Positions 1-64,000 of a stretch of 64,000 nt of DNA are shown one piece after another. Source of the stretch: Cupriavidus sp. WKF15. Its GTDB lineage: Bacteria; Pseudomonadota; Gammaproteobacteria; Burkholderiales; Burkholderiaceae. The notes under the pieces are model-generated. The model was not told where the DNA came from, searched no databases, and saw only the letters and a program-made list of their open reading frames with translations. The stretch's first letter is position 1. Each line of letters starts with the position of its first letter. The position numbers were made by a program, and so were the translations under genes. The stretch lies in the NCBI RefSeq assembly GCF_029278605.1, contig NZ_CP119572.1:3658001-3722000 (forward strand), in the 5' to 3' direction.

Positions 1-560
1 CGTACGGGAATGCGCTCGCCCAGGCCCTCTGCCTGGCACCACGCGTGATCGCGCACCGAGGCCGACGTGGCGGCGCCATTGAAGCGCAGCGCAAAGACCT
101 GGTCTTCCTCGATCTCGCCGCCCGACGGACGGCTGGACACGACCGCGGGGCCGCCGGTCTCGAACCGGTACTCGGCCTTGCCCGCGTAAGGCTTGCCCGC
201 CACGCTGCGCAGGCTGGCGGACATCCGCACCGAACACCGCACGCCCGGCGGCAGGTCGCGCTCGAAGTCGAAGACCCAGTTGCTGGCGTCGACCCAGCGT
301 CCCTGCCCCGCCGTGGCGGCGCCGGTACACGAGAGCGCCGCCGGCGCGGCCGCCTGCACGTCGCCCATTGGCACCATGGCCTCGTCGAAGCGGATCGCCA
401 CCTGGCGCACTTGCGGAACCGTTCCCTCCGGCGAGAAGCGCGTCACCTGCGCCGCGAGCGCGGCCGACACCGACAGCCAGGCCAGCGCGCCCGCCATGAC
501 GGCGCGGCAAGCCGCGCGCCTGCCAAGTCCCCGACCCGGTCGGGCAACGATTCCCATCAT
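1..560 (-). CDS. alpha-2-macroglobulin family protein, N-terminal part (runs off window)
   Basis: This reading frame is open from an ATG at 560 to the window edge, so only the first 186 or so residues are visible and there is no stop. The start has a good Shine-Dalgarno (GGGAGGA) seven bases upstream; a second ATG follows directly. Residues 1-36 look like a signal peptide with a basic start, a hydrophobic stretch (AGALAWLSVSAALA) and a likely cut after ALAAQ. The mature part begins with a FSPEG..P..RQVAIRFDEAMV pattern, followed by a second Ig-like repeat (SSRPSGGEIEEDQVFALRF). Such paired macroglobulin-like beta domains open the large periplasmic bacterial alpha-2-macroglobulins (YfaS type, usually above 1,500 residues), which trap proteases. 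The thioester region is outside the window, so the family call rests on the N-terminus alone. Confidence 0.72.
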   Translation of the reverse strand, partial: MMGIVARPGRGLGRRAACRAVMAGALAWLSVSAALAAQVTRFSPEGTVPQVRQVAIRFDEAMVPMGDVQAAAPAALSCTGAATAGQGRWVDASNWVFDFERDLPPGVRCSVRMSASLRSVAGKPYAGKAEYRFETGGPAVVSSRPSGGEIEEDQVFALRFNGAATSASVRDHAWCQAEGLGERIPV

Positions 561-657
561 CCTGCGATCCTCCCGTCAAAGCACCCGGCGAGGGTGACAT
601 GTGACGTTTGGGAGTGCAAGGCCGGCACTCAAACCTGCAACGCGGCCGACAAAAAAT

Positions 658-1146
658 TCAGCGCAGGTGCGACAGCGGCAAGGCGCCTTCGCACTTGAGC
701 GCGGTCAGGACAATGTTGGAACGAATACTCTCCACGCCGGGCACCCGCATCAGCCGCTTCATCGTGAACTCGGCCAGGGTGGGCAGGTCGGGCACGACTA
801 CGCGGATCAGGTAATCGGCCTCGCCCGCCACGGAATAGCATTCCTGCACTTCCTCGAGCAGCAGGATTTCCTCGCCGAAGCGTTCGATGATGGTGTCGCC
901 GTGGTGCGCCAGCTTGACGCTGATAAAGACCTGCACACCGAGCCCGAGCGCCTGGGTCGACAGGCTCACGCGATAGCCCGTGATGACGCCGTCGGCTTCC
1001 AGCCTCGCAAGCCGCCGCCCGACCTGGCTGGGCGACAGGTGTACGCGCTCGGCCAGCTGCTGGTGGGTGGAGCGCCCGTCGGCCTGCAGGGCCGCGATCA
1101 GTGCCAGGTCGAACTGGTCAAGCGAAACCATACGTTGTTTCCGCAT
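658..1146 (-). CDS. Lrp/AsnC family transcriptional regulator
   Basis: This 162-residue protein has the two-part Lrp/AsnC layout: an N-terminal winged helix-turn-helix (roughly residues 7-65, with LIAALQADGRSTHQQLAERV and SPSQVGRRLARLEADGVI) and a C-terminal RAM/ligand-sensing domain (about 75-150, with AGEADYLIRVVVPD). The ATG at 1146 gives a normal family length; a second ATG at 1131 is also possible. The gene is divergent from phhA with 141 bp between the starts, the classic arrangement for an Lrp-type activator of phenylalanine and tyrosine catabolism. I infer that it senses phenylalanine or tyrosine and controls phhAB; the ligand cannot be read from sequence. Confidence 0.9.
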   Translation of the reverse strand: MRKQRMVSLDQFDLALIAALQADGRSTHQQLAERVHLSPSQVGRRLARLEADGVITGYRVSLSTQALGLGVQVFISVKLAHHGDTIIERFGEEILLLEEVQECYSVAGEADYLIRVVVPDLPTLAEFTMKRLMRVPGVESIRSNIVLTALKCEGALPLSHLR

Positions 1147-1287
1147 TAATTAGCCATATAGCGCGGATTATATGCGCCAGTCTCCCCAGCAAGACCGATT
1201 TTGCGGCCAGTTTGCGGCAATGCACGCCTAAACTACGCAGATAAACCGCATCACGGCGCTCCGCGCCAAACCCAGGAGACAAATTCG
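1147..1287. promoter_or_regulatory. divergent promoter region between the Lrp regulator and phhA
   Basis: This is the shared upstream region of two divergent genes. It is more AT-rich close to the regulator (around 1146-1172, with ATTAATTAG and GGATTATATG) than the coding DNA around it. A good Shine-Dalgarno for phhA (AGGAG) lies at 1274-1278. No convincing -35/-10 pair or Lrp operator could be fixed by eye. Confidence 0.5.
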
Positions 1288-2238
1288 ATGCTCGCTTCCG
1301 CCAGCGCCCCAGTCCAGGAGGCTTCCGGCCAGTTCGACGGTGCCTTCCAGGGCACCATGACCGAAAAGCTCAGGGAGCAATTCGACGCCGGCCTGCTGTC
1401 CGGCCAGGAACTGCGCCCGGACTTCACCATCGCGCAGCCGGTGCACCGCTATACCAGCACCGACCACGCCATCTGGCGCAAGCTCTACGAGCGCCAGGCG
1501 TCGATGCTGCGCGGTCGCGTCAGCAATGAATTCCTGCAGGGCCTGGCCACGCTGGGCATGGAAAAGGACCGCGTGCCGGAATTCGACCAGCTCAACGAGA
1601 CGCTGATGCGCGCCACGGGCTGGCAGGTGGTCGCCGTGCCGGGCCTGGTGCCCGACGAGGTGTTCTTCGAGCACCTGGCCAACCGCCGCTTCCCGGCCAG
1701 CTGGTGGATGCGCAAGCCCGAGCAGCTCGACTACCTGCAGGAGCCGGACTGCTTCCACGACGTGTTCGGCCATGTGCCGCTGCTGATCAACCCGGTCTTC
1801 GCCGACTACATGCAGGCCTACGGCAAGGGCGGTCTCAAGGCGGCTGGCCTGGGCGCGCTCGACATGCTGGCGCGCCTGTACTGGTACACGGTGGAATTCG
1901 GCCTGATCCGCACGCCCGAAGGCCTGCGCATCTACGGCGCCGGCATCCTGTCCAGCCAGGGCGAGTCGATCTACAGCCTGGATTCGGCCAGCCCCAACCG
2001 CATCGGCTTCGATGTGCGCCGCATCATGCGCACGCGCTACCGCATCGACACCTTCCAGAAGACCTACTTCGTGATCGACGACTTCGAGCAGCTGTTCGAC
2101 GCGACCCGGCCGGACTTTGCGCCGCTGTACCAGGAACTGCGCAACCTGCCGACGCTGGGCGCGGGCGACGTGGCCGAAGGCGACCAGGTGCTCAACGTGG
2201 GCACCCGCGAAGGTTGGGGCGACAGCGACGATATCTGA
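1288..2238 (+). CDS. phhA: phenylalanine 4-monooxygenase (phenylalanine hydroxylase)
   Basis: The product of 316 residues converts L-phenylalanine to L-tyrosine with tetrahydropterin, O2 and non-heme iron. The start at 1288 is chosen because AGGAG lies nine bases before it; the frame stays open upstream to 1201 but that extension has no ribosome site. The iron-binding His-His-Glu set is visible: [12 protein letters not shown] supplies the two histidines (about residues 153 and 158) and YWYTVEFGL the glutamate (about 198). The length suits the single-domain bacterial enzymes, which lack the N-terminal ACT regulatory domain of animal hydroxylases. phhB, which recycles the pterin cofactor, follows 98 bp downstream, and the Lrp regulator is divergent. 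Confidence 0.97.
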
Positions 2239-2287
2239 CCCGGAGCGGCCGACCGCACGGTTTTCCGCTTTGTGAAACAATGCCGGC

Positions 2288-2318
2288 AAGCCCGCCAGGG
2301 CGGGCCGGTTTTTTCTTT
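2288..2318 (+). terminator. intrinsic terminator-like hairpin between phhA and phhB
   Basis: GCCCGC (2290-2295) pairs with GCGGGC (2300-2305) and is followed by a T-rich run (GGTTTTTTCTTT). It lies inside the presumed phhA-phhB operon, so it probably lowers rather than abolishes read-through into phhB, or phhB has its own promoter. Confidence 0.7.
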
Positions 2319-2336
2319 CCCCTGATCGAGCCCATC

Positions 2337-2651
2337 ATGACACCCCTATCGCCCCAGGTGCGCGCCACCCTGCTCGCCGACCTCCCCGGCTGGACCGACG
2401 TCGACAACCGCGACGCCATCCAGAAGCGCTTCACCTTCCCCGATTTCAATGCGGCGTTCGCATTCATGACGCGCGTCGCCATCCAGGCGGAGAAGGCCGA
2501 CCACCACCCCGAGTGGTTCAACGTCTACAACCGCGTGGATATCACGCTGTCCACGCACGACGCCAACGGCCTGACCCAGCGCGACATCGACCTGGCCCGT
2601 TTCATCGAGCAGGCCGCCGCTTCGCTGCAGGTGGCCTTGCAGGTGGCCTAA
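2337..2651 (+). CDS. phhB: 4a-hydroxytetrahydrobiopterin dehydratase (pterin carbinolamine dehydratase)
   Basis: The 104-residue product dehydrates the 4a-carbinolamine pterin formed by phenylalanine hydroxylase so that the cofactor can be reduced again. The start at 2337 is the ATG that gives the normal family length; the frame is open far upstream only because it runs antiparallel to coding bias. The family signature is present: [19 protein letters not shown] contains the adjacent histidines of the active site (about residues 60-61), and the third conserved His lies in [16 protein letters not shown]. The gene follows phhA and works with it, but a terminator-like hairpin lies between them. 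Confidence 0.95.
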
Positions 2652-2838
2652 GACACGCACGGTCGCCCTGGCGGCACGCAGGCCGCGTACTGAAGGCAAA
2701 CCGAAAGGAAGACAAGGGCCCTGGCCTGTACAATCTGCGCATCGCGGTATTCGCGTGCACGCCACGCCGCGCCTGCCGCATCCTGTCTTCCTTTCCGGCT
2801 GATCCAGCCATGCCCGACGCCCTGCCCCAACTGCCGCC

Positions 2839-3543
2839 ATGCGTATCCTGCTGATCGAAGACGACCGCCAGATCGCCAGCGGCGTCGAAGCCGGCCTGAC
2901 ACGTGCCGGCCACCAGGTGCGCGTGGTCCATGACGGCGTCTACGCCACCGAACACCTGCTGCGCGATCAGCACGACCTGGTCATCCTCGACCTGGGGCTG
3001 CCCGGCATCGACGGCATGACGCTGCTGGCGCGCTACCGTGCCCGCAACCGCACCACCCCCGTCATCATCCTGACCGCGCGCGACGAGCTCGAAGACAAGC
3101 TGTCCGGCCTGAACGCCGGTGCCGACGACTATCTCGTCAAACCCTTTGCCCTGCCCGAGCTGGAGGCGCGCGTGCGCGTGCTGCTGCGCCGCAGCCAGCA
3201 TGGCGAAGCCGTGCCCGACCGCGACGTGCGCCTGGGCCGCCTGCGCCTGTCCGGCAACGACCGCCGCATGTTCATCGACGGCAAGCCGCTGGAACTGTCG
3301 CCGCGCGAGTTCGCGGTGCTGGAACTGCTGCTGCAGCGCCAGGGCCGCGTGGTCAGCAAGGCCCAGCTGCAGGACCACCTGGCGACCTTCGCGCATCCGG
3401 CCGGCGAAGGCGGCGACACCGTTGGCGACACCGCCATCGAAGTCTATGTGCACCGCGTGCGCAAGAAGCTCGAGGAAAGCGACGTCGAGATCGTGACGGT
3501 GCGCGGCTTCGGCTACCTGCTGCAGGTCCGCGTCGGCCAATGA
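2839..3543 (+). CDS. OmpR-family response regulator (TctD/QseB-like)
   Basis: This 234-residue protein has an N-terminal receiver domain (residues 1-115) with the acidic pair EDD at 8-10, the phosphoacceptor Asp in VILDLGLPG (about 51), the conserved Thr in ILTARD and the Lys of YLVKPF. A C-terminal winged helix of OmpR type follows (about 130-230, ending VTVRGFGYLLQ). A histidine kinase gene lies 61 bp downstream, so the two form a two-component pair. The winged helix contains a short Gly-rich insertion (HPAGEGGDTVGDT). The signal and targets are unknown; similarity to TctD and QseB is by domain layout only. Confidence 0.92.
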   Translation: MRILLIEDDRQIASGVEAGLTRAGHQVRVVHDGVYATEHLLRDQHDLVILDLGLPGIDGMTLLARYRARNRTTPVIILTARDELEDKLSGLNAGADDYLVKPFALPELEARVRVLLRRSQHGEAVPDRDVRLGRLRLSGNDRRMFIDGKPLELSPREFAVLELLLQRQGRVVSKAQLQDHLATFAHPAGEGGDTVGDTAIEVYVHRVRKKLEESDVEIVTVRGFGYLLQVRVGQ

Positions 3544-3558
3544 ACGCGCGCCCGTGGC

Positions 3559-3583
3559 GCTGGCCGGCACCGCGCCGGCCAGC
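3559..3583 (+). other. strong hairpin between response regulator and kinase genes
   Basis: GCTGGCCGG (3559-3567) and CCGGCCAGC (3575-3583) form a perfect 9-bp stem with a 7-base loop in the intercistronic gap. There is no T-run, so it is not a standard terminator. It could separate expression of the two genes or stabilise the upstream message. Confidence 0.55.
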
Positions 3584-3604
3584 TGACTGAAAGCTCCCCG
3601 CCCC

Positions 3605-5239
3605 ATGTGGCCGCGCTCCCGTAGTTCCCGCTCCGCCGCCGATCCCGGTACTCAGCCGGTGTCGCCACCGGCCCGCCGCGGCATGGGCCAGGCGCCGCGC
3701 GTGGCGGTCAACGCCAGCCTGCGCGTACACCTGCTGCGCGCGCTGGCCACGCCGCTGTTCGCGCTGGTGCTGGTCAGCGGCTCGCTCTCCTACTGGCTGG
3801 CCGCGCACTACACCACGCAGGTATTCGACCGCGCGCTGTATGGCGTGGCCAATAGCATCGCGCAGCAGATCCGCATTGCCGGGCCGCGGCTGGAGCAGGA
3901 CATCCCGATGATCGCCCAGACGCTGGTCGAGGCCGAGGGCACCGACCGCATCTACTGGCGCATCCATGGCCCGGACGGCCTGATCGGCGGCATGGACACG
4001 TGGCTCGGCTATGGCACCGGCCAGACCACGCTGCATGACGCACGCCTGTTCTATGCCTGGTTCAGCGGCCGCCAGGTACGCGCGGTCCGGCTTCCGGTCA
4101 TGCTGCCGAGCGCCGCCACCGACGAACTCGGCACCAGCGAAGACGGCAAGCTGGCGCGCGGCCCCATCGTGGTGGAGGTGGCGGAACTGCTGGACCGGCG
4201 CGAGACCGCGGCCAACGAGATCCTGCTATCGGTGTCGGTGCCGCTGATCCTGCTGCTGCTGGTGGGCAGCCTGATCCTCTCGCACGTGCTCAAGGAAGAG
4301 CTGGTGCCGCTGCAGATCCTGACCGACAAGCTGAACCGCCAGACTGCGCGCTCGCTGGCCGCACTCGACGAAACCCAGGTGCCGGCCGAGGTGGCGCCGC
4401 TGATCCGCGGCCTGAATGCACTGCTGTCGCGGCTGCGGGATGCGCTGGACGCCCAGCGCAAGTTCATTGCCGATGCCGCGCACCAGCTGCGCACGCCGCT
4501 GACAGCCGTGAAGCTGCACGCTGACCGGGCCATGGAGGCCGATTCGCTCGAAGTGGCCCGCCATGCGCTGCGCGAGCTGCAGACCGCCTCCGACCGCGCC
4601 GTGCGCCTGTCCAACCAGCTGCTGTCGCTGGCCCGCGCGGAGCCCGGGCTGTCGCTGGAGCGGCTGGGTCCGGTGGAGTATTTCGACCTGGCCGAGCTGG
4701 CCTTCGAGACCGGCGCGGAATGGGTGCCCCAGGCGCTGGCGCGCCACCTGGACCTGGGCTTCGAGGTCCTGCCCGGCCCGACCTTTACCGGCAGCTCGCC
4801 GGCCATGGTCCGCGGCAACCGGCTGCTGATGCGCGAAGCGCTGTCCAACCTGATCGACAACGCCGTGAAGTACGTGCCCCCGGGCGGGCGCATCACGGTG
4901 CGCGCGGGCGGCGAGGCACTCGGCAACCGCGGCATGGCGGTGGTGATGGTGGAAGACAATGGCCCCGGCATCGCCCCGCAGCGGCGCGAAGAGGTCTTCA
5001 AGCGCTTCTTCCGTGGCGACCGCCAGGGCGATCAGGCTCCGGCGGCACAGACTGCCGGCGCCGGGCTGGGGCTCGCGATCGTGCATGAAATCATCGGCCT
5101 GCACCACGGCACCATCCGCATCGAGGACGTGCCAGCCGAGGCCTCCGCGTCCGCGGAACCGGGTGCCGGCTGCGAACGGCGCCCGACCATGCGCTTCGTG
5201 ATCCGCATCCCGTGCGAGGCGGCCGGGGTGGCCGCCTGA
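3605..5239 (+). CDS. sensor histidine kinase (TctE/QseC-like)
   Basis: The protein (544 residues from the ATG at 3605; an alternative ATG at 3683 gives 518) is an inner-membrane kinase. Two hydrophobic segments lie near residues 45-65 and 205-230 and bracket a periplasmic sensor region of TctE_N type. The dimerisation/phosphoacceptor box reads FIADAAHQLRTPLTAVK (His about 298), and the ATP-binding domain shows an N-box (ALSNLIDNAVKY), G1 (EDNGPGIA) and G2 (GAGLGLAIVHEI). It is the evident partner of the OmpR-type regulator just upstream. TctE-like kinases often control tricarboxylate uptake, but no transporter is adjacent here, so the signal is open. Confidence 0.92.
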   Translation: MWPRSRSSRSAADPGTQPVSPPARRGMGQAPRVAVNASLRVHLLRALATPLFALVLVSGSLSYWLAAHYTTQVFDRALYGVANSIAQQIRIAGPRLEQDIPMIAQTLVEAEGTDRIYWRIHGPDGLIGGMDTWLGYGTGQTTLHDARLFYAWFSGRQVRAVRLPVMLPSAATDELGTSEDGKLARGPIVVEVAELLDRRETAANEILLSVSVPLILLLLVGSLILSHVLKEELVPLQILTDKLNRQTARSLAALDETQVPAEVAPLIRGLNALLSRLRDALDAQRKFIADAAHQLRTPLTAVKLHADRAMEADSLEVARHALRELQTASDRAVRLSNQLLSLARAEPGLSLERLGPVEYFDLAELAFETGAEWVPQALARHLDLGFEVLPGPTFTGSSPAMVRGNRLLMREALSNLIDNAVKYVPPGGRITVRAGGEALGNRGMAVVMVEDNGPGIAPQRREEVFKRFFRGDRQGDQAPAAQTAGAGLGLAIVHEIIGLHHGTIRIEDVPAEASASAEPGAGCERRPTMRFVIRIPCEAAGVAA

Positions 5240-5262
5240 TGCGGAGTACGGCGTAGCGTCGC

Positions 5263-5784
5263 TTACTTGCCGCCCGACTTCTTGCCCTTGGGCGCCAGCA
5301 TGGTGCCGCGGCACTCCGCACTGCCGCAGCGGCACTCGAATTCCTTCTTCAGCTTCTTCGTATAGCGGGCCTCGATTACCAGCCCGTAGTCATAGAAAAG
5401 CTCTTCGCCCGCGGCAATATCGCGCAGCGCATGGATAAATACGCGGCCCTTCTTCTCGCGCGCCTCGCAGTTCGGGGCGCAGGCATGGTTGATCCAGCGC
5501 GCGCGGTTGCCGCCGAACTTGGCGTCGATCACGCTGCCGTCGTCCAGGCTGAAATAGAACGTGTGGTTGGGATCATTCGGGTCGTGCGGGTGGCGTTCCA
5601 GGGCCTTCTTCCAGGAAATGTGCTCGCCCTTGTACTCGATCACCCGCTCGCCCTCCGCGATCGGCGCAATCGCGTAAACGCCCTTGCCATGCACGCCCGA
5701 CTGGCGCACCTCGATGCGGTCGCTCGCCGACTTGCCCGCCTTGCTTTCCTTGACGCTGTCCTTGCGCTTTGCCTTGTCCGCCAT
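5263..5784 (-). CDS. SET domain protein (lysine methyltransferase-like)
   Basis: The 173-residue protein is almost entirely one SET domain. Recognisable parts are the opening GVHGKGVYAIAPIAEGERVIEY, the pseudoknot segment RWINHACAPNCEA with the NH.C..PN core, the catalytic-side tyrosine of EELFYDYG, and a post-SET cysteine cluster (CRCGSAECRG) that can bind zinc. SET proteins transfer a methyl group from SAM to lysines. The N-terminal 25 residues are lysine-rich (MADKAKRKDSVKESKAGK). The ATG at 5784 is preferred because GGAAGG precedes it; the frame is open to 5901. It is divergent from the HU gene over a repeat-rich spacer. HU or another basic DNA-binding protein would be a plausible substrate, but that is conjecture. 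Confidence 0.88.
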   Translation of the reverse strand: MADKAKRKDSVKESKAGKSASDRIEVRQSGVHGKGVYAIAPIAEGERVIEYKGEHISWKKALERHPHDPNDPNHTFYFSLDDGSVIDAKFGGNRARWINHACAPNCEAREKKGRVFIHALRDIAAGEELFYDYGLVIEARYTKKLKKEFECRCGSAECRGTMLAPKGKKSGGK

Positions 5785-5871
5785 TTGCCTTCCCGTGCTG
5801 TTCGCTTTCCATTGCGTTGCAGGCGCGGGTCGCGCCGACGCGATCGGGATGATACCGGGGCGCCCGGGGAC

Positions 5872-6587
5872 CGTATACGCAAGCCTCATGGCTGGCGCCA
5901 CGTATACGCCGAATCACTACTGAAGGGGCAGGTCATCGATCTGGCAGGACCGTATGCGCAGCCACTGGAATGTGGATAAGGCCGCCCGTTTCTGTGGATA
6001 AGCAGCCGGATTGCGTGTGGGCCGCCTGGGGTTGGCCTGGGGACGCGACAGGAACAAGTCAGACCCTCGACACAGGCACCCCCGCACAGACCCCCGAGTC
6101 ATCCACGCCCGCCAACACTGCGTCCCTGTGGTTCTGGTTTATGTAAACCTTTGATCAGCTTGGCGTTTACCAGCTTATCCACAGAAATAACCGGTGTTTA
6201 CCTACTACCACTATTTGTATACATGAAAAGAAAGATGTAAACCCAGTGGCCACCTTCAGCCGAGGCACGAAATTGGGGGGAGTTCGCGAACGTAAACCCG
6301 GCACAGCGCGTATACGCTCCAGCAGTCCCATGCGATTGCCAGAGGCCGTATACGCGGACCGACGTATACGCCGCCCAACATCATTCACCGCGCGAATGCC
6401 GCCCAAAGAAGAATGCTTGCTATGCAACATAGTGCATGGGCTGGGTTGGAATAGTCGGTCGAAAGTGGGCTGTGGATGGCCAGCCATGCTGTAGCAGGCT
6501 CTGGAAAGCCTCCAGGAGCCCTTCAGGCGCTACGGAGGGCACTCCTCCACCCGATAGAGGTCGTAAGGCTGTAAAGGGCGTATACGC
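5872..6587 (+). repeat. six directly repeated CGTATACGC motifs
   Basis: The octamer palindrome CGTATACG occurs at 5872-5879, 5901-5908, 6309-6316, 6347-6354, 6363-6370 and 6579-6586, and each copy is followed by C, so the 9-mer CGTATACGC is repeated six times in one orientation. A variant CGTATGCGC lies at 5951-5959 and TTGTATACAT at 6215-6224. An 8-mer is expected about once per 64 kb on uniform composition. The spacing is irregular (29, 408, 38, 16 and 216 bp), which argues for protein-binding sites rather than a tandem duplication. Confidence 0.85.
5971..6183. other. three exact DnaA boxes (TTATCCACA)
   Basis: TGTGGATAA, the complement of the consensus DnaA box, occurs at 5971-5979 and 5993-6001, and TTATCCACA at 6175-6183. 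All three match the strong E. coli box at nine of nine positions. They lie within the repeat-rich spacer between the SET gene and the HU gene. Confidence 0.7.
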
Positions 6588-6633
6588 GGTCAGAGGAGTC
6601 CTGAAGGCGCTTCAGGGGCCGGAGGGCGTAAAC
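6143..6633. repeat. cluster of GTAAAC / GTTTAC motifs
   Basis: GTAAAC occurs at 6143-6148, 6237-6242, 6292-6297 and 6628-6633, and its complement GTTTAC at 6165-6170 and 6196-6201. Most extend to TGTAAACC or GGTAAACR. They are interspersed with the CGTATACGC copies and may be a related or a second binding motif. Confidence 0.6.
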
Positions 6634-6853
6634 ATCACTCCCCGTGCGCGCTTCCGGGCTCGCCGAATGGTCCGGCGGCAGCCGAATCACGGCCCGAAGC
6701 CGCTTTCCGGAAAGGTGCTCGTAACAATCTTCATCCGGTGCGCCTTGTCCGGCACGGTATCATGTGGCCCGCGACGTCTTTGCCGGTCCGGCCCAACCGT
6801 GGGCGGACCGTGTCTGGACGTCTGTGTTTTATCAACTCGATACGGAGTGAAGC

Positions 6854-7132
6854 ATGACGAAAACCGAACTGATCGACGCTATCGCGTCTGGCGTGGACGG
6901 TCTGACCAAGGCAAAGGCCGAGCAGGCACTGAACGTGACCCTGTCGGCCATCATGGACGCCGTTGCCAAGGGCGATACGCTGAGCCTGGTCGGCTTTGGC
7001 ACGTTCAGCAAGGGCGAGCGCGGCGAGCGCATGGCCCGCAACCCGCGCACCGGCGAAGAAATCAAGGTGGAAGCAGCCAAGACGGTGAAGTTCAAGGCTG
7101 GCCAGAAGTTCAAGGACGCCGTCAATCAGTAA
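6854..7132 (+). CDS. hupB: HU family DNA-binding protein
   Basis: The 92-residue product is a histone-like HU protein that binds and bends DNA as a dimer. It starts MTKTELIDAIA, carries the signature VGFGTFSKGERGERMARNPRTGEEI (the DNA-binding beta arm with the intercalating Pro, about residues 45-70), and ends with the typical KFKAGQKFKDAVN helix. Length and motifs are standard for HU rather than IHF. GGAG precedes the ATG at a suitable distance. The gene is alone, downstream of the long repeat-bearing spacer and followed by a DUF2272 gene. The choice of hupB rather than hupA as symbol is by habit in betaproteobacteria. Confidence 0.95.
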   Translation: MTKTELIDAIASGVDGLTKAKAEQALNVTLSAIMDAVAKGDTLSLVGFGTFSKGERGERMARNPRTGEEIKVEAAKTVKFKAGQKFKDAVNQ

Positions 7133-7237
7133 GCCCGGAAAGCCTGGCGGGCCACTGCGGCACCCCGGCTTTGCATGACCCCGCCATGCCGCCACCGTGT
7201 CGCCCGAGGGCGCTGGTGCGCGCCGGGCGGGGAAACG

Positions 7238-7246
7238 TTATCCACA
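7238..7246 (+). other. exact DnaA box downstream of the HU gene
   Basis: TTATCCACA matches the DnaA consensus exactly. It lies in the gap between the HU gene and the DUF2272 gene, about 160 bp upstream of the 12-bp CACAG array. Confidence 0.55.
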
Positions 7247-7384
7247 GCACTGGCAAGATACTTCTGCAGCGACCGCTGCACCCCGGACCGGCCCATCCCG
7301 CGGCTGGCCGGCCAGACTGGCAAACTGCCGTTCAGGCGCGCTTGATCAAGGCCGCAGCGTGTGCGGCACATCATTGGGGGCCAC

Positions 7385-8359
7385 ATGCTTCCCAGTTCGG
7401 ACCAGGCCATATTTCCACAGCGTTATTCACAGCGCTCTCCACAGTGGATTCCACAGGTTTTTCCACAGGCCCGGGGTTGGGTCCTGTGCGCCGCCGTGGC
7501 CCTGGCATGCCTCGCAGGCTGCAGCACGGTGAGCGAACCGGCGCGCCCGCAGGCGGCTCCGCTCCCCGACATGGAACGTCCCGCGACCACGCCGGGCGCA
7601 ACCACGCGCGAACGCATCGTGGAAATCGCCATACAGGAATGGCGGCGCTGGGGCTCGCAGACCGTGCGCCTGGGCCGCGACGATACCGCCTGCGTGACGT
7701 TCAGTCCCCTGCCGGCGCCGCAGCCGGATGAGGAGCCGCTTTCGGCAGATGCCGGCGCGCCTGCCCAAGGCTCCGCCGACCAGGAAACGGATGCCGATGG
7801 CGCCGAGTCCGGCTGTGTCTCGTTCCCCGACGGCACCGGCATGGAAGCCACGCCACTGGGCTGCCAGATGGCGCGGCGCTATTGGGGCATCGTGGGCCAG
7901 GTGCCCCGTTGCACGCAGGTCACGCAGCCGTCCTGGGCCTGGTCGGCGGTATTCATTTCCTGGGTCCTGCGCAAGGCCGGACTCGACGAGCGCCAGTTCC
8001 TGACCGGCCAGTCACATTCCATGTATGTCGTGGATGCGCGCGACGGGATCCTGCCCCGGCCCGCCTTTCATCTCGAACCCGTTCCTGCGCTGCCACGGAC
8101 GGGCGACATCATCTGTGCGCCGCGCGGCCGCGAAAGATACCTCGAGGACATCGCCGGTATCGGCTTTGGCACGACGCCCATGCATTGCGACATCGTGGTG
8201 TCGGTGGATCCCGCCGCGCGCCTGGTGAAGGCCATTGGCGGCAACGTCCAGCAGTCTGTGTCGATGGAGGAGATCGAGTTGGGGGATTCGGGCAGGCTCG
8301 ATGGCGTCACGAACTCCCACATGCCCTGGCTGCTGATCATGCGCAACGATCTGCAGTAG
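7385..8359 (+). CDS. DUF2272 family lipoprotein
   Basis: The protein is 324 residues from the ATG at 7385 (332 from a GTG at 7361). A hydrophobic stretch ending in ACLAGC is a lipobox, giving a mature lipoprotein, so it should be anchored in the envelope. The body matches my memory of the DUF2272 family: an opening ERIVEIAIQEWRRWG, a central PSWAWSAVFISWVLRKAGL segment, and a DIICAPR...GTTPMHCDIVVSV stretch with Cys and His residues that resembles NlpC/P60-like hydrolases. Substrate is unknown. The region before the signal core is encoded by a 12-bp DnaA-box-like array, so the start is uncertain and a shorter protein beginning nearer the hydrophobic core is possible. Confidence 0.8.
   Translation: MLPSSDQAIFPQRYSQRSPQWIPQVFPQARGWVLCAAVALACLAGCSTVSEPARPQAAPLPDMERPATTPGATTRERIVEIAIQEWRRWGSQTVRLGRDDTACVTFSPLPAPQPDEEPLSADAGAPAQGSADQETDADGAESGCVSFPDGTGMEATPLGCQMARRYWGIVGQVPRCTQVTQPSWAWSAVFISWVLRKAGLDERQFLTGQSHSMYVVDARDGILPRPAFHLEPVPALPRTGDIICAPRGRERYLEDIAGIGFGTTPMHCDIVVSVDPAARLVKAIGGNVQQSVSMEEIELGDSGRLDGVTNSHMPWLLIMRNDLQ
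7409..7468 (+). repeat. 12-bp tandem array of DnaA-box-like units
   Basis: Five consecutive 12-bp units each end in CACAG: units end at 7420, 7432, 7444, 7456 and 7468, with cores TTTCCACAG, TTATTCACAG, CTCTCCACAG, GATTCCACAG and TTTTCCACAG. One core (TTATTCACA, 7423-7431) is a known DnaA-box variant; the others are degenerate. The array overlaps the predicted N-terminal coding region of the DUF2272 lipoprotein. Confidence 0.75.
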
Positions 8360-8369
8360 ATTATTTATG

Positions 8370-8395
8370 CGAAAAATCAACTAGCGGATTTTTAT
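8370..8395. terminator. AT-rich inverted repeat between convergent genes
   Basis: AAAAATC (8372-8378) pairs with GATTTTT (8387-8393) between the ends of the DUF2272 gene and dinB. It gives T-runs on both strands and could end transcription from both sides, but the stem is AT-only and weak. The flanking 65 bp is markedly AT-rich and holds two direct copies of TTTATGCGA. Confidence 0.4.
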
Positions 8396-8424
8396 GCGAT
8401 ATTGATTTATCGGGTGAATATGAC

Positions 8425-9510
8425 TCAGGGAAACAGTTCGAGTTGCGCCGTATCGCGGTCACTGGTCCCGACACCGACACCGAGCAATCGCACCGGCAGT
8501 CCGCGCCGCGCGTGGCCCTCGGCTAGCAGGCGGGCGTAGGTGCCGCGGTCGGGCGCATGGCCACGGCATTCCACGGTGGTCTGGCGGAAGTCCGAGAAAC
8601 GCAGCTTCACGGTGAGCTTGTCGATGGTGTCATGCGCCTGCGCGCGCGCAATGCGGACCTCCAGCATGGCGACCAGCGGTTCCAGTTCCGCCAGGCAGGC
8701 CTGCAGGTCCGGCAGGTCGTCTGCATAGGTCTCCTCGACACTGATCGACTTGCGTTCGCGCTCGGGCGATACCGTGCGGGGATCGACGCCTCGACACAGG
8801 TTGTAGAGCCGTGCGCCGAAGCGGCCAAACTCGCGATGCAGCCGGTCCGCCGGCCAGTCCCGCAGATCGCCACAGGTCTCGGCGCCAAGGCGTTTGAGCT
8901 TGGCCGCGGTGACCGTGCCCACACCATGGATGCGTCCGACCGGCAGCACGGCGATAAAGGCATCCACTGCCGCCGGCCGCACCACGAACAGCCCGTCGGG
9001 CTTGTTCCAGTCGCTCGCGATCTTGGCGACGAACTTGTTCGGTCCGACCCCTGCCGATACCGTGACACCCACCTCCTCCCGCACCCGGCGCCGGATTTCC
9101 TCGGCAATGCGCGTGGCGCTGCCGCCATGGTGCGGACACTCGCTCACATCGAGATAAGCCTCGTCCAGCGACAGCGGTTCGACCAGGGCCGTGTACTCGC
9201 GGTAGATCGCAAAGATCCGGCGCGAGACTTCGCGGTACTTGTCCATGGCCGGGCGCACGATCAGCAGGTCCGGACAGCGCCGCAGGGCCTGCGCCGACGA
9301 CATGGCCGAGCGCACGCCGAACGCGCGCGCCTCGTAGTTGCAGGTAGCGATCACGCCGCGCCGGTCCGCGGCTCCCCCGACAGCCATGGGCCGGCCGCGC
9401 AGCGACGGGTCGTCGCGCATTTCGACCGACGCGTAAAAGCAGTCGCAGTCGCAATGGATGATCTTGCGCTGGATGGCCGGTTCGCTGGGCGGGGACGGGG
9501 TCGCGGGCAT
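8425..9510 (-). CDS. dinB: DNA polymerase IV (Y-family translesion polymerase)
   Basis: The product of 361 residues is a distributive, error-prone Y-family polymerase for lesion bypass. Motifs are clear: KIIHCDCDCFYASVEMRD with the first metal-binding Asp pair (about residues 18-20), GRPMAVGG, and the catalytic SLDEAYLDVS. A helix-hairpin-helix segment (PVGRIHGVGTVTAAKLKRLG) and the little-finger domain follow. The ATG at 9510 is preferred over one at 9549 because family members begin close to the IIHCDCD motif. The C-terminal clamp-binding peptide appears as TAQLELFP. The gene is flanked on both sides by short AT-rich spacers; no clear LexA box was seen upstream. Confidence 0.95.
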   Translation of the reverse strand: MPATPSPPSEPAIQRKIIHCDCDCFYASVEMRDDPSLRGRPMAVGGAADRRGVIATCNYEARAFGVRSAMSSAQALRRCPDLLIVRPAMDKYREVSRRIFAIYREYTALVEPLSLDEAYLDVSECPHHGGSATRIAEEIRRRVREEVGVTVSAGVGPNKFVAKIASDWNKPDGLFVVRPAAVDAFIAVLPVGRIHGVGTVTAAKLKRLGAETCGDLRDWPADRLHREFGRFGARLYNLCRGVDPRTVSPERERKSISVEETYADDLPDLQACLAELEPLVAMLEVRIARAQAHDTIDKLTVKLRFSDFRQTTVECRGHAPDRGTYARLLAEGHARRGLPVRLLGVGVGTSDRDTAQLELFP

Positions 9511-9667
9511 GCGGTACAGGGATAGGGGATGGGGGACGCCCCTATCCATCGATGCTATTTATGAGAATAGAAAAATTTTTCCGTGGATGATTAATCCGGT
9601 TGATGAAGATAAACCCCGATTCTGCGTTCGTGCGCTCAATTTCATCGACCTAATGAATAAAGCCTGG

Positions 9668-10579
9668 CTAATTATTGACGGCCTCATCGTTTGCGCTAAT
9701 GGATTCCGGCTTCTGCCGGGTACTGACCCAAATCCCTTCGGCCGCGTACAAGGCCAGGGACACCCAGATCAGCGCATAACCCAGCTGCTTCTGCGGCGGG
9801 AACGGCTCATGCCATAGCCAGACGCCAAGCAGCAGCTGCAGCGTCGGGCCCGTGTACTGGAGCAGGCCAAGCAGGGACAGCGGGATACGGCGGGCGCCGG
9901 CGGCAAAGAACAGCAGCGGCACGGCGGTGATCGGCCCCGCCATCAACAGCAGGAATTGCGTACCTGGTGCTGCGTGCCGGAAGCTGTCCTGGCCGGTTGC
10001 AAATAGGTAGGCCAGTGCCGCGGCGGCCAGCGGGAACAGCAGCAGGGTCTCGAGAGACAGCCCTTCCAGCGCCCCAAGGGCTCCCGTCTTGCGCAGCAGC
10101 CCATAGCCGCCGAAGGTGGCCGCCAGCGCCAGGGCAATCCACGGCAGCTGGCCCGATGCCACGGTCAGCCAGGCGACCCCTGCCGCCGCCACCGCGATCG
10201 ACAGCCATTGCCCCGGCCGCAGCCGCTCGTGCAGGAACACCACGCCCAGCAGCACGCTGAACAGCGGGTTGATGAAATAGCCCAGGCTGGCATCGACCAC
10301 CCGATTGGCGGATACGGCCCAGATATAGATGAACCAGTTGCCGCACAGCAGCGCGGCGCTCGCGGCAAAGGACAGGATCAGGCGCCGGTCCGTGGCCACC
10401 TTGCCCAGCCAGGCCCACTGGCGCCGGGCGGCCAGGACGACGGCCAGGAACACCAGCGACCAGACCATCCGGTGCAGCAGGATTTCGGCCGGTGCGATGC
10501 CGGGCAGCGACTTGATGTAGAGCGGGAGCAGCCCCCAGATGGTGTAGGCCAGGAGTGCGTAAAGGATGCCGAGTTGCAT
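9668..10579 (-). CDS. rarD: RarD family EamA/DMT transporter
   Basis: The 303-residue protein is a ten-helix inner-membrane transporter of the drug/metabolite superfamily. The start MQLGILYALLAYTIWGLLPLYIK and the segments FINPLFSVLLGVVFLHERL and GLLQYTGPTLQLLLGVWLWHEPF are typical for RarD, including the two EamA-repeat C-terminal motifs. RarD was named for chloramphenicol sensitivity; its physiological substrate is not settled. GGAATTCCCCC lies before the start, with only a poor Shine-Dalgarno. The gene sits alone between dinB and the TRAP binding protein, all on the minus strand. Confidence 0.9.
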   Translation of the reverse strand: MQLGILYALLAYTIWGLLPLYIKSLPGIAPAEILLHRMVWSLVFLAVVLAARRQWAWLGKVATDRRLILSFAASAALLCGNWFIYIWAVSANRVVDASLGYFINPLFSVLLGVVFLHERLRPGQWLSIAVAAAGVAWLTVASGQLPWIALALAATFGGYGLLRKTGALGALEGLSLETLLLFPLAAAALAYLFATGQDSFRHAAPGTQFLLLMAGPITAVPLLFFAAGARRIPLSLLGLLQYTGPTLQLLLGVWLWHEPFPPQKQLGYALIWVSLALYAAEGIWVSTRQKPESISANDEAVNN

Positions 10580-10671
10580 GGGGGAATTCCGATAGATCTG
10601 CGCGCGATTCTACCGGCGGGGGTGTTTTATTGCCGGAGCCCGCTGCAGGCCCAGGCATTGCACTCACGTAA

Positions 10672-10712
10672 AACAAAAACCCCGTGCCCTCACGGGAACA
10701 CGGGGTTTGCGC
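10672..10712 (-). terminator. intrinsic terminator downstream of the TRAP binding protein gene
   Basis: On the minus strand CCCCGTG and CACGGGG (10681-10703 region) form a GC-rich stem followed by a T-rich stretch (GGGGTTTTTGTTTT read downstream). It lies just after the stop of the TRAP gene and before rarD, so it separates the two. Confidence 0.8.
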
Positions 10713-10743
10713 CGAGGGGGCAGCCTGCCCCCGCGTGGCGAAA

Positions 10744-11877
10744 TTACAGCTTGCGCGCGTAGCTGAACTGCGCGAATGCCTGCTCGGCCACGTTGAACCA
10801 GGCGGCCTCGTTGTTGCGGAACACGCGCCAGTCGTCGTAGATCTTCTTGAACGACGGATTCTTGGCGACTTCGTCGGCGTAGGCTTCCTGGGTGGCCTTG
10901 AAGCAGGCTTCCATGATTTCCTTGGAGAACGGGCGCAGCTTCACGCCGTTTTCCAGCAGGCGGGCCAGCGCCTGCGGGTTGACCGTGTCGTACTTGGCCA
11001 TCATCATGGTGTGGGCTTCGATGGTGGCGGTTTCCAGCGCGCGCTTGTACAGCGCCGGCAGCTTTTCAAATTCGCTGGCCGAGGCGTAAAACGACAGCTG
11101 CGCGCTGCCTTCCCACCAGCCCGGATAGTAGTAGTACGGGGCCACCTTGTAGAAGCCGAGCTTCTCGTCATCGTACGGGCCTACCCACTCGGCCGCGTCG
11201 ATGGTGCCCTTTTCCAGCGCCGGGTAGATGTCGCCGCCGGCGATCTGCTGCGGTACCACGCCCAGGCGCGACAGCACCACGCCGGCAAAGCCGGCAATGC
11301 GGTACTTCAGGCCCTGCAGGTCGGCCACGGTCTTGATTTCCTTGCGGAACCAGCCGCCCATCTGCGCGTTGGTGTTGCCGCCCAGGAAGTTGACGACGTT
11401 GTATTCCTTGAAGAACTCGCGCATCAGCTTCATGCCGTTGCCTTGCAGCATCCACGCATTCTGCTGGCGCGCGGTCAGGCCGAACGGGACGGTGGTATCA
11501 AAGCACAGCGTCGGGTTCTTGCCGAAGTAGTAGTAGCCGGCGGTATGGCCGATCTGCACGGTGTTGTTCTGCACCGAATCCAGGACTTGGAGGCCCGGCA
11601 CGATTTCGCCGGCGGCAAAGACCTTGATGTTGAACTTGCCATCGGTCAGTTCCTTGACGCGGGTCGACAGCAGTTCGGCGGTGCCGAAGATGGTGTCCAG
11701 CGACTTGGGGAAGCTCGATGCAAGGCGCCATTCCACGGCAGGGTTGCTGCCGACGACGGCCGGGGCGGCTGGGGCGCTTGCGGCCGGCGCTGCGGCCTTT
11801 TCATCCTTGCCGCATGCGGCAAGTGCCCCGGTTGCGGCCACGGCCGACGCTTTCAACAGGAAGGAACGACGCTGCAT
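10744..11877 (-). CDS. TRAP transporter substrate-binding protein (DctP family)
   Basis: The 377-residue protein is exported: the N-terminus MQRRSFLLKA has a twin arginine, and ALAAC makes a lipobox, so it may be a Tat-exported lipoprotein. After an Ala/Pro linker the mature domain (from about residue 48) has the DctP/TakP fold signature, including VEWRLASSFPKSLDT, the arginine segment LKYRIAGFAG and the aromatic YYYYPGWWEGS. These periplasmic proteins deliver organic acids, often 2-oxo acids, to DctQM permeases. No permease genes are next to it, so it is either an orphan or works with a distant system. The leader contains a large inverted repeat and a group II intron. Confidence 0.92.
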   Translation of the reverse strand: MQRRSFLLKASAVAATGALAACGKDEKAAAPAASAPAAPAVVGSNPAVEWRLASSFPKSLDTIFGTAELLSTRVKELTDGKFNIKVFAAGEIVPGLQVLDSVQNNTVQIGHTAGYYYFGKNPTLCFDTTVPFGLTARQQNAWMLQGNGMKLMREFFKEYNVVNFLGGNTNAQMGGWFRKEIKTVADLQGLKYRIAGFAGVVLSRLGVVPQQIAGGDIYPALEKGTIDAAEWVGPYDDEKLGFYKVAPYYYYPGWWEGSAQLSFYASASEFEKLPALYKRALETATIEAHTMMMAKYDTVNPQALARLLENGVKLRPFSKEIMEACFKATQEAYADEVAKNPSFKKIYDDWRVFRNNEAAWFNVAEQAFAQFSYARKL

Positions 11878-11981
11878 TAACTTCTCCTCTTTTATAGATA
11901 TTGGTGCGGATGCGGGCCTGGGACGCCGATCGTGTCATCGCGCCTTGCGCCGGACCGTGACGCGCCCATGGCCGGGATGGT

Positions 11982-12091
11982 GCCGCGGGCGCAACGCTGT
12001 GCCTGTTACGGACGGGAACCCTTGCAATGCCGGGACGATAGGTGACCTTGCACAACCGCCATGGAGGCACCCGTTCGTAACAGGCCGCGGC
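11982..12091 (-). promoter_or_regulatory. large inverted repeat in the 5' leader of the TRAP gene
   Basis: The 16-base arm at 12001-12016 (GCCTGTTACGGACGGG) and the arm at 12070-12085 are reverse complements with one mismatch, and an outer GCCGCGG/CCGCGGC pair (11982-11988, 12085-12091) extends the stem. The enclosed 53 bases could fold further. It lies about 105 bp before the TRAP start and just after the 3' end of the intron. It may be a leader RNA structure or a DNA operator; no known riboswitch pattern was recognised. Confidence 0.6.
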
Positions 12092-12149
12092 TGTCTTACC
12101 CGAAAGAGTAGGGTAGGGACGAAGTCATTACTGACCTGTCCCCCCCTAG

Positions 12150-12183
12150 GAACCGTACGTGCGAGTTTCCCCGCATACGGCTC
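12150..12183 (-). ncRNA. group II intron domain V
   Basis: The 34-nt hairpin starting GAGCCGTATGCGGG and ending CGTACGGTTC has the usual two stems, GAAA loop and bulge of the catalytic domain V. The family's AGC/CGC-type triad appears here as GAGCCG. A domain VI stem (TAGGG...CCCTA) follows on its 3' side. Confidence 0.85.
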
Positions 12184-12188
12184 GGGCC

Positions 12189-13901
12189 TCAACTAAATGT
12201 CACTTCGGACACCGGTTTCACAACAGTTCTGCCATGGTGGTGCACTTGCATGTGACAGTTCGGATGCAGCAGCACGCGATTCCCTAGAGCATCGGAGCCC
12301 CCGCGTATGCGAGGTTCGATGTGATGATCTTCCCATCCTGTTTCCTTGGTTATCTTGCACTGACACACCGCGCACAAGCCTTGCTGGGATAGATACAGTT
12401 TGATCCACTGCTTACGGTGCGCCATGTTTTCCAACATTCGCTCCTGTCGCAGCTTTTCGCCGTACCGTTCCTGCGTAGGATCGAAGGGATTGTAATCCCC
12501 CCGAATCTTCTTGTGCCGCCGGATAGTCGTACCCGCAAGCGAGTACAGTTCTGTCCAGCCTACACTGCCGTTGCCGCTCACGAACTTGGTTCCGAACACC
12601 CAGTTTCGTTCGCCGACGGTTGCGAAATACTTCCTCCGCACCCATTCGGCCGACTTATGTGGATGTCGCCGCTTTGCCCACCGCCGTAAAGCAATAAATA
12701 CTTCATGCTCCATGCGGGCGAACGCCGATTTAGCAACCACGGGACTGTGATACTGTGCCCAGCCCCGCAGCATCGGGTTTAACAGTCGAATTAGAACCGA
12801 CTGCTCCACCGTCTTGTTGGTGCTGATGACCGCCTTCACCTTGCGATAGAACGCTTGCGCGTTTTTCTTGCTTGGCTTGATGAGCAGTGTTCCCGAGTAC
12901 TTACGGAAATTCCACCCTAGGAAGTCAAAGCCGTCCGCGATGCTGACGATCCGCGTTTTCTCCGTCGATAGCGATAGCCCCCGTACAGCGAGGAACTGTT
13001 CTACCCACGGCTTCACTTCGCTTTCTAGGACCTCCGGCGTATCACCGGTGATCACGAAGTCGTCCGCGTAACGCACAACATTCACTTTGAGCCTTTTCGC
13101 CTTGGTCACTCCCAACTTCGTTCCGAGGAACTGGGTCAGTTGCGTTTCCAAGCCGTTCAGCGCCACATTTGCCAGAGTCGGGGAAATGATGCCTCCCTGC
13201 GGCGTTCCGGCTTCGGTTGCCTGAAACTGGCCTTGAAATACCACGCCAGCCTTCAACCACTTCCGAAGGATTGCTTTGTCCATTGGGACATTGCGCTCCA
13301 GCCAGTCGTGACTGATATGGTCGAAGCATCCTTTGATGTCTGCTTCCAGCACCCATTGAGCCGAGGCCTTCTGGGATAAGGAAACAAACAGCTGGGACAT
13401 GGCATCCGCCGTGGATCGGTTGATCCTGAATCCATAAGAGTTCGGATCGCTCGTTCCTTCGGACACCGGTTCCAACGCCAGCAGATACAACGCTTGCATG
13501 GCTCGGTCCAACATGGTTGGAATGCCCAGAGGGCGCTCCTTCCCATTGGCCTTGGGGATGAAGACCCTCCGTAATGGCAGAGGTCTGTACCCCCGGCGCT
13601 TCAACCGCCCAATGGCTTCCCACCGGACTTCAGGCGTTTTCCACTTTTCGCGATCGACGCCTGCCGTTCGCTCACCTTGGTTCATCGTCACTCGTCGTAC
13701 CGCCAGTGCTTTGGCGGAGAACGAGCGGGTCAGAGACCGTTGCAGGGCTTTCACCCTACGCCAGTCCCCTTCCTGTGTCGCCTTCGCAATTCGAATCTGC
13801 ATATCTCGAACGTTCCGCTCCACGCGGCGCCAATTAATGGCGCCCCAGGTTTGCGGCACGCCGGAGAGCGCAGATTCATCCTTGCGGATCAATGCTTCCA
13901 T
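12189..13901 (-). CDS. ltrA: group II intron reverse transcriptase/maturase with HNH endonuclease
   Basis: The 570-residue protein helps splicing and carries out retrohoming of its intron. A reverse transcriptase domain (about 70-330) includes [40 protein letters not shown] and the catalytic VRYADDFVI. The maturase X domain (about 370-450) has LRGWAQYH. The C-terminal HNH zinc nuclease is seen as CAVCQCK...DHHIEPR...[12 protein letters not shown] (about 505-560). All domains appear intact, so the element may still move. AGGAGAG precedes the ATG at 13901. Confidence 0.96.
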
Positions 13902-14263
13902 GCTGCTCTCCTATCTTGAGGATCTTCCCCAACATCAAGAGACAGCACGCCCCTTGAGGGACGTGTTGCCCCTCAAGGGAAGAAAATTTAAACAAGCGAG
14001 ATCAGTCAGCCGTCCTGCGACGATTGACCAGTTGGAAGTCTGCCCGCTTTCGCGTGGGATGATGTCTCAATCCCTATCCAGACCATTACAGCCCGGCGTT
14101 CGCTTTTTCCAACCTCCCATACCCGCACAGCCAACAGCGTTCCTTGCGGTTCGCCTGCCTGAGCCAAACTGCGCTCCGGCAGCCATACGGGCTTACCACG
14201 TTCCCTGCGCATTACACGACTGGGTTAGGGTCTGCCTTTCCGCCGGTGGTCATCGTGGCGACG

Positions 14264-14286
14264 TGTCCCAAGGCTTGAGTGGGACA
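14264..14286 (-). ncRNA. candidate EBS1 hairpin of the intron
   Basis: TGTCCCA and TGGGACA form a 7-bp stem whose loop, read on the intron strand, is CTCAAGCCT. The CAAGCC in the loop is complementary to the GGCTTG at the end of the 5' exon. This is the expected geometry for exon recognition. Confidence 0.7.
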
Positions 14287-15063
14287 ACCGACCACACACC
14301 GTTTGGTTAATGCCTAACAGCAGCTTTGGCATCTCAATCGTTACGACGTTTATCAGCAGTTCACTTACGTTACCCATACCAGTCAGCCTAGCGCCTCGAC
14401 CCCGTTGCTGCTCGGAGCCTCCACCATCCTGTCTCACGACCTGATGGCACCCTTTCGGGGGCCGCATTGTCAGGAGAGCTTCACACCCCACCGTTACCAG
14501 TGACGCATGTCCCCCTAGGCTACTGCTAGTCGCATAGCAGGTTCTCTATCGTCACGCCCTTTCGGACATTTCCGACCGAACCATAATGCACAGAGCTACC
14601 GCTCCGGGACCTCACCTACTTACAGTCGTGCTCCCTTACCAGCGAGCGCTTGACGGCATCGAACGCTCTTGCGAGCCTCGATGTCGTCCCAAAGAACGTA
14701 GCGCCGTTCCATCCAGAACGGTTTGAATGCTATGTTGCGGCGATACAACGGAAACTCCGCTGTCTAACCGCAGACACCCTCCGGGGAGAGTGCGTACAGA
14801 GAACTCGCCCAAAGGCGAGCGTCCCCGCCCTTGGGCAATGGCTGGAAATCCATCCAGCAAAAGCAAGCTGTAAGGCGCCGATACTCTGGCTTCCTCACAA
14901 CACATCGGACTCCCCCTAGCTGTTCGGCCGGGTTCGTCTAAGCAAGTAATTGGTCGAGATTGGACGGTTCAGGCCGAGGCCCTTCCCTTGTCTCGACAAA
15001 GGTCGATGCTCCTTACGTTGGAGCTACCCGGACACGAGAATGCGTGTCGCACCAAGCCCACCG

Positions 15064-15069
15064 ATTATA
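15064..15069 (-). promoter_or_regulatory. TATAAT box just upstream of the intron insertion point
   Basis: A perfect TATAAT lies on the minus strand 11 bases before the intron's first base. No good -35 hexamer is seen at the usual spacing; a GTGCC-GGCAC hairpin occupies that space. It is a candidate promoter for the TRAP gene transcript that contains the intron. Confidence 0.4.
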
Positions 15070-15300
15070 GCGGTGCCTTTTTCGGCACGGAGCCCTGCGG
15101 GTGTCCGGGTTTTCGCTAGTCCTGTTGCGCTTGTCCACAGTGGGGACAACTCGCGCAAAGGCGTGCCGCAGCACTGGCTTTTCGTATTGTGAGAAGGCCA
15201 ACGTTGCGATGGATTTTGTAACCCGGCTTGCAGTCAAATCGTGCGACTGTTAAAAAAAGGACCCCGTACCGGTGGTCCGTGGTTCCGGTCCGCTCGTTGC

Positions 15301-16896
15301 ATGTTGTCCGAATTTCTTGCTGCCTCCTGCCGCCGTTTTCCCCGCCGCCGCCTGAGTGTTGCCGTACTGGCTGCCTGGGGGATGACCGCGTGCGCGCAGA
15401 CGCCGCAGAACATTCAGTCCCTGGCCCCGCCACGCATACAGGAAGCGCGACCCGTTCCGACCGTGGTGGCCATGGCCACGCCAGCCGATGACCCGCTCGG
15501 CGCATTGATCGCCGGCGAACAGGCGCCCGAGGCTGCGCGTCAGCCCGCTACGCCGCCAGCCGCCGACGTACCGGCGGCAGAAGCCGCTGCGCCGTCTGAC
15601 GACTTCGTCGGTCCGCCCGATTCCGCCGCCCCGGCGCCCGCTCCCGTGGTGCTGTTTCCCGCAAGGCTCGGGCACTTCGTGGCCGAACCGCCCGCGCAAG
15701 GCGAAAGTGGCGATGCCACGCCGAGCGACGCGCCGCCGGTCCTGCGCTCGCAGCTCCCCGCCGATGATGCCGCGGTGGACTCGGTCTGGCGCCTCAGCTA
15801 CAGCGGTCGTGCCGCCGCCGAAGAGCGCGACGCCACCATGCGCGCCTGTGCCGGCGGCGCCTTGTCCACGGGCATCGGCCACGGCCTGGCCTGCCGCAGC
15901 TCGGGCGAAGTCAAGATCCGCGAGTCGGTGCTCGACCTCGATGGCGGTGCCCAGGTCATGCTGATCGCCCAGGCCCGCGGCACCGACGCCACGTCCATCA
16001 ACGGCCGGCCCGCGGCGGTCGATCCCTACGCGCTGGTGCCGCAGTTCTATACGGCCGTGAATGGCCTGTCGGTGCTGGACGGCGCCACCATGTGGGCGGG
16101 CCGCCGCGACGGCGACCCGTTGCTGATGTCGTCCGGCCTGCTGCCGCCCAATTCCGCGGCCATGCGCTTCGGCGTGGACAATGCGCGCGTACTTGGCGAC
16201 ATCGGCCTGAACTACCAGTACACCGCCCGCAACGACCAGAACGGGCAGAACCTGCCGAGCTACCACTCGCTGCGCACGGCGCCGATCTCGACCAATCCGC
16301 AGGGCTCGGTGCAGCTCGGCTTCACCCGTGTCGAGACCCAATCGCTGGCCGCCGATTCGGGCAGCGCCTGGTGGGCGTCGGCGATGCATGAGCAGAAAGG
16401 CGTGCTGGCGGGAACCAACCGTGTCGGCTTGCAGTTCGGTTCCGGCGCGCGCAGCGCCATGGCGGGCTACACGGGCATGGGGCCATCCCTGTCGCGCGTG
16501 CGTGTCGCGGAATCGCTCGAATGGAAGGGCAAGTCCGGGCTCGGCGGCTCGGTCGAATCGAGCATGCAGTTCGACCGTTCGCCGGTCGGCACGCTGCAAT
16601 GGGCCGCTACGCGAATCCGGCCGGCCTATGTGGCCAGCGACCAGTTCAAGCTGGTCTTCGAAGTCGCGCGCGACCAGATCTCTTCCGGTTTCGGCGCCAG
16701 CGGCCAGCGCACCGCGCTGACCGTCGCGCCGACGCTGACGCTGGGCAAGTCCGCCGGCAATGCGAACCTGCGTGCGTTCTATACCTACAGCCGCGCTACC
16801 GATGTCGATGGCATTGCCTTCAGGCCGCCGGCCGAAGCCTGGGCTATGCAGAACAGCGGCTCTATCTTCGGCGTGCAGCTCAATCGGCGCTGGTAA
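15301..16896 (+). CDS. exported protein of unknown function with a barrel-like C-terminus
   Basis: I do not recognise this gene. From the ATG at 15301 (the frame is open to a GTG at 15241; neither start has a good ribosome site) the product is 531 residues. The N-terminus has arginines (RRFPRRR), then a hydrophobic core ending MTACAQ, which may be a lipobox or a signal peptidase I site. Residues 35-150 are Ala/Pro-rich and of low complexity. The rest alternates hydrophobic and polar residues with many aromatic ends (AGYTGMGPSLSRVRVAESLEW, FYTYSRATDVDG) and finishes VQLNRRW; a final aromatic is usual for outer-membrane beta barrels. It overlaps the convergent aquaporin-like gene by 17 bp. A porin-like outer-membrane role is a guess. 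Confidence 0.6.
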   Translation: MLSEFLAASCRRFPRRRLSVAVLAAWGMTACAQTPQNIQSLAPPRIQEARPVPTVVAMATPADDPLGALIAGEQAPEAARQPATPPAADVPAAEAAAPSDDFVGPPDSAAPAPAPVVLFPARLGHFVAEPPAQGESGDATPSDAPPVLRSQLPADDAAVDSVWRLSYSGRAAAEERDATMRACAGGALSTGIGHGLACRSSGEVKIRESVLDLDGGAQVMLIAQARGTDATSINGRPAAVDPYALVPQFYTAVNGLSVLDGATMWAGRRDGDPLLMSSGLLPPNSAAMRFGVDNARVLGDIGLNYQYTARNDQNGQNLPSYHSLRTAPISTNPQGSVQLGFTRVETQSLAADSGSAWWASAMHEQKGVLAGTNRVGLQFGSGARSAMAGYTGMGPSLSRVRVAESLEWKGKSGLGGSVESSMQFDRSPVGTLQWAATRIRPAYVASDQFKLVFEVARDQISSGFGASGQRTALTVAPTLTLGKSAGNANLRAFYTYSRATDVDGIAFRPPAEAWAMQNSGSIFGVQLNRRW

Positions 16897-17608
16897 CGGC
16901 CGGCTTGCCCTGGCGCCAGTGCGCCGCGGCCGCTGCTTCCGTTTGCGCGACCGGCTTGCGGCACAGCCAGTGGAATAGCAGCGTAGCGCTCAGTCCTCCG
17001 GCAATCTGCGCGAGCACGAAGCCCGGCACATCGACGGGACGGATGCCGGTGAAGGTGTCGGTCATGGCGCAGGCAATGGTCAGCGCCGGATTGGCGAATG
17101 ACGTCGATGACGTGAACCAGTAGCCGGCGGTGATGTAGCCCGCCACGACAAACGGCACCAGGGCCGGCCGGCTGCGCAGCGTGCCGATGCCGACCCCGAC
17201 CAGCCCGAACGTCGCCACGAACTCGCTCCACCACATCGGCAGGCCCGTGCGGCTGTGGGCCGACCACGCCAGCACCGGTTCGCCGAACATGGCATGCGCG
17301 GCCATCACGCCGGCAATGCCGCCGCCGACCTGCGCCAGCGCGTAGCTGAGTGCGTTCAGCGGCGAAAGCGTGCCCTGCACCAGCGCCGACAGGCTCACCA
17401 CGGGGTTGAAGTGCCCGCCGGACACCGGCCCGAGCGCGACCAGCAGCGCCACGAGCCCGGCACCGGTGGCCAGCGCGTTGCACAGCAATGCCAGGCCGAT
17501 ATTTCCGTCCGCCAGCCGCTCGGCGCGGATGCCCGAACCCACCACCACGGCGATCAGCAATGCCGTACCCAGTCCCTCTGCCACCAGCCGGCGCGAAAGC
17601 GTACTCAC
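16880..17608 (-). CDS. MIP/aquaporin family channel protein
   Basis: The product is 242 residues from a GTG at 17608, chosen because GGGAG lies before it and the family starts a few residues ahead of LVAEGLGTALLIAVVVGSG. The two half-helix signatures are present: SGGHFNPVVSL (NPV, about residue 68) and SFANPALTIA (NPA, about 170), with six membrane segments as expected. Such channels pass water, glycerol or small neutral metalloids. The first box is NPV rather than NPA, a change also found in some arsenite or glycerol channels, but no ars genes are adjacent. The ORF overlaps the convergent upstream gene's end by 17 bp. Confidence 0.9.
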   Translation of the reverse strand: MSTLSRRLVAEGLGTALLIAVVVGSGIRAERLADGNIGLALLCNALATGAGLVALLVALGPVSGGHFNPVVSLSALVQGTLSPLNALSYALAQVGGGIAGVMAAHAMFGEPVLAWSAHSRTGLPMWWSEFVATFGLVGVGIGTLRSRPALVPFVVAGYITAGYWFTSSTSFANPALTIACAMTDTFTGIRPVDVPGFVLAQIAGGLSATLLFHWLCRKPVAQTEAAAAAHWRQGKPAVTSAD

Positions 17609-17961
17609 TGCTGCGCTCCCGGGTTGCCGGTCATCAACAGTCGGGTCATGCGGGGCGGCCGCGTCGCGCGGCGCAAGGTCTTCAGGGGCATATCTGGCCA
17701 GGGTGCGGGCATGTCCTGCACGGAACAGGACACCAGGCCGAAAGAGAGGACGACAGCAGCGTGGCAGCGGGATGCGCAACGTCGCCTGAGACGACGCCTC
17801 GATCGGGGGCGAAACTGGCGCCCAAACATGGCGCGCCGGAAGGCGAAGTGTTCCGCCCGCGGCCATGGGCGTCAATGCGCCCACGCGATCTTGTGAACAG
17901 ACCGCAGGTATCGAATCAGCGCGCGTGCAAGGCGTTCCCGGTTCAGCGGTTGCCGCCGCGC
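17609..17961. other. intergenic region without a recognised gene
   Basis: About 350 bp upstream of the aquaporin gene. Short frames on both strands are open but lack ribosome sites, and none gives a recognisable protein. A minus-strand frame (17605-17829) overlaps the channel start by one codon and ends MTGNPGAQQ, which could be a leader but has no other support. Confidence 0.4.
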
Positions 17962-18453
17962 TCAGCGCAACAGGAAGGCGATATCCTCCACGCCGATCTT
18001 CGCGACAGGAATGCCGCGGCGGCGCTGGAACAGGATGTGCTGCTGCACGCGACTGCGCTGTTCGGCGAACAGTTTGGGATCGATGGGCGTGCCGATGCGC
18101 ATGTAATGCTGCACGAGCAGCTTGTAGGCGCGGTGGCGGATCTGCAGCGTTTCGGCTTCGGCGCGCAGCCGCTTCATTTCGGCGGGGCTCCGATCGACAG
18201 CCTGGTGGAGTTCATCCACGGTACGCGCGTGCAGTTCGCGGTAGACATCGCGCTCGGCCTCGGCGTGGTGCAGTTCATCACGCAATGCGCGGATCTTCTG
18301 CTGCAGCTTCAGCGTCTGCGCCATGGCCTGCTGCACATTCCTTGCTGCGCCCAGCGCCTGGCTGGCCGCGGCCATGGTGCTCTTCCAGATGCCGCGCTCG
18401 GCGGCGTCGGGTTCCTGCGGCCAGCCAATTCGTGCCTCGGACAGCGTATCCAT
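17962..18453 (-). CDS. coiled-coil hypothetical protein
   Basis: I do not recognise a family. The 163-residue protein begins MDTLSEARIGWPQEP and has no signal peptide or membrane segment. Residues 35-115 are rich in Leu, Glu, Arg and Gln with heptad spacing (LKLQQKIRALRDELHHAEAE) and should form a long coiled coil. The C-terminal part (GTPIDPKLFAEQRSRVQQH, GIPVAKIGVEDIAFLLR) looks globular. The gene is alone on the minus strand, 189 bp upstream of the tRNA-Phe terminator. A cytoplasmic scaffold or regulator is possible but nothing in the sequence shows it. Confidence 0.65.
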   Translation of the reverse strand: MDTLSEARIGWPQEPDAAERGIWKSTMAAASQALGAARNVQQAMAQTLKLQQKIRALRDELHHAEAERDVYRELHARTVDELHQAVDRSPAEMKRLRAEAETLQIRHRAYKLLVQHYMRIGTPIDPKLFAEQRSRVQQHILFQRRRGIPVAKIGVEDIAFLLR

Positions 18454-18642
18454 ATTGACCCCCCAAATAGAAACAGCCTGACCCGGCCGCGCATTCTGTG
18501 TGCGCGATACCGGCTACTGTTCAGCGTCAGGCAATCGTAAAGATATGTCTATCGGCAGCCAAGTCAAAAGTTTTTAGATCTGGGTTGTACCGCACGGACG
18601 GATAGCAACGTCCCGCAACGGTTGAGCCAAAACGGCGGCGCC

Positions 18643-18677
18643 AAAACAAAAAGCCCGACTCGGATGAGTCGGGCTTC
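18643..18677 (-). terminator. intrinsic terminator of tRNA-Phe
   Basis: On the minus strand AAGCCCGACTC and GAGTCGGGCTT form an 11-bp stem with a 4-base loop followed by TTTTGTTTT. It lies nine bases after the tRNA 3' end. Confidence 0.9.
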
Positions 18678-18685
18678 TGATGTTC

Positions 18686-18761
18686 TGGTGGCCTGGGACG
18701 GAATCGAACCGCCGACACAAGGATTTTCAATCCTCTGCTCTACCGACTGAGCTACCGGGCC
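18686..18761 (-). tRNA. tRNA-Phe (anticodon GAA)
   Basis: The 76-nt gene, with encoded CCA, folds into a full cloverleaf: D arm TAGCTCAGTCGGTAGAGC, anticodon loop TTGAAAA with GAA, and T arm around GGTTCGATTCC. The acceptor stem GGCCCGG/CCAGGCC has one C-A mismatch at the fifth pair. The gene is upstream of a strong terminator and is transcribed alone. Confidence 0.97.
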
Positions 18762-18813
18762 AAAGAAGCGAAACTATAACAACGTATCAGGTGCCCGTCA
18801 AGCGTTCATTGCA

Positions 18814-19524
18814 TCACTGTTCCGCGGGTTCCTGCTTGTTGCGGCTCAGTTCCACGCCAAGCTGCTTGAGCTTGCGGTACAGGTGCGTGCGCTCCAGGCC
18901 GGTTTTCTCGGCGACTCGCGTCATGCTGCCGTGTTCGCGCACCAGGTGGTACTCGAAGTAGGCGCGCTCGAACAGGTCGCGCGCCTCGCGCAGCGGCATG
19001 TCGAACGAGAAATGCATTTCCGCTTCGGGCGGACGGGCCGCGTTGCTGCCATTGGGCGCGGCTTCACCGCCGGCCTCGGTGGCAGCAGGCGCCAGCGCAG
19101 CGTCGATGGCAGGCACCGCCGGTGCCGGCGCCACGGCGGCCGCCGCGCGCGGGCGCTCGATGCCGCGGGCCAGGCCCTGTTCCACGGCCGACAGCAGCTT
19201 CTGCAGCGCGATCGGCTTTTCCAGGAAATTCAGGGCGCCGATCTTGGTGGCCTCGACCGCGGTGTCGATGGTGGCATGGCCCGACATCATGATCACGGGC
19301 ATGGTCAGCTGGCCTTGCGCGGACCACTCCTTGAGCAGCGTCACGCCATCGGTATCCGGCATCCAGATATCAAGCAGTACGAGATCAGGGGTAGTGCCCG
19401 CCCGGTACTCGCGTGCCTGCTGCGCGTTCTCGGCGACCTCGACCACATGGCCTTCGTCGCTCAGGATTTCCGAGAGCAGTTCCCGGATTCCCATTTCGTC
19501 ATCGACTACGAGGATGGTTGCCAT
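18814..19524 (-). CDS. ntrX: NtrX-like response regulator lacking the AAA+ domain
   Basis: The 236-residue protein has an N-terminal receiver domain (1-120) with DDE at 8-10, phosphoacceptor Asp in LVLLDIWMPD (about 51), and the conserved Lys of FLEKPI. It ends with a Fis-type helix-turn-helix (EHGSMTRVAEKTGLERTHLYRKLKQLG, about 195-225). The two are joined by an Ala/Pro linker (about 125-165). Classical NtrX has about 450 residues with a sigma-54-activating AAA+ domain between these parts; that domain is absent here, with no sign of a frameshift. It follows ntrY, so they are a pair. It may act as a plain DNA-binding repressor or activator. Confidence 0.88.
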   Translation of the reverse strand: MATILVVDDEMGIRELLSEILSDEGHVVEVAENAQQAREYRAGTTPDLVLLDIWMPDTDGVTLLKEWSAQGQLTMPVIMMSGHATIDTAVEATKIGALNFLEKPIALQKLLSAVEQGLARGIERPRAAAAVAPAPAVPAIDAALAPAATEAGGEAAPNGSNAARPPEAEMHFSFDMPLREARDLFERAYFEYHLVREHGSMTRVAEKTGLERTHLYRKLKQLGVELSRNKQEPAEQ

Positions 19525-19575
19525 ACTTCCCCTCTTAACCCCACCAAAGCGTTCCGTGACGGACCGCCAAGTTGA

Positions 19576-22011
19576 CTATGCCAGTTTAACGAACAGGATC
19601 GAGATCTGTGCACCGACGATATCGGCACCTTCCATTCGATTGCGCAGTTCGATGCGCGCGCCGTGTTCGTCAATGATCTTTTTTACCATTGCCAGCCCAA
19701 GGCCCGTACCTTTGGCTTTGGTGGTCACATAAGGCTCGAACGCACGGCTCAGGATGCGCGGAGCAAAGCCCGGACCATTGTCCGCAATGGTTAGCTTGAC
19801 TGCCTGGCGGTTTTCGCCGGCAGAATCTTTGTATTCTACAGTCTCGGTGTGTAGAGCGATATGGGGCGCCGCCCTACCCGCCGCGACGTTCTCAGCCGCC
19901 GCATCCTGCGAGTTCTGCAACAGGTTGTGGATCACCTGGCGCAGCTGCGTCGGATCTCCCTTGATCTCGGGAAGCCCCGGGTCCAGCGCCGCATGGATCA
20001 CCGGATGCTCCTGCACGGCAGGATCGTCGATGCCATACAGGTGCAAAACCTCGGATACCAGCGCGTTGATCTGCAGCGACTGCAGCACCGCCGGTGGCGT
20101 GCGCGCATAGTCACGGAAGTCGTCGACCATGCGCTTCATGGCGGCCACCTGGTTGACGATCGTCGCCGCACCGCGCTTGAGGACCTCGGCGTCCTTGTCC
20201 TCGAGCTTTGGCGAGAGTTTCATCTGCAGGCGTTCCGCAGAGAGCTGGATCGGTGTGAGCGGGTTCTTGATTTCATGCGCGAGACGGCGCGCCACCTCGC
20301 CCCAGGCCACGGACCGCTGCACGGAAATCACGTCGGAGATGTCGTCGAACACGACCACGTAGCCAGGCTCGTCGCGTTCGCCGCCGGGCAGGCGAGCACC
20401 GCGCACCAGCAGCGTCAGCGGCTGCTCTTCATGGCCTTGCGGCAGTTCGATCTGCTTCTGCCAGTGCTCCGCACCGCCGAGCACTTCGCGCGTGCTCTGG
20501 TCGAAAAAAGCCTGGCGCACGATCTCGCCGAACGGGCCCATGCCGGGGATATGTTCGATCGGTAGTCCCAGCACGGCCCCGAATGGCTGGCGGAAGATAC
20601 GTTCGGCGCCAGGGTTGGCAGTGATCAGCACGAAGCGGCGGTCAAAGACCAGCACGCCGGCGGTGAGGTTCTGCAGCACGCTTTCCAGGTAGGCCTTCGA
20701 TTGCTCCAGCGCAGTGCGGTTTTCCTCGACCGCAAGGCGCGCTTCGGCGAGCTGGCGCGTCATCTGGTTGAACTGCTGCGTGAGCATGCCGAGTTCGTCG
20801 CGGCTCTTGAGCTCGCGCTTGGGCGAGAGATCGCCTTCGGCGACCTCCTTGGTCCCCTGCACCAGCATCAGCAGCGGACGCGCGAGCTGGCCACCGAGCA
20901 GCAACGCGAGCATCACCGCGATGAATACTGCCAGGAACAGCGTGAGCGTCAGCGTGCCGATATACATCTTGCGCAGGCCAGTGCGGCCCAGCGCCTTTTC
21001 CTGGTATTCCTGATAGGCGCGCTGCACTTCATCCGCGTTGCGCGCGAGCACGGCCGGCACGGGATGCACGACCTGCAGGTAGCGCTCTTCACGCACGGTG
21101 TCGCCCACCAGGCCGAACCCGCTCGACGGCGAATCTTCGGGCCGGCGCTCGACCGAGAGACCTGAGCCAGCCCAGCGCGCCTTCGGCGCGGCGGCGGCGC
21201 GCGGGGCGCTTGCCGCGGCCGTGCTCGTGTCGCCGGCGGGCGCGGCGCCGAGCGGAATGATCACGCGCAGCCGGTACAGGTGGCTGCTGTCGATGCGCTC
21301 CGTGCGGTTGCCGTCCACGGAGGCATCGGTTCCGCCTTCCACCGCGGCGTAGCCGCCCGCCAGGCGCGCCTGTTCGGCCAGCACGCCCGAAGGCAGGTCG
21401 GGAACCAGCGTGGCATAGCTGCTCGAAGCCGTGGCCAGCACGCGGCCGCTGCCAGTGAAGATCGCCGCTTCCTGTATGCCGTATTGCTCGCGCAGGCGGT
21501 TGAGCTGCAGCGAGGTGGCGATGCCGGAGGGGCCGCTCAGCTGTTCGGCCATCAGGCGCGCCTTGCCCTGCAGGTCGGCCAGGGCACCGTCGATGGTGGA
21601 GCGTCCCAGGTTCAGGCCCGCTTCGAGCGCGGTTTCCACGCGCACATCGAACCACGATTCGATGCTGCGCGAAACGAACTGCAGCGACACCAGGTAGATC
21701 AGCACGCCGGGCAGCACGCCCACCACGCCGAAGAACACGGCGAGCTTGGTCATCAGGCGCGTGCCGAACTTGCCGCGGCGGTAGCGCAGCCACAGCGTCA
21801 GCGCAAGCGCGCCGACTGTGATCACCAGCAGCGCGCCGACGACCAGATTGATCTTGAAAAGCAGCGTGAAGTAGCGGTCGAAGAATTCCGTGTTGGCGGA
21901 AGCGCCGGCCAGCAGACCCACCAGCACCAGCGCCAGGAAGACGATGATCCCGGCCACTACCCGGTAAAGTACGCGGCGGAACCGGCTGTCCCAGAGACCG
22001 CTGGTGTTCAT
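19576..22011 (-). CDS. ntrY: NtrY-like sensor histidine kinase
   Basis: The 811-residue membrane kinase has several N-terminal membrane segments (about 15-100), a long extracytoplasmic part, a further membrane segment near residue 365 (LTLTLFLAVFIAVMLALLLGG) followed by a HAMP domain (RPLLMLVQGTKEVAEGDLS), a PAS domain (about 440-560), the phosphoacceptor box VARRLAHEIKNPLTPIQLSAERL (His about 596), and an ATPase domain with DNGPGFA and GTGLGLAMVKKI. This is the NtrY layout. The start ATG overlaps the stop of the DUF4390 gene (ATGA), so translation is probably coupled. NtrYX systems respond to nitrogen or redox state in other bacteria; the signal here is unproven. Confidence 0.92.
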   Translation of the reverse strand: MNTSGLWDSRFRRVLYRVVAGIIVFLALVLVGLLAGASANTEFFDRYFTLLFKINLVVGALLVITVGALALTLWLRYRRGKFGTRLMTKLAVFFGVVGVLPGVLIYLVSLQFVSRSIESWFDVRVETALEAGLNLGRSTIDGALADLQGKARLMAEQLSGPSGIATSLQLNRLREQYGIQEAAIFTGSGRVLATASSSYATLVPDLPSGVLAEQARLAGGYAAVEGGTDASVDGNRTERIDSSHLYRLRVIIPLGAAPAGDTSTAAASAPRAAAAPKARWAGSGLSVERRPEDSPSSGFGLVGDTVREERYLQVVHPVPAVLARNADEVQRAYQEYQEKALGRTGLRKMYIGTLTLTLFLAVFIAVMLALLLGGQLARPLLMLVQGTKEVAEGDLSPKRELKSRDELGMLTQQFNQMTRQLAEARLAVEENRTALEQSKAYLESVLQNLTAGVLVFDRRFVLITANPGAERIFRQPFGAVLGLPIEHIPGMGPFGEIVRQAFFDQSTREVLGGAEHWQKQIELPQGHEEQPLTLLVRGARLPGGERDEPGYVVVFDDISDVISVQRSVAWGEVARRLAHEIKNPLTPIQLSAERLQMKLSPKLEDKDAEVLKRGAATIVNQVAAMKRMVDDFRDYARTPPAVLQSLQINALVSEVLHLYGIDDPAVQEHPVIHAALDPGLPEIKGDPTQLRQVIHNLLQNSQDAAAENVAAGRAAPHIALHTETVEYKDSAGENRQAVKLTIADNGPGFAPRILSRAFEPYVTTKAKGTGLGLAMVKKIIDEHGARIELRNRMEGADIVGAQISILFVKLA

Positions 22012-22862
22012 GGCTGGCCGGGGGCGGCCTGCACCAGCGCGAAGGGCGATAGTGCGGTCGACACGGTCTGGGCGAACGGACTGGCGCGCAGTTCGGCCGA
22101 CGCAGCCGGTGCCGAGGCGGGGACCGGGGACGCAGGCATGGCCGGCATGGCCGGCGAGGCCGGCAGCGCGGGTGCGGACGCAGGAGGTGGCGGTGGCGGC
22201 GGCGCGTTCAGGTCAGTGGGCACCGTGTAGGTGAAACGGCGCCAGTCCGAAGCCAGGTTCCATTCACGCGTATTGACTGCATTGATCTGGAAAGGCTTGG
22301 GCAGTTGGGAGAGGTCCAGCTTCATGCGCACTTCGGCATGATAGGACTCGCCCGGCTTGACCGCGCCGCGGTCGAACACGCGCCAGCCGTGCACGCGCTG
22401 GATGAATTGCAGCGCGCTCTTCAGGCGCGCGAACGGGATCTGCAGGCCGCCCGTGGAAACGCGATACTGGCGCGTGAGCGGCTGGTAGGACAGGCGGATG
22501 GTGCGGCTCGTATTGACCGGCTTTTCGTCGAACCAGTACCAGCGCGGGCGGGAGAGCTGGAACTCGACCATGAAATACAGCGAGATGCCCTTGTTCAACG
22601 CGTCTTCGACCGCGGGGGGCAGGTCGAAGTCGAAGCTCGCCGTCAGTTCGAAGCCGTTGTCCTGGTACTCGATGCGCGCTTCGGTGGCCTCGATGACCTG
22701 CGCCCCAACGGTGCCAGCCCACAGCAGGCAGGCCAGCACCAGGGCAAGGGCCGCGCACGCGCGCTGCAGCAGGCAGGTGGTGTCATTGCACCACGTCCCG
22801 GCAACCGTACGCGCGCGGTCTGCAGGGACGCGGAAGTCTGACAAGCGCAGCGTGCTCACCAT
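22008..22862 (-). CDS. DUF4390 domain protein
   Basis: The 284-residue product has a late hydrophobic export signal (ACAALALVLACLLWAGTVGAQ, split here by a basic N-terminus of about 30 residues), a beta-rich middle (ATEARIEYQDNGFELTASF, FQLSRPRWYWFDEKPV) and a Pro/Ala-rich tail (from about residue 225). DUF4390 is a conserved domain that in betaproteobacteria is regularly placed between rsmB and ntrY; its role is unknown and it should sit in the periplasm. It starts nine bases after the rsmB stop and overlaps ntrY by four bases. The long proline-alanine C-terminal tail is not part of the domain. Confidence 0.85.
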   Translation of the reverse strand: MVSTLRLSDFRVPADRARTVAGTWCNDTTCLLQRACAALALVLACLLWAGTVGAQVIEATEARIEYQDNGFELTASFDFDLPPAVEDALNKGISLYFMVEFQLSRPRWYWFDEKPVNTSRTIRLSYQPLTRQYRVSTGGLQIPFARLKSALQFIQRVHGWRVFDRGAVKPGESYHAEVRMKLDLSQLPKPFQINAVNTREWNLASDWRRFTYTVPTDLNAPPPPPPPASAPALPASPAMPAMPASPVPASAPAASAELRASPFAQTVSTALSPFALVQAAPGQP

Positions 22863-22871
22863 CGGATCTGA

Positions 22872-24245
22872 TCAGGCGCGTTTCTGGAAGCGGGCGTAGA
22901 AGAAGCCATCATGATCAGACGGCAGGCCGTCCCGGCCAGCATCGTTGTTGCTGGCGGGCTGTGTTGCTTGGGTACCGGGCAGTAGCTGCCCCGGCGCCTG
23001 CAATCGTATCGCATCTGTCAACTGTGCACCAAACCAGCGCGCCTGCTCCTCTCCTTCCGTTGGGAAAATAGAACAGGTGACATAGACCAGGATGCCGCCC
23101 GGCTTGAGCAGTGGCCAGAGTTGCGAAACGATGCGTCGCTGTTCATTGACAAGCCGGGCGATATCGGCTTCGCGGCGCAGCCAGCGGATATCAGGGTGGC
23201 GGCGCACGATGCCTGACGCCGAGCACGGCACGTCGGCCAGGATGCGGTCGAACGGCCGACCGTCCCACCAGTCGCCGGGCCGGCTGGCGTCGCCCACCAC
23301 GATGTGCGCGCGCTTGCCCAGTCGGGACAGGTTTTCGTCGATGCGGGCGGCGCGCTGCGCGTCGCTTTCCACCGCGGTCACGTCGATGTCGGCCAGTTCC
23401 AGCAGGTGGCCGGTCTTGCCGCCCGGCGCGGCGCAGGCATCGAGCACGCGCATGCCGTCGGCAACTTCGAGCAGCGGCGCGGCCAGCTGCGCGCCGGCAT
23501 CCTGCACCGACACGTCGCCCTGCGCGAATCCCGGAATCTGCGAAACCGGGAATGCGCGCACCAGGCGCACCGCTTGCGCACCGATGGCCTGTCCCGCCAG
23601 GCCGGCATTGGCCAGCTCGGTCAGGTATTGCTGCAACGGGATGCGTGCCGTGTTGACGCGCAGCGTCATCGGCGGACGCACGTTGGCGCTTTCCGCCAGC
23701 GCCATCCACTGGTCGGGATAGGCTTCGCGCAGCATGCGCAGCCACCATGCCGGCAGGTTCCAGCGGGCTTGCTCATCGCGGTTCACTGCTGCCAGCAGCG
23801 GCTTTTGCTCGCGCAGGAAACGCCGCAGCACGGCATTGACGAGTCCGCGCGCGTGCGCAGTCTTGGGTTCGGATGCGGCGGCACTGACCGCCTGGTCCAC
23901 CACGGTGAATGCGCTGTAGCCGCCGCGGCCCACCTTGGCCGAGTCGCCCTCCTCGCCTTCGAGCAGCAGCGACAGCGCGACCGCCAGCAGGGAGTCCACC
24001 TGCGCACCGGGCGGGCGCGTGACCAGCTGCGTCACCAGCGCGCGCGCGGTCCCGAACTGGCGCATGGTGCGGTAGGCCAGGTCCTGCAGGGCGCCGCGCG
24101 TGGCGGCATCGCGCACGCGGTCCAGGCGCAGGTGCGTGGCGGCATCTTCAATGGCCTGCGGCAGGGCCGTGCCTTCATTGACGGCACGCACGGCCATGGC
24201 GGCACCGAGCATCTGGAAGGCAAGCGAATCGTGGGGCAGGCGCAT
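22872..24245 (-). CDS. rsmB: 16S rRNA m5C967 methyltransferase
   Basis: The 457-residue protein methylates C967 of 16S rRNA using SAM. An N-terminal NusB-like RNA-binding domain (about 1-140) is followed by a Rossmann methyltransferase with DACAAPGGKTGHLLEL, the active-site motif DVPCSASGIVRRHPDIRW (first cysteine) and YVTCSIFPTEGEEQ (second, catalytic cysteine). The ATG at 24245 is chosen because MRLPHDSLAFQMLG opens the NusB-like domain; the frame is open far upstream to 25145 but that part has no similarity to anything. It follows htpX and precedes DUF4390-ntrYX on the same strand. Confidence 0.95.
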   Translation of the reverse strand: MRLPHDSLAFQMLGAAMAVRAVNEGTALPQAIEDAATHLRLDRVRDAATRGALQDLAYRTMRQFGTARALVTQLVTRPPGAQVDSLLAVALSLLLEGEEGDSAKVGRGGYSAFTVVDQAVSAAASEPKTAHARGLVNAVLRRFLREQKPLLAAVNRDEQARWNLPAWWLRMLREAYPDQWMALAESANVRPPMTLRVNTARIPLQQYLTELANAGLAGQAIGAQAVRLVRAFPVSQIPGFAQGDVSVQDAGAQLAAPLLEVADGMRVLDACAAPGGKTGHLLELADIDVTAVESDAQRAARIDENLSRLGKRAHIVVGDASRPGDWWDGRPFDRILADVPCSASGIVRRHPDIRWLRREADIARLVNEQRRIVSQLWPLLKPGGILVYVTCSIFPTEGEEQARWFGAQLTDAIRLQAPGQLLPGTQATQPASNNDAGRDGLPSDHDGFFYARFQKRA

Positions 24246-24327
24246 ATCGGTAAGGCTTAAGACAATAGAACAGGAGAGCGTGGCAACGGCATGCCGGGCC
24301 ATGCAGGCGCTTGCGGCGCCACGCGGG

Positions 24328-24372
24328 CAACAAAAAGCCCGCTGGCTTGACAGGCAAGACAGCGGGCAGTTT
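24328..24372 (-). terminator. intrinsic terminator downstream of htpX
   Basis: On the minus strand GCCCGCTG and CAGCGGGC form a stem around a 17-base loop and are followed by TTTTTGTT. It lies 50-95 bases after the htpX stop and before rsmB, so rsmB may have its own promoter or be read through. Confidence 0.75.
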
Positions 24373-24421
24373 ACCCTGTGTGTGGTCCCGCGCCCGATTT
24401 GGCGCCGGCGCGTTGCGGGAT

Positions 24422-25282
24422 TCAGGCCGGATACGTGCCGGTTTGCGCCATCTGCATCAGGCGCGCAATGCGCTCCTCGGTGGCCGGATGGGTCGAGAAC
24501 AGGTTGGCGATGGCACCGCCCGACAGCGGGTTCATGATCATCATCTGCGCCGTGGCCGGATGCTCTTCCGCGGCCGGGAACGGGATGCCTTGCGCATAGC
24601 GGTGGATCTTGTCCAGCGCGCTGGCGAGCGCCTGCGGATCGCCGCTGATCTCCGCGCCGCCGCGATCGGCCTCGAACTCGCGCGCGCGTGAAATCGCCAT
24701 CTGGATCAGCGAGGCCGCCAGCGGCGCCAGGATCGCCACGGCAATGCTGGCGATCGGATTGCTCCGGTTGCCATTCTCGTCGCGTCCGCCGAAGAACATC
24801 GCCATGTTCGCCAGCGCGGAGATGGCACCGGCCATGGTCGCGGCGATGGTCGAGGTCAGGATGTCGCGATGGCGCACGTGCGCCAGCTCGTGCGCCATGA
24901 CGCCGCGCAGCTCGCGCTCGGACAGCACGCGCAGGATGCCCGTGGTGGCGGCAACCGCCGCGTGTTCGGGGTTGCGGCCGGTGGCGAATGCGTTGGGCGC
25001 GTCCTCGTTGATCAGGTAGACGCGCGGCATCGGCAGGCCGGCGCGTTGCGACAGTTCCTGCACCATGCCGTAGAACTGCGGCGCGCTGCCAGCATCGACT
25101 TCCTGCGCGTTGTACATGCGCAGGACCATCTTGTCCGAGAACCAATAGGAGAAGAAGTTCATGCCAAGCGCCATCAACAGCGCGAACATCATGCCGTTGC
25201 GTCCGCCGATCATGCCGCCGATGACGATGAACAACGCCGTGATGGCGGCCATCAACATGAAGGTCTTGACCCAGTTGAACAT
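24422..25282 (-). CDS. htpX: protease HtpX homolog (M48 zinc metalloprotease)
   Basis: The 286-residue protein is an inner-membrane protease that removes misfolded membrane proteins. Two N-terminal membrane segments (about 5-50, [15 protein letters not shown] and [13 protein letters not shown]) precede the catalytic motif [14 protein letters not shown] (HELAH, zinc-binding, about residue 131), and the third zinc ligand is expected in [12 protein letters not shown]. Two more membrane segments follow. The start at 25282 gives the usual family N-terminus MFNWVKTF; the frame is open 20 codons further. It lies between fmt and rsmB in a conserved run. Confidence 0.95.
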
Positions 25283-25485
25283 TGACGTGATCTCCGTGTA
25301 GTCGTGGCCCGCGCCGCGGATGCGGCCAGGCGTACTGAGCATTAGATAGGGTTGAAACGCTGAAAATTCAACGGCTTTGCATCGCCGGCGCGATTCAGCG
25401 GAACCTCAGCCCTGGCCGGTGATAGCTCCGTCCATCAGGATATCTAATCTGCACTTCAAGCGTGGTGCTTGCCCGACACGGTGCC

Positions 25486-26490
25486 TCAGACTGACTCCGC
25501 TGGCACGGCAAAGCGCGTTCCCGGCGGCAGCGGCGTTCCCTGCAGGAACTGCTGCGCCGGCTGTCGGCGGCCGCCGGGCTTCTGCAGTTCCGTGACCTGC
25601 AGCGCGCTGCCGTCGCCGCAGGCGATGATCACGCCGCCGGCGTCAGCGGCCAGCACCGTGCCCGCCGGATGCGGCAGGTTGCTGCCGGCGGACAGCGGCA
25701 CGGCTTGCCAGCACTTGATCACGGTGCTGTCGAGCTGCAGCGTGGCGCCTGGAAACGGGTTGAACGCGCGCACCTGACTGGCCAGCTCGGCCGCCGGGCG
25801 GCGCAGGTCCAGCGGGGCTTCGTCCTTGCCGATCTTCTCGGCGTAGGTGACGCCGGCATCGGGCTGCGGCGTGGCGGGCAGCGTCTCGCCCGCGGCAAGC
25901 TTGCGCAGTGCGTCGACGATCATGCGGCCGCCCAGCGACGCCAGCTTGTCATGCAGCGTGCCGGTGCTGTCATCAGACGCGATCGGCACCGACTCGCGCG
26001 ACAGCATCGCGCCGGTATCCAGGCCTTCGTCCATCTGCATCAGCGTGATGCCGGTCTCGGCGTCGCCGGCTTCGATCGCGCGATGGATCGGCGCGGCGCC
26101 ACGCCAGCGCGGCAATAGCGAGGCGTGGATGTTCAGACAGCCAAGCCTCGGCAGTTCCAGCACTTCGGCCGGCAGGATCAGGCCGTAGGCGGCCACCACC
26201 ATCACGTCGGGCGCGATCTTCGCCAGCGTGTCGACGGCATTGGCGGCTTCCTCCGGGTACTTGCCTGTACGGCGCAGCGAGCGCGGCTGCAGCACCGGCT
26301 CAAGGCCGTTGGCGACGGCGTACTGCTTGACGGGGCTTGCCTGCAGCTGCATGCCGCGGCCGGCCGGGCGGTCCGGCTGGCTGAGCACGGCAACCACCGG
26401 GAAACCGGCGGCGTGGATGGCTTCGAGCGCGACACGCGCGAATTCGGGCGTGCCGGCAAAGGCGACACGCAGGGACTTGGCTGCGGACAT
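25486..26490 (-). CDS. fmt: methionyl-tRNA formyltransferase
   Basis: The 334-residue enzyme formylates initiator Met-tRNA with 10-formyl-THF. The N-terminal Rossmann domain has [11 protein letters not shown] and [21 protein letters not shown], and the catalytic signature [24 protein letters not shown] (Asn, His and Asp expected in catalysis, about 112-150). A C-terminal OB-fold tRNA-binding domain follows from about residue 210. The gene is downstream of def with 128 bp between them, the usual order; the two enzymes act at opposite ends of the N-formyl cycle. Confidence 0.97.
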
Positions 26491-26618
26491 GACTGGCTCC
26501 CTGATGTGGACCTGAAAACAGAACCGGCCGCATAGCGGCCGGTACGTTCCTGACTTCGGAAGCCATAACGATAGCAGACACGGCGCGGCTGTCCCAGCCT
26601 TGGCGCCGTGCGCGCCCG

Positions 26619-27125
26619 TTACATGCGCACGCGCTCGCGCTTGTGCAGCTTGGACTTGATGCGGTTCTGCTTGAGCGGCGACAGGTATTCGACAAACACC
26701 TTGCCGCGCAGGTGGTCGATCTCGTGCTGGACGCAGACGGCCAGCAGGTCGTCGGCATCGAGCTCGAAGGTTTCGCCCTTTTCATTGAGCGCGCGCACGC
26801 GCACGCGGTCCGGGCGCTCCACGCGGTCATAGACTTCGGGCACCGACAGGCAGCCCTCTTCCCAGACCTTGCGGTTGTCGCTGGCCCAGGTGATCTCGGG
26901 GTTGATGAAGACCTGCAACTGGTCGCGCGTCTCCGACACGTCGATCACCACCACCTGCTCGTGCACATTGACCTGCGTCGCCGCCAGGCCGATGCCGGGT
27001 GCCTCGTACATGGTTTCCGCCATGTCCTTTACCAGCTGGCGGATGCGGTCGTCCACTTCCTTGACGGGTTTCGCCACGGTGTGCAGACGGGGATCGGGAT
27101 AGGTCAGGATGTCGAGTTTTGCCAT
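26619..27125 (-). CDS. def: peptide deformylase
   Basis: The 168-residue metalloenzyme removes the formyl group from nascent proteins. All three motifs are present: [10 protein letters not shown] (about 43-52), [11 protein letters not shown] with the metal-binding Cys (about 93-103) and [13 protein letters not shown] with the HExxH core (about 132-144). The ATG at 27125 is chosen because [14 protein letters not shown] is the usual N-terminus; upstream codons to 27140 are open but not conserved. A gene for a LysM protein starts divergently 161 bp away. Confidence 0.97.
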
Positions 27126-27286
27126 GATGCTCGGGCGCAACGCCGGCTGCTCTGGGCTGTCCGGCCGCGTTGCGGCGGCGGGGGATTACATGCAGAATCG
27201 GGGCGCTAGTACAAAAATTCAAGGCGCGCCGCAGCAGGCACGCTCTCCAGGGTCAATCCGGCTGTTCTGCCAGCCGGTTCACGAAA

Positions 27287-28456
27287 ATGCGCGATCTTAC
27301 CAAAGAACACCAGGCGGCGTCGGGCCGCAGGCTGCATGCGTTCACCCTTGCCGTGCTGAGTGCCGTTGGCATCACTGCTGCGGCAAGTGTTCCAGCCTTG
27401 GCGGCGGACCTCACCGTTTCACCCGCCCAGCATGCCGAAGCCCAGCGTGTGGCGCAGCAAGGGATTCCCGCCTCGGAGCTCGCGCCCAATGCGCCGTCGC
27501 AGTACACGGTGCGCAAGGGCGACACATTGTGGGGCATCTCGGGCCAGTACCTGCGCCAGCCGTGGCGCTGGCCGGAGCTGTGGGGCATGAACCGGCAGCA
27601 GATCCACAATCCGCATCTTATCTATCCCGGCCAGGTCCTGTACCTGATCCAGCGCGATGGACGGGCCTGGCTGTCGACCACGCCGGGCGCCGGCGATACC
27701 GTCAAGCTGACGCCGCACGTGCGCGGCGACGCCGAGGGCGCCGCCATTCTCAGTATTTCGGCCAAGGACATCGAGCCGTTCCTGATCCGTCCGCTGGTGG
27801 TGGACCAGGGTACGCTGGCAACGTCGGCCCGTATCGTCGCCGTGCCCGAGTCGCACGTCTACCTGGGCCGCGGCGATACCGCCTACGCGCGCGGTATCGC
27901 GCCGGAGGCGGCGGCGGTTGGCAGCGACTGGCAGGCCTTCCGGCCGGTCACGCCGGTCTACGACCCGGTCACCGGGCAGGTGCTCGGGTATGAGGCCGAG
28001 TATGAAGGCAATGTGCGCCTGACCCGCGAAGCCGGTGGTCCCGACGCGGTATCCACGCTGCGCGTGACGCAGGCCCAGCAGGAAATGGGCGTGGGCACGA
28101 TGCTGCTGCCCCAGCCGACGCGCGAGGCCGTGCGCTATGTGCCGCGCGCGCCGGAAACGCAGATCGACGGCCGTGTCGCCAAGGTCTACGGCGGCGTGCA
28201 ATACGGCGGCGCCAAGCAGGTCGTGGTGCTCAATGTCGGCACCAATGTCGGGTTGGAGCCGGGCCATGTGCTGGCGCTTTCTCGCGCCGGTGACGTCGTG
28301 AATGACCGGACCGACGGCAATCGCAATATCGTGCTGCCTGACGAGCGCTACGGGCTGGCCTTCGTGTTCCGGGTGTTCCAGGGCGTGTCGTATGCGCTGG
28401 TGACCGACGCCTCGAACGTGATCGAGGTCGGTGATCGCGTCATTTCCCCGCGTTGA
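27287..28456 (+). CDS. LysM peptidoglycan-binding protein
   Basis: The 389-residue product has an export signal (RLHAFTLAVLSAVGITAAASVPALAADL, cut about residue 39) and a single LysM domain (about 71-130) that begins YTVRKGDTLWGISGQYL and ends LIYPGQVLYLIQ; LysM binds peptidoglycan glycan chains. The rest is beta-rich and without catalytic motifs I recognise, with pairs such as RVAKVYGGVQYGGAKQVVVL and VEVGDRVISPR that may form a repeated lipid-binding-like or structural domain. The stop overlaps the dprA start (TTGA). Divergent from def and directly before dprA, as in many betaproteobacteria. Confidence 0.9.
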   Translation: MRDLTKEHQAASGRRLHAFTLAVLSAVGITAAASVPALAADLTVSPAQHAEAQRVAQQGIPASELAPNAPSQYTVRKGDTLWGISGQYLRQPWRWPELWGMNRQQIHNPHLIYPGQVLYLIQRDGRAWLSTTPGAGDTVKLTPHVRGDAEGAAILSISAKDIEPFLIRPLVVDQGTLATSARIVAVPESHVYLGRGDTAYARGIAPEAAAVGSDWQAFRPVTPVYDPVTGQVLGYEAEYEGNVRLTREAGGPDAVSTLRVTQAQQEMGVGTMLLPQPTREAVRYVPRAPETQIDGRVAKVYGGVQYGGAKQVVVLNVGTNVGLEPGHVLALSRAGDVVNDRTDGNRNIVLPDERYGLAFVFRVFQGVSYALVTDASNVIEVGDRVISPR

Positions 28457-29592
28457 CCGCTGGCCCGGCGCCGGCCGCCGCATGGCCGGATGTGGCACGG
28501 GACGCGGATGACACGCTGGCGTGGCTGCGCCTGGCGAGTGCGCCGGGCATCGGCCCGGTGACGGTGCGCCTGTTGCTGGCGGCATTCGGCTTGCCGCAGC
28601 AAGTGTTCGCGCAAAGCGTGGAAGCACTGTCGTCGGTCGTGCCGCGCAAGCTCGCGGCTGCCATCCTGGCTGCGCCCGGAGCCACCCTGAGCCAGGCGCT
28701 GGCCAAAACCATGGCGTGGCTCGGGCAGCCCGGCAACCATCTGCTGACGCTGGTCGATCCGCGCTACCCGGTGCGGCTGCTCGACCTGTCGGATCCCCCG
28801 CCGCTCCTATATATCAAGGGCGACCTCGCCACACTGGCGAGGCCGGCGCTTGCCATCGTCGGCGCGCGCGGAGCCACGGCGCAGGGCAAGGCCGATGCCG
28901 AAGCATTCGGCAGGGCCTTCTCGCAGGCGGGCCAGACGGTGGTCTCGGGGCTCGCGCTGGGCGTGGATGCGGCGGCCCATGAGGGCGGGCTGGGGGGCGC
29001 AGGCGGCACGATCGCAGTGATCGGCACCGGGGCCGACCGGGTCTACCCTGCCCGCCACTTGGAACTGGCGCATCGCATCGTCGAACACGGCGCCATCGTC
29101 AGCGAGTTCCCGCTGGGCATGCAGGGGTTCAAGGACAATTTCCCGCGGCGCAACCGCCTGATCGCGGCATTGGCGCGCGGCGTGCTGGTGGTGGAGGCCG
29201 CGGCCCGGTCCGGCTCGCTGATTACCGCCCGGCTCGCGGCGGACCTGGGGCGCGAGGTCTTTGCCATTCCGGGCTCCATCCACGCGCCGCTTTCGGGCGG
29301 GTGCCACTTTCTGATCCGGCAGGGGGCCAAGCTGGTCGAATCGCCAGAGGACGTGATGGAAGAATTCGGCCTGTCGGTCCGGCCGGGGAAGGTGACGGAT
29401 TCGGCGCAGACGACGTCCAAGGCGCCGCAGGATCCGCTGCTGGCCATCCTGACACACGATCCCGTCACGCTCGACACGCTGTGCGAGCGCAGCGGTCTGG
29501 CTCCGGAGGCGTTGGCTACGCGGCTGCTCGAACTGGAACTGGAAGGCCGCGCGGAACGTCTACCGGGGAACCTCTTCCGCAGTCTGTCCTAG
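28453..29592 (+). CDS. dprA: DNA-processing protein DprA (Smf)
   Basis: The 379-residue protein protects incoming single-stranded DNA and loads RecA on it in natural transformation. An N-terminal SAM-like helical domain (about 20-75) is followed by a Rossmann-like core with PALAIVGARGATAQG, VVSGLALGVDAAAHEG and GTIAVIGTGADRVYPA, and a C-terminal winged helix (about 310-375). The start is read as TTG at 28453, overlapping the LysM stop by four bases (TTGA); no other nearby start fits the family. The gene suggests a competence potential, but other com genes are not in view. Confidence 0.94.
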   Translation: MTAGPAPAAAWPDVARDADDTLAWLRLASAPGIGPVTVRLLLAAFGLPQQVFAQSVEALSSVVPRKLAAAILAAPGATLSQALAKTMAWLGQPGNHLLTLVDPRYPVRLLDLSDPPPLLYIKGDLATLARPALAIVGARGATAQGKADAEAFGRAFSQAGQTVVSGLALGVDAAAHEGGLGGAGGTIAVIGTGADRVYPARHLELAHRIVEHGAIVSEFPLGMQGFKDNFPRRNRLIAALARGVLVVEAAARSGSLITARLAADLGREVFAIPGSIHAPLSGGCHFLIRQGAKLVESPEDVMEEFGLSVRPGKVTDSAQTTSKAPQDPLLAILTHDPVTLDTLCERSGLAPEALATRLLELELEGRAERLPGNLFRSLS

Positions 29593-29671
29593 ACTTCGCC
29601 AGTGGCCCCGGACCCATTGCCGATACAATCGCCAATCTACGGTGCCTGAATAGGCTCATGTTTGAACCGTC

Positions 29672-30076
29672 ATGACCGTTTACTTTCCAGAACGTGACGT
29701 TGCCGCCATCGGCGCAGCACTGTCCGCCCATCCACAAGGACGGCTGGTCGCTTGCCTGTGCGCGCAATGGTGCGGGACATGCCGGGACTACCTGAAGGCG
29801 TTTTCCGCGCTGGCCGCGCGCCACCCGGAGGACTGCTATGTGTGGATCGACATCGAAACGCACGCGGACCAGCTTGGCGACATCGATATTGAGAATTTCC
29901 CCACGCTGCTGGTCCAGCCGGTGGCGGGGGGGCCGACGCAGTTCTATGGCACGCTGCTGCCGCACATCGAGGTACTGGAACGGATGCTCGCCCGGGGCAC
30001 GACCATGTCTGGTGCGCAGGAGGACGTACCGGAAGTGCTGGAGTGGTTGCTTGCCGGGGGGCGGCGCGCGGCGTAA
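29672..30076 (+). CDS. thioredoxin-like protein
   Basis: The 134-residue protein has a thioredoxin fold with the redox motif QWCGTCRDY (CGTC; C32-C35 equivalents at about 34 and 37) and a cis-proline loop NFPTLLVQP (about 77-84). It has no signal peptide and is probably cytoplasmic. The family is often placed between dprA and topB in related genomes. The CxxC dipeptide GT differs from thioredoxin's GP, which would make it a different redox potential. A clear Shine-Dalgarno is not visible. Confidence 0.85.
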   Translation: MTVYFPERDVAAIGAALSAHPQGRLVACLCAQWCGTCRDYLKAFSALAARHPEDCYVWIDIETHADQLGDIDIENFPTLLVQPVAGGPTQFYGTLLPHIEVLERMLARGTTMSGAQEDVPEVLEWLLAGGRRAA

Positions 30077-30223
30077 CGGCGGATTTCCCGCCGCTGCGGC
30101 TGGCTTGCACCGCCGTCGAAACCGCGCTTATGATTGGCGCCTCAAAGCCCTCCGGGGGCGATGTCTACTTATATTGCAGTGCAAAACGCGCGTTGCCGGA
30201 AGCAACCCGCAAGGACCCGTTCA

Positions 30224-32914
<2,691 letters not shown>

Positions 32915-32936
32915 GCGCTTAGGCGGCGGACAAGCG

Positions 32937-32975
32937 GCAAGAGGCGGCGGCGCGTCAGCGCCTGCCTCTTCCTGC
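32937..32975. terminator. hairpin between convergent topB and LysR gene
   Basis: AAGAGGC and GCCTCTT (about 32940-32969) enclose GC-rich sequence in the 66-bp gap between two convergent genes. It lacks a clean T-run, so it is only a possible bidirectional terminator. Confidence 0.35.
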
Positions 32976-32980
32976 CTGCC

Positions 32981-33886
32981 TTATGAAACCTGGTCCCGGT
33001 TCCGGACGCCCTCTTCCAGCAGGAAGTCAATGAACGCCCGGACCTTGGTCGGCAGGAATTTGCGGCTCGGGTAGACCACGCTGACATCGCGCCGTGGCAG
33101 CTGGTACTGCGGCAGGACATGCACGAGATGGCCTGCCTCGATCCCCGGCCTGGCCAGGTACGACGAGAGCATCGCCACCCCCATATTGGCGAGCGCGGCC
33201 TGGTGCGCAAGTTCGGCATTGCTGCACAGCAGCCCTGGGCGGATCGGCACTGTCACTTCGCCTTCCGGTCCCAGCAGCGTCCACTCGTGTTCCACGTTGG
33301 GTAGCCGCATAGCGATGCAGCGGTGGTTGGTCAGCTCGTGCGCATGGCGCAGCGGCGTGTGCATGCGGACGTAATCTGGTGATGCACACAGCACAATTTC
33401 CGCGGAAATCAGCGGCCGGGCCACCAGATGCGAGCCCAGTCCCAGATCAGAGAGCATGACCGCGACGTCGCGGCCCTCTTCCACAATGTCCACGTTGCGA
33501 TCGGACAGCAATACGTCGAACACCACGTCGGGGTAGAGCTGCTGGAACCGGGACATCAGGTTGGGTAGCAGGTGCAGGCCGAACATCACGGGTGTCACCA
33601 GGCGCAGTGTTCCTGATAGTGACTGACTTCGCGCCGTCACTACGCCCTCGGCTTCTTCCACGTCTTCGAGGATCTGCTGGCAGCGTTGCAGATAGGTTTC
33701 CCCGGCGTCGGTCAGGGACAGGCTGCGGGTCGTCCGGTTCAGCAGCCGCGTGCCGAGGTGGCTCTCCAGGTCTGCGACATAACGCGTGACGACCGCATTG
33801 GACATCTCCAACTGCTGCGCTGCACGAGCAAAACTCCCCAACTCTACCACTTTGGCGAAGACGCGCATCGATTGCAGGCGATCCAT
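32981..33886 (-). CDS. LysR family transcriptional regulator
   Basis: The 301-residue protein has the standard LysR N-terminal winged helix (MDRLQSMRVFAKVVELGSFARAAQQLEMSNAVVTRYVADLESHLG; about 1-60) and a two-lobed effector domain (about 90-295). It is close in style to the CrgA/AaeR-like group with the start MDRLQSMRVFAKV. The gene is divergent from the small YSDGAK-repeat protein, 187 bp apart, and convergent with topB. LysR regulators often control the divergent neighbour and themselves; if so, the repeat protein is its target. The effector is unknown. Confidence 0.92.
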   Translation of the reverse strand: MDRLQSMRVFAKVVELGSFARAAQQLEMSNAVVTRYVADLESHLGTRLLNRTTRSLSLTDAGETYLQRCQQILEDVEEAEGVVTARSQSLSGTLRLVTPVMFGLHLLPNLMSRFQQLYPDVVFDVLLSDRNVDIVEEGRDVAVMLSDLGLGSHLVARPLISAEIVLCASPDYVRMHTPLRHAHELTNHRCIAMRLPNVEHEWTLLGPEGEVTVPIRPGLLCSNAELAHQAALANMGVAMLSSYLARPGIEAGHLVHVLPQYQLPRRDVSVVYPSRKFLPTKVRAFIDFLLEEGVRNRDQVS

Positions 33887-34073
33887 GACATAGTCTCCCG
33901 TCGGCTCCCTGAATTTTTCCTCGTTCAGGCCACTTTATTGTTGGAATCAAAACTAATCATTGTGGCAAGCAGTATTTATTGATATCAGGGAAACGCCTAA
34001 TATCTAGCCATCGGATGCCGCAATGCAGCAAGTCAGACTGCCCGGACGGCACCAGTTGAAGAAATACTGAGCC
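33887..34073. promoter_or_regulatory. AT-rich divergent promoter region
   Basis: The 187-bp space between the LysR regulator and the repeat protein is much more AT-rich (for example TTTATTGTTGG, AAAACTAATCATTG, AGTATTTATTGATATC) than the flanking genes. It is the likely place for a LysR operator of T-N11-A type and for both promoters. Confidence 0.5.
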
Positions 34074-34292
34074 ATGAAAACTACCCGTCATACCCTGATC
34101 GCTATTGCCACCCTCGCCGCAGCCCTGTCCGCTGCACCGGCATTTGCCAAGGCCGGCAAGTACGATGTCTACAGCGATGGCGCCAAGGCCGCCAAGTACG
34201 ACGTCTATAGCGACGGCGCCAAGTCTGGCAAATTCGACACCTACAGCGACGGCGCCAAGTACGATCTGTCGTCCGACCGCATGCCCCTGTAA
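34074..34292 (+). CDS. small secreted protein with YSDGAK repeats
   Basis: The 72-residue precursor has a signal peptide (MKTTRHTLIAIATLAAALSA, then APAFAKAG; likely cut after AFA) and a mature peptide of about 46 residues composed almost only of three 12-residue repeats: KYDVYSDGAKAA, KYDVYSDGAKSG and KFDTYSDGAKYD, ending LSSDRMPL. No cysteine or known domain is present. I do not recognise a function. Each repeat pairs acidic and aromatic residues with Lys, so a structural, binding or signalling peptide is possible. A LysR gene is divergent and two terminators follow directly, so the message is short and monocistronic. The ATG at 34074 fits the signal peptide. Confidence 0.8.
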   Translation: MKTTRHTLIAIATLAAALSAAPAFAKAGKYDVYSDGAKAAKYDVYSDGAKSGKFDTYSDGAKYDLSSDRMPL

Positions 34293-34314
34293 GCAGGGAC
34301 TGCAAGTGCGGTCC

Positions 34315-34346
34315 GGGGCCGTTTCTCCCCTATGCGGCCCCTTCTG
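34315..34346 (+). terminator. hairpin downstream of the repeat protein
   Basis: GGGGCCG (34315-34321) and CGGCCCC (34335-34341) form a stem with a 13-base loop, 23 bases after the stop. It is followed by TTCTGT, so it is a moderate terminator. Confidence 0.55.
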
Positions 34347-34408
34347 TATCAACCTGGTCTCCACAGGTCGTTTGGAGAGAGTCTGATAGACCTCTCCGTA
34401 TTTATTGG

Positions 34409-34446
34409 AGAAGAAGCCCGCACTGGTTGCGGGCTTCTTTGTTTCT
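34409..34446 (+). terminator. strong intrinsic terminator
   Basis: AGAAGCCCGCA and TGCGGGCTTCT form an 11-bp stem followed by TTGTTT. It should end transcription from the repeat protein gene. Confidence 0.85.
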
Positions 34447-34492
34447 GCGTCCGATCAAACCAGTATCTGTTGCCAGGCATTATGCCTGAGCG

Positions 34493-34527
34493 CGCAAAGA
34501 AAAACGGGCCAGCGCGGCCCGTTCCTG
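34493..34527 (-). terminator. intrinsic terminator of the glycine-zipper gene
   Basis: On the minus strand AACGGGCC and GGCCCGTT form an 8-bp stem with a 5-base loop, then TTTTC. It lies 30 bases after the stop at 34553. Confidence 0.85.
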
Positions 34528-34552
34528 CATCCTGCCCCGGCTGAGCGTCGGC

Positions 34553-35002
34553 TCAGTCGTCGTGATGGTGGTGCTTGTGCTTCTTGTACTTGTAGTGGTC
34601 ATCGCCATAGTAGCGGCGGTCATTTTCATACGAGTTGCTGCGCGAGACATTTCCGCCCAGCGCCGCGCCCGCGCCACCGCCCACGGCCGCGCCAACAAGG
34701 CCGCCCGCGCGGCCGCCCATGGCGTTGCCCGCCGCCGTGCCTGCACCACCGCCCAGCGCACCGCCAATGATGGCACCCGTGCGCTCGCGTCGGTTGGACG
34801 TCACCGCCCCACCCGCACCGCCGCCGACGGCACCGCCGATCACGGCACCGGTGCTGCCGCCCAGTGCGCCGCCTACAGCCGCCCCTGCGACGCCGCCGAG
34901 GGCGCCGCCAAGGGCATTGTTCATATCGCTCGCGAACGCCGGCAGCGCGGACGCCGCCAGGGCGATAGCCAGGGTCATGTTGCGAACGGGATGGCGAGAC
35001 AT
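34553..35002 (-). CDS. glycine-zipper envelope protein with histidine-rich tail
   Basis: The product is 149 residues from an ATG at 35002, preceded by AAGGAAA at a good distance (a second ATG lies at 35023). After a signal peptide (MTLAIALAASALPAFAS) comes a long Gly/Ala region of glycine zippers (GGALGGVAGAAVGGALGG and further units, about 30-105) that can pack as membrane or amyloid-like helices. The C-terminus is charged and aromatic, ending in KYKKHKHHHHDD, which could bind metals such as nickel, zinc or copper. Related proteins are called glycine zipper or DUF-type outer-membrane proteins. The function is unknown. Confidence 0.8.
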   Translation of the reverse strand: MSRHPVRNMTLAIALAASALPAFASDMNNALGGALGGVAGAAVGGALGGSTGAVIGGAVGGGAGGAVTSNRRERTGAIIGGALGGGAGTAAGNAMGGRAGGLVGAAVGGGAGAALGGNVSRSNSYENDRRYYGDDHYKYKKHKHHHHDD

Positions 35003-35152
35003 ATCGTTTCCTTTCTTTGCCATGTTGTGCCGCAAGTGTAGAGAACGAGCCCCGGCCTTGCTGTAACCACGTGTAAAGCCATGTAACCCGCTGCTGAAAC
35101 GTCTGATTCGTGCGACAACATAGCGTATCGGTGGCGATTTCGGCGCCTGGAA

Positions 35153-35183
35153 TGAAAACGGGCAACCCTAAGGTTGCCCGTGC
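35153..35183 (-). terminator. intrinsic terminator of the cstA-ybdD operon
   Basis: On the minus strand ACGGGCAACC and GGTTGCCCGT form a 10-bp stem with a TTAG loop followed by TTTTC. It lies just after the ybdD-like stop. Confidence 0.9.
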
Positions 35184-35205
35184 TGTCAGTGCCGGCCGGT
35201 ACGTT

Positions 35206-35400
35206 TTAGCAGCACTTGCCCTGTCCGCCGCCATAGCGCGCTTCCTGGCGTTCGCGGAAGAATTCCTCGTAAGTCATTGGCGCGCGATCCGGGTGGGTGC
35301 TTTCCATGTGGGCCACATAGGTCTGGTAGTCGGGCAGGCCAACCATCAGCCGCAGCGACTGCCCGAGATAGCGTCCCATCGTTCCCAGTTGTTCCAGCAT
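35206..35400 (-). CDS. YbdD/YjiX family (DUF466) small protein
   Basis: The 64-residue protein begins MLEQLGTMGRYLGQSLRLMVGLPDYQTY and carries the family segment HMESTHPDRAPMTYEEFFRERQEARYG, ending GKCC. It is a well-known cytoplasmic companion of the CstA/BtsT pyruvate transporters, encoded immediately after them, with a suspected but unproven role in transport activity. Here it starts 25 bp after the cstA stop. The start is set to the ATG at 35400 because the frame upstream has no family similarity. Confidence 0.92.
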   Translation of the reverse strand: MLEQLGTMGRYLGQSLRLMVGLPDYQTYVAHMESTHPDRAPMTYEEFFRERQEARYGGGQGKCC

Positions 35401-35425
35401 GGCGGGCTCCTTCTGCTTCAGCGGA

Positions 35426-37498
35426 TCAGGATTGTGCCGAGGCGGCCGCCGGCAGCGGCTCGAACGGCGTTTCCCTGTCGGTCGGGCGGCTCGCGGTGCG
35501 CGCCTGCATCGCGGTCTTGAAGCCGTAGACCACGATCGACAGCACCACGAACATGAACAGCGCGCACAGGCCGGCGTCCAGGTAGTCATTGAAGACGATG
35601 CGGTGCATCTGCTCCATGCTCTTGGCCGGGGCCAGCACCTTGCCTTCGGCGATGGCGGCGCTGAACTTGCCGGCGTGGGTCAGGAAGCTGACCTTCGGAT
35701 CGGCATCGAACAGCTTTTGCCAGCCGGCGGTCAGCGTGCAGATCAGCAGCCAGACGGTCGGCAGCAGCGTCACCCAGGCGTACTGGCCGCGCTTCATCTT
35801 GACCAGCACACAAGTGCCGAGCACCAGCGCCACGGCGGCCAGCATCTGGTTGGAGATGCCGAACAGCGGCCACAGCGTGTTGATGCCGCCCAGCGGATCG
35901 ACCACGCCCTGGTACAGGAAGTAGCCCCAGGCCGCCACGGTCAGCGCGGTGGCGATCAGGTTGGCCGGCAGTGAGTCGGTGCGGCGCATGCTCGGCACGA
36001 AGCTGCCCAGCAGGTCCTGCAGCATGAAGCGGCCGGCGCGGGTGCCCGCGTCGACGGCGGTCAGGATGAACAGCGCCTCGAACAGGATCGCGAAGTGGTA
36101 CCAGAAGGCCATCATGGCCTGGCCGCCCACCACCTGGTGCAGGATGTGGGCGATGCCCACGGCCAGCGTCGGCGCGCCGCCGGCGCGCGAGATGATGGTG
36201 TTCTCGCCAACGTCCTTGGCGGTCTGGATCAGCACGTCAGGGGTGATTACGAAGCCCCAGTTCGACACGGCCTGCGCCACGGCTTCCGGCGAGGTGCCGA
36301 TCACGGCGCTCGGGCTGTTCATCGCGAAGTAGACGCCCGGCTCGATCACCGAGGCGGCCACCAGCGCCATGATGGCGACGAAGGACTCGGCCAGCATCGC
36401 ACCATAGCCGATGAAGCGCGCGTGGCTTTCATTCTCCAGCAGCTTGGGCGTGGTGCCCGACGAGATCAGCGCGTGGAAGCCCGACACCGCGCCGCAGGCA
36501 ATGGTGATGAAGAGGAACGGGAACAGGTTGCCCGACCACACCGGTCCGCCGCCCTTGGCGAACTGCGTGAAGGCCGGCATCTTGAGTTCCGGCGCGACGA
36601 TCAGGATGCCGATGGCCAGCGCGATGATGGTGCCGATCTTCAGGAAGGTCGACAGGTAGTCGCGCGGGGCCAGCAGCAGCCACACCGGCAGCACGGCAGC
36701 GATGAAGCCGTAGATGATCAGCATCCAGGTCAGCGCCTTGCCGTCATACGTGAACAGCGGCGCCAGCACGGCGCTTTCATGCACGTACTGGCCGCCGATG
36801 ATGGCGAGCATCAGCAGCACGAAGCCGATCACCGACACCTCGCCGATGCGGCCCGGGCGGATGTAGCGCGTGTAGATGCCCATGAACAGCGCGATGGGGA
36901 TGGTCACCGCCACCGTGAACGTCCCCCACGGCGAGCCCGCCAGCGCCTTCACCACGATCAGCGCCAGCACCGCCAGGATGATGATCATGATCATGAAGCA
37001 GCCGAACAGCGCGATCATGCCCGGCACCGTGCCCATCTCGGACTTGACCAGGTCGCCCAGCGAGCGGCCGTCGCGGCGCGTGGAAATGAACAGCACCATG
37101 AAGTCCTGCACCGCACCGGCGAACACCACGCCGGCCAGGATCCACAGCATGCCCGGCATATACCCCATCTGCGCGGCCAGCACGGGGCCGACCAGCGGGC
37201 CGGCGCCGGCGATGGCGGCGAAGTGGTGGCCGAACAGCACCGCCTTGTTGGTCGGCACGTAGTCCAGGCCGTCGTTGTGGCGCCAGGCCGGGGTCATGCG
37301 TTTCGGGTCGAGCTGCATCACCTTGTCGGCGATGAAGCGGCTGTAGTAGCGGTAGGCGATCAGGTAGATGCAGAGCGCGGCAACCACGATCCACAGCGCA
37401 CTGACAGCCTCGCCGCGCGACAGCGCGACCGTGGCGAAGGCAAAGGCGCCGAGGACGGCGACGGCCAGCCACACCAGGTGTTCTCCGATGCGATTCAT
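35426..37498 (-). CDS. cstA: carbon starvation protein CstA (pyruvate/peptide transporter)
   Basis: The 690-residue protein is an inner-membrane transporter with about 16-18 hydrophobic segments. Family motifs include GHHFAAIAGAGPLVGPVLAAQMGY (about 95-120) and DAGTRAGRFMLQDLLG (about 535). CstA-type proteins take up pyruvate under starvation, and in some species peptides. The start at 37498 gives the typical MNRIGEHLVWLAVAVLG N-terminus. It is followed by a ybdD-like gene and divergent from a Cache-domain kinase/LuxR pair, so that pair is the likely regulator of its expression in response to an organic acid. Confidence 0.95.
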   Translation of the reverse strand: MNRIGEHLVWLAVAVLGAFAFATVALSRGEAVSALWIVVAALCIYLIAYRYYSRFIADKVMQLDPKRMTPAWRHNDGLDYVPTNKAVLFGHHFAAIAGAGPLVGPVLAAQMGYMPGMLWILAGVVFAGAVQDFMVLFISTRRDGRSLGDLVKSEMGTVPGMIALFGCFMIMIIILAVLALIVVKALAGSPWGTFTVAVTIPIALFMGIYTRYIRPGRIGEVSVIGFVLLMLAIIGGQYVHESAVLAPLFTYDGKALTWMLIIYGFIAAVLPVWLLLAPRDYLSTFLKIGTIIALAIGILIVAPELKMPAFTQFAKGGGPVWSGNLFPFLFITIACGAVSGFHALISSGTTPKLLENESHARFIGYGAMLAESFVAIMALVAASVIEPGVYFAMNSPSAVIGTSPEAVAQAVSNWGFVITPDVLIQTAKDVGENTIISRAGGAPTLAVGIAHILHQVVGGQAMMAFWYHFAILFEALFILTAVDAGTRAGRFMLQDLLGSFVPSMRRTDSLPANLIATALTVAAWGYFLYQGVVDPLGGINTLWPLFGISNQMLAAVALVLGTCVLVKMKRGQYAWVTLLPTVWLLICTLTAGWQKLFDADPKVSFLTHAGKFSAAIAEGKVLAPAKSMEQMHRIVFNDYLDAGLCALFMFVVLSIVVYGFKTAMQARTASRPTDRETPFEPLPAAASAQS

Positions 37499-37691
37499 AG
37501 TGAAGGTCTCCTCAGACCGGGATTTCGATAGCCTGCGGCGGCGAAGGACTGGTAACTGGCAGGGTCCCGGCGGCGCGGCGGTGGGCGCGCGCCTGAGGCG
37601 GGCAGCGGGGCAATCCGGCGGTGAAGGCGTCTCCTGGGATCTGGCTGCTGCTCGCCCGGTTCGTGTCGTTTCCGGATCTCGTCTGGCAGGC

Positions 37692-37724
37692 AGGCGATGC
37701 ACCATCCGGGTAGGCGATGCACCA
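37692..37724. repeat. 13-bp direct repeat in the cstA-kinase intergenic region
   Basis: AGGCGATGCACCA occurs twice, at 37692-37704 and 37712-37724, exactly 20 bp apart. This spacing puts both copies on nearly the same face of the DNA and suggests two binding sites upstream of cstA. Confidence 0.6.
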
Positions 37725-37810
37725 GCTGCGTGGCCGCGTGCGCCCTGCTGGGGCAGTTCTCGCGTCCGGCGTGTAGTATTGACACCCGCCATACCCCGCA
37801 CAAGCGCGGA

Positions 37811-37842
37811 ACTACGCAGCACTTCTGCGTAGTACTACGCAG
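37811..37842. promoter_or_regulatory. ACTACGCAG inverted/direct repeat operator candidate
   Basis: ACTACGCAG (37811-37819), its complement CTGCGTAGT (37825-37833) and a second ACTACGCAG (37834-37842) lie together in 32 bp. The last two abut exactly, and the first two form a 9-bp inverted repeat with a 5-base spacer. It is 62 bp before the kinase start and likely binds a dimeric regulator, such as the LuxR-type protein encoded downstream. Confidence 0.7.
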
Positions 37843-37903
37843 ATCGACGGTGGCATGCCGCCTGCGCGGCATCGGTGTTTACCCCCGGTCGTCCGGTTCA
37901 TGT

Positions 37904-39310
37904 ATGAAACTCCGCCAGAAGATCCTGTTGCTCGCCGTGGCGCCGCTGGCGGTGGCCATGCTGGGCATCGCGCTTGCCGTGCGTTTCCAGGCGACGCAGC
38001 TGGCCCAGCACGAGCGCACGCTGGTCGAGTCCGCCTATCTCCAGAGCAAGGAAACCGAACTGCGCCACTACGTAGAACTGGCGCAAAGCGCGATCGCGCC
38101 GATGGTGCGTTCGGGCCGCACCGACGCCGCCACGCGCCAGGCCGCCATGGACGCGCTGGCGCGGCTCGACTACGGGCCCGATGGCTATTTCTTCCTGTAT
38201 GACTTGCAGGGCCGCAACCTGATGCACCCACGCCAGCCGGAACTGGTCGGGCAGGACTTGTGGACGCTGCGCGATCCGCAGGGCGCCCTCACCATCCAGA
38301 AGCTGATCGCGGCGGCGAAGGCGGGGGGCGGCTCGGTGCGCTACCTGTGGAAAAAGCCGTCGTCGCAGCAGCTCGCGCCCAAGCTCGGCTACGTCGTGGC
38401 CGTGCCGGAATGGGGCTGGATGCTCGGCACCGGCATCTACCTGGACGATGTGGAAAGCACGCTGCGCCAGCTCGACGCGCGCGCCGCGACCGATATCCGC
38501 GAGACCATGGCGTGGATCGGCGTGATCGCCGCGGTCAGCATCCTGCTGGTAGCGGCCAGCGGCCTGGCTCTCAATATCAGCGAGCACCGCGAGGCCGATG
38601 CCAAGCTGCGCCAACTCGCCCAGCGCGTGGTGCAGTCCCAGGAAGAGGAACGCGCGCGGCTGTCGCGCGAACTCCATGACGGCATCAGCCAGTTGCTGGT
38701 GTCGGTCAAGCTGGTGCTGGAAGCGGCTGCCAACCGGCTGCGCCTGGCGCCGGCGGAAGGCGCGGCGGTGGCGCCGGTGCTCGGCATGGCGCTGAACCGG
38801 CTCGACACGGTGTTCAACGAGGTACGGCGCGTGGCACGCAACCTGCGCCCCGCGCTGCTCGATGATCTCGGCATCTTTGCCGCCCTGCAGCACCTGGCGC
38901 GCGAGATGCAGGCCGGCAGCCAGCTGCAGATCAGCGTGGCCCAGGCCGGCACGCCGCGTGAGCTGCCCGACGAGCAGGCCACCGCGCTGTACCGGATCGT
39001 GCAGGAAGCGCTGACCAATGTCGAACGCCATGCCGGCGCCCGCAAAGTGACCGTGGCGCTGGCATTCGATCCGGACGCGACGCGCCTGACGGTGCGCGAC
39101 GACGGCTGCGGTTTTGACGTGGCCCGCATGCAGGTCGATCCGCGGCGCGGCATCGGCCTGCGCAACCTGCGCGAGCGCATCGCGGCGCTGGGCGGTCAGT
39201 TCGGCATAGTTTCGGGCATTGGCGGCACCGAACTGCAGGCGGTCCTGCCGCTCGCGAAATTGCCGGCCCGGCCCACCGCTCCCCTCCCCGCGGATTCTTC
39301 GCAGTCATGA
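37904..39310 (+). CDS. Cache-domain histidine kinase (NarX/UhpB-like type)
   Basis: The 468-residue kinase has two membrane segments (about 5-28 and 205-225) bracketing a single Cache sensor domain (about 45-185; DYGPDGYFFLYDLQGRNLMHP and EWGWMLGTGIYLDDV are typical of sCache). The cytoplasmic part is of the HisKA_3 class: phosphoacceptor SRELHDGISQLLVSVK (His about 262) and a HATPase with LRNLRERIAALGG and VQEALTNVERHAG. Such kinases pair with NarL/LuxR regulators; that gene overlaps the stop by four bases. The Cache fold binds small carboxylates in many proteins. The start at 37904 follows TATG and lacks a strong ribosome site. Confidence 0.92.
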   Translation: MKLRQKILLLAVAPLAVAMLGIALAVRFQATQLAQHERTLVESAYLQSKETELRHYVELAQSAIAPMVRSGRTDAATRQAAMDALARLDYGPDGYFFLYDLQGRNLMHPRQPELVGQDLWTLRDPQGALTIQKLIAAAKAGGGSVRYLWKKPSSQQLAPKLGYVVAVPEWGWMLGTGIYLDDVESTLRQLDARAATDIRETMAWIGVIAAVSILLVAASGLALNISEHREADAKLRQLAQRVVQSQEEERARLSRELHDGISQLLVSVKLVLEAAANRLRLAPAEGAAVAPVLGMALNRLDTVFNEVRRVARNLRPALLDDLGIFAALQHLAREMQAGSQLQISVAQAGTPRELPDEQATALYRIVQEALTNVERHAGARKVTVALAFDPDATRLTVRDDGCGFDVARMQVDPRRGIGLRNLRERIAALGGQFGIVSGIGGTELQAVLPLAKLPARPTAPLPADSSQS

Positions 39311-40002
39311 CCCATATTCCTGACCCGGCCGACATGGCGGAACCCGTTGCCGCGCCCGCGCGCGTGCTGCTGATCGACGACCATGCGCTGGTTCGGGATG
39401 GCATGCGCATGCACCTGGCGCTGCAGCCCGGCCTGCGCGTCGTGGGCGAGGCCGATGGCGGCGAGGCGGCGCTGGCCTGGCTGGATCGTGCCGGCGAGCC
39501 GGAGCGCCCGGACCTGGTCATTACTGACATCGGCATGCGCGGCATGGGCGGCATTGCCCTGACCGCCGCGCTGCACGAGCAGTACCCGGAAATCGCCGTG
39601 CTGGTGGTGAGCATGCACGACAACCTGGAATACGCGCGCCAGGCCGTGCGTGCCGGCGCGCGTGGCTATGTGCTCAAGGATGCGCCGGCGGACGAACTGA
39701 TGGCCGCCATCCAGGCCGTGCTGGCCGGACGCGTGTTCTATAGCGCGCGTATCGCGCGCGGCATGGCTGAACAGGCGCCCGCAGCGGATCCGCTGGACGC
39801 CCTGACCCGGCGCGAGCGTGACATCCTTGGCTGCATCGGCGAGGGCATGGCGAACAAGGAGATTGCCGCGCGGCTCGGTGTGTCGGTGCGCACGGTGGAA
39901 ACCCACCGGCTCAACCTCAAGCGCAAGCTGGGCATCGAGGGCCGGGCGGGGTTGGTGAAGTACGCGGTGGAGCAGTCGGGGGGAGAGGGCGAGGCGGGAT
40001 AA
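39307..40002 (+). CDS. LuxR/NarL-family response regulator
   Basis: The 231-residue protein has a receiver domain (about 18-135) with DDH, phosphoacceptor Asp in LVITDIGMRG (about 75) and Lys in YVLKDAP, and a C-terminal LuxR helix-turn-helix (LTRRERDILGCIGEGMANKEIAARLGVSVRTVETHRLNLKRKLG, about 165-210). It overlaps the kinase stop by ATGA, so it is translated with it. The natural target is the divergent cstA promoter. It may bind the ACTACGCAG repeat. Confidence 0.95.
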   Translation: MTHIPDPADMAEPVAAPARVLLIDDHALVRDGMRMHLALQPGLRVVGEADGGEAALAWLDRAGEPERPDLVITDIGMRGMGGIALTAALHEQYPEIAVLVVSMHDNLEYARQAVRAGARGYVLKDAPADELMAAIQAVLAGRVFYSARIARGMAEQAPAADPLDALTRRERDILGCIGEGMANKEIAARLGVSVRTVETHRLNLKRKLGIEGRAGLVKYAVEQSGGEGEAG

Positions 40003-40009
40003 CCGGAAG

Positions 40010-40018
40010 TTATCCACA
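40010..40018 (+). other. exact DnaA box
   Basis: TTATCCACA matches the consensus exactly and is followed at once by GTATCCACAG, a second degenerate copy 9 bp on. It lies between the regulator stop and the pckG stop. Confidence 0.45.
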
Positions 40019-40058
40019 GTATCCACAGGCTGACTCGGCGACTCGCCACGCTCCCGGG

Positions 40059-40081
40059 CCCTCTCCCGCTGCGGGAGAGGG
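40059..40081. terminator. palindromic hairpin between convergent regulator and pckG
   Basis: CCCTCTCCCGC (40059-40069) and GCGGGAGAGGG (40071-40081) form an 11-bp stem with nearly no loop. It is the common CCCTCTCCC-type intergenic palindrome of this group; a related half is seen near 43490. No T-run follows. It may act as a bidirectional terminator or RNA stabiliser. Confidence 0.5.
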
Positions 40082-40103
40082 AGTGCCATGGCTGGCCGGG
40101 TGC

Positions 40104-41960
<1,857 letters not shown>

Positions 41961-42429
41961 ACGGCAACTCCAAATGTGTAAAGGGAAGGAAGGGGGAAAT
42001 CTTTTCAAAGCCCGGCCTGAGGCCAGCCAGGCCGGTGCTCGTCGCCGCGCCTCGTTGGCGCTCATCGGCGACTCGCACCGGTCGTCACATCCCGTTACAA
42101 CTCCTCTGCGGCCCAGGCAACGCAAAGGGTCGCGGCAGTCCCTGCGCCTGCGCTAAAGTTGCGCTTCGCCCGCGCGGGGCCAGGCGGGCTTTGTCCGACG
42201 GCGCCGGGTGTCGGGAGCGAGGCTCAACCGACCATTCCTGGCGACACCGGAGCGGGCAAGGATACCACTGCTGCACCCTGCTGTTTTTTGCTGCGCAGCA
42301 TTGCGAATCATGGATTGACGCATGGATTGTGCCGGGCCGGGATGGCCGACAATAGCGCTTGCGGCGCGCGTTCCGTTGCCGCGAGCACACATCCCGGGTC
42401 ACAAGGCCAGCCGACAAAAAGAGTTTCCG
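41961..42429. promoter_or_regulatory. divergent region between pckG and the 2-hydroxyacid dehydrogenase
   Basis: About 470 bp without a gene that I can support. CATGGATTG occurs twice in direct orientation at 42309-42317 and 42321-42329, 12 bp apart, upstream of the dehydrogenase. The Shine-Dalgarno of pckG (GGAG) lies near 41969. No promoter pair was fixed by eye. Confidence 0.4.
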
Positions 42430-43455
42430 ATGAAGATTGCTGTACTCGACGATTACCAGGATGCCGTGCGCAAGCTGCCCTGCTTCAGCCTGCTGGAAGG
42501 ACACGACGTCAAGGTGTTCAACAACACCGTCAAGGGCGTGGGCCAGCTGGCCGCGCGCCTGTCGGACGTGGAGGCGGTCGTACTGATCCGCGAACGCACG
42601 CGCATCACGCGCCAGCTCCTCGAAAAGCTGCCCAAGCTGAAGATCATCAGCCAGACCGGGCGCGTCGGCGTCGCGCCGGACACGCATATCGATGTCGAGG
42701 CGTGCACCGACCGCGGCGTGGCGGTGCTGGAGGGCGTCGGCTCGCCGGTTGCGCCGGCCGAGCTGACCTGGGCGCTGATCATGGCAGCCCAGCGCCGCAT
42801 TCCGCAGTATGTGGCGAGCCTCAAGCACGGCGCCTGGCAGCAGTCCGGCCTGAAGTCGACCACCATGCCGCCCAACTTCGGCCTGGGCCAGGTGCTGCGC
42901 GGGCAGACCCTGGGCATCTGGGGCTACGGCAAGATCGGCCGGCTGCTGGCCGGCTATGGCCGGGCCTTCGGCATGAACGTGCTGGTCTGGGGGCGCGAGG
43001 CATCGCAGGAAGCGGCGCGCGCCGATGGCCTGGCGGTCGCGGAGTCCAAAGACCAGTTTTTCGCCGACAGCGACGTGCTGTCGCTGCACCTGCGCCTGAA
43101 CGACGACACGCGCGGCATCGTCAAGCTGACCGACCTGACCCGCATGAAGCCGACGGCGCTGTTCGTCAATACCAGCCGCGCCGAACTGCTGGAAGAGAAC
43201 GCGCTGGTCGCGGCGCTGAACCGCGGCCGTCCCGGCATGGCGGCGGTGGACGTGTTCGAGTCCGAGCCGATCCTGCAGGGCCACGCGCTGCTGCGCATGG
43301 AAAACTGCATCTGCACGCCGCACCTGGGGTATGTGGAGCGCGACAGCTATGAGCTGTACTTCCGTACCGCGTTCCAGAACATCCTCGATGTGCTGGCCGG
43401 CCAGCACGACAGCATCGTCAACCCGAAGGCTTTGACGCCGGCGCTGTCGCGCTGA
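42430..43455 (+). CDS. D-2-hydroxyacid dehydrogenase family protein
   Basis: The 341-residue protein is an NAD(P)-dependent oxidoreductase of the D-isomer-specific family. The nucleotide site is TLGIWGYGKIGRLLAGYG (GxGxxG, about 150-165), and the catalytic residues are visible as NTSRAELLE (Arg), FESEPI (Glu) and CTPHLGYVE (His). Substrate candidates are phosphoglycerate, glyoxylate/hydroxypyruvate or similar; the sequence does not choose. The start at 42430 fits MKIAVLDDYQDAV. It precedes an MFS exporter gene by 225 bp, and both may be independent. Confidence 0.92.
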   Translation: MKIAVLDDYQDAVRKLPCFSLLEGHDVKVFNNTVKGVGQLAARLSDVEAVVLIRERTRITRQLLEKLPKLKIISQTGRVGVAPDTHIDVEACTDRGVAVLEGVGSPVAPAELTWALIMAAQRRIPQYVASLKHGAWQQSGLKSTTMPPNFGLGQVLRGQTLGIWGYGKIGRLLAGYGRAFGMNVLVWGREASQEAARADGLAVAESKDQFFADSDVLSLHLRLNDDTRGIVKLTDLTRMKPTALFVNTSRAELLEENALVAALNRGRPGMAAVDVFESEPILQGHALLRMENCICTPHLGYVERDSYELYFRTAFQNILDVLAGQHDSIVNPKALTPALSR

Positions 43456-43680
43456 CGAACCTTTCATCCACGGTTGGCGTCCCTCTGCCACTCCGCGGGA
43501 GAGGGGGGCCTGCCTAGAATCGGCTCGACAACGCCGGATACCTCCCCGCTTCGGCCGCCGCGGACGCGAATTTCGCGAAACCGCTACACTCGGGACTTCC
43601 CCAGGCGCGGGCCGCAACGGCCCGCCGCACATCCCGACAATAACAAGGCGCCAGCGCGCCACCCTTCCACCAAGGCCGGA

Positions 43681-44853
43681 ATGGACCCCAGGCTCGTGAC
43701 GCTCTGCGTCGGCAATTTCATCATTGGCACCGGCGCGATGATCGTGACCGGCATGTTGAACGACATTGCCGGCGATTTCGGCCTGGGCGTGGCCAGTGCC
43801 GGCCAGCTGATCTCGGTATTTGCACTGGCCACCTGCGTGGGGGCGCCGGTATTCGCCACGCTCGGTTCGCGCATCGACCGCCGCCTGCTGCTGGCCGGTT
43901 CGCTGCTGGTCTACGCGGTGATGCACCTGGCCGCGGCGCTGGCGCCGAATTTCGCCACGCTGATGGTGATTCGCTTCCTGACCGCGATCGGCGCTGCCAT
44001 CTACACTCCGCAGACCGCTGCCACCCTGCCGCTGCTGGTCAATGCGCAGACGCGCGGGCGCGCGATCAGCTTCGTGTTCCTGGGCTGGAGCATCGCCAGC
44101 GTGGTCGGCGTGCCGCTGGGCACCTGGATCGCGAGCACGCTCGGCTGGCGCGTCAGCATGGCGATCGTGGGCGTGCTGGCGCTGCTGGTGTCGGCGGCGG
44201 TCTGGCGCGCCTTGCCGCGCGGGCTCTACGTGCCGGCCGTGGGCCGCGAGGCCTGGGGCGCGGTGCTGCGCCACCGGCCGATCCTGCTCGTGGTGGCCAC
44301 CACCATGATCCAGTCGGCGGGCATGTTCACGATGTTTACCTACATTGCGCCGCTGATGCGCGATGTCCACGGCATTACCGGCGCCGCGCTGAGCCTGATG
44401 TTCCTGGCCTACGGCGCCTGCGGGGTGTTCGGCAATGCGATGGCGGCCTCGCGCATGGACCGGATCTCGCCGAGCCGGATCGTCCGGATCACGCTGCTGA
44501 CGTCGATTACGGCGCTGCTGCTGTGGCCGCTGGCGGGCCTGCACAGCGTGGCGCTGGTGCTGCTGTTCATGCTGTGGGGCGTGGGCGGGTTTGCCACCAA
44601 TAGCGCGCAGCAGGCGCGGCTGGTGATGATTGCGCCGGACCGGGCCTCGGTGTCGATCTCGCTCAACTCGTCGTCGATCTACCTCGGCCAGGCGCTGGGC
44701 GCCATGGCCGGCGCGGCCATCTATACCGTGGCCGGCTCCGGTTCGCTGCACTGGGGTGCCGCGGCGCTGATGCTGGCTGCCCTGGTTATCTCGCAGCGCG
44801 CGCGGGCGCTTGGCTGCCAGTGGCCGCCGCGGCCGGCACCGCAACAGGCCTGA
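43681..44853 (+). CDS. MFS transporter (12-helix DHA-type efflux)
   Basis: The 390-residue membrane protein has about twelve hydrophobic helices and lies in the drug:H+ antiporter style (LISVFALATCVGAPVFATLGSRIDRRLLLAGSL is the A-motif region, GxLaDrxGrk-like; IRFLTAIGAAIYTPQTAATLPLLV is helix 4). Families with this pattern export arabinose, purines or toxicants (YdhP/AraJ-like), so the substrate is open. The start at 43681 precedes MDPRLVTLCVGNFIIGTG. Downstream lies a MOSC protein with a 129-bp spacer that contains the DnaA-box-like array. Confidence 0.9.
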   Translation: MDPRLVTLCVGNFIIGTGAMIVTGMLNDIAGDFGLGVASAGQLISVFALATCVGAPVFATLGSRIDRRLLLAGSLLVYAVMHLAAALAPNFATLMVIRFLTAIGAAIYTPQTAATLPLLVNAQTRGRAISFVFLGWSIASVVGVPLGTWIASTLGWRVSMAIVGVLALLVSAAVWRALPRGLYVPAVGREAWGAVLRHRPILLVVATTMIQSAGMFTMFTYIAPLMRDVHGITGAALSLMFLAYGACGVFGNAMAASRMDRISPSRIVRITLLTSITALLLWPLAGLHSVALVLLFMLWGVGGFATNSAQQARLVMIAPDRASVSISLNSSSIYLGQALGAMAGAAIYTVAGSGSLHWGAAALMLAALVISQRARALGCQWPPRPAPQQA

Positions 44854-44883
44854 GCGGATCCCGGACCCGCTTCAGCGGGGTTT

Positions 44884-44964
44884 CGTTCCACAGCTTTTCC
44901 ACAGTGTTGTCCAACGCACTGTCCACCAACTGTTCCCTGCGTTATCCACGGAGTTATCCACAAC
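44884..44964 (+). repeat. second 12-bp degenerate array of DnaA-box-like units
   Basis: TTCCACAG, TTTTCCACAG, TTGTCCAACG, CTGTCCACCA, TGTTCCCTGC, TTATCCACGG and TTATCCACAA follow each other at 11-12 bp spacing between 44886 and 44964. The last contains an exact DnaA box (TTATCCACA, 44954-44962), and the one before it differs at one base. It resembles the array at 7409-7468 and lies 19 bp before the MOSC start codon. Confidence 0.65.
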
Positions 44965-44982
44965 TCCTGCAGCGGGGGCATC

Positions 44983-45621
44983 GTGAGCGAACCGAACGGA
45001 GTCCTGGCCGGCGCACGCGTGCTGGCGATCAGTATCGGCAAGGCCATTCCGCTGGTGGTCGCCCGCGCCGGCACCGAGGCGGTGGTGATGTCCGGCATCC
45101 GCAAGCACCCGGTCAGCACGCTGGCCCGCCCGCTGCGCGTGCAGGTGCGTCCGCTCGGCGTGGCCGGCGACGAGCAGGCGGACCTGGCGGCGCACGGCGG
45201 CCCGGACAAGGCTGTCTATGCCTATCCGTCCGAGCACTACGCCTGGTGGAACGCGCGCCGCCGCGCCGCCGCGCAACCCGAAGCGCACCGTGGCCTGCCA
45301 TTCGGCGCCATGGGGGAGAACCTGACCATCGAAGGCCTGGACGAGACCGACCTTTGGGTCGGCGACATGCTGAGCATCGGCACCGCGCTGCTGCGTGTGG
45401 CGTCGCCGCGGCAGCCCTCGTGCAAGTTCAATGCGGTGCTGGGCTACCGCCATGCCGTCCGCGACATGGTCGAGAGCGGCTACTCCGGCGTCTACCTGAG
45501 CGTGGTGCGGACCGGCGAAGTCCGGGCAGGCGATGCCATTTATGTGCATCATGGGCCACGCAAATTGTCGATTGACAGCATTAACCGCTGGCGCCGGGAT
45601 GGCCGGCGGCAGCTTTTCTGA
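44983..45621 (+). CDS. MOSC domain protein (YiiM-like)
   Basis: The 212-residue protein is a MOSC domain protein: LRVQVRPLGVAGDEQADLAAHGGPDKAVYAYPSEHY and GAMGENLTIEGLDETDLWVGDMLSIG are the family core, and the conserved Cys of the sulfur/molybdenum-binding site is in RQPSCKF (about 147). MOSC proteins carry sulfur for molybdenum cofactor chemistry or detoxify N-hydroxylated compounds. The start is a GTG at 44983. The promoter region is packed with DnaA-box-like repeats. Confidence 0.92.
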   Translation: MSEPNGVLAGARVLAISIGKAIPLVVARAGTEAVVMSGIRKHPVSTLARPLRVQVRPLGVAGDEQADLAAHGGPDKAVYAYPSEHYAWWNARRRAAAQPEAHRGLPFGAMGENLTIEGLDETDLWVGDMLSIGTALLRVASPRQPSCKFNAVLGYRHAVRDMVESGYSGVYLSVVRTGEVRAGDAIYVHHGPRKLSIDSINRWRRDGRRQLF

Positions 45622-45890
45622 TAATGTTTGTCTATCGATACAAGCAGTCGCCCCCGCCTCCGCCACGCCACCCTCGTCGCCAATCAAGCCAGGCCCGGAT
45701 CACGCCGTTACCGCTGTAACGCGCTGTAATAGTCCGCGCTGGCTACGCGGGGCGAACCACTGTACTAGTAGAGGTTTTGCGCGACACGTACCCGCCCGGT
45801 CCCCGGGCTGCCCGTATTGGGCGGTCACGGCAGGAACAGAGGCGGGACGTCACCGGGGAGGCGCGCTGCGGCTTAGAGGGTCCACACAAG

Positions 45891-47132
45891 ATGAAGACAG
45901 ACAGGATCGATCAGCCCAAGGGGTTTGTCGACGGCAACTGGAGTGCGTCCGCGGGAACCGGCCGGGGCCGGGTATCGCCGTGGGTCGTGGTGATCACGGT
46001 GGCCGTGCTTGGCGGGGCGGGATGGTTCGGCTGGCATGCCTGGCTGGCACCCAGGCCCGTCGCGAAGGGGCCCGCGCCGGTGGTGGTCGCTACCGCGCTC
46101 GTGCAGCAGGGCGACGTGCCGCTGCAATTCACGGCCAACGGCAACGTGACGGCGTTATCCACAGTCGAGGTTCGCCCACAGGTCTCGAGTACCGTGCGCG
46201 CCGTCCATATCAAGGAAGGCCAGACCGTCAAGCCCGGCGACCTGCTGTTCTCGCTCGACACGCGCATGGACGAGGCCAACCTGGCCAAGGCGCAGGCGCA
46301 GCAGCTGCGCGACCAGGCCGACCTGTCCGACGCGCGCCGCAACCTGGCGCGCAGCAAGGAACTGCTGGAGCGCAACTTCATTTCCAAGAGCGCGGTGGAT
46401 ACGGCCCAGGCAAAGGTGGACGGCTTCGAGGCCACCATCCGCGCCGACCAGGCCGCGATCGAGGCCAGCCGCGTTGCCGTCAGCTACGGCGCGATCCGCG
46501 CCAGCATCGGCGGGCGCACTGGCGTGATCAATGTCTTCCCGGGCTCGATGGTGCTGCCCAACAGCACCGGCCCGATGGTCACCATCGCTCAGGTCCAGCC
46601 GATCGCGGTGACCTTCAGCCTGCCCGAGCGCCAGCTCGCCGCGCTGCGCGACGCCTTGCGCTCCGGCCCCGTGCAGGTCACGGCCCAGCCCAACGACGGC
46701 AGCAAGACGCCGGTGACGGGCAAGATCACCTTCATCGACAACACCGTCGACCCGCAGTACGGCACCATCCGCGTCAAGGCGCAGTTCGACAATGACGAGC
46801 AGCGCCTGTGGCCCGGCACCTATGCCAACGTCAGCGCCGTGGTGCAGACACTCAAGGATGCGTTGTCGGTGCCGCCGCAGGCCGTGGTGACGGGGCCGGA
46901 AGGCCGCTTCGTCTACGCCGTGCAGCCGGACAGCAAGGTCGCCCGCATGCCCGTGAAGATGGTGACCACCACCGCCACGTCGGCCGTGATCGAAGGCGTG
47001 CCGCCGGGCACGCGCGTGGTCGTGGAAGGCACGCAGAACCTGCGCCCGGGCACCCTGGTGCGCGAAGCCGCGCCGGCGTCCGCCCCCGCCGCCACGCCGG
47101 CGAGCGCGCCCGATGCCGCCCAGGGACACTAA
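45891..47132 (+). CDS. RND efflux periplasmic adaptor (MdtA-like)
   Basis: The 413-residue membrane-fusion protein starts with a cytoplasmic stub and membrane anchor (VSPWVVVITVAVLGGAGWFG, about 28-48) followed by the lipoyl/beta-barrel hairpin (TALSTVEVRPQVSSTVRAVHIKEGQTVKPGDLLFSLD) and coiled-coil helices (about 130-200), then the barrel and membrane-proximal domains (to about 385) and a short Ala/Pro tail. It lies 3 bp before the pump gene, so they form one operon. A DnaA box (TTATCCACA, 46155-46163) occurs inside the coding region and encodes part of ALSTVEV. No outer-membrane factor (TolC-like) is encoded here. Confidence 0.94.
   Translation: MKTDRIDQPKGFVDGNWSASAGTGRGRVSPWVVVITVAVLGGAGWFGWHAWLAPRPVAKGPAPVVVATALVQQGDVPLQFTANGNVTALSTVEVRPQVSSTVRAVHIKEGQTVKPGDLLFSLDTRMDEANLAKAQAQQLRDQADLSDARRNLARSKELLERNFISKSAVDTAQAKVDGFEATIRADQAAIEASRVAVSYGAIRASIGGRTGVINVFPGSMVLPNSTGPMVTIAQVQPIAVTFSLPERQLAALRDALRSGPVQVTAQPNDGSKTPVTGKITFIDNTVDPQYGTIRVKAQFDNDEQRLWPGTYANVSAVVQTLKDALSVPPQAVVTGPEGRFVYAVQPDSKVARMPVKMVTTTATSAVIEGVPPGTRVVVEGTQNLRPGTLVREAAPASAPAATPASAPDAAQGH
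46155..46163 (+). other. exact DnaA box inside the efflux adaptor gene
   Basis: TTATCCACA matches the consensus exactly. It lies in coding sequence (codons for LST in ALSTVEV), so it may be a coincidence of codon choice. It is listed because six other exact copies occur in the window. Confidence 0.3.
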
Positions 47133-47135
47133 GTC

Positions 47136-50100
47136 ATGACGCTGTCCGAGCTTTGTATCCGCCGTCCGGTGATGACGGTGCTGCTGTGCATCGCGGTCAT
47201 CGTCACCGGCATCGTGCTGTACCCGACCATCCCGATCGCCGCGCTGCCCAGCTTCAACTCGCCGGTGATCCAGGTCACGGCGACGCTGCCGGGCGCAAGC
47301 CCCGAAACCATGGCCGCCTCGGTGGCCACGCAGCTTGAAAAGCAGTTCGCGACGATTCCGGGCGTGACGGTGATCAGCTCGTCGAACACGCTTGGCAATT
47401 CGAGCATCACGATCGAATTCGACAGCGACCGCGACATCGATGCCGCCGCCGTGGACGTGCAAGCGGCGCTGTTCCGCGCCCAGCGTTCGCTGCCGATCGA
47501 GATGACGGTGCCGCCGTCGTACCGCAAGGTCAACCCGGCCGATGCGCCGGTGCTGCTGCTGGCGATCAACTCGCCGGCGATGAGCCTGGCTGAACTCAAT
47601 GCCTTTGGCGACAACCTGATCTCGCCGACGCTGGCCACGCTGCCCGGCGTGGCGCAGGTCCAGGTGTTCGGCCAGAAGCGCTTTGCCGTGCGCGTGCGCG
47701 CCCACCCGGACGCGCTGGCCGCACGCGGCCTGACGCTCGACGAACTGGCCACGGCGCTGAACCGTGCCAACGCCAACACGCCGGTCGGCACGCTCGACAG
47801 CGCGCGCCAGACGCTGACGATCCAGGCCAACCGGCAGCTTGCCAATGCCGAAGCGTTCCGCGGCATCATCGTCGCGAGCCAGCCCAACGGCGTGCTGGTA
47901 CGCCTGTCCGACGTGGCCGAGGTGGAAGACAGCGTCGAGACCCTCAAGACCGGCAGCTGGCTCAACAACGAACGCTCCATCGTGCTGGCCGTGCTGCGCC
48001 AGCCCGACGCCAACACCGTGGCCGTGGTGGATGCGATCAAGGGCGCCCTGCCCCGGCTGCTGGCCCAGATGCCGGGCTCGGTCAACGTGTCGGTGGTCAA
48101 CGACCGCTCCAACTCGATCCGCGAATCGATCCACGACGTGCAGTTCACGCTGGCGCTCACGGTCGCGCTGGTGGTGATGGTGATCTTCCTGTTCCTGCGC
48201 CGCGCCGCCGCCACGCTGATCCCCACGGTGTCGCTGCCGATCTCGCTGATCGGCACGGTGGCGCTGATGAAGGCCTTCGGCTATAGCCTGGACAACGTGT
48301 CGCTGCTGGCCATCACGCTGGCCGTGGGCCTGGTGGTGGACGACGCCATCGTCATGCTCGAGAACATCGTGCGCCATATCGAGGAAGGCGTGCCGCCGCT
48401 CAAGGCCGCGCTGGTCGGTTCGCGCGAGATGGGCTTCACCATCCTGTCGATCTCGATCTCGCTGGTGGCGGTGTTCATCCCGATCTTCTTCATGCCGGGC
48501 GTGATCGGGCTGCTGTTCCATGAGTTCGCCGCGGTGGTGTCGCTGTCGATCCTGGTGTCGGCGCTGGTGTCGCTCACGCTGATCCCGATGCTGTGCGCGC
48601 GTTTCCTGTCGGCCGAGAACGTGCCGGTCGATGAATCGCAGCACGCCTATGGCGATCACGCTGGCCACGCGCCGGCGGTGGTGCAGAAGCAGACGCTGGG
48701 CATGCGCTCGACGCAGTGGTTCGAGAACCTGTTCGAGTGGACGCTGCACAAGTACGCGCACGGCCTGGACTGGTGCCTGGCGCACCGGCGCGTGGTGCTG
48801 GTGGCCGCCGGCCTGACCTTCGTGCTGACCGCCGTGCTGTTCGTCAAGATTCCCAAGGGCTTCTTCCCCGAGGAAGACATCGGCCAGATCCAGGTCAACG
48901 CCGAAGGCCCGCAGGACATCTCGTTCGACGCCATGGCCGAGCGGCTGCGCGATGCCGCCGAGCGCATGCGCGCCAACCCGGCGGTGAAGAGCATCGTGGT
49001 CTCGATCGGCGGCGGCCCGTCGCCGGCGATCAACACCGGCCGCATGTTCATCGAACTGAAGCCGCTCGGCGAGCGGCCCAAGATGCCAAAGGTGGTGGAG
49101 TCGCTGCGCAAGGACGTGTCCGGTATCCCGGGCCTGGCGGTGTATTTCTCGCCGGTGCAGAACCTGCGCCTGGGCGGACGCCAGAGCAAGAGCCGCTACC
49201 AGTACACGCTGCAAAGCGTGAAGGCCGGCCAGCTGCAGGAGTTCAGCGACAAGCTCATGGCAAAGATGCGCGCGGACTCGATCTTCCGCGACGTTACCAG
49301 CGACTCGCAGCAATCGGGCCTGGAGGCGCAGCTTTCGATCGACCGCGACAAGGCCAACGCGCTCGGCGTGCAGATGCAGGACGTGCGCACGGCGCTGTAC
49401 TCGGCGTTCGGTGAGCGCCAGGTGTCGACGATCTACACGCCGATCGACAACTACTACGTGATCCTGCAGGCCGCCGACGTCGACCGCCAGGACGAAAGCG
49501 CGTTCACCAAGCTCTACGTGCGCAGCAAGACCGGCCAGATGGTGCCAATCTCCGCGTTCGCCACGACCGAGCGCCGGGTCGGGCCGATTGCCGTGAACCA
49601 CCAGGGCCAGCTGCCTTCGGTGACGGTGTCGTTCAACCTGGCGCCCGGCGCGGCGCTTGGAGAGGCCTCGGCGAAGATCGACCGCTACCGGCAGGAGATC
49701 GCCATGCCGACCTCCATCTTCACGAGCTGGGGTGGCGACGCGGCCGTGTTCCAGTCGTCGCAGGCCACGCAGATCGTGCTGCTGGTGGCGGCCATCGCGG
49801 TCATCTATACGCTGCTGGGCGTGCTGTACGAGAGCTACATCCATCCGCTGACGATCCTGGCGGGCCTGCCCTCGGCCGCCATCGGCGCGCTGCTGACGCT
49901 GTTCCTGTTCAACGTGGAGCTGTCGCTGATCGCGACCATCGGCGTGCTGATGCTGATCGGCATCGTCAAGAAGAACGCCATCATGATGATCGACTTCGCG
50001 CTCGCGGCGCAGCGTGAGCAAGGCATGGCGCCGGCGCGGGCCATCCGCCAGGCCTGCCTGCTGCGCTTCCGGCCGATCATGATGACCACGTTCGCCGCCG

Positions 50101-50333
50101 TCATGGGCGCGCTGCCGCTGGCGCTGGGCCTGGGCGCGGGCGCCGAGCTGCGCCAGCCGCTGGGCCTGGCCGTGGTCGGCGGCCTGCTGTTCTCGCAGGT
50201 CATCACGCTGTTCATCACGCCGGTGATCTACCTGGCGCTGGACCGGTTCTCGGGCACCGGCCCGCTGCAGATCGATGCGGACGGGAACAGGCTGCCGGAG
50301 CAGGTGCACGCCGAGACGGTGCAGCAGCACTGA
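47136..50333 (+). CDS. RND multidrug efflux pump, MdtB/MdtC-like (HAE1)
   Basis: The 1,065-residue pump of the AcrB family has 12 membrane helices, two large periplasmic loops and the proton-relay motif LAVGLVVDDAIVMLENIVRHIEEG (the two Asp, about 405-406) plus the Lys of IGIVKKNAIMMIDFA (about 945). The N-terminus (MTLSELCIRRPVMTVLLCIAVIV) is typical. Between the halves a His-rich insertion (SQHAYGDHAGHAPAVV, about 506-521) is unlike the E. coli proteins. The gene follows the adaptor with three bases between. The partner outer-membrane channel is elsewhere. Substrates cannot be told from sequence. Confidence 0.95.
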   Translation: MTLSELCIRRPVMTVLLCIAVIVTGIVLYPTIPIAALPSFNSPVIQVTATLPGASPETMAASVATQLEKQFATIPGVTVISSSNTLGNSSITIEFDSDRDIDAAAVDVQAALFRAQRSLPIEMTVPPSYRKVNPADAPVLLLAINSPAMSLAELNAFGDNLISPTLATLPGVAQVQVFGQKRFAVRVRAHPDALAARGLTLDELATALNRANANTPVGTLDSARQTLTIQANRQLANAEAFRGIIVASQPNGVLVRLSDVAEVEDSVETLKTGSWLNNERSIVLAVLRQPDANTVAVVDAIKGALPRLLAQMPGSVNVSVVNDRSNSIRESIHDVQFTLALTVALVVMVIFLFLRRAAATLIPTVSLPISLIGTVALMKAFGYSLDNVSLLAITLAVGLVVDDAIVMLENIVRHIEEGVPPLKAALVGSREMGFTILSISISLVAVFIPIFFMPGVIGLLFHEFAAVVSLSILVSALVSLTLIPMLCARFLSAENVPVDESQHAYGDHAGHAPAVVQKQTLGMRSTQWFENLFEWTLHKYAHGLDWCLAHRRVVLVAAGLTFVLTAVLFVKIPKGFFPEEDIGQIQVNAEGPQDISFDAMAERLRDAAERMRANPAVKSIVVSIGGGPSPAINTGRMFIELKPLGERPKMPKVVESLRKDVSGIPGLAVYFSPVQNLRLGGRQSKSRYQYTLQSVKAGQLQEFSDKLMAKMRADSIFRDVTSDSQQSGLEAQLSIDRDKANALGVQMQDVRTALYSAFGERQVSTIYTPIDNYYVILQAADVDRQDESAFTKLYVRSKTGQMVPISAFATTERRVGPIAVNHQGQLPSVTVSFNLAPGAALGEASAKIDRYRQEIAMPTSIFTSWGGDAAVFQSSQATQIVLLVAAIAVIYTLLGVLYESYIHPLTILAGLPSAAIGALLTLFLFNVELSLIATIGVLMLIGIVKKNAIMMIDFALAAQREQGMAPARAIRQACLLRFRPIMMTTFAAVMGALPLALGLGAGAELRQPLGLAVVGGLLFSQVITLFITPVIYLALDRFSGTGPLQIDADGNRLPEQVHAETVQQH

Positions 50334-50420
50334 AGGACGGAAGCGAAGTTTTCCACTTCCGCTTGCGTGAGCGATGACGGCGCGTTGACCACGATGACTT
50401 GCGCGTGCTAACCGACACGT

Positions 50421-50442
50421 GGTCCCCGCGTATGCGGGGACC
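50421..50442. other. perfect palindromic hairpin GGTCCCCGC-GTAT-GCGGGGACC
   Basis: GGTCCCCGC (50421-50429) and GCGGGGACC (50434-50442) form a perfect 9-bp stem with a GTAT tetraloop in the gap between the RND pump and the convergent Tli4-like gene. It resembles a lone type I-E CRISPR-like hairpin, but only one copy is present. It may work as a bidirectional RNA-end structure. Confidence 0.6.
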
Positions 50443-50506
50443 CGGCAACTTTCAGGAGGGCCGCACCACTATCCGCAGCACATGGCGGCGCGAATCTGGT
50501 CTGTAC

Positions 50507-51406
50507 TCATACGGCCCCCGGGCGCAGCCGAATGGAGCCGACCACGGCGTCCCATAACTCCAGCGCCTCCTCGTCGCTGGCAAACGACTCCTTGTTGGTG
50601 CGGTAAGCGCTTTCGCCGACCTGCAGCGATATATTCAGATTTGGTTCAGCCAGGGAGTCGGCCTTGCCCGGCGCTTCCCATTTGAAGCCGTAAGTCCGCT
50701 TGCCGTCCTGCGTGCCTGCCACGAGAATCTCGTCGGCCTCGATGGGGCCGACCGGGTGTTCACGATTGCGCAATTGAGTAAATCCAGCCACTGCCCCCAG
50801 CAATCCTGCCAGTACTCCGCCGGCGCGCTTGCGTAAGCCGGGTTCGACACTGCGCTGCGTATAGGCGGTGACCTTGAATGAAACATCTGGCTTTCCGGCC
50901 AGCCGAATGACCATGCGCCAACTTTCGAGATTGAAGCGGCTTGCCGCCAAAATCACATCATTCACTACATAGCCAATGCCGTTCGAAATTTCACCAACTT
51001 CCAGTTCTCGCCATTCCTCTGCAAGTCGATCGCAGGAAGCAAGAACCACATTCTTCTTGTCCGGATCAATGTCTCCCGAGTATTTCAGTGTTTTTGATCC
51101 GGCTCGAAAGTATGTATCAAGGCGATAGAGTATGTCCCCCGTTGGCCGGTTCCACGAGAGCAAGCTCACCGATCCGTTGGCATGCGGCACTCGTTCGACG
51201 AACATGCTGCCATGCATTTGGTGTTTTGCATTGCGCAGTGCTTGTTCCTCTTTGGCTACCAACTGATCCAAACTGTCCTGCGACCGAATCGCCGGCAACA
51301 GCTCAATTTTCACTTTGTTGTATGCATAGCTCTCAATCGTCTTCGCCTCTCCCGGCAGGTCGATTAGATGCCGGCCAATGGCACGTGTTCTCCATCCTTC
51401 TTTCAT
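50507..51406 (-). CDS. Tli4-like type VI immunity protein
   Basis: The 299-residue protein overlaps the lipase stop by ATGA and has AAGGAG before its ATG at 51406, so translation is coupled. The opening RTRAIGRHLIDLPGEAKTIESYAYNKVKIELLP and the C-terminal half with DEALELWDAVVGSIRLRP look like the Tli4 family of immunity proteins, which neutralise Tle4-type phospholipases. No signal peptide is obvious, which is a reservation since lipid-cutting effectors act in the periplasm; a short basic N-terminus may escape notice. Codon use is less GC-biased than neighbours. I rate the family call as probable, resting on memory of the N- and C-terminal patterns and on context. Confidence 0.7.
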   Translation of the reverse strand: MKEGWRTRAIGRHLIDLPGEAKTIESYAYNKVKIELLPAIRSQDSLDQLVAKEEQALRNAKHQMHGSMFVERVPHANGSVSLLSWNRPTGDILYRLDTYFRAGSKTLKYSGDIDPDKKNVVLASCDRLAEEWRELEVGEISNGIGYVVNDVILAASRFNLESWRMVIRLAGKPDVSFKVTAYTQRSVEPGLRKRAGGVLAGLLGAVAGFTQLRNREHPVGPIEADEILVAGTQDGKRTYGFKWEAPGKADSLAEPNLNISLQVGESAYRTNKESFASDEEALELWDAVVGSIRLRPGAV

Positions 51407-53235
51407 ACAGACTCCTTTCTGTGCCATTGAGCTTCTTGGGCAATCTTCACAATTGCGTGCATCGTGGCGTAGAGCGCGCGCTTATCCCCATAGCTACCCT
51501 GATGGTCGTAACAGAATTTAGTGTTCTGCTTCCCGGCGCAGTCTTGTCCATGGGCAAAGCTCATCGCGATACCTGCCTTACCCGGTGCTGCACCTGATTG
51601 GACGGGTACCGTGCCATCCCCAGGACTGTCGGGCTCACCTATTTTCAGGCTGAGCCCCTCAGAGGTTCTCAGCGTGCCGTTGCCGTCATCCTTAGTGATC
51701 TTGACCTTCTTGGGATCCAGCCCCCGGCCCCCTGTCCCCTCCCAGGCGACCTCTCCCCAGCTGAACCGATCCTTACTCGCCATAAGACCTAACCCAAGCA
51801 AGCCACCAGGATCCCTCTCGGGATCGCGCCGCCCCTGCGCGCCATAGTGGGCATAGGTATGAACCTTGTATCGCCTCTCTATTGCACGGTGAAATCTTCG
51901 AACACCGTCAACAATTTCAGTCAACGTCCTGCGTGGAGAGTCTCGATCAGGCTCAGAATCGCGCGCAAATTGCGCTTGCTTCGCGGAGTTGGGGACCAGC
52001 AAGTCCGGATTGTTGTCCGGCACCAACCCATACCAGTCCGGCGACAGATAAATCTCACTATAAGGATCACCATTCCTCGGCAACGCCAGCGTCTCCTTGC
52101 CACCCTTGCGCTCCCGCACCTTCAGCCAAGGCTTGCCATCGTTGTAGTCGGCCGTCGGCAACAACTCCAACCCACCCGGCGCCTGCGACAAAATGGCAAC
52201 CACCTCTGCCGCGTTCCGCCCCAGAATCACCTGCTCCACCCCCTCGAATCCCGCACGCATGCGCTTGTACGTGGCCGGTGCACCCGTGGCGGGTTGCACG
52301 CCGTGCGAGACGCCCAGCACCTTGTCGCACTGGTGAATCTCGGTCAGCGCACGGCTCACCAGTCCGCCCATCGAGTGGGTCACCACTATCACCTTCTCGG
52401 CCATCGGACGACCCGGCTTGCGGCGCCGGATGCTGCATTGATTACTGCCTTCGCCGTCGGGTGTGTCCTCGACGATGACCGTCTTGCCTTCGTTGTAGTA
52501 CGGCAGGATCGTGTTCTCGATCAGGTCCTTGATGGCCGCACCGGAGTCGCGATTGCTCTGCAGCCAGTTGTAGCCGCCGGCCCAGACATCGAACTGGTAA
52601 TTGGCCGCGTGCAGGATTTCCTCGCGCGTCAATGCCTCGCCACGGTCCGCACCCCAGTCCGAAGGCGGGGATTGGCCATCTTCGGCTGCCCAGCCCTTCA
52701 GGTCCGCTACGCAGCGCTCGAAATCGTATTCCGCCAGTGAGTTCAGGAGGTGCTGCAAATCGCCCATGAACGGGTGGTAGGAGGAACGCATCAATGCTCC
52801 CCAGCCGCGCACAACGAGCACGTTTCTGGGCAACCCGCTCAGGCCGGCGTCGATCGGCCCGCTGGGATCGACCTCCACCGTTGCGGTTGCCAGGTCGCCG
52901 GCGCGGTCCTTCGCATTCTTGAACAGATAGCTGAAGAGTTGGCAGATGGCATCTGCCGCGCCGCGCAGGTCCGTGTTTGGCGGACGCCAGGCGATATCCT
53001 TCCCTTCCTTTTTCCTGAGATTGGTGCCCATGATGCCGGGCAAAAAGAGGACAGGAATAACGTAAGGTTTGGCCAGGACGATCTTTTCACGCTGATCTTC
53101 CGCTGGCGTCAGTGTCACCGGGGCATATTGATCGCCGTCGTCGTTGATGATGCTGCGGTAGAGTAGGTAGCCGGGGTTTTCCATGGTGGCGGTGGAGGGC
53201 CGGTATTGGCCTGCAATTGAGCGAGTCCGAGGCAA
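51403..53235 (-). CDS. lipase of PGAP1/LCAT-like alpha/beta-hydrolase fold, probable type VI effector
   Basis: The product is 610 residues from a TTG at 53235 (593 from an ATG at 53184, which has no strong ribosome site either). The lipase motifs are VLFLPGIMGTNL (oxyanion region, about 60), VVTHSMGGLVSRAL (nucleophile Ser of THSMGG, about 290), DGTVPVQSG (acid, about 535) and FCYDHQGSYGDK (His, about 585). There is no signal peptide, as expected for a type VI cargo effector. The immunity-like gene follows with a four-base overlap, the standard effector-immunity layout. Phospholipase activity is inferred. No VgrG, PAAR or chaperone is adjacent, so the loading partner must be elsewhere. Part of the pair has lower GC and may be acquired. 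Confidence 0.75.
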   Translation of the reverse strand: MPRTRSIAGQYRPSTATMENPGYLLYRSIINDDGDQYAPVTLTPAEDQREKIVLAKPYVIPVLFLPGIMGTNLRKKEGKDIAWRPPNTDLRGAADAICQLFSYLFKNAKDRAGDLATATVEVDPSGPIDAGLSGLPRNVLVVRGWGALMRSSYHPFMGDLQHLLNSLAEYDFERCVADLKGWAAEDGQSPPSDWGADRGEALTREEILHAANYQFDVWAGGYNWLQSNRDSGAAIKDLIENTILPYYNEGKTVIVEDTPDGEGSNQCSIRRRKPGRPMAEKVIVVTHSMGGLVSRALTEIHQCDKVLGVSHGVQPATGAPATYKRMRAGFEGVEQVILGRNAAEVVAILSQAPGGLELLPTADYNDGKPWLKVRERKGGKETLALPRNGDPYSEIYLSPDWYGLVPDNNPDLLVPNSAKQAQFARDSEPDRDSPRRTLTEIVDGVRRFHRAIERRYKVHTYAHYGAQGRRDPERDPGGLLGLGLMASKDRFSWGEVAWEGTGGRGLDPKKVKITKDDGNGTLRTSEGLSLKIGEPDSPGDGTVPVQSGAAPGKAGIAMSFAHGQDCAGKQNTKFCYDHQGSYGDKRALYATMHAIVKIAQEAQWHRKESV

Positions 53236-53442
53236 GTTATCTGCCGGACGGAACGCCCGGATTGACCAGCCGCAAGGAAGGTGCCGAGCGGGGACTTACA
53301 CCGAGCTATAGCTGGCCGGCCGGCGGCAGCGGCAACCTGGATCGCGGGCACGGCGCTGAAGGACCTGTCCGACGGCAACCTGGCCAAGGTGGGCGAGAAT
53401 CTCGCCATTGGCGGCCGCATTGAGATAAGGGAGGAACACCGC

Positions 53443-54321
53443 ATGATGTCAATCCGGTTGCATATGGCCGGCATGCTGGCGGCGGCCCTGACCGTGCTGA
53501 CGGCCGGCTGCGCAACCCAGGGACCGTCTCCCGCGGAAGTCAATGCCGACTTTGCCGGCAAGTCCTACGTGCTGCTGGGAGAAGTCCACGATAACCCCGC
53601 CGGCCAGCAACAGCGCCTCGCCGCGCTGACCCACGCCATCGAGCAAGGCTGGCGCCCCGCCATTGCCATGGAACAATTCGACCGCGAACGCCAGGCCGAT
53701 ATCGACCGCGCGCGCCGCGAACGAGCGGACGACGCCGACTACCTGATCGCGCAGGCCGGCGGTGGCGGCTGGCAATGGCCGCTGTACCGGCCGGTGGTGG
53801 CGCTGGCGCTGGCGTACGACCTGCCGCTGCTGGCCGCGAACCTGTCGCGCGCCGACGCGGCGAAGATCGTGCGCGGCGGCCTTGACGGCCTGTTCACGCC
53901 GCAGGAGCGTGCCCGGCTGGGCCTGACCGGCACGCTGCCGCCGGACCTGGTGGCAGCGCAGACCGCGGTGCTCGACGAAGGCCACTGCGGCAATTTCCCC
54001 AAGGCCATGCTGCCCGGCATGCTCGACGCGCAGGCCGCGCGCGATGCCGTGATGGCGGCCACACTGCGTCCCTACGCGGCGCGCGGCGCGGTGCTGATCG
54101 CGGGCAATGGCCATGTGCGCAACGATATCGGCGTGCCGCGCTGGCTGGGAGCGGATGCCGGCAAGGCGGTCAGCGTGGGCTATCTGGAGCACGGCCAGGG
54201 CAACCCGGCGGGCTTCGACCGCGTCGTGACCGTGGCGCCCGTGGAACGCGGCGATCCGTGCCGCGACGCCGTGGTGGGCAAGGCCATACCGGTCGCCGCA
54301 TCCGCGCCTGCTGCGCGCTGA
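53443..54321 (+). CDS. ChaN-like lipoprotein
   Basis: The 292-residue lipoprotein has a signal with lipobox LTAGC (Cys at about residue 20). The body has the ChaN/EreA-like core: SYVLLGEVHDNPAGQQQRLAAL, AIAMEQFDRERQADID, ARGAVLIAGNGHVRNDIGVPRWL. Related proteins bind haem or iron and are periplasm-facing. The start ATG at 53443 has GGGAGGA ahead; a second ATG follows at once. The frame is open upstream to 53281 with a strangely regular protein-like stretch, treated below. The divergent neighbour is the lipase. Confidence 0.9.
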   Translation: MMSIRLHMAGMLAAALTVLTAGCATQGPSPAEVNADFAGKSYVLLGEVHDNPAGQQQRLAALTHAIEQGWRPAIAMEQFDRERQADIDRARRERADDADYLIAQAGGGGWQWPLYRPVVALALAYDLPLLAANLSRADAAKIVRGGLDGLFTPQERARLGLTGTLPPDLVAAQTAVLDEGHCGNFPKAMLPGMLDAQAARDAVMAATLRPYAARGAVLIAGNGHVRNDIGVPRWLGADAGKAVSVGYLEHGQGNPAGFDRVVTVAPVERGDPCRDAVVGKAIPVAASAPAAR

Positions 54322-54357
54322 ATCACCCGCCTATCCACGTAAACCCCGATGCAAGAG

Positions 54358-54383
54358 CTGTCAATCTGACAGCCTTTTGACAG
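54358..54383 (+). promoter_or_regulatory. operator-like CTGTCA inverted repeat upstream of tctC
   Basis: CTGTCA (54358-54363) and TGACAG (54367-54372) form a 6-bp inverted repeat around three bases, and a third half-site TTGACAG follows at 54377-54383. It lies about 203 bp before the tctC ATG. It is a plausible binding site for a TctD-like regulator such as the one at the window end. Confidence 0.6.
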
Positions 54384-54585
54384 TTTTCAACGCCTAGAAT
54401 CCGGCACATGACCCACCAGCGGGTCACACAGAAGCCCATAACAATGCCGGCATGCAAGGCGTGCAACGGACAGGAGACAGCGACCTACCGGTTCCTTCGT
54501 GACGGTATGCGCCCGTGTCTCCCGGGTCCCGACGCGACGCCATGACGGCCAGCCGAAGATACGGCAATACCACAAGGAGACCGTT

Positions 54586-55554
54586 ATGCGCCGCTCGATT
54601 CACCGTTTCGCCCACATCGTCATGGCCTCGGCCGTGGTTGCGGCCACCGCCGTTGCCGCGCCTGCCTATGCCATGGACACCGTCAAGTTCATGATCGGCG
54701 CCAACCCGGGCGGCGGCTATGACCAGACCGGCCGCGGCCTGGGCGCCGCGATGATCGCCTCGGGCGTGACCAAGACGGCCACCTATGACAACAAGGGCGG
54801 CGCGGGCGGCACCATCGGCCTGACCCAGTTCGTCAACACCGACAAGGGCAACCCGAATGCGCTGATGGTCGTCGGCGCGGTGATGGTCGGTGCCATCGAG
54901 ACCAACCATCCGCCGGTCACGCTCAAGAACGCCACGCCGATCGCGCGCCTGTTCGCCGACACCATGGTCATCACCGTGCCGGCCAGCTCGCCGATCAAGT
55001 CGATCAAGGACCTGACCACGCAGCTCAAGGCCAACCCCGGCAGCGTGAGCTGGGGTGGCGGTTCGAAGGGTTCGATCGACCACATCCTGGCCGGCCTGAT
55101 CGCCAAGGACGTCGGCGTGGACCCGAAGAAGATCAACTACGTGCCGTTCCAGGGCGGCGGTGAAGCGTCGGCCTCGATCCTCGGCGGCCACGTGACCGTC
55201 GGCATTGCCGGCGTGTCGGAATTCCTGCCGTTCATCAAGAGCGGCAAGATGCGCGCGCTGGCGGTGACCTCCAAGGACCGCACCGCCGACATCCCGACGC
55301 TCAAGGAGCAGGGCGTGAACGTCGAGATCTACAACTGGCGCGGCGTCTACGGCGCGCCCGGCACCACGCCCGAGCAGCGCAAGGCCATGATCGACGCCGT
55401 GGTGAAGGCGACCGAGAGCAAGGCCTGGAAGGAAACGCTGCAGAAGAATGACTGGACGCCGTTCCTGCTGACCGGCGATGAGTTCGGCAAGTTCGTCGAC
55501 AGCGAATCGGCCCGCCTGGGCGGCACGCTGCGCGAACTGGGCGTAGCCAAGTAA
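54586..55554 (+). CDS. tctC: TctC-type periplasmic substrate-binding protein (Bug family)
   Basis: The 322-residue protein has a signal peptide (HIVMASAVVAATAVAAPAYAMD, cut about residue 28) and the Bug fold with MIGANPGGGYDQTGRGLGAAM (ligand loop, about 35-55) and YVPFQGGGEASASILGGHV. It is the soluble receptor of a tripartite tricarboxylate transporter; ligands of Bug proteins range from citrate to aromatic acids and nicotinate. The start at 54586 has AAGGAG before it. tctB and tctA follow, so this is a complete TTT set. Confidence 0.95.
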   Translation: MRRSIHRFAHIVMASAVVAATAVAAPAYAMDTVKFMIGANPGGGYDQTGRGLGAAMIASGVTKTATYDNKGGAGGTIGLTQFVNTDKGNPNALMVVGAVMVGAIETNHPPVTLKNATPIARLFADTMVITVPASSPIKSIKDLTTQLKANPGSVSWGGGSKGSIDHILAGLIAKDVGVDPKKINYVPFQGGGEASASILGGHVTVGIAGVSEFLPFIKSGKMRALAVTSKDRTADIPTLKEQGVNVEIYNWRGVYGAPGTTPEQRKAMIDAVVKATESKAWKETLQKNDWTPFLLTGDEFGKFVDSESARLGGTLRELGVAK

Positions 55555-55814
55555 GAACAGAGGCGCGCGAGCGCCTTGCAGTACGGATCCGCGGCCCCGC
55601 GGATCTGAGCAGTGCTGAAGTGTTACCTGTCGTGCCTGCCGAAGCTGCCGCAATAGACGGTAGCCGGGAAAACGGCGCGGGGCCCGGTGTCTGCCACCTG
55701 CGATAGCCAAACCAAAACTACATGTCGCCGGGCCCTGCGGCCGCGCAGGATTCAGAAAGCCAGCGTCGCGGAAGCCAGCGCCCCTGTGCTGGCGACAAAG
55801 GCCAAGGAGCCTCC
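55555..55814 (+). other. tctC-tctB spacer
   Basis: About 260 bp without a gene. Besides the strong hairpin, a GCGCGCGAGCGC stem-like string lies near 55563 and the Shine-Dalgarno AAGGAG of tctB at 55804-55809. The unusual length for an operon supports differential expression of receptor and permease. Confidence 0.5.
55586..55605 (+). other. strong hairpin between tctC and tctB
   Basis: GATCCGC (55586-55592) and GCGGATC (55599-55605) form a 7-bp stem, extended by GG/CC around a tiny loop. It lies in the 260-bp gap and probably protects the tctC message, raising receptor levels over the permease subunits. Confidence 0.6.
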
Positions 55815-56288
55815 ATGAAACCCTCCCATCTCGCCATCGGCGTTGCCGTGCTGGCGATCTCGCTGTTCTTCTTCCTCGGCCTGTCGGGCATCTCTGGCGA
55901 AGAAGGCTATGCCGGCCTGTCGCCGCGCTTCGTGCCCACGCTGGTGGCGATCGGCCTGGCCGTGTGCGGCGCGCTGCTGACCTGGCAGGGCGTGCGCGGC
56001 GGCTTCCGCAACATGCCCGAAGAAGACGCCGAACTGCCCAGCGCCCCGCACAACTTCAAGGGCTTCCTGTGGGTGTCGGCGGGCCTGGTGCTGAATATGG
56101 CGCTGATCGGCACGCTCGGCTTCGTGCTGTCGTCCACGCTGCTGATGATCTGCGTGGCGCGCGGCTACGGCAGCCGCCGCATCGTGCGCGACGCGATCAT
56201 CGGCCTGTGCATCACGGTGCCGATGTGGGCGTTGTTTGAATTCCTGCTCGGCATCAACCTGCCGCTGCTTCCCATCGCCGGCTTCTGA
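55815..56288 (+). CDS. tctB: TctB family small membrane subunit
   Basis: The 157-residue protein is the small permease subunit of the tripartite tricarboxylate transporter, with four hydrophobic helices (MKPSHLAIGVAVLAISLFFFLG, ...VPTLVAIGLAVCGALLTW, ...FLWVSAGLVLNMALIGTLG, ...IVRDAIIGLCITVPMWALFEFLLGI). The segment between helices 2 and 3 carries GFRNMPEEDAELP. It begins after AAGGAG at 55804-55809. The stop is 27 bp before tctA. Confidence 0.93.
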   Translation: MKPSHLAIGVAVLAISLFFFLGLSGISGEEGYAGLSPRFVPTLVAIGLAVCGALLTWQGVRGGFRNMPEEDAELPSAPHNFKGFLWVSAGLVLNMALIGTLGFVLSSTLLMICVARGYGSRRIVRDAIIGLCITVPMWALFEFLLGINLPLLPIAGF

Positions 56289-56315
56289 GCCCGCCCGTTC
56301 AGCAAGGAGTCACGA

Positions 56316-57830
56316 ATGGATACCCTGAACCAGCTGATGCACGGCTTTGCCGTCGCCATCACGCCAATCAACCTGATGTGGGCCCTGGTGGGCTGCTTCC
56401 TCGGCACCGCCATTGGCGTGCTGCCCGGCATCGGGCCTGCGCTGACAGTGGCGATGCTGCTGCCGCTGACGGCCAAGGTCGAACCCACCGCTGCGCTGAT
56501 CATGTTCGCCGGCATCTACTACGGCGCGATGTACGGCGGCTCGACCACCTCGATCCTGATGAACACGCCGGGCGAGTCGTCTACCATGGTCACGGCCATG
56601 GAAGGCAACCTGATGGCCAAGAACGGTCGTGCCGGCCCGGCGCTGGCGACGGCTGCGATCGGCTCGTTCGTGGCCGGCACCATCGCCACCGTGCTGCTGT
56701 CGATGTTCGCGCCGGTGGCGGCGGACGTCGCGCTGGAGTTCGGCCCGGGCGAATATTTCATGATCATGCTGCTCGCGTTCACCACGGTCTCGGCCGTGCT
56801 GGGCTCGTCGCTGCTGCGCGGCATGACCAGCCTGTTCCTTGGCCTGGGCATCGGCCTGATCGGCATGGATTCGCTGTCTGGCCAGACCCGCTATTCGATG
56901 AACGTGCAGGAGCTGTACGACGGCATCGACATCGTGGTGGTGGCCGTGGGCCTGTTCGCCGTGGGCGAGGCGCTGTTCAACGCGTTCTTCCCGCAGCCGG
57001 AGGGCACCTTCAACAAGCTGAGCTCGGTCCACATGAACAAGTCGGACTGGAAGCGCTCGGTCCCGGCATGGATCCGCGGCACCATCATCGGCTTCCCGTT
57101 CGGCCTGATCCCGGCCGGCGGCGCCGAGATCCCGACGTTCCTCTCCTACGCCACCGAGAAGAAGCTGTCGAACCACAAGGAAGAGTTCGGCAAGGTCGGC
57201 GCGATCGAAGGCGTGGCCGGCCCGGAGGCTGCCAACAACGCCGCCGTGACCGCCACGCTGGCCCCGCTGCTGACGCTCGGCATCCCGACCTCGAACACCA
57301 CGGCGATCCTGCTGGCGGCGTTCCAGAACTACAACCTGCAGCCGGGCCCGATGCTGTTCCAGACCTCGGGCGACCTGGTGTGGGGCCTGCTGGCATCGCT
57401 GTACATCGGCAACGTGATGCTGCTGGTGCTGAACCTGCCGGCGATCGGCCTGTGGGTACGCATGCTGCGCGTGCCGACGCCGCTGCTGTACGGCGGCATC
57501 CTGATCTTCGCCGGACTCGGGGCCTACGGCATCCGCCAGTCCTGGTTCGACCTGCTGCTGCTGTTCGTGGTCGGCTTGCTGGGCATGGTGATGCGCCGCT
57601 TCGACTTCCCGACCGCGCCGGTCATCGTCGGCCTGATCCTCGGACCGATTGCCGAAAAGCAGCTGCGCAATGCGCTGTCGATCGGCCAGGGCGACTGGAG
57701 CCTGTTCGTGAAGCAGCCGATCTCGGCCACCATCCTGGCCATGACCGTGGCCGTGGTGGTGATCCCGCGCCTGCTGCGCTGGCATGCCAATCGTCCGACC
57801 GCGCACGAACAGGCGGACAATGCGGCGTGA
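56316..57830 (+). CDS. tctA: TctA family large membrane subunit
   Basis: The 504-residue protein is the large permease subunit with about eleven helices. The repeated TctA motif appears as [42 protein letters not shown] and [38 protein letters not shown], the last of which has the SNT/GIP pattern expected for substrate passage. It takes its substrate from the TctC receptor. AAGGAG precedes the ATG at 56316. The operon ends here with a hairpin. Confidence 0.96.
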
Positions 57831-57858
57831 TCATCCGCCCCGTGTCATAAGATGAACG

Positions 57859-57886
57859 AAGCCCGGTGCATGCGCGCCGGGCTTCA
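57859..57886 (+). terminator. hairpin terminator of tctCBA
   Basis: AAGCCCGG and CCGGGCTT (57859-57885) form an 8-bp stem with a 10-base loop, followed by CATGCATTCTTG. It is 29 bases after the tctA stop; no long T-run follows, so efficiency is uncertain. Confidence 0.65.
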
Positions 57887-57943
57887 TGCATTCTTGCATC
57901 CACAACAACAAGGCGCCGGCGCCCCCTGCCAGGCCGCTGCATC

Positions 57944-59002
57944 ATGAGTCTTTCCTCCCATCGCTGGCTGCCGTTCGTGCTGACGCTGCTGCTCGGCCTG
58001 GCTGCCGCGCTGCTCTGCACCGTGCTGCGCACGCCGCTGCCGTGGATGATCGGGCCGTTGCTGTCCGTCGCGAGCGCGCGCATGGCCGGCGCTGACCTGC
58101 GCGCGCCGACGCAGGCGCGCAACGCGGGCCAGTGGGTGATCGGCGCGTCGCTGGGCCTGTATTTCACGCCGGACGTGGTGGCCCGGCTGCTCGAATTCCT
58201 TCCCTACATCATCGCGGGCTCCCTGTTCGCGCTGGCATTGGGCGCGGGCGGTGCGCTGCTGCTGCGCCGGACCACGGGCGTCGCGTTCAAGACCGCATTT
58301 TTCTCGACGGCCATCGGCGGCGCTTCGGAGATGGCCAACCTGGCCGAGCGCAACGGCGCGCGCATCGACCAGGTCGCGGCGGCGCATTCCCTGCGCGTGC
58401 TGATGGTGGTGGTGGCGGTGCCGGCGATCTTCCAGTACGGCGGCATCCATGGCCTCGATCCGTACATCCCGGGGCCGCGCACGGTGAGCGCGCCGGGTCT
58501 GCTGGCGCTGATCGCCATCACGCTTGGCGTGGCGCTGCTGGTGCACCGGCTCAATATGCCGAATCCGTTCGTGATCGGCACGCTGCTGGCCGCGGCGGTG
58601 CTGACCGCTTCGGGCGTCGAGCTGTCGGCCATCCCGACGTGGATGAGCCGCGCCGGCCAGTTGCTGATCGGCGTGTCGCTGGGCGCGCGTTTCTCGCGCG
58701 ACTTCCTGCATACCGCGCCGCGTTTTCTGTCGGGCGTGGCGCTGTACACGGTGGCGGCGCTGCTGGTGTCGGCGCTGCTCGGCTGGGTGATCTCGATCCT
58801 GTCCGGCGCGCATCCGGCCACGATGATCCTGGGCACCACGCCGGGCGGCATTGCCGAGATGTGCATTACGGCCAAGGTGCTGGAGCTTGGCGTGCCGCTC
58901 GTGACCGCCTTCCATGTGATCCGGATGGCCTTCGTGGTGCTGGCCACCGGCCCCCTGTATCATTGGCTCAAACATCGCGTCGCGCCGGAAGAGACGGAGT
59001 AG
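57944..59002 (+). CDS. AbrB family transporter-like membrane protein
   Basis: The 352-residue protein has ten or so hydrophobic helices in two similar halves, the AbrB duplication, seen as PWMIGPLLSVASARMAGADLRAPTQARNAGQWVIGASLGLYFT and NPFVIGTLLAAAVLTASGVELSAIPTWMSRAGQLLIGVSLGARF. These membrane proteins (not to be confused with the Bacillus regulator AbrB) have been proposed as transporters of ammonia-like or organic compounds; function is unproven. It begins after the tct terminator, in the same direction. Start ATG 57944. Confidence 0.88.
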   Translation: MSLSSHRWLPFVLTLLLGLAAALLCTVLRTPLPWMIGPLLSVASARMAGADLRAPTQARNAGQWVIGASLGLYFTPDVVARLLEFLPYIIAGSLFALALGAGGALLLRRTTGVAFKTAFFSTAIGGASEMANLAERNGARIDQVAAAHSLRVLMVVVAVPAIFQYGGIHGLDPYIPGPRTVSAPGLLALIAITLGVALLVHRLNMPNPFVIGTLLAAAVLTASGVELSAIPTWMSRAGQLLIGVSLGARFSRDFLHTAPRFLSGVALYTVAALLVSALLGWVISILSGAHPATMILGTTPGGIAEMCITAKVLELGVPLVTAFHVIRMAFVVLATGPLYHWLKHRVAPEETE

Positions 59003-59068
59003 CGGCCAGCCCGCTTTCCGGGCGGCTACCGGGTGTCATCCCAGCGGGACAACAAGACCAGGATCGCC

Positions 59069-59494
59069 ATGTCCGAATCCGCCGAACGCCGCCTGACCCT
59101 TGCCGAGATCGATGCCACGCTGGAGCGCGTGCTCGCGCCCTGGGTGCGCCAGCTCGGGCTGCGTGCCGAAGCCGTCGATGACGCCGGCATCACGCTGCGG
59201 CTGCCATTCCAGGAAATGTTCCGCCATGCGGGCGGCGTGGTGTGCGGCCAGGTGCTGATGTCGGCCGCCGACACCGCGATGATCGTCGCCGTGGCCAGCG
59301 CGCTGGGCGCGTTCCGGCCGATGACCACCGTCACCCTGAATACCAACTTCATGCGCCCCGTGATCGACGGCGATGTGCTCGTGCGCGCCAAGGTGCTGCG
59401 CCTTGGCAAGACCGTGGTGTTCGGCGAGATCGAGCTGACTGGCACCGATGGCAAGCTGGCCGTGCAGGCTACCACCACCTATGCCCTGCTCTGA
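59069..59494 (+). CDS. PaaI/YbgC-type hotdog thioesterase
   Basis: The 141-residue protein has the hotdog fold, with FRHAGGVVCGQVLMSAADTAMIVAVAS (the GG..CG..L..AAD loop near the active site, about 50-75) and MTTVTLNTNFMRPVIDGDVLVRAKVLRLGKTVVFGEIEL. These enzymes cleave acyl-CoA thioesters, often in aromatic acid catabolism. The ATG at 59069 lies after GGATCGCC, a weak ribosome site. It precedes a patatin phospholipase by 33 bp and may form an operon with it. Confidence 0.9.
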   Translation: MSESAERRLTLAEIDATLERVLAPWVRQLGLRAEAVDDAGITLRLPFQEMFRHAGGVVCGQVLMSAADTAMIVAVASALGAFRPMTTVTLNTNFMRPVIDGDVLVRAKVLRLGKTVVFGEIELTGTDGKLAVQATTTYALL

Positions 59495-59527
59495 CGCCGG
59501 GCCCGCAAACGACTCGCAGATCGCGGC

Positions 59528-60424
59528 ATGACTACCGGCACCACGACCCCCTTTGACCAGATTGTCTTCGCCGGCGGCGGCAACCGCTGCTGGTGGCAGG
59601 CGGGCTGGTGGGACACGGTGGCGCCGGAACTGAAGCTGCGCCCGCGCGTGATCGCCGGCATTTCCGCGGGCGCGGCCACGGCCTGCATGGTCTATGCGCA
59701 CGACTCGCAACAGACCATGGCGTACTACCGCCAGGTGCTGTCGAACAACAAGCGCAACGCCTACTGGGGCAACCTGCTGCGCAGCGAGCGGGTGTTTCCG
59801 CACTATGGCATCTACCGCACGGCATTGCTGTCGATCTTTGCAGACGGGCGACTCGCGCACTTGCAGCAGGCACCGGAGATCCGCATCGGCGTCGCGCATA
59901 TCCCGCGCTGGAGCGGGCCGCGCCTGGCCGTGGCGGCGGGGCTGCTGGCGTACAACATCGACAAGCACGTGCTCAAGACGCTGCATCCGCGGCTCGGGCG
60001 CAAGCTTGGCTTCCGCCCGGAGTTCGTGCGCGCGCAGGACTGTGGCTCGCCCGAGCAGCTTGCCGACCTGCTGCTGCAGTCGGCCTCCACGCCGCCCTTC
60101 ACGCCGGTGCTGCGCCGCGACGGGCGCGCGGTGCTCGATGGCGGCCTGGTGGACAACGTGCCCGTGGACGCGCTCGACGCCACGCCGGGCAATGTGCTGG
60201 TGCTGGTGACGCGGCTGTATCCGCGCCCGCGCCGTTTCGTGATGCAAAGCGGCGGCCAGCGCCGCCTGTACCTGCAGCCTTCGCAACGCGTGCCGATCTC
60301 GAGCTGGGACTACACCCGGCCCGACGCGATGACGCACGCCTATGACCTGGGCCGCCGCGACGGGGAAACTTTCCTGCGCGAGTGGCCGTCGATCCTGAAT
60401 ACGGAACTGAAGTCCGGCGCCTAG
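59528..60424 (+). CDS. patatin-like phospholipase
   Basis: The 298-residue protein has a patatin-type Ser-Asp dyad: the serine elbow GISAGAATA (GxSxG, about residue 45-50), preceded by the oxyanion FAGGGNRCWWQAG, and the aspartate motif DGGLVDNVPVDAL (about 200). Cleavage of acyl ester bonds in phospholipids is expected. No signal peptide is visible, so it is cytoplasmic or membrane-associated. It lies between a thioesterase and a glutathione reductase-like gene on the same strand. Confidence 0.92.
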   Translation: MTTGTTTPFDQIVFAGGGNRCWWQAGWWDTVAPELKLRPRVIAGISAGAATACMVYAHDSQQTMAYYRQVLSNNKRNAYWGNLLRSERVFPHYGIYRTALLSIFADGRLAHLQQAPEIRIGVAHIPRWSGPRLAVAAGLLAYNIDKHVLKTLHPRLGRKLGFRPEFVRAQDCGSPEQLADLLLQSASTPPFTPVLRRDGRAVLDGGLVDNVPVDALDATPGNVLVLVTRLYPRPRRFVMQSGGQRRLYLQPSQRVPISSWDYTRPDAMTHAYDLGRRDGETFLREWPSILNTELKSGA

Positions 60425-60487
60425 CGCGTTGCTGGTGCCGGTCCGATCGTTTGTCGATGCGGCCGCGTGCCGCGACAGGAGGCATGG

Positions 60488-61957
60488 ATGAGCAAGCGCC
60501 AGACAACAACCGCCACGTCCGACAACGGACCAAGGCGGGCCCGTCAAGTCAGTGCCGAGCCGGCGGTGGAACGCGTGCCGCGTGCGCGCGGCAAGAGCGG
60601 CAAGCCCGCGCGTTCGCGCAAGGCCGACTTCGTCGTGATCGGCGGCGGCTCGGCCGGCGTCGCGTGCGCGCGGCGCGCGGCGTCGCATGGGGCCAGCGTC
60701 GTGCTGATCGAGCGCGATGAAATCGGCGGCACCTGCGTCAACCGGGGCTGCGTGCCCAAGAAGATGCTGTCGTACGGCGCGGGCTGGGCCGCGATCCTGT
60801 CCGGCTGCCTGTCTCACACGGGTGGCCACGAGGACTGGCGCGATGCCATCGTGCGCGTCAACGCGGAAGTCGCGCGGCTGAACGTGGCCTACGCACAGCG
60901 CCTGCTCGAAGCGGGCGTCGACATCATCCGCGGCGATGCCACCGTCACGGCGCCCGATGAAGTGCGTGTGGGCGATGAAGTCATCCGCGCCAGGCGCATC
61001 CTGATCGCCACGGGCGCCCGACCCAAAGCGCTCGACATTCCCGGCGGTGAACTTGCGAGCAATTCCGACGATGTCTTCACGTGGCAGAGCGTGCCGGGAT
61101 CGATCGCCGTGATCGGCGGCGGCTACATCGGCGTGGAGCAGGCATCGATCCTGTCGCGCTACGGCGTCAAGGTGGACCTGATCGTTGCCGGCGACCGGCT
61201 GCTGCCGCATTTCGACGCGGAGATCGCCGAGGCGCTTGCGGGAGCGCTCGAAGCCAAGGGCGTGCGGCTGCACCTGAATGCCACCGTCAACCTGATCAGC
61301 CAGGCCAACGGCGCGCTGGAGGTCTGCTATCTCCCCCGCAACAAGCCGGGGCAGACCGAATCCGTGCGCGCGCAGGCGGCGCTGGTAGCGGTCGGGCGCG
61401 TGTCGAACGTGGACGGGCTCGGGCTCGATGCGCTAGGCGTGAAGCTCGGCGACAAGGGCGGCATCAAGGTGGACCGGCAGTTCCGCAGCTCGGTGCGCTC
61501 GATCTATGCGATCGGCGACGCGATCGAAGGCCTGCACCTGACACCAGTCGCAACCTCGCAGGGCCGCTGGCTCGCGGACCGGCTGTTCGGCCGCCGCGGC
61601 GAACGCTCGGACTTCGATTTCGTGCCGACTGCCGTGTTCTGCGAACCGGCCATCGGCGCGGTCGGGCTGACCGAGGCCCAGGCCGTCGAAGAGGCCGGCA
61701 AGCCCGAGCGCATCCGCACCGTGGTCAAGCGCTTTGTCTCGCTCGAAAGCCGCTTCGGCGGCAATGCGCTGCAATCGGTGTTCAAGCTTGTGCTGAACGC
61801 GCGTACCGGGCGCGTGCTGGGTGTGCACCTGATGGACAACGCGGCACCGGAGATCGTGCAGGCGATGGCGGTGGCGCTGCGGCTCGGGGTGCGCGAATCT
61901 CACCTGGAGACTACGCTGCAACTGCATCCCACGGTGGCGGAAGAGCTGTTCGGCTGA
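60488..61957 (+). CDS. gor: glutathione reductase-like pyridine nucleotide disulfide oxidoreductase
   Basis: The 489-residue protein has FAD-binding VVIGGGSAGVACARRA (about 49-64), the redox-active disulfide GGTCVNRGCVPKKM (about 80-93), NAD(P)-binding AVIGGGYIGVEQASIL (about 210-225) and the C-terminal HPTVAEELFG with the catalytic His and Glu pair. This motif set fits glutathione-disulfide reductase. An N-terminal basic extension of about 45 residues (RRARQVSAEPAVERVPRARGK) precedes the domain, unlike most family members. The start at 60488 has AGGAGG five bases ahead. Exact thiol substrate is not certain, as related flavoenzymes share these motifs. Confidence 0.85.
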   Translation: MSKRQTTTATSDNGPRRARQVSAEPAVERVPRARGKSGKPARSRKADFVVIGGGSAGVACARRAASHGASVVLIERDEIGGTCVNRGCVPKKMLSYGAGWAAILSGCLSHTGGHEDWRDAIVRVNAEVARLNVAYAQRLLEAGVDIIRGDATVTAPDEVRVGDEVIRARRILIATGARPKALDIPGGELASNSDDVFTWQSVPGSIAVIGGGYIGVEQASILSRYGVKVDLIVAGDRLLPHFDAEIAEALAGALEAKGVRLHLNATVNLISQANGALEVCYLPRNKPGQTESVRAQAALVAVGRVSNVDGLGLDALGVKLGDKGGIKVDRQFRSSVRSIYAIGDAIEGLHLTPVATSQGRWLADRLFGRRGERSDFDFVPTAVFCEPAIGAVGLTEAQAVEEAGKPERIRTVVKRFVSLESRFGGNALQSVFKLVLNARTGRVLGVHLMDNAAPEIVQAMAVALRLGVRESHLETTLQLHPTVAEELFG

Positions 61958-61984
61958 TGGAGATGCGTCGCGCACAGGGGGCCG

Positions 61985-63478
61985 TCAAAGGCCCTGTTCG
62001 CTGACCGGCAGCTTCAGCAGCGCCCTGACCCCCTGCCCTTGCGATCCTTCTGTCAGCTCGACGGTGCCGCCAAACCGCGCGGCCATTTCGCGCGAGATCG
62101 CCAGCCCGAGTCCGGAGCCCGGTTCGGTGTTGCCCACGCGCCGGTAGAAGCGCGCGAACACCTTTTCGCGCTCGCTGGCGGGAATACCCGGCCCGTCGTC
62201 CTCGACCATCAGGCACGCCGTCTGGTCGATGCGCCGTGCCGACAGCGTGATGCGGCTGCCGCGCGGCGAATACTGGATGGCGTTGTGGACAAGGTTAGCC
62301 AGTGCCTCGCGCAACAGCGCCGCATCGGCGCGCACGGGCAGCTTCAGGCCCGGCGTCGGCTCCCAGCCGAAGTCCTGCTGCTTGCCGCGCGCCAGCGGCA
62401 GGTAGTCCAGCGCGACCTGTTCGGCCACGGTGACGGCATCGAAGATATCGACGGCATCGACCGCCTGCGCGACGGCTTCGCCGTGGTGCTGCCGTACCCG
62501 CGCCAGCGCGAGCAGCTGGTTGGTCAGCCGGGCGGCCTGCTCCAGTTGCGTGACGATGCCGCCGACCGCTTCGCCGGCGGCTTGGCGAGAGGCGGGATCG
62601 TCGCCTCCCGCGCATAGCTGCCGCTGCGCGAACTCCGCCTGCGTCTTGAGGATGGCCAGCGGCGTGCGCAACTGGTGCGCCGCGTCGGCGATGAACTGAG
62701 CCTGCGCCTGCGCCATGGCTTCGGAGCGCGCGACGTGCAGGTTCACGGCATCGACGAGCGGGCTCACTTCAATGGGCACATTGTCGAACGCGAGCGGCGT
62801 GAGGTCATCGGACGAGCGCGCTTCGACGTCGTCGCGGACCCGTCCCAGCGGGCGCAACACATAGGTCACGCCGCCGACCAGGATTGCCGCGCTCAGCACG
62901 ATCAGCAGCAGATCTCGCGCGAGCGCGCTGCGCCAGACCTTGCCGATCAGCGCGGTGCGCGGCTCGGCGCTCTCGGCGACCTGGATGATGACGCGCATGT
63001 GCGCGTCGGGCCGGTACACGGGGCGTGCCATGGCGGCGATGCGCACCGCATCGCCGCGGTAGTCGTCATCGTCGTAGAAGCGCGGCTGGTTGCTGGCGAG
63101 CGTGCCGCCGGGCAGCGGCAGGTCGTCGTAGCCGGTGACGGTCTCGATCGTCCCGGCGCGTTCGAGCGAGACGCGGTAGTACACGTGGGTCTGCGCCGCC
63201 GTCTCGAACATTTCCATGGCGGCGTCGGGCAGCGTGATCTGGACGCTGTCGCCAGCCATGCCGATGGCGTTGTCGATGGCGCGGATCGAGCCGTACAGCG
63301 AGCGGTCGTAGGCCGTGTTGGCGGCATCGCGCAGCGTGCCGTAGGTGAGCCATGTGTCGATCGCCATCATGGCCGCCAGCGCCGGCACCAGCAGCAGGAG
63401 CAGCTGGCGGCGCAGGCTGCCGCGCCGCCACAGCAGGATCGGGTGCCGCGCGCGCAGGCGCAGCTTGCGGGGCCACAT
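61985..63478 (-). CDS. TctE/QseC-type sensor histidine kinase
   Basis: The 497-residue kinase has two membrane segments (about 22-45 and 190-210) around a TctE_N-like periplasmic domain, phosphoacceptor box FIADAAHQLRTPLAILKTQAEF (His about 274) and an ATPase domain with REALANLVHNAIQY, VEDDGPGIP and GSGLGLAISREMA. It starts one base after the stop of the response regulator (TGATATG), so they are one transcript with the regulator first. The tctCBA operator lies in the same window, so this pair is a good candidate for its regulator. It is convergent with the glutathione reductase gene. Confidence 0.92.
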   Translation of the reverse strand: MWPRKLRLRARHPILLWRRGSLRRQLLLLLVPALAAMMAIDTWLTYGTLRDAANTAYDRSLYGSIRAIDNAIGMAGDSVQITLPDAAMEMFETAAQTHVYYRVSLERAGTIETVTGYDDLPLPGGTLASNQPRFYDDDDYRGDAVRIAAMARPVYRPDAHMRVIIQVAESAEPRTALIGKVWRSALARDLLLIVLSAAILVGGVTYVLRPLGRVRDDVEARSSDDLTPLAFDNVPIEVSPLVDAVNLHVARSEAMAQAQAQFIADAAHQLRTPLAILKTQAEFAQRQLCAGGDDPASRQAAGEAVGGIVTQLEQAARLTNQLLALARVRQHHGEAVAQAVDAVDIFDAVTVAEQVALDYLPLARGKQQDFGWEPTPGLKLPVRADAALLREALANLVHNAIQYSPRGSRITLSARRIDQTACLMVEDDGPGIPASEREKVFARFYRRVGNTEPGSGLGLAISREMAARFGGTVELTEGSQGQGVRALLKLPVSEQGL

Positions 63479-63479
63479 A

Positions 63480-64000
63480 TCAGGCGGCCGGTGTCTCGGG
63501 CTCGAGCAGGTAGCCGAAGCCGCGCAGCGTGACGATGGTGACGCCGTGCCCGGCCAGCTTCTTGCGCAGGCGGTAGACCAGCACCTCGATGGCGTCGGGG
63601 CTGACGTCGGCGTCGAGCGAGAACACCTTGTCGAGCAGCTGGGCCTTGGTCAGCGGCTGGCCGCTGCGCGCGAGCAGCGCGCCGAGCAGCGTCGATTCGC
63701 GCGGCGTCAGCGCCAGCGGCTGGCCGTCGAGCGTAAAGCCGCGGCTTTCGCCGTCGAACACCAGCGTGCCGCACTGCAGGCGCGGATGCGCGCGGCCGCG
63801 GCTGCGGCGGATCAGCGCCAGGATGCGCGCTTCGAGTTCGGCAATGGCGAAGGGCTTGGGCAGGTAGTCGTCGGCGCCCAGGTTCAGGCCGCGCACGCGT
63901 TCGTCGAGCGTGTCCTGCGCGGTGAGGATCAGCACCGGGGTGCGGTCGTCGCGCGCGCGCATGGCCTTGAGCACGGCCAGGCCGTCCTTGCCGGGCAGGC
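63480..64000 (-). CDS. OmpR-family response regulator (TctD-like), N-terminus cut by window edge
   Basis: About 173 residues are visible; the true start lies beyond 64000. The receiver domain part begins in the middle of the domain (LPGKDGLAVLKAMRARDDRTP) and shows LILTAQDTLDERVRGLNLGADDYLPKPF, with the conserved Thr and Lys. The C-terminal OmpR winged helix ends VTLRGFGYLLEPE. The phosphoacceptor Asp is outside the window. It pairs with the downstream kinase, which starts one base after its stop. Confidence 0.93.
   Translation of the reverse strand, partial: LPGKDGLAVLKAMRARDDRTPVLILTAQDTLDERVRGLNLGADDYLPKPFAIAELEARILALIRRSRGRAHPRLQCGTLVFDGESRGFTLDGQPLALTPRESTLLGALLARSGQPLTKAQLLDKVFSLDADVSPDAIEVLVYRLRKKLAGHGVTIVTLRGFGYLLEPETPAA

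Follow-up and report, generated by a model that had tools for sequence, protein, structure and literature searches.

The chromosomal origin of Escherichia coli, oriC, is densely occupied by sites of an orphan adenine methyltransferase (the Dam/SeqA system) and is not adjacent to dnaA. Elements of a comparable arrangement have been described separately in Cupriavidus and its relatives. For C. metallidurans CH34, a putative origin of chromosome 1 was placed where the skew changes over, about 90 kb from dnaA, with three perfect DnaA boxes in the 213 nt before this transition (Janssen et al., 2010; PMC2864759). In Ralstonia solanacearum, the intergenic region between the SET-domain and HU genes carries methylated GTWWAC sites that overlap predicted -35 elements and were read as promoter control (Erill et al., 2017; PMC5390034). 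In both R. solanacearum and Burkholderia cenocepacia, this motif is the target of an orphan adenine methyltransferase of Burkholderiaceae (PMC5390034, PMC7364216, PMC11460718); in C. necator H16, 95.3% of GTWWAC sites were detected as methylated (PMC6742796), and no partner nuclease is predicted for the enzyme (PMC12645576). The replicon origins of B. cenocepacia contain DnaA boxes with CACAG and at least two GTWWAC sites between two DnaA boxes; both methyltransferase mutants showed a larger nucleoid relative to cell size at an unchanged exponential growth rate, and the authors raised the possibility that methylation coordinates replication (PMC7364216, 2020). Judging from the accessible text of these papers, the skew and the three DnaA boxes (2010), the methylated SET/HU sites (2017) and the methylated Burkholderia origins (2020) are thus already published, and a search of the open-licence literature, as far as its text was accessible, returned no report uniting them.

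The window analysed here is a 64-kb stretch (G000:C1:3658001-3722000) of the 7.38-Mb genome, in three contigs, of a Cupriavidus soil bacterium (G000), and plain coordinates refer to this window. An intergenic region (5785-6853) separates a SET-domain gene on the minus strand (5263-5784), whose closest named relatives are from Cupriavidus (e.g., C. laharis, 96% identity), from hup on the plus strand (6854-7132), which encodes HU; matches to PF00856 and PF00216, respectively, bear out the identities given to both neighbours in a first-pass annotation of this DNA. The most plausible reading of the SET-hup interval is that it is oriC of chromosome 1. Together with the proposal that GTWWAC methylation marks a used origin and modulates re-initiation, we give this reading a probability of about 75%. 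It draws on the anatomy of the locus, its conservation, a skew step near it and the co-occurrence of sites and enzyme. The first-pass annotation had offered replication, segregation, nucleoid organisation or a heavily regulated divergent promoter, and replication now appears to have been the right choice. Partial or fuller matches to the interval occur in all 36 genus members, the present genome included. Genus matches and column conservation define two blocks on the plus strand: block 1 (5970-6243) holds three DnaA boxes, an unwinding element, four GTAAAC/GTTTAC sites and one GTATAC, and was found by eye, in full or in part, in 35 of the 36 members (the exception being a 54%-complete assembly), whereas block 2 (6688-6853), the upstream and leader region of hup, is free of GTWWAC.

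The repeats had been described as two sets of presumed protein-binding motifs, and their positions are accurate: the octamer CGTATACG occurs exactly at 5872, 5901, 6309, 6347, 6363 and 6579, each copy followed by a C that extends it to a 9-mer, and the six GTAAAC/GTTTAC sites are present at 6143, 6165, 6196, 6237, 6292 and 6628. Their separation into distinct motifs does not hold, in that CGTATACGC and GTAAAC/GTTTAC form a single motif family, the methylation motif GTWWAC. The 9-mer, found in 19 places in the 7.38-Mb genome with six at this locus (palindromic double rows counted once), is itself unremarkable; what is dense and conserved is GTWWAC. The window contains 19 such sites, and 13 of them fall within 761 bp (5873-6633). 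All were located by motif scan and are given on the plus strand: GTATAC at 5873-5878, 5902-5907, 6217-6222, 6310-6315, 6348-6353, 6364-6369 and 6580-6585; GTAAAC at 6143-6148, 6237-6242, 6292-6297 and 6628-6633; and GTTTAC at 6165-6170 and 6196-6201. Column conservation additionally marks the sites at 6143, 6165 and 6237, and the GTATAC at 6217 is an addition to the earlier list. The background density is 0.126 sites per kb over an 800-kb stretch of this genome, locus included, in which this is the densest cluster; statements on density rest on stretches of 800 kb, 740 kb and, in two cases, 340 kb. Near the unwinding core, up to about 600 bp from it, 14 sites were seen against 0.69 expected under a Markov model of the same sequence, the fourteenth lying at 5674, inside the SET gene.

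An array bound by a transcription factor or nucleoid protein that recognises CGTATACG independently of methylation would account for six copies in 720 bp and no other in the window (0.23 expected from shuffles). Across 29 of the 30 genus loci (L040, mis-parsed, left out), however, the octamer varies from one to seven copies while GTWWAC numbers 10-19, and from genus to genus the same slots are filled by GTAAAC, GTTTAC, GTATAC or GTTAAC, which makes such an array highly improbable. CGTATACGC was likewise rejected as a motif of its own, since its CG flanks vary among genus loci. The reported palindrome CCTGAAG-GCG-CTTCAGG is present at 6600-6616, in a stretch that is not conserved in the genus alignment. 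A centromere was also considered and set aside, as the window gave no match, at up to two mismatches, to the 14-base core of a parS consensus.

The origin reading gains its anatomical detail from the DnaA boxes and the adjoining element. Exact matches to TTATCCACA lie at 5971-5979 and 5993-6001 on the minus strand and at 6175-6183 on the plus strand, as had been noted; spacings of 22 and 203-204 bp between three exact boxes recur in 18 of 30 genus loci, and six more retain two boxes 203-204 bp apart. The box at 6175 adjoins the unwinding element: 18 nt past it begins CTACTACCACTA (6202-6213, plus strand), a run of DnaA-trio-like repeats (3'-GAT on the other strand), followed by TTTGTATACATG, within which the GTATAC just beyond the trios (6217) is invariant in a 30-row genus alignment. 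The GTWWAC at 6196 sits at the junction of spacer and trios; it is absent in L026, L028, L029, L032, L050 and the Ralstonia-type loci, in which other sites of the element stay. By nearest-neighbour energy, the interval 6141-6240 ranks first in instability among 6390 intervals of 100 bp across the window and is proposed as the duplex-unwinding region. The locus thus combines an easily melted AT-rich region with a cluster of conserved DnaA boxes. Further boxes follow hup: one match to TTATCCACA at 7238-7246 (plus strand), with a counterpart 90 to 105 bp past hup in all 23 Cupriavidus-type loci with HU, and five DnaA-like boxes in exact 12-bp phase at 7411-7467 (plus strand; CACAG at 7416, 7428, 7440, 7452 and 7464). 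At least three such phased boxes (three to five) are present 3' of hup in 22/23 Cupriavidus-type and 0/8 Ralstonia-type loci. Since DnaA boxes lie on this side as well, hup is situated inside the DnaA-box region.

The element resembles the basal unwinding system (BUS) of bacterial origins, with which it shares a DnaA box, then DnaA-trio-like repeats and AT-rich DNA, yet it does not fit the pattern as given in the available text of that work (a spacer of at most 16 nt and at least three consecutive trios; PMC8287927): the spacer here is 18 nt, and the run CTA CTA CCA CTA is broken by CCA. Many relatives have unbroken trios and spacers of about 16-21 nt. A core of the same kind, that is, a DnaA box plus the CTACTACNACTA element, is found between dnaA and dnaN in other genera; it has this position in G052, and in g26, a genus of small genomes that lack the methyltransferase, a variant is flanked by ORFs read as dnaA and dnaN (L285). 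An order-wide core pattern matched 12 of 300 genomes, G052 among them (5 of 300 for the backwards control), and a looser family-wide pattern 71 of 150 (24 of 150 backwards). Because the backwards controls match too, single weak matches (G351, G300 and G221) were not trusted alone.

The first-pass annotation had observed that no initiator gene is present. This is no objection to an origin, because dnaA is about 81 kb away: its match starts at base 10 of this contig, which is circular and 3,745,512 bp long. By eye, the distance between locus and dnaA is 67-138 kb in the 26 genus members that have both on one contig or closed circle. Searched with a DnaA box of at most one mismatch plus trios, 800 kb of this genome and 740 kb of G030 each contained two cores, and none of them was at dnaA. 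The GC skew switches near the locus, sharply in G030, where the best single step lies at +1.4 to +4.4 kb (bootstrap -2.6 to +5.4 kb, narrowest window), and broadly, within 15 kb, in G000 (+12 to +15 kb) and G013 (+10 kb), whose bootstrap ranges extend over tens of kb in the wider windows (100 and 130 kb). In G034, the step is at +9 kb within 60 kb either side, the narrowest window, and at +87 kb, near dnaA, with 100- or 130-kb windows. Once the skew was corrected for gene strand, all four genomes had a negative value in the 30-kb bin to the left of the locus; the values turned positive at 0-30 kb in G030 but only at 30-60 kb in G000, G013 and G034, and we hold the probability of the origin reading at the level given above because of this late turn in three of four genomes. 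One Ralstonia-type genome, with sparse skew data, gave a mean of -0.024 on the left (error 0.008) and +0.004 on the right (error 0.011). A group II intron (12108-14541; two Rfam matches), with an ORF read as a maturase, lies about 5.5 kb from the array and distorts the local measurement of GC skew.

These data also bear on the idea that the locus is an element for DnaA titration or reactivation, like datA or DARS, and that the true origin is at dnaA. The many DnaA boxes, including the 12-bp phased array, would suit such an element, as would the single DnaA box that four genomes each have upstream of dnaA, the wider-window step of G034 and a corrected skew that wavers about zero from the locus to about +100 kb, and thus to dnaA, in G000, G013 and G034. 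The skew step is nearest the locus in G030, G000 and G013, however, and it is here that the window has its unwinding core and its lowest duplex stability, with no core found at dnaA. We therefore consider this alternative improbable, and an origin at dnaA was rejected on the same two grounds, the missing core and the placement of the step. The oriC reading for the SET-hup interval agrees with the account of CH34, which describes the same kind of place and the same length, 213 nt, as window positions 5971-6183; that account covers one strain and, in its accessible part, mentions neither an unwinding element nor a methylation motif (PMC2864759). If the reading is true, chromosome 1 of Cupriavidus, a genus of biotechnology hosts, has its origin some 70-140 kb from dnaA, and several of the assemblies compared here start at dnaA, away from the proposed origin.

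Comparison across genera shows which feature of the locus the sites accompany. In close relatives, the cluster stays beside hup, a check that the first-pass annotation had proposed. The named Cupriavidus loci have the core in 22 of 23 cases, with a mean of 14.5 GTWWAC (the exception, L320 of C. pampae, has a long ORF read as an autotransporter beside SET), and all seven Ralstonia loci have it with two or three GTWWAC each. Outside these two genera, SET loci are accompanied by neither HU nor the core and by at most one GTWWAC, both in Paraburkholderia/Burkholderia (21 loci) and in the Rubrivivax-Roseateles group with other or unnamed records (23 loci with upstream DNA); these make up the 44 counted, a 45th (L343) having only 26 bp upstream. 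The nucleoid link that had been drawn from the SET and HU neighbours is not borne out by these 44 loci, and a SET-centred nucleoid locus was rejected on the same count. In genus g27, conversely, GTWWAC sites occur at cores that adjoin other genes. The array thus tracks the unwinding core and neither SET nor HU. In several g27 genomes (L138/L169 and other loci), two divergent unwinding cores lie about 3 kb apart.

The published interpretation of the orthologous R. solanacearum region has to be weighed at this point. There, three conserved GTWWAC sites were interpreted as promoter control, and the available text does not name the region an origin (PMC5390034). Carried over to the present locus, this would make the interval a divergent SET/HU promoter whose expression is set by GTWWAC methylation (as in Erill et al., 2017). 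Besides the published overlap with predicted -35 elements, one site here speaks for it: the GTATAC at 5873, all of whose columns reach at least 90% conservation among the rows, precedes a TATCAT on the SET strand by 18 nt and, in our own reading, occupies the -35 position of a SET promoter. The other 12 of the 13 sites lie elsewhere, the conserved hup-proximal block has none, and a promoter scan returned no sigma-70-like site. Moreover, in the 44 loci of other genera the SET gene does without core and array, and in g27 the sites keep to the unwinding core beside other genes. Because the array follows the core and not SET/HU, the promoter interpretation is unlikely for the array, except perhaps for the GTATAC at 5873.

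The remaining evidence for the oriC reading comes from the methyltransferase. The genome has a single PF01555 match, and this enzyme aligns with PDB 8urk (E 1.7e-124, residues 17-273), which we take to be M.BceJIV; nothing was found under that name in the open-licence literature. The genome thus encodes an orthologous PF01555 enzyme of the M.BceJIV-like GTWWAC methyltransferase family. The gene of this orphan methyltransferase (G000:C1:1007224-1008147; L078) lies between ORFs read as trpB and trpA. The enzyme is present in 13 of 300 order genomes and 111 of 150 sampled family genomes; given how common it is in the family, its sites in the origin element suggest a testable role in replication timing.

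Presence of the enzyme and presence of the sites go together. A GTWWAC was found at most 72 bp from the start of the DnaA box in all 54 cores from genomes with the enzyme (15 genera; two or more sites in 48) and in none of 18 from genomes without it (8 genera), an association with a Fisher p of about 2e-6 by genus, phylogeny ignored. We settled on 72 bp following a trial with 90 bp, a choice that favours the co-occurrence reading: at 90 bp, 8 of 17 enzyme-lacking cores had one site, all of them in g26 and read as lying in the first codons of dnaN. Ten of the 18 enzyme-lacking cores come from this one genus, and the tally includes G351, G300 and G221, whose weak cores may not be origins (without them, 0/15). 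Of the family-wide core matches, the 30 with loci and a further 20 entered the tally; left out were L040, further copies in G042, G216 and G277 (L150-L154), L280 as a duplicate of G448, and L288, L290 and L292-L298, in which the core was not recognisable. As the family pattern contains the junction GT, a slight bias towards GTTAAC at this place is possible. Per 90 bp, 53 enzyme-bearing cores average 2.53 GTWWAC, compared with 0.04 and 0.09 for control palindromes of similar composition. Genus g28 offers a comparison within one genus: G232, without the enzyme, has no GTWWAC within 400 bp of its core, and the six other tallied members average 3.2.

These observations suggest that the copying of the chromosome is timed, through one DNA-methylating enzyme, by a system that evolved separately. 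In the mechanism that we propose, DnaA would bind the boxes at 5971, 5993 and 6175, with help from those 3' of hup, and would spread from the box at 6175 onto the CTACTACCACTA strand, melting about 6185-6245. GTWWAC in and around the element would be methylated by the orphan enzyme whose gene lies between trpB and trpA; passage of the fork would leave these sites hemimethylated, which would mark a freshly used origin and delay or modulate its re-initiation, in a proposed parallel to GATC in E. coli. We infer that this fragment fires; an effect of methylation on initiation and a protein that reads the hemimethylated state are predictions. Shared with the Dam/SeqA system is a dense set of orphan adenine methyltransferase sites in an origin away from dnaA, which is what this locus shows, whereas the motif is another one, the enzyme belongs to another family (PF01555) and a site cluster at the dnaA promoter is not conserved, 1 kb upstream of dnaA containing 7, 0, 2 and 1 GTWWAC in four genomes. 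An E. coli-like pairing of clusters at the origin and the dnaA promoter seemed to fit the present genome and was dropped after failing in the three others. The seven sites of this genome lie in about 0.6 kb upstream of dnaA, 0.8-1.4 kb before the start of contig G000:C1. With the B. cenocepacia origins, the locus shares DnaA boxes with CACAG, GTWWAC between boxes and the idea of a link between methylation and replication; the unwinding element and the comparison of enzyme and sites across genera are not part of that account in its available text (PMC7364216).

A second origin-like unit lies 145 kb to the left of the locus (G000:C1:3518305-3518679; L058:12793-13167), between ORFs read as a 3-methyladenine glycosylase and a cation-efflux protein. 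Eight GTWWAC surround its core, which consists of TTATCCACG plus GTTTACCTACTACTACTATT; its DnaA box has one mismatch, and its trios are unbroken. By eye, some match to this unit was seen in 39 of 40 genus genomes and its core part outside SET-hup in 37 of 40. The two units share a contig or circle in 19 genomes, where they lie 134-152 kb (15 genomes) or 172-220 kb (4 genomes) apart, likewise by eye. The skew between the two units is flattened in G000 and G030, which fits a part-time second origin and could also be produced by gene content. We regard a fuller version of the proposal as doubtful: GTWWAC methylation would have evolved separately as a methyl-timed control of initiation that reaches into the strand-opening element, with a putative protein as its reader, and the second unit about 145 kb away would also fire. 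In seven Ralstonia-type genomes, a second core lies 23-34 kb away. Among the Ralstonia-type loci L190-L195 and L197-L198, both cores have equal DnaA-box spacing, and the second one stands beside ORFs read as ArsR-like and arsenate-reductase-like.
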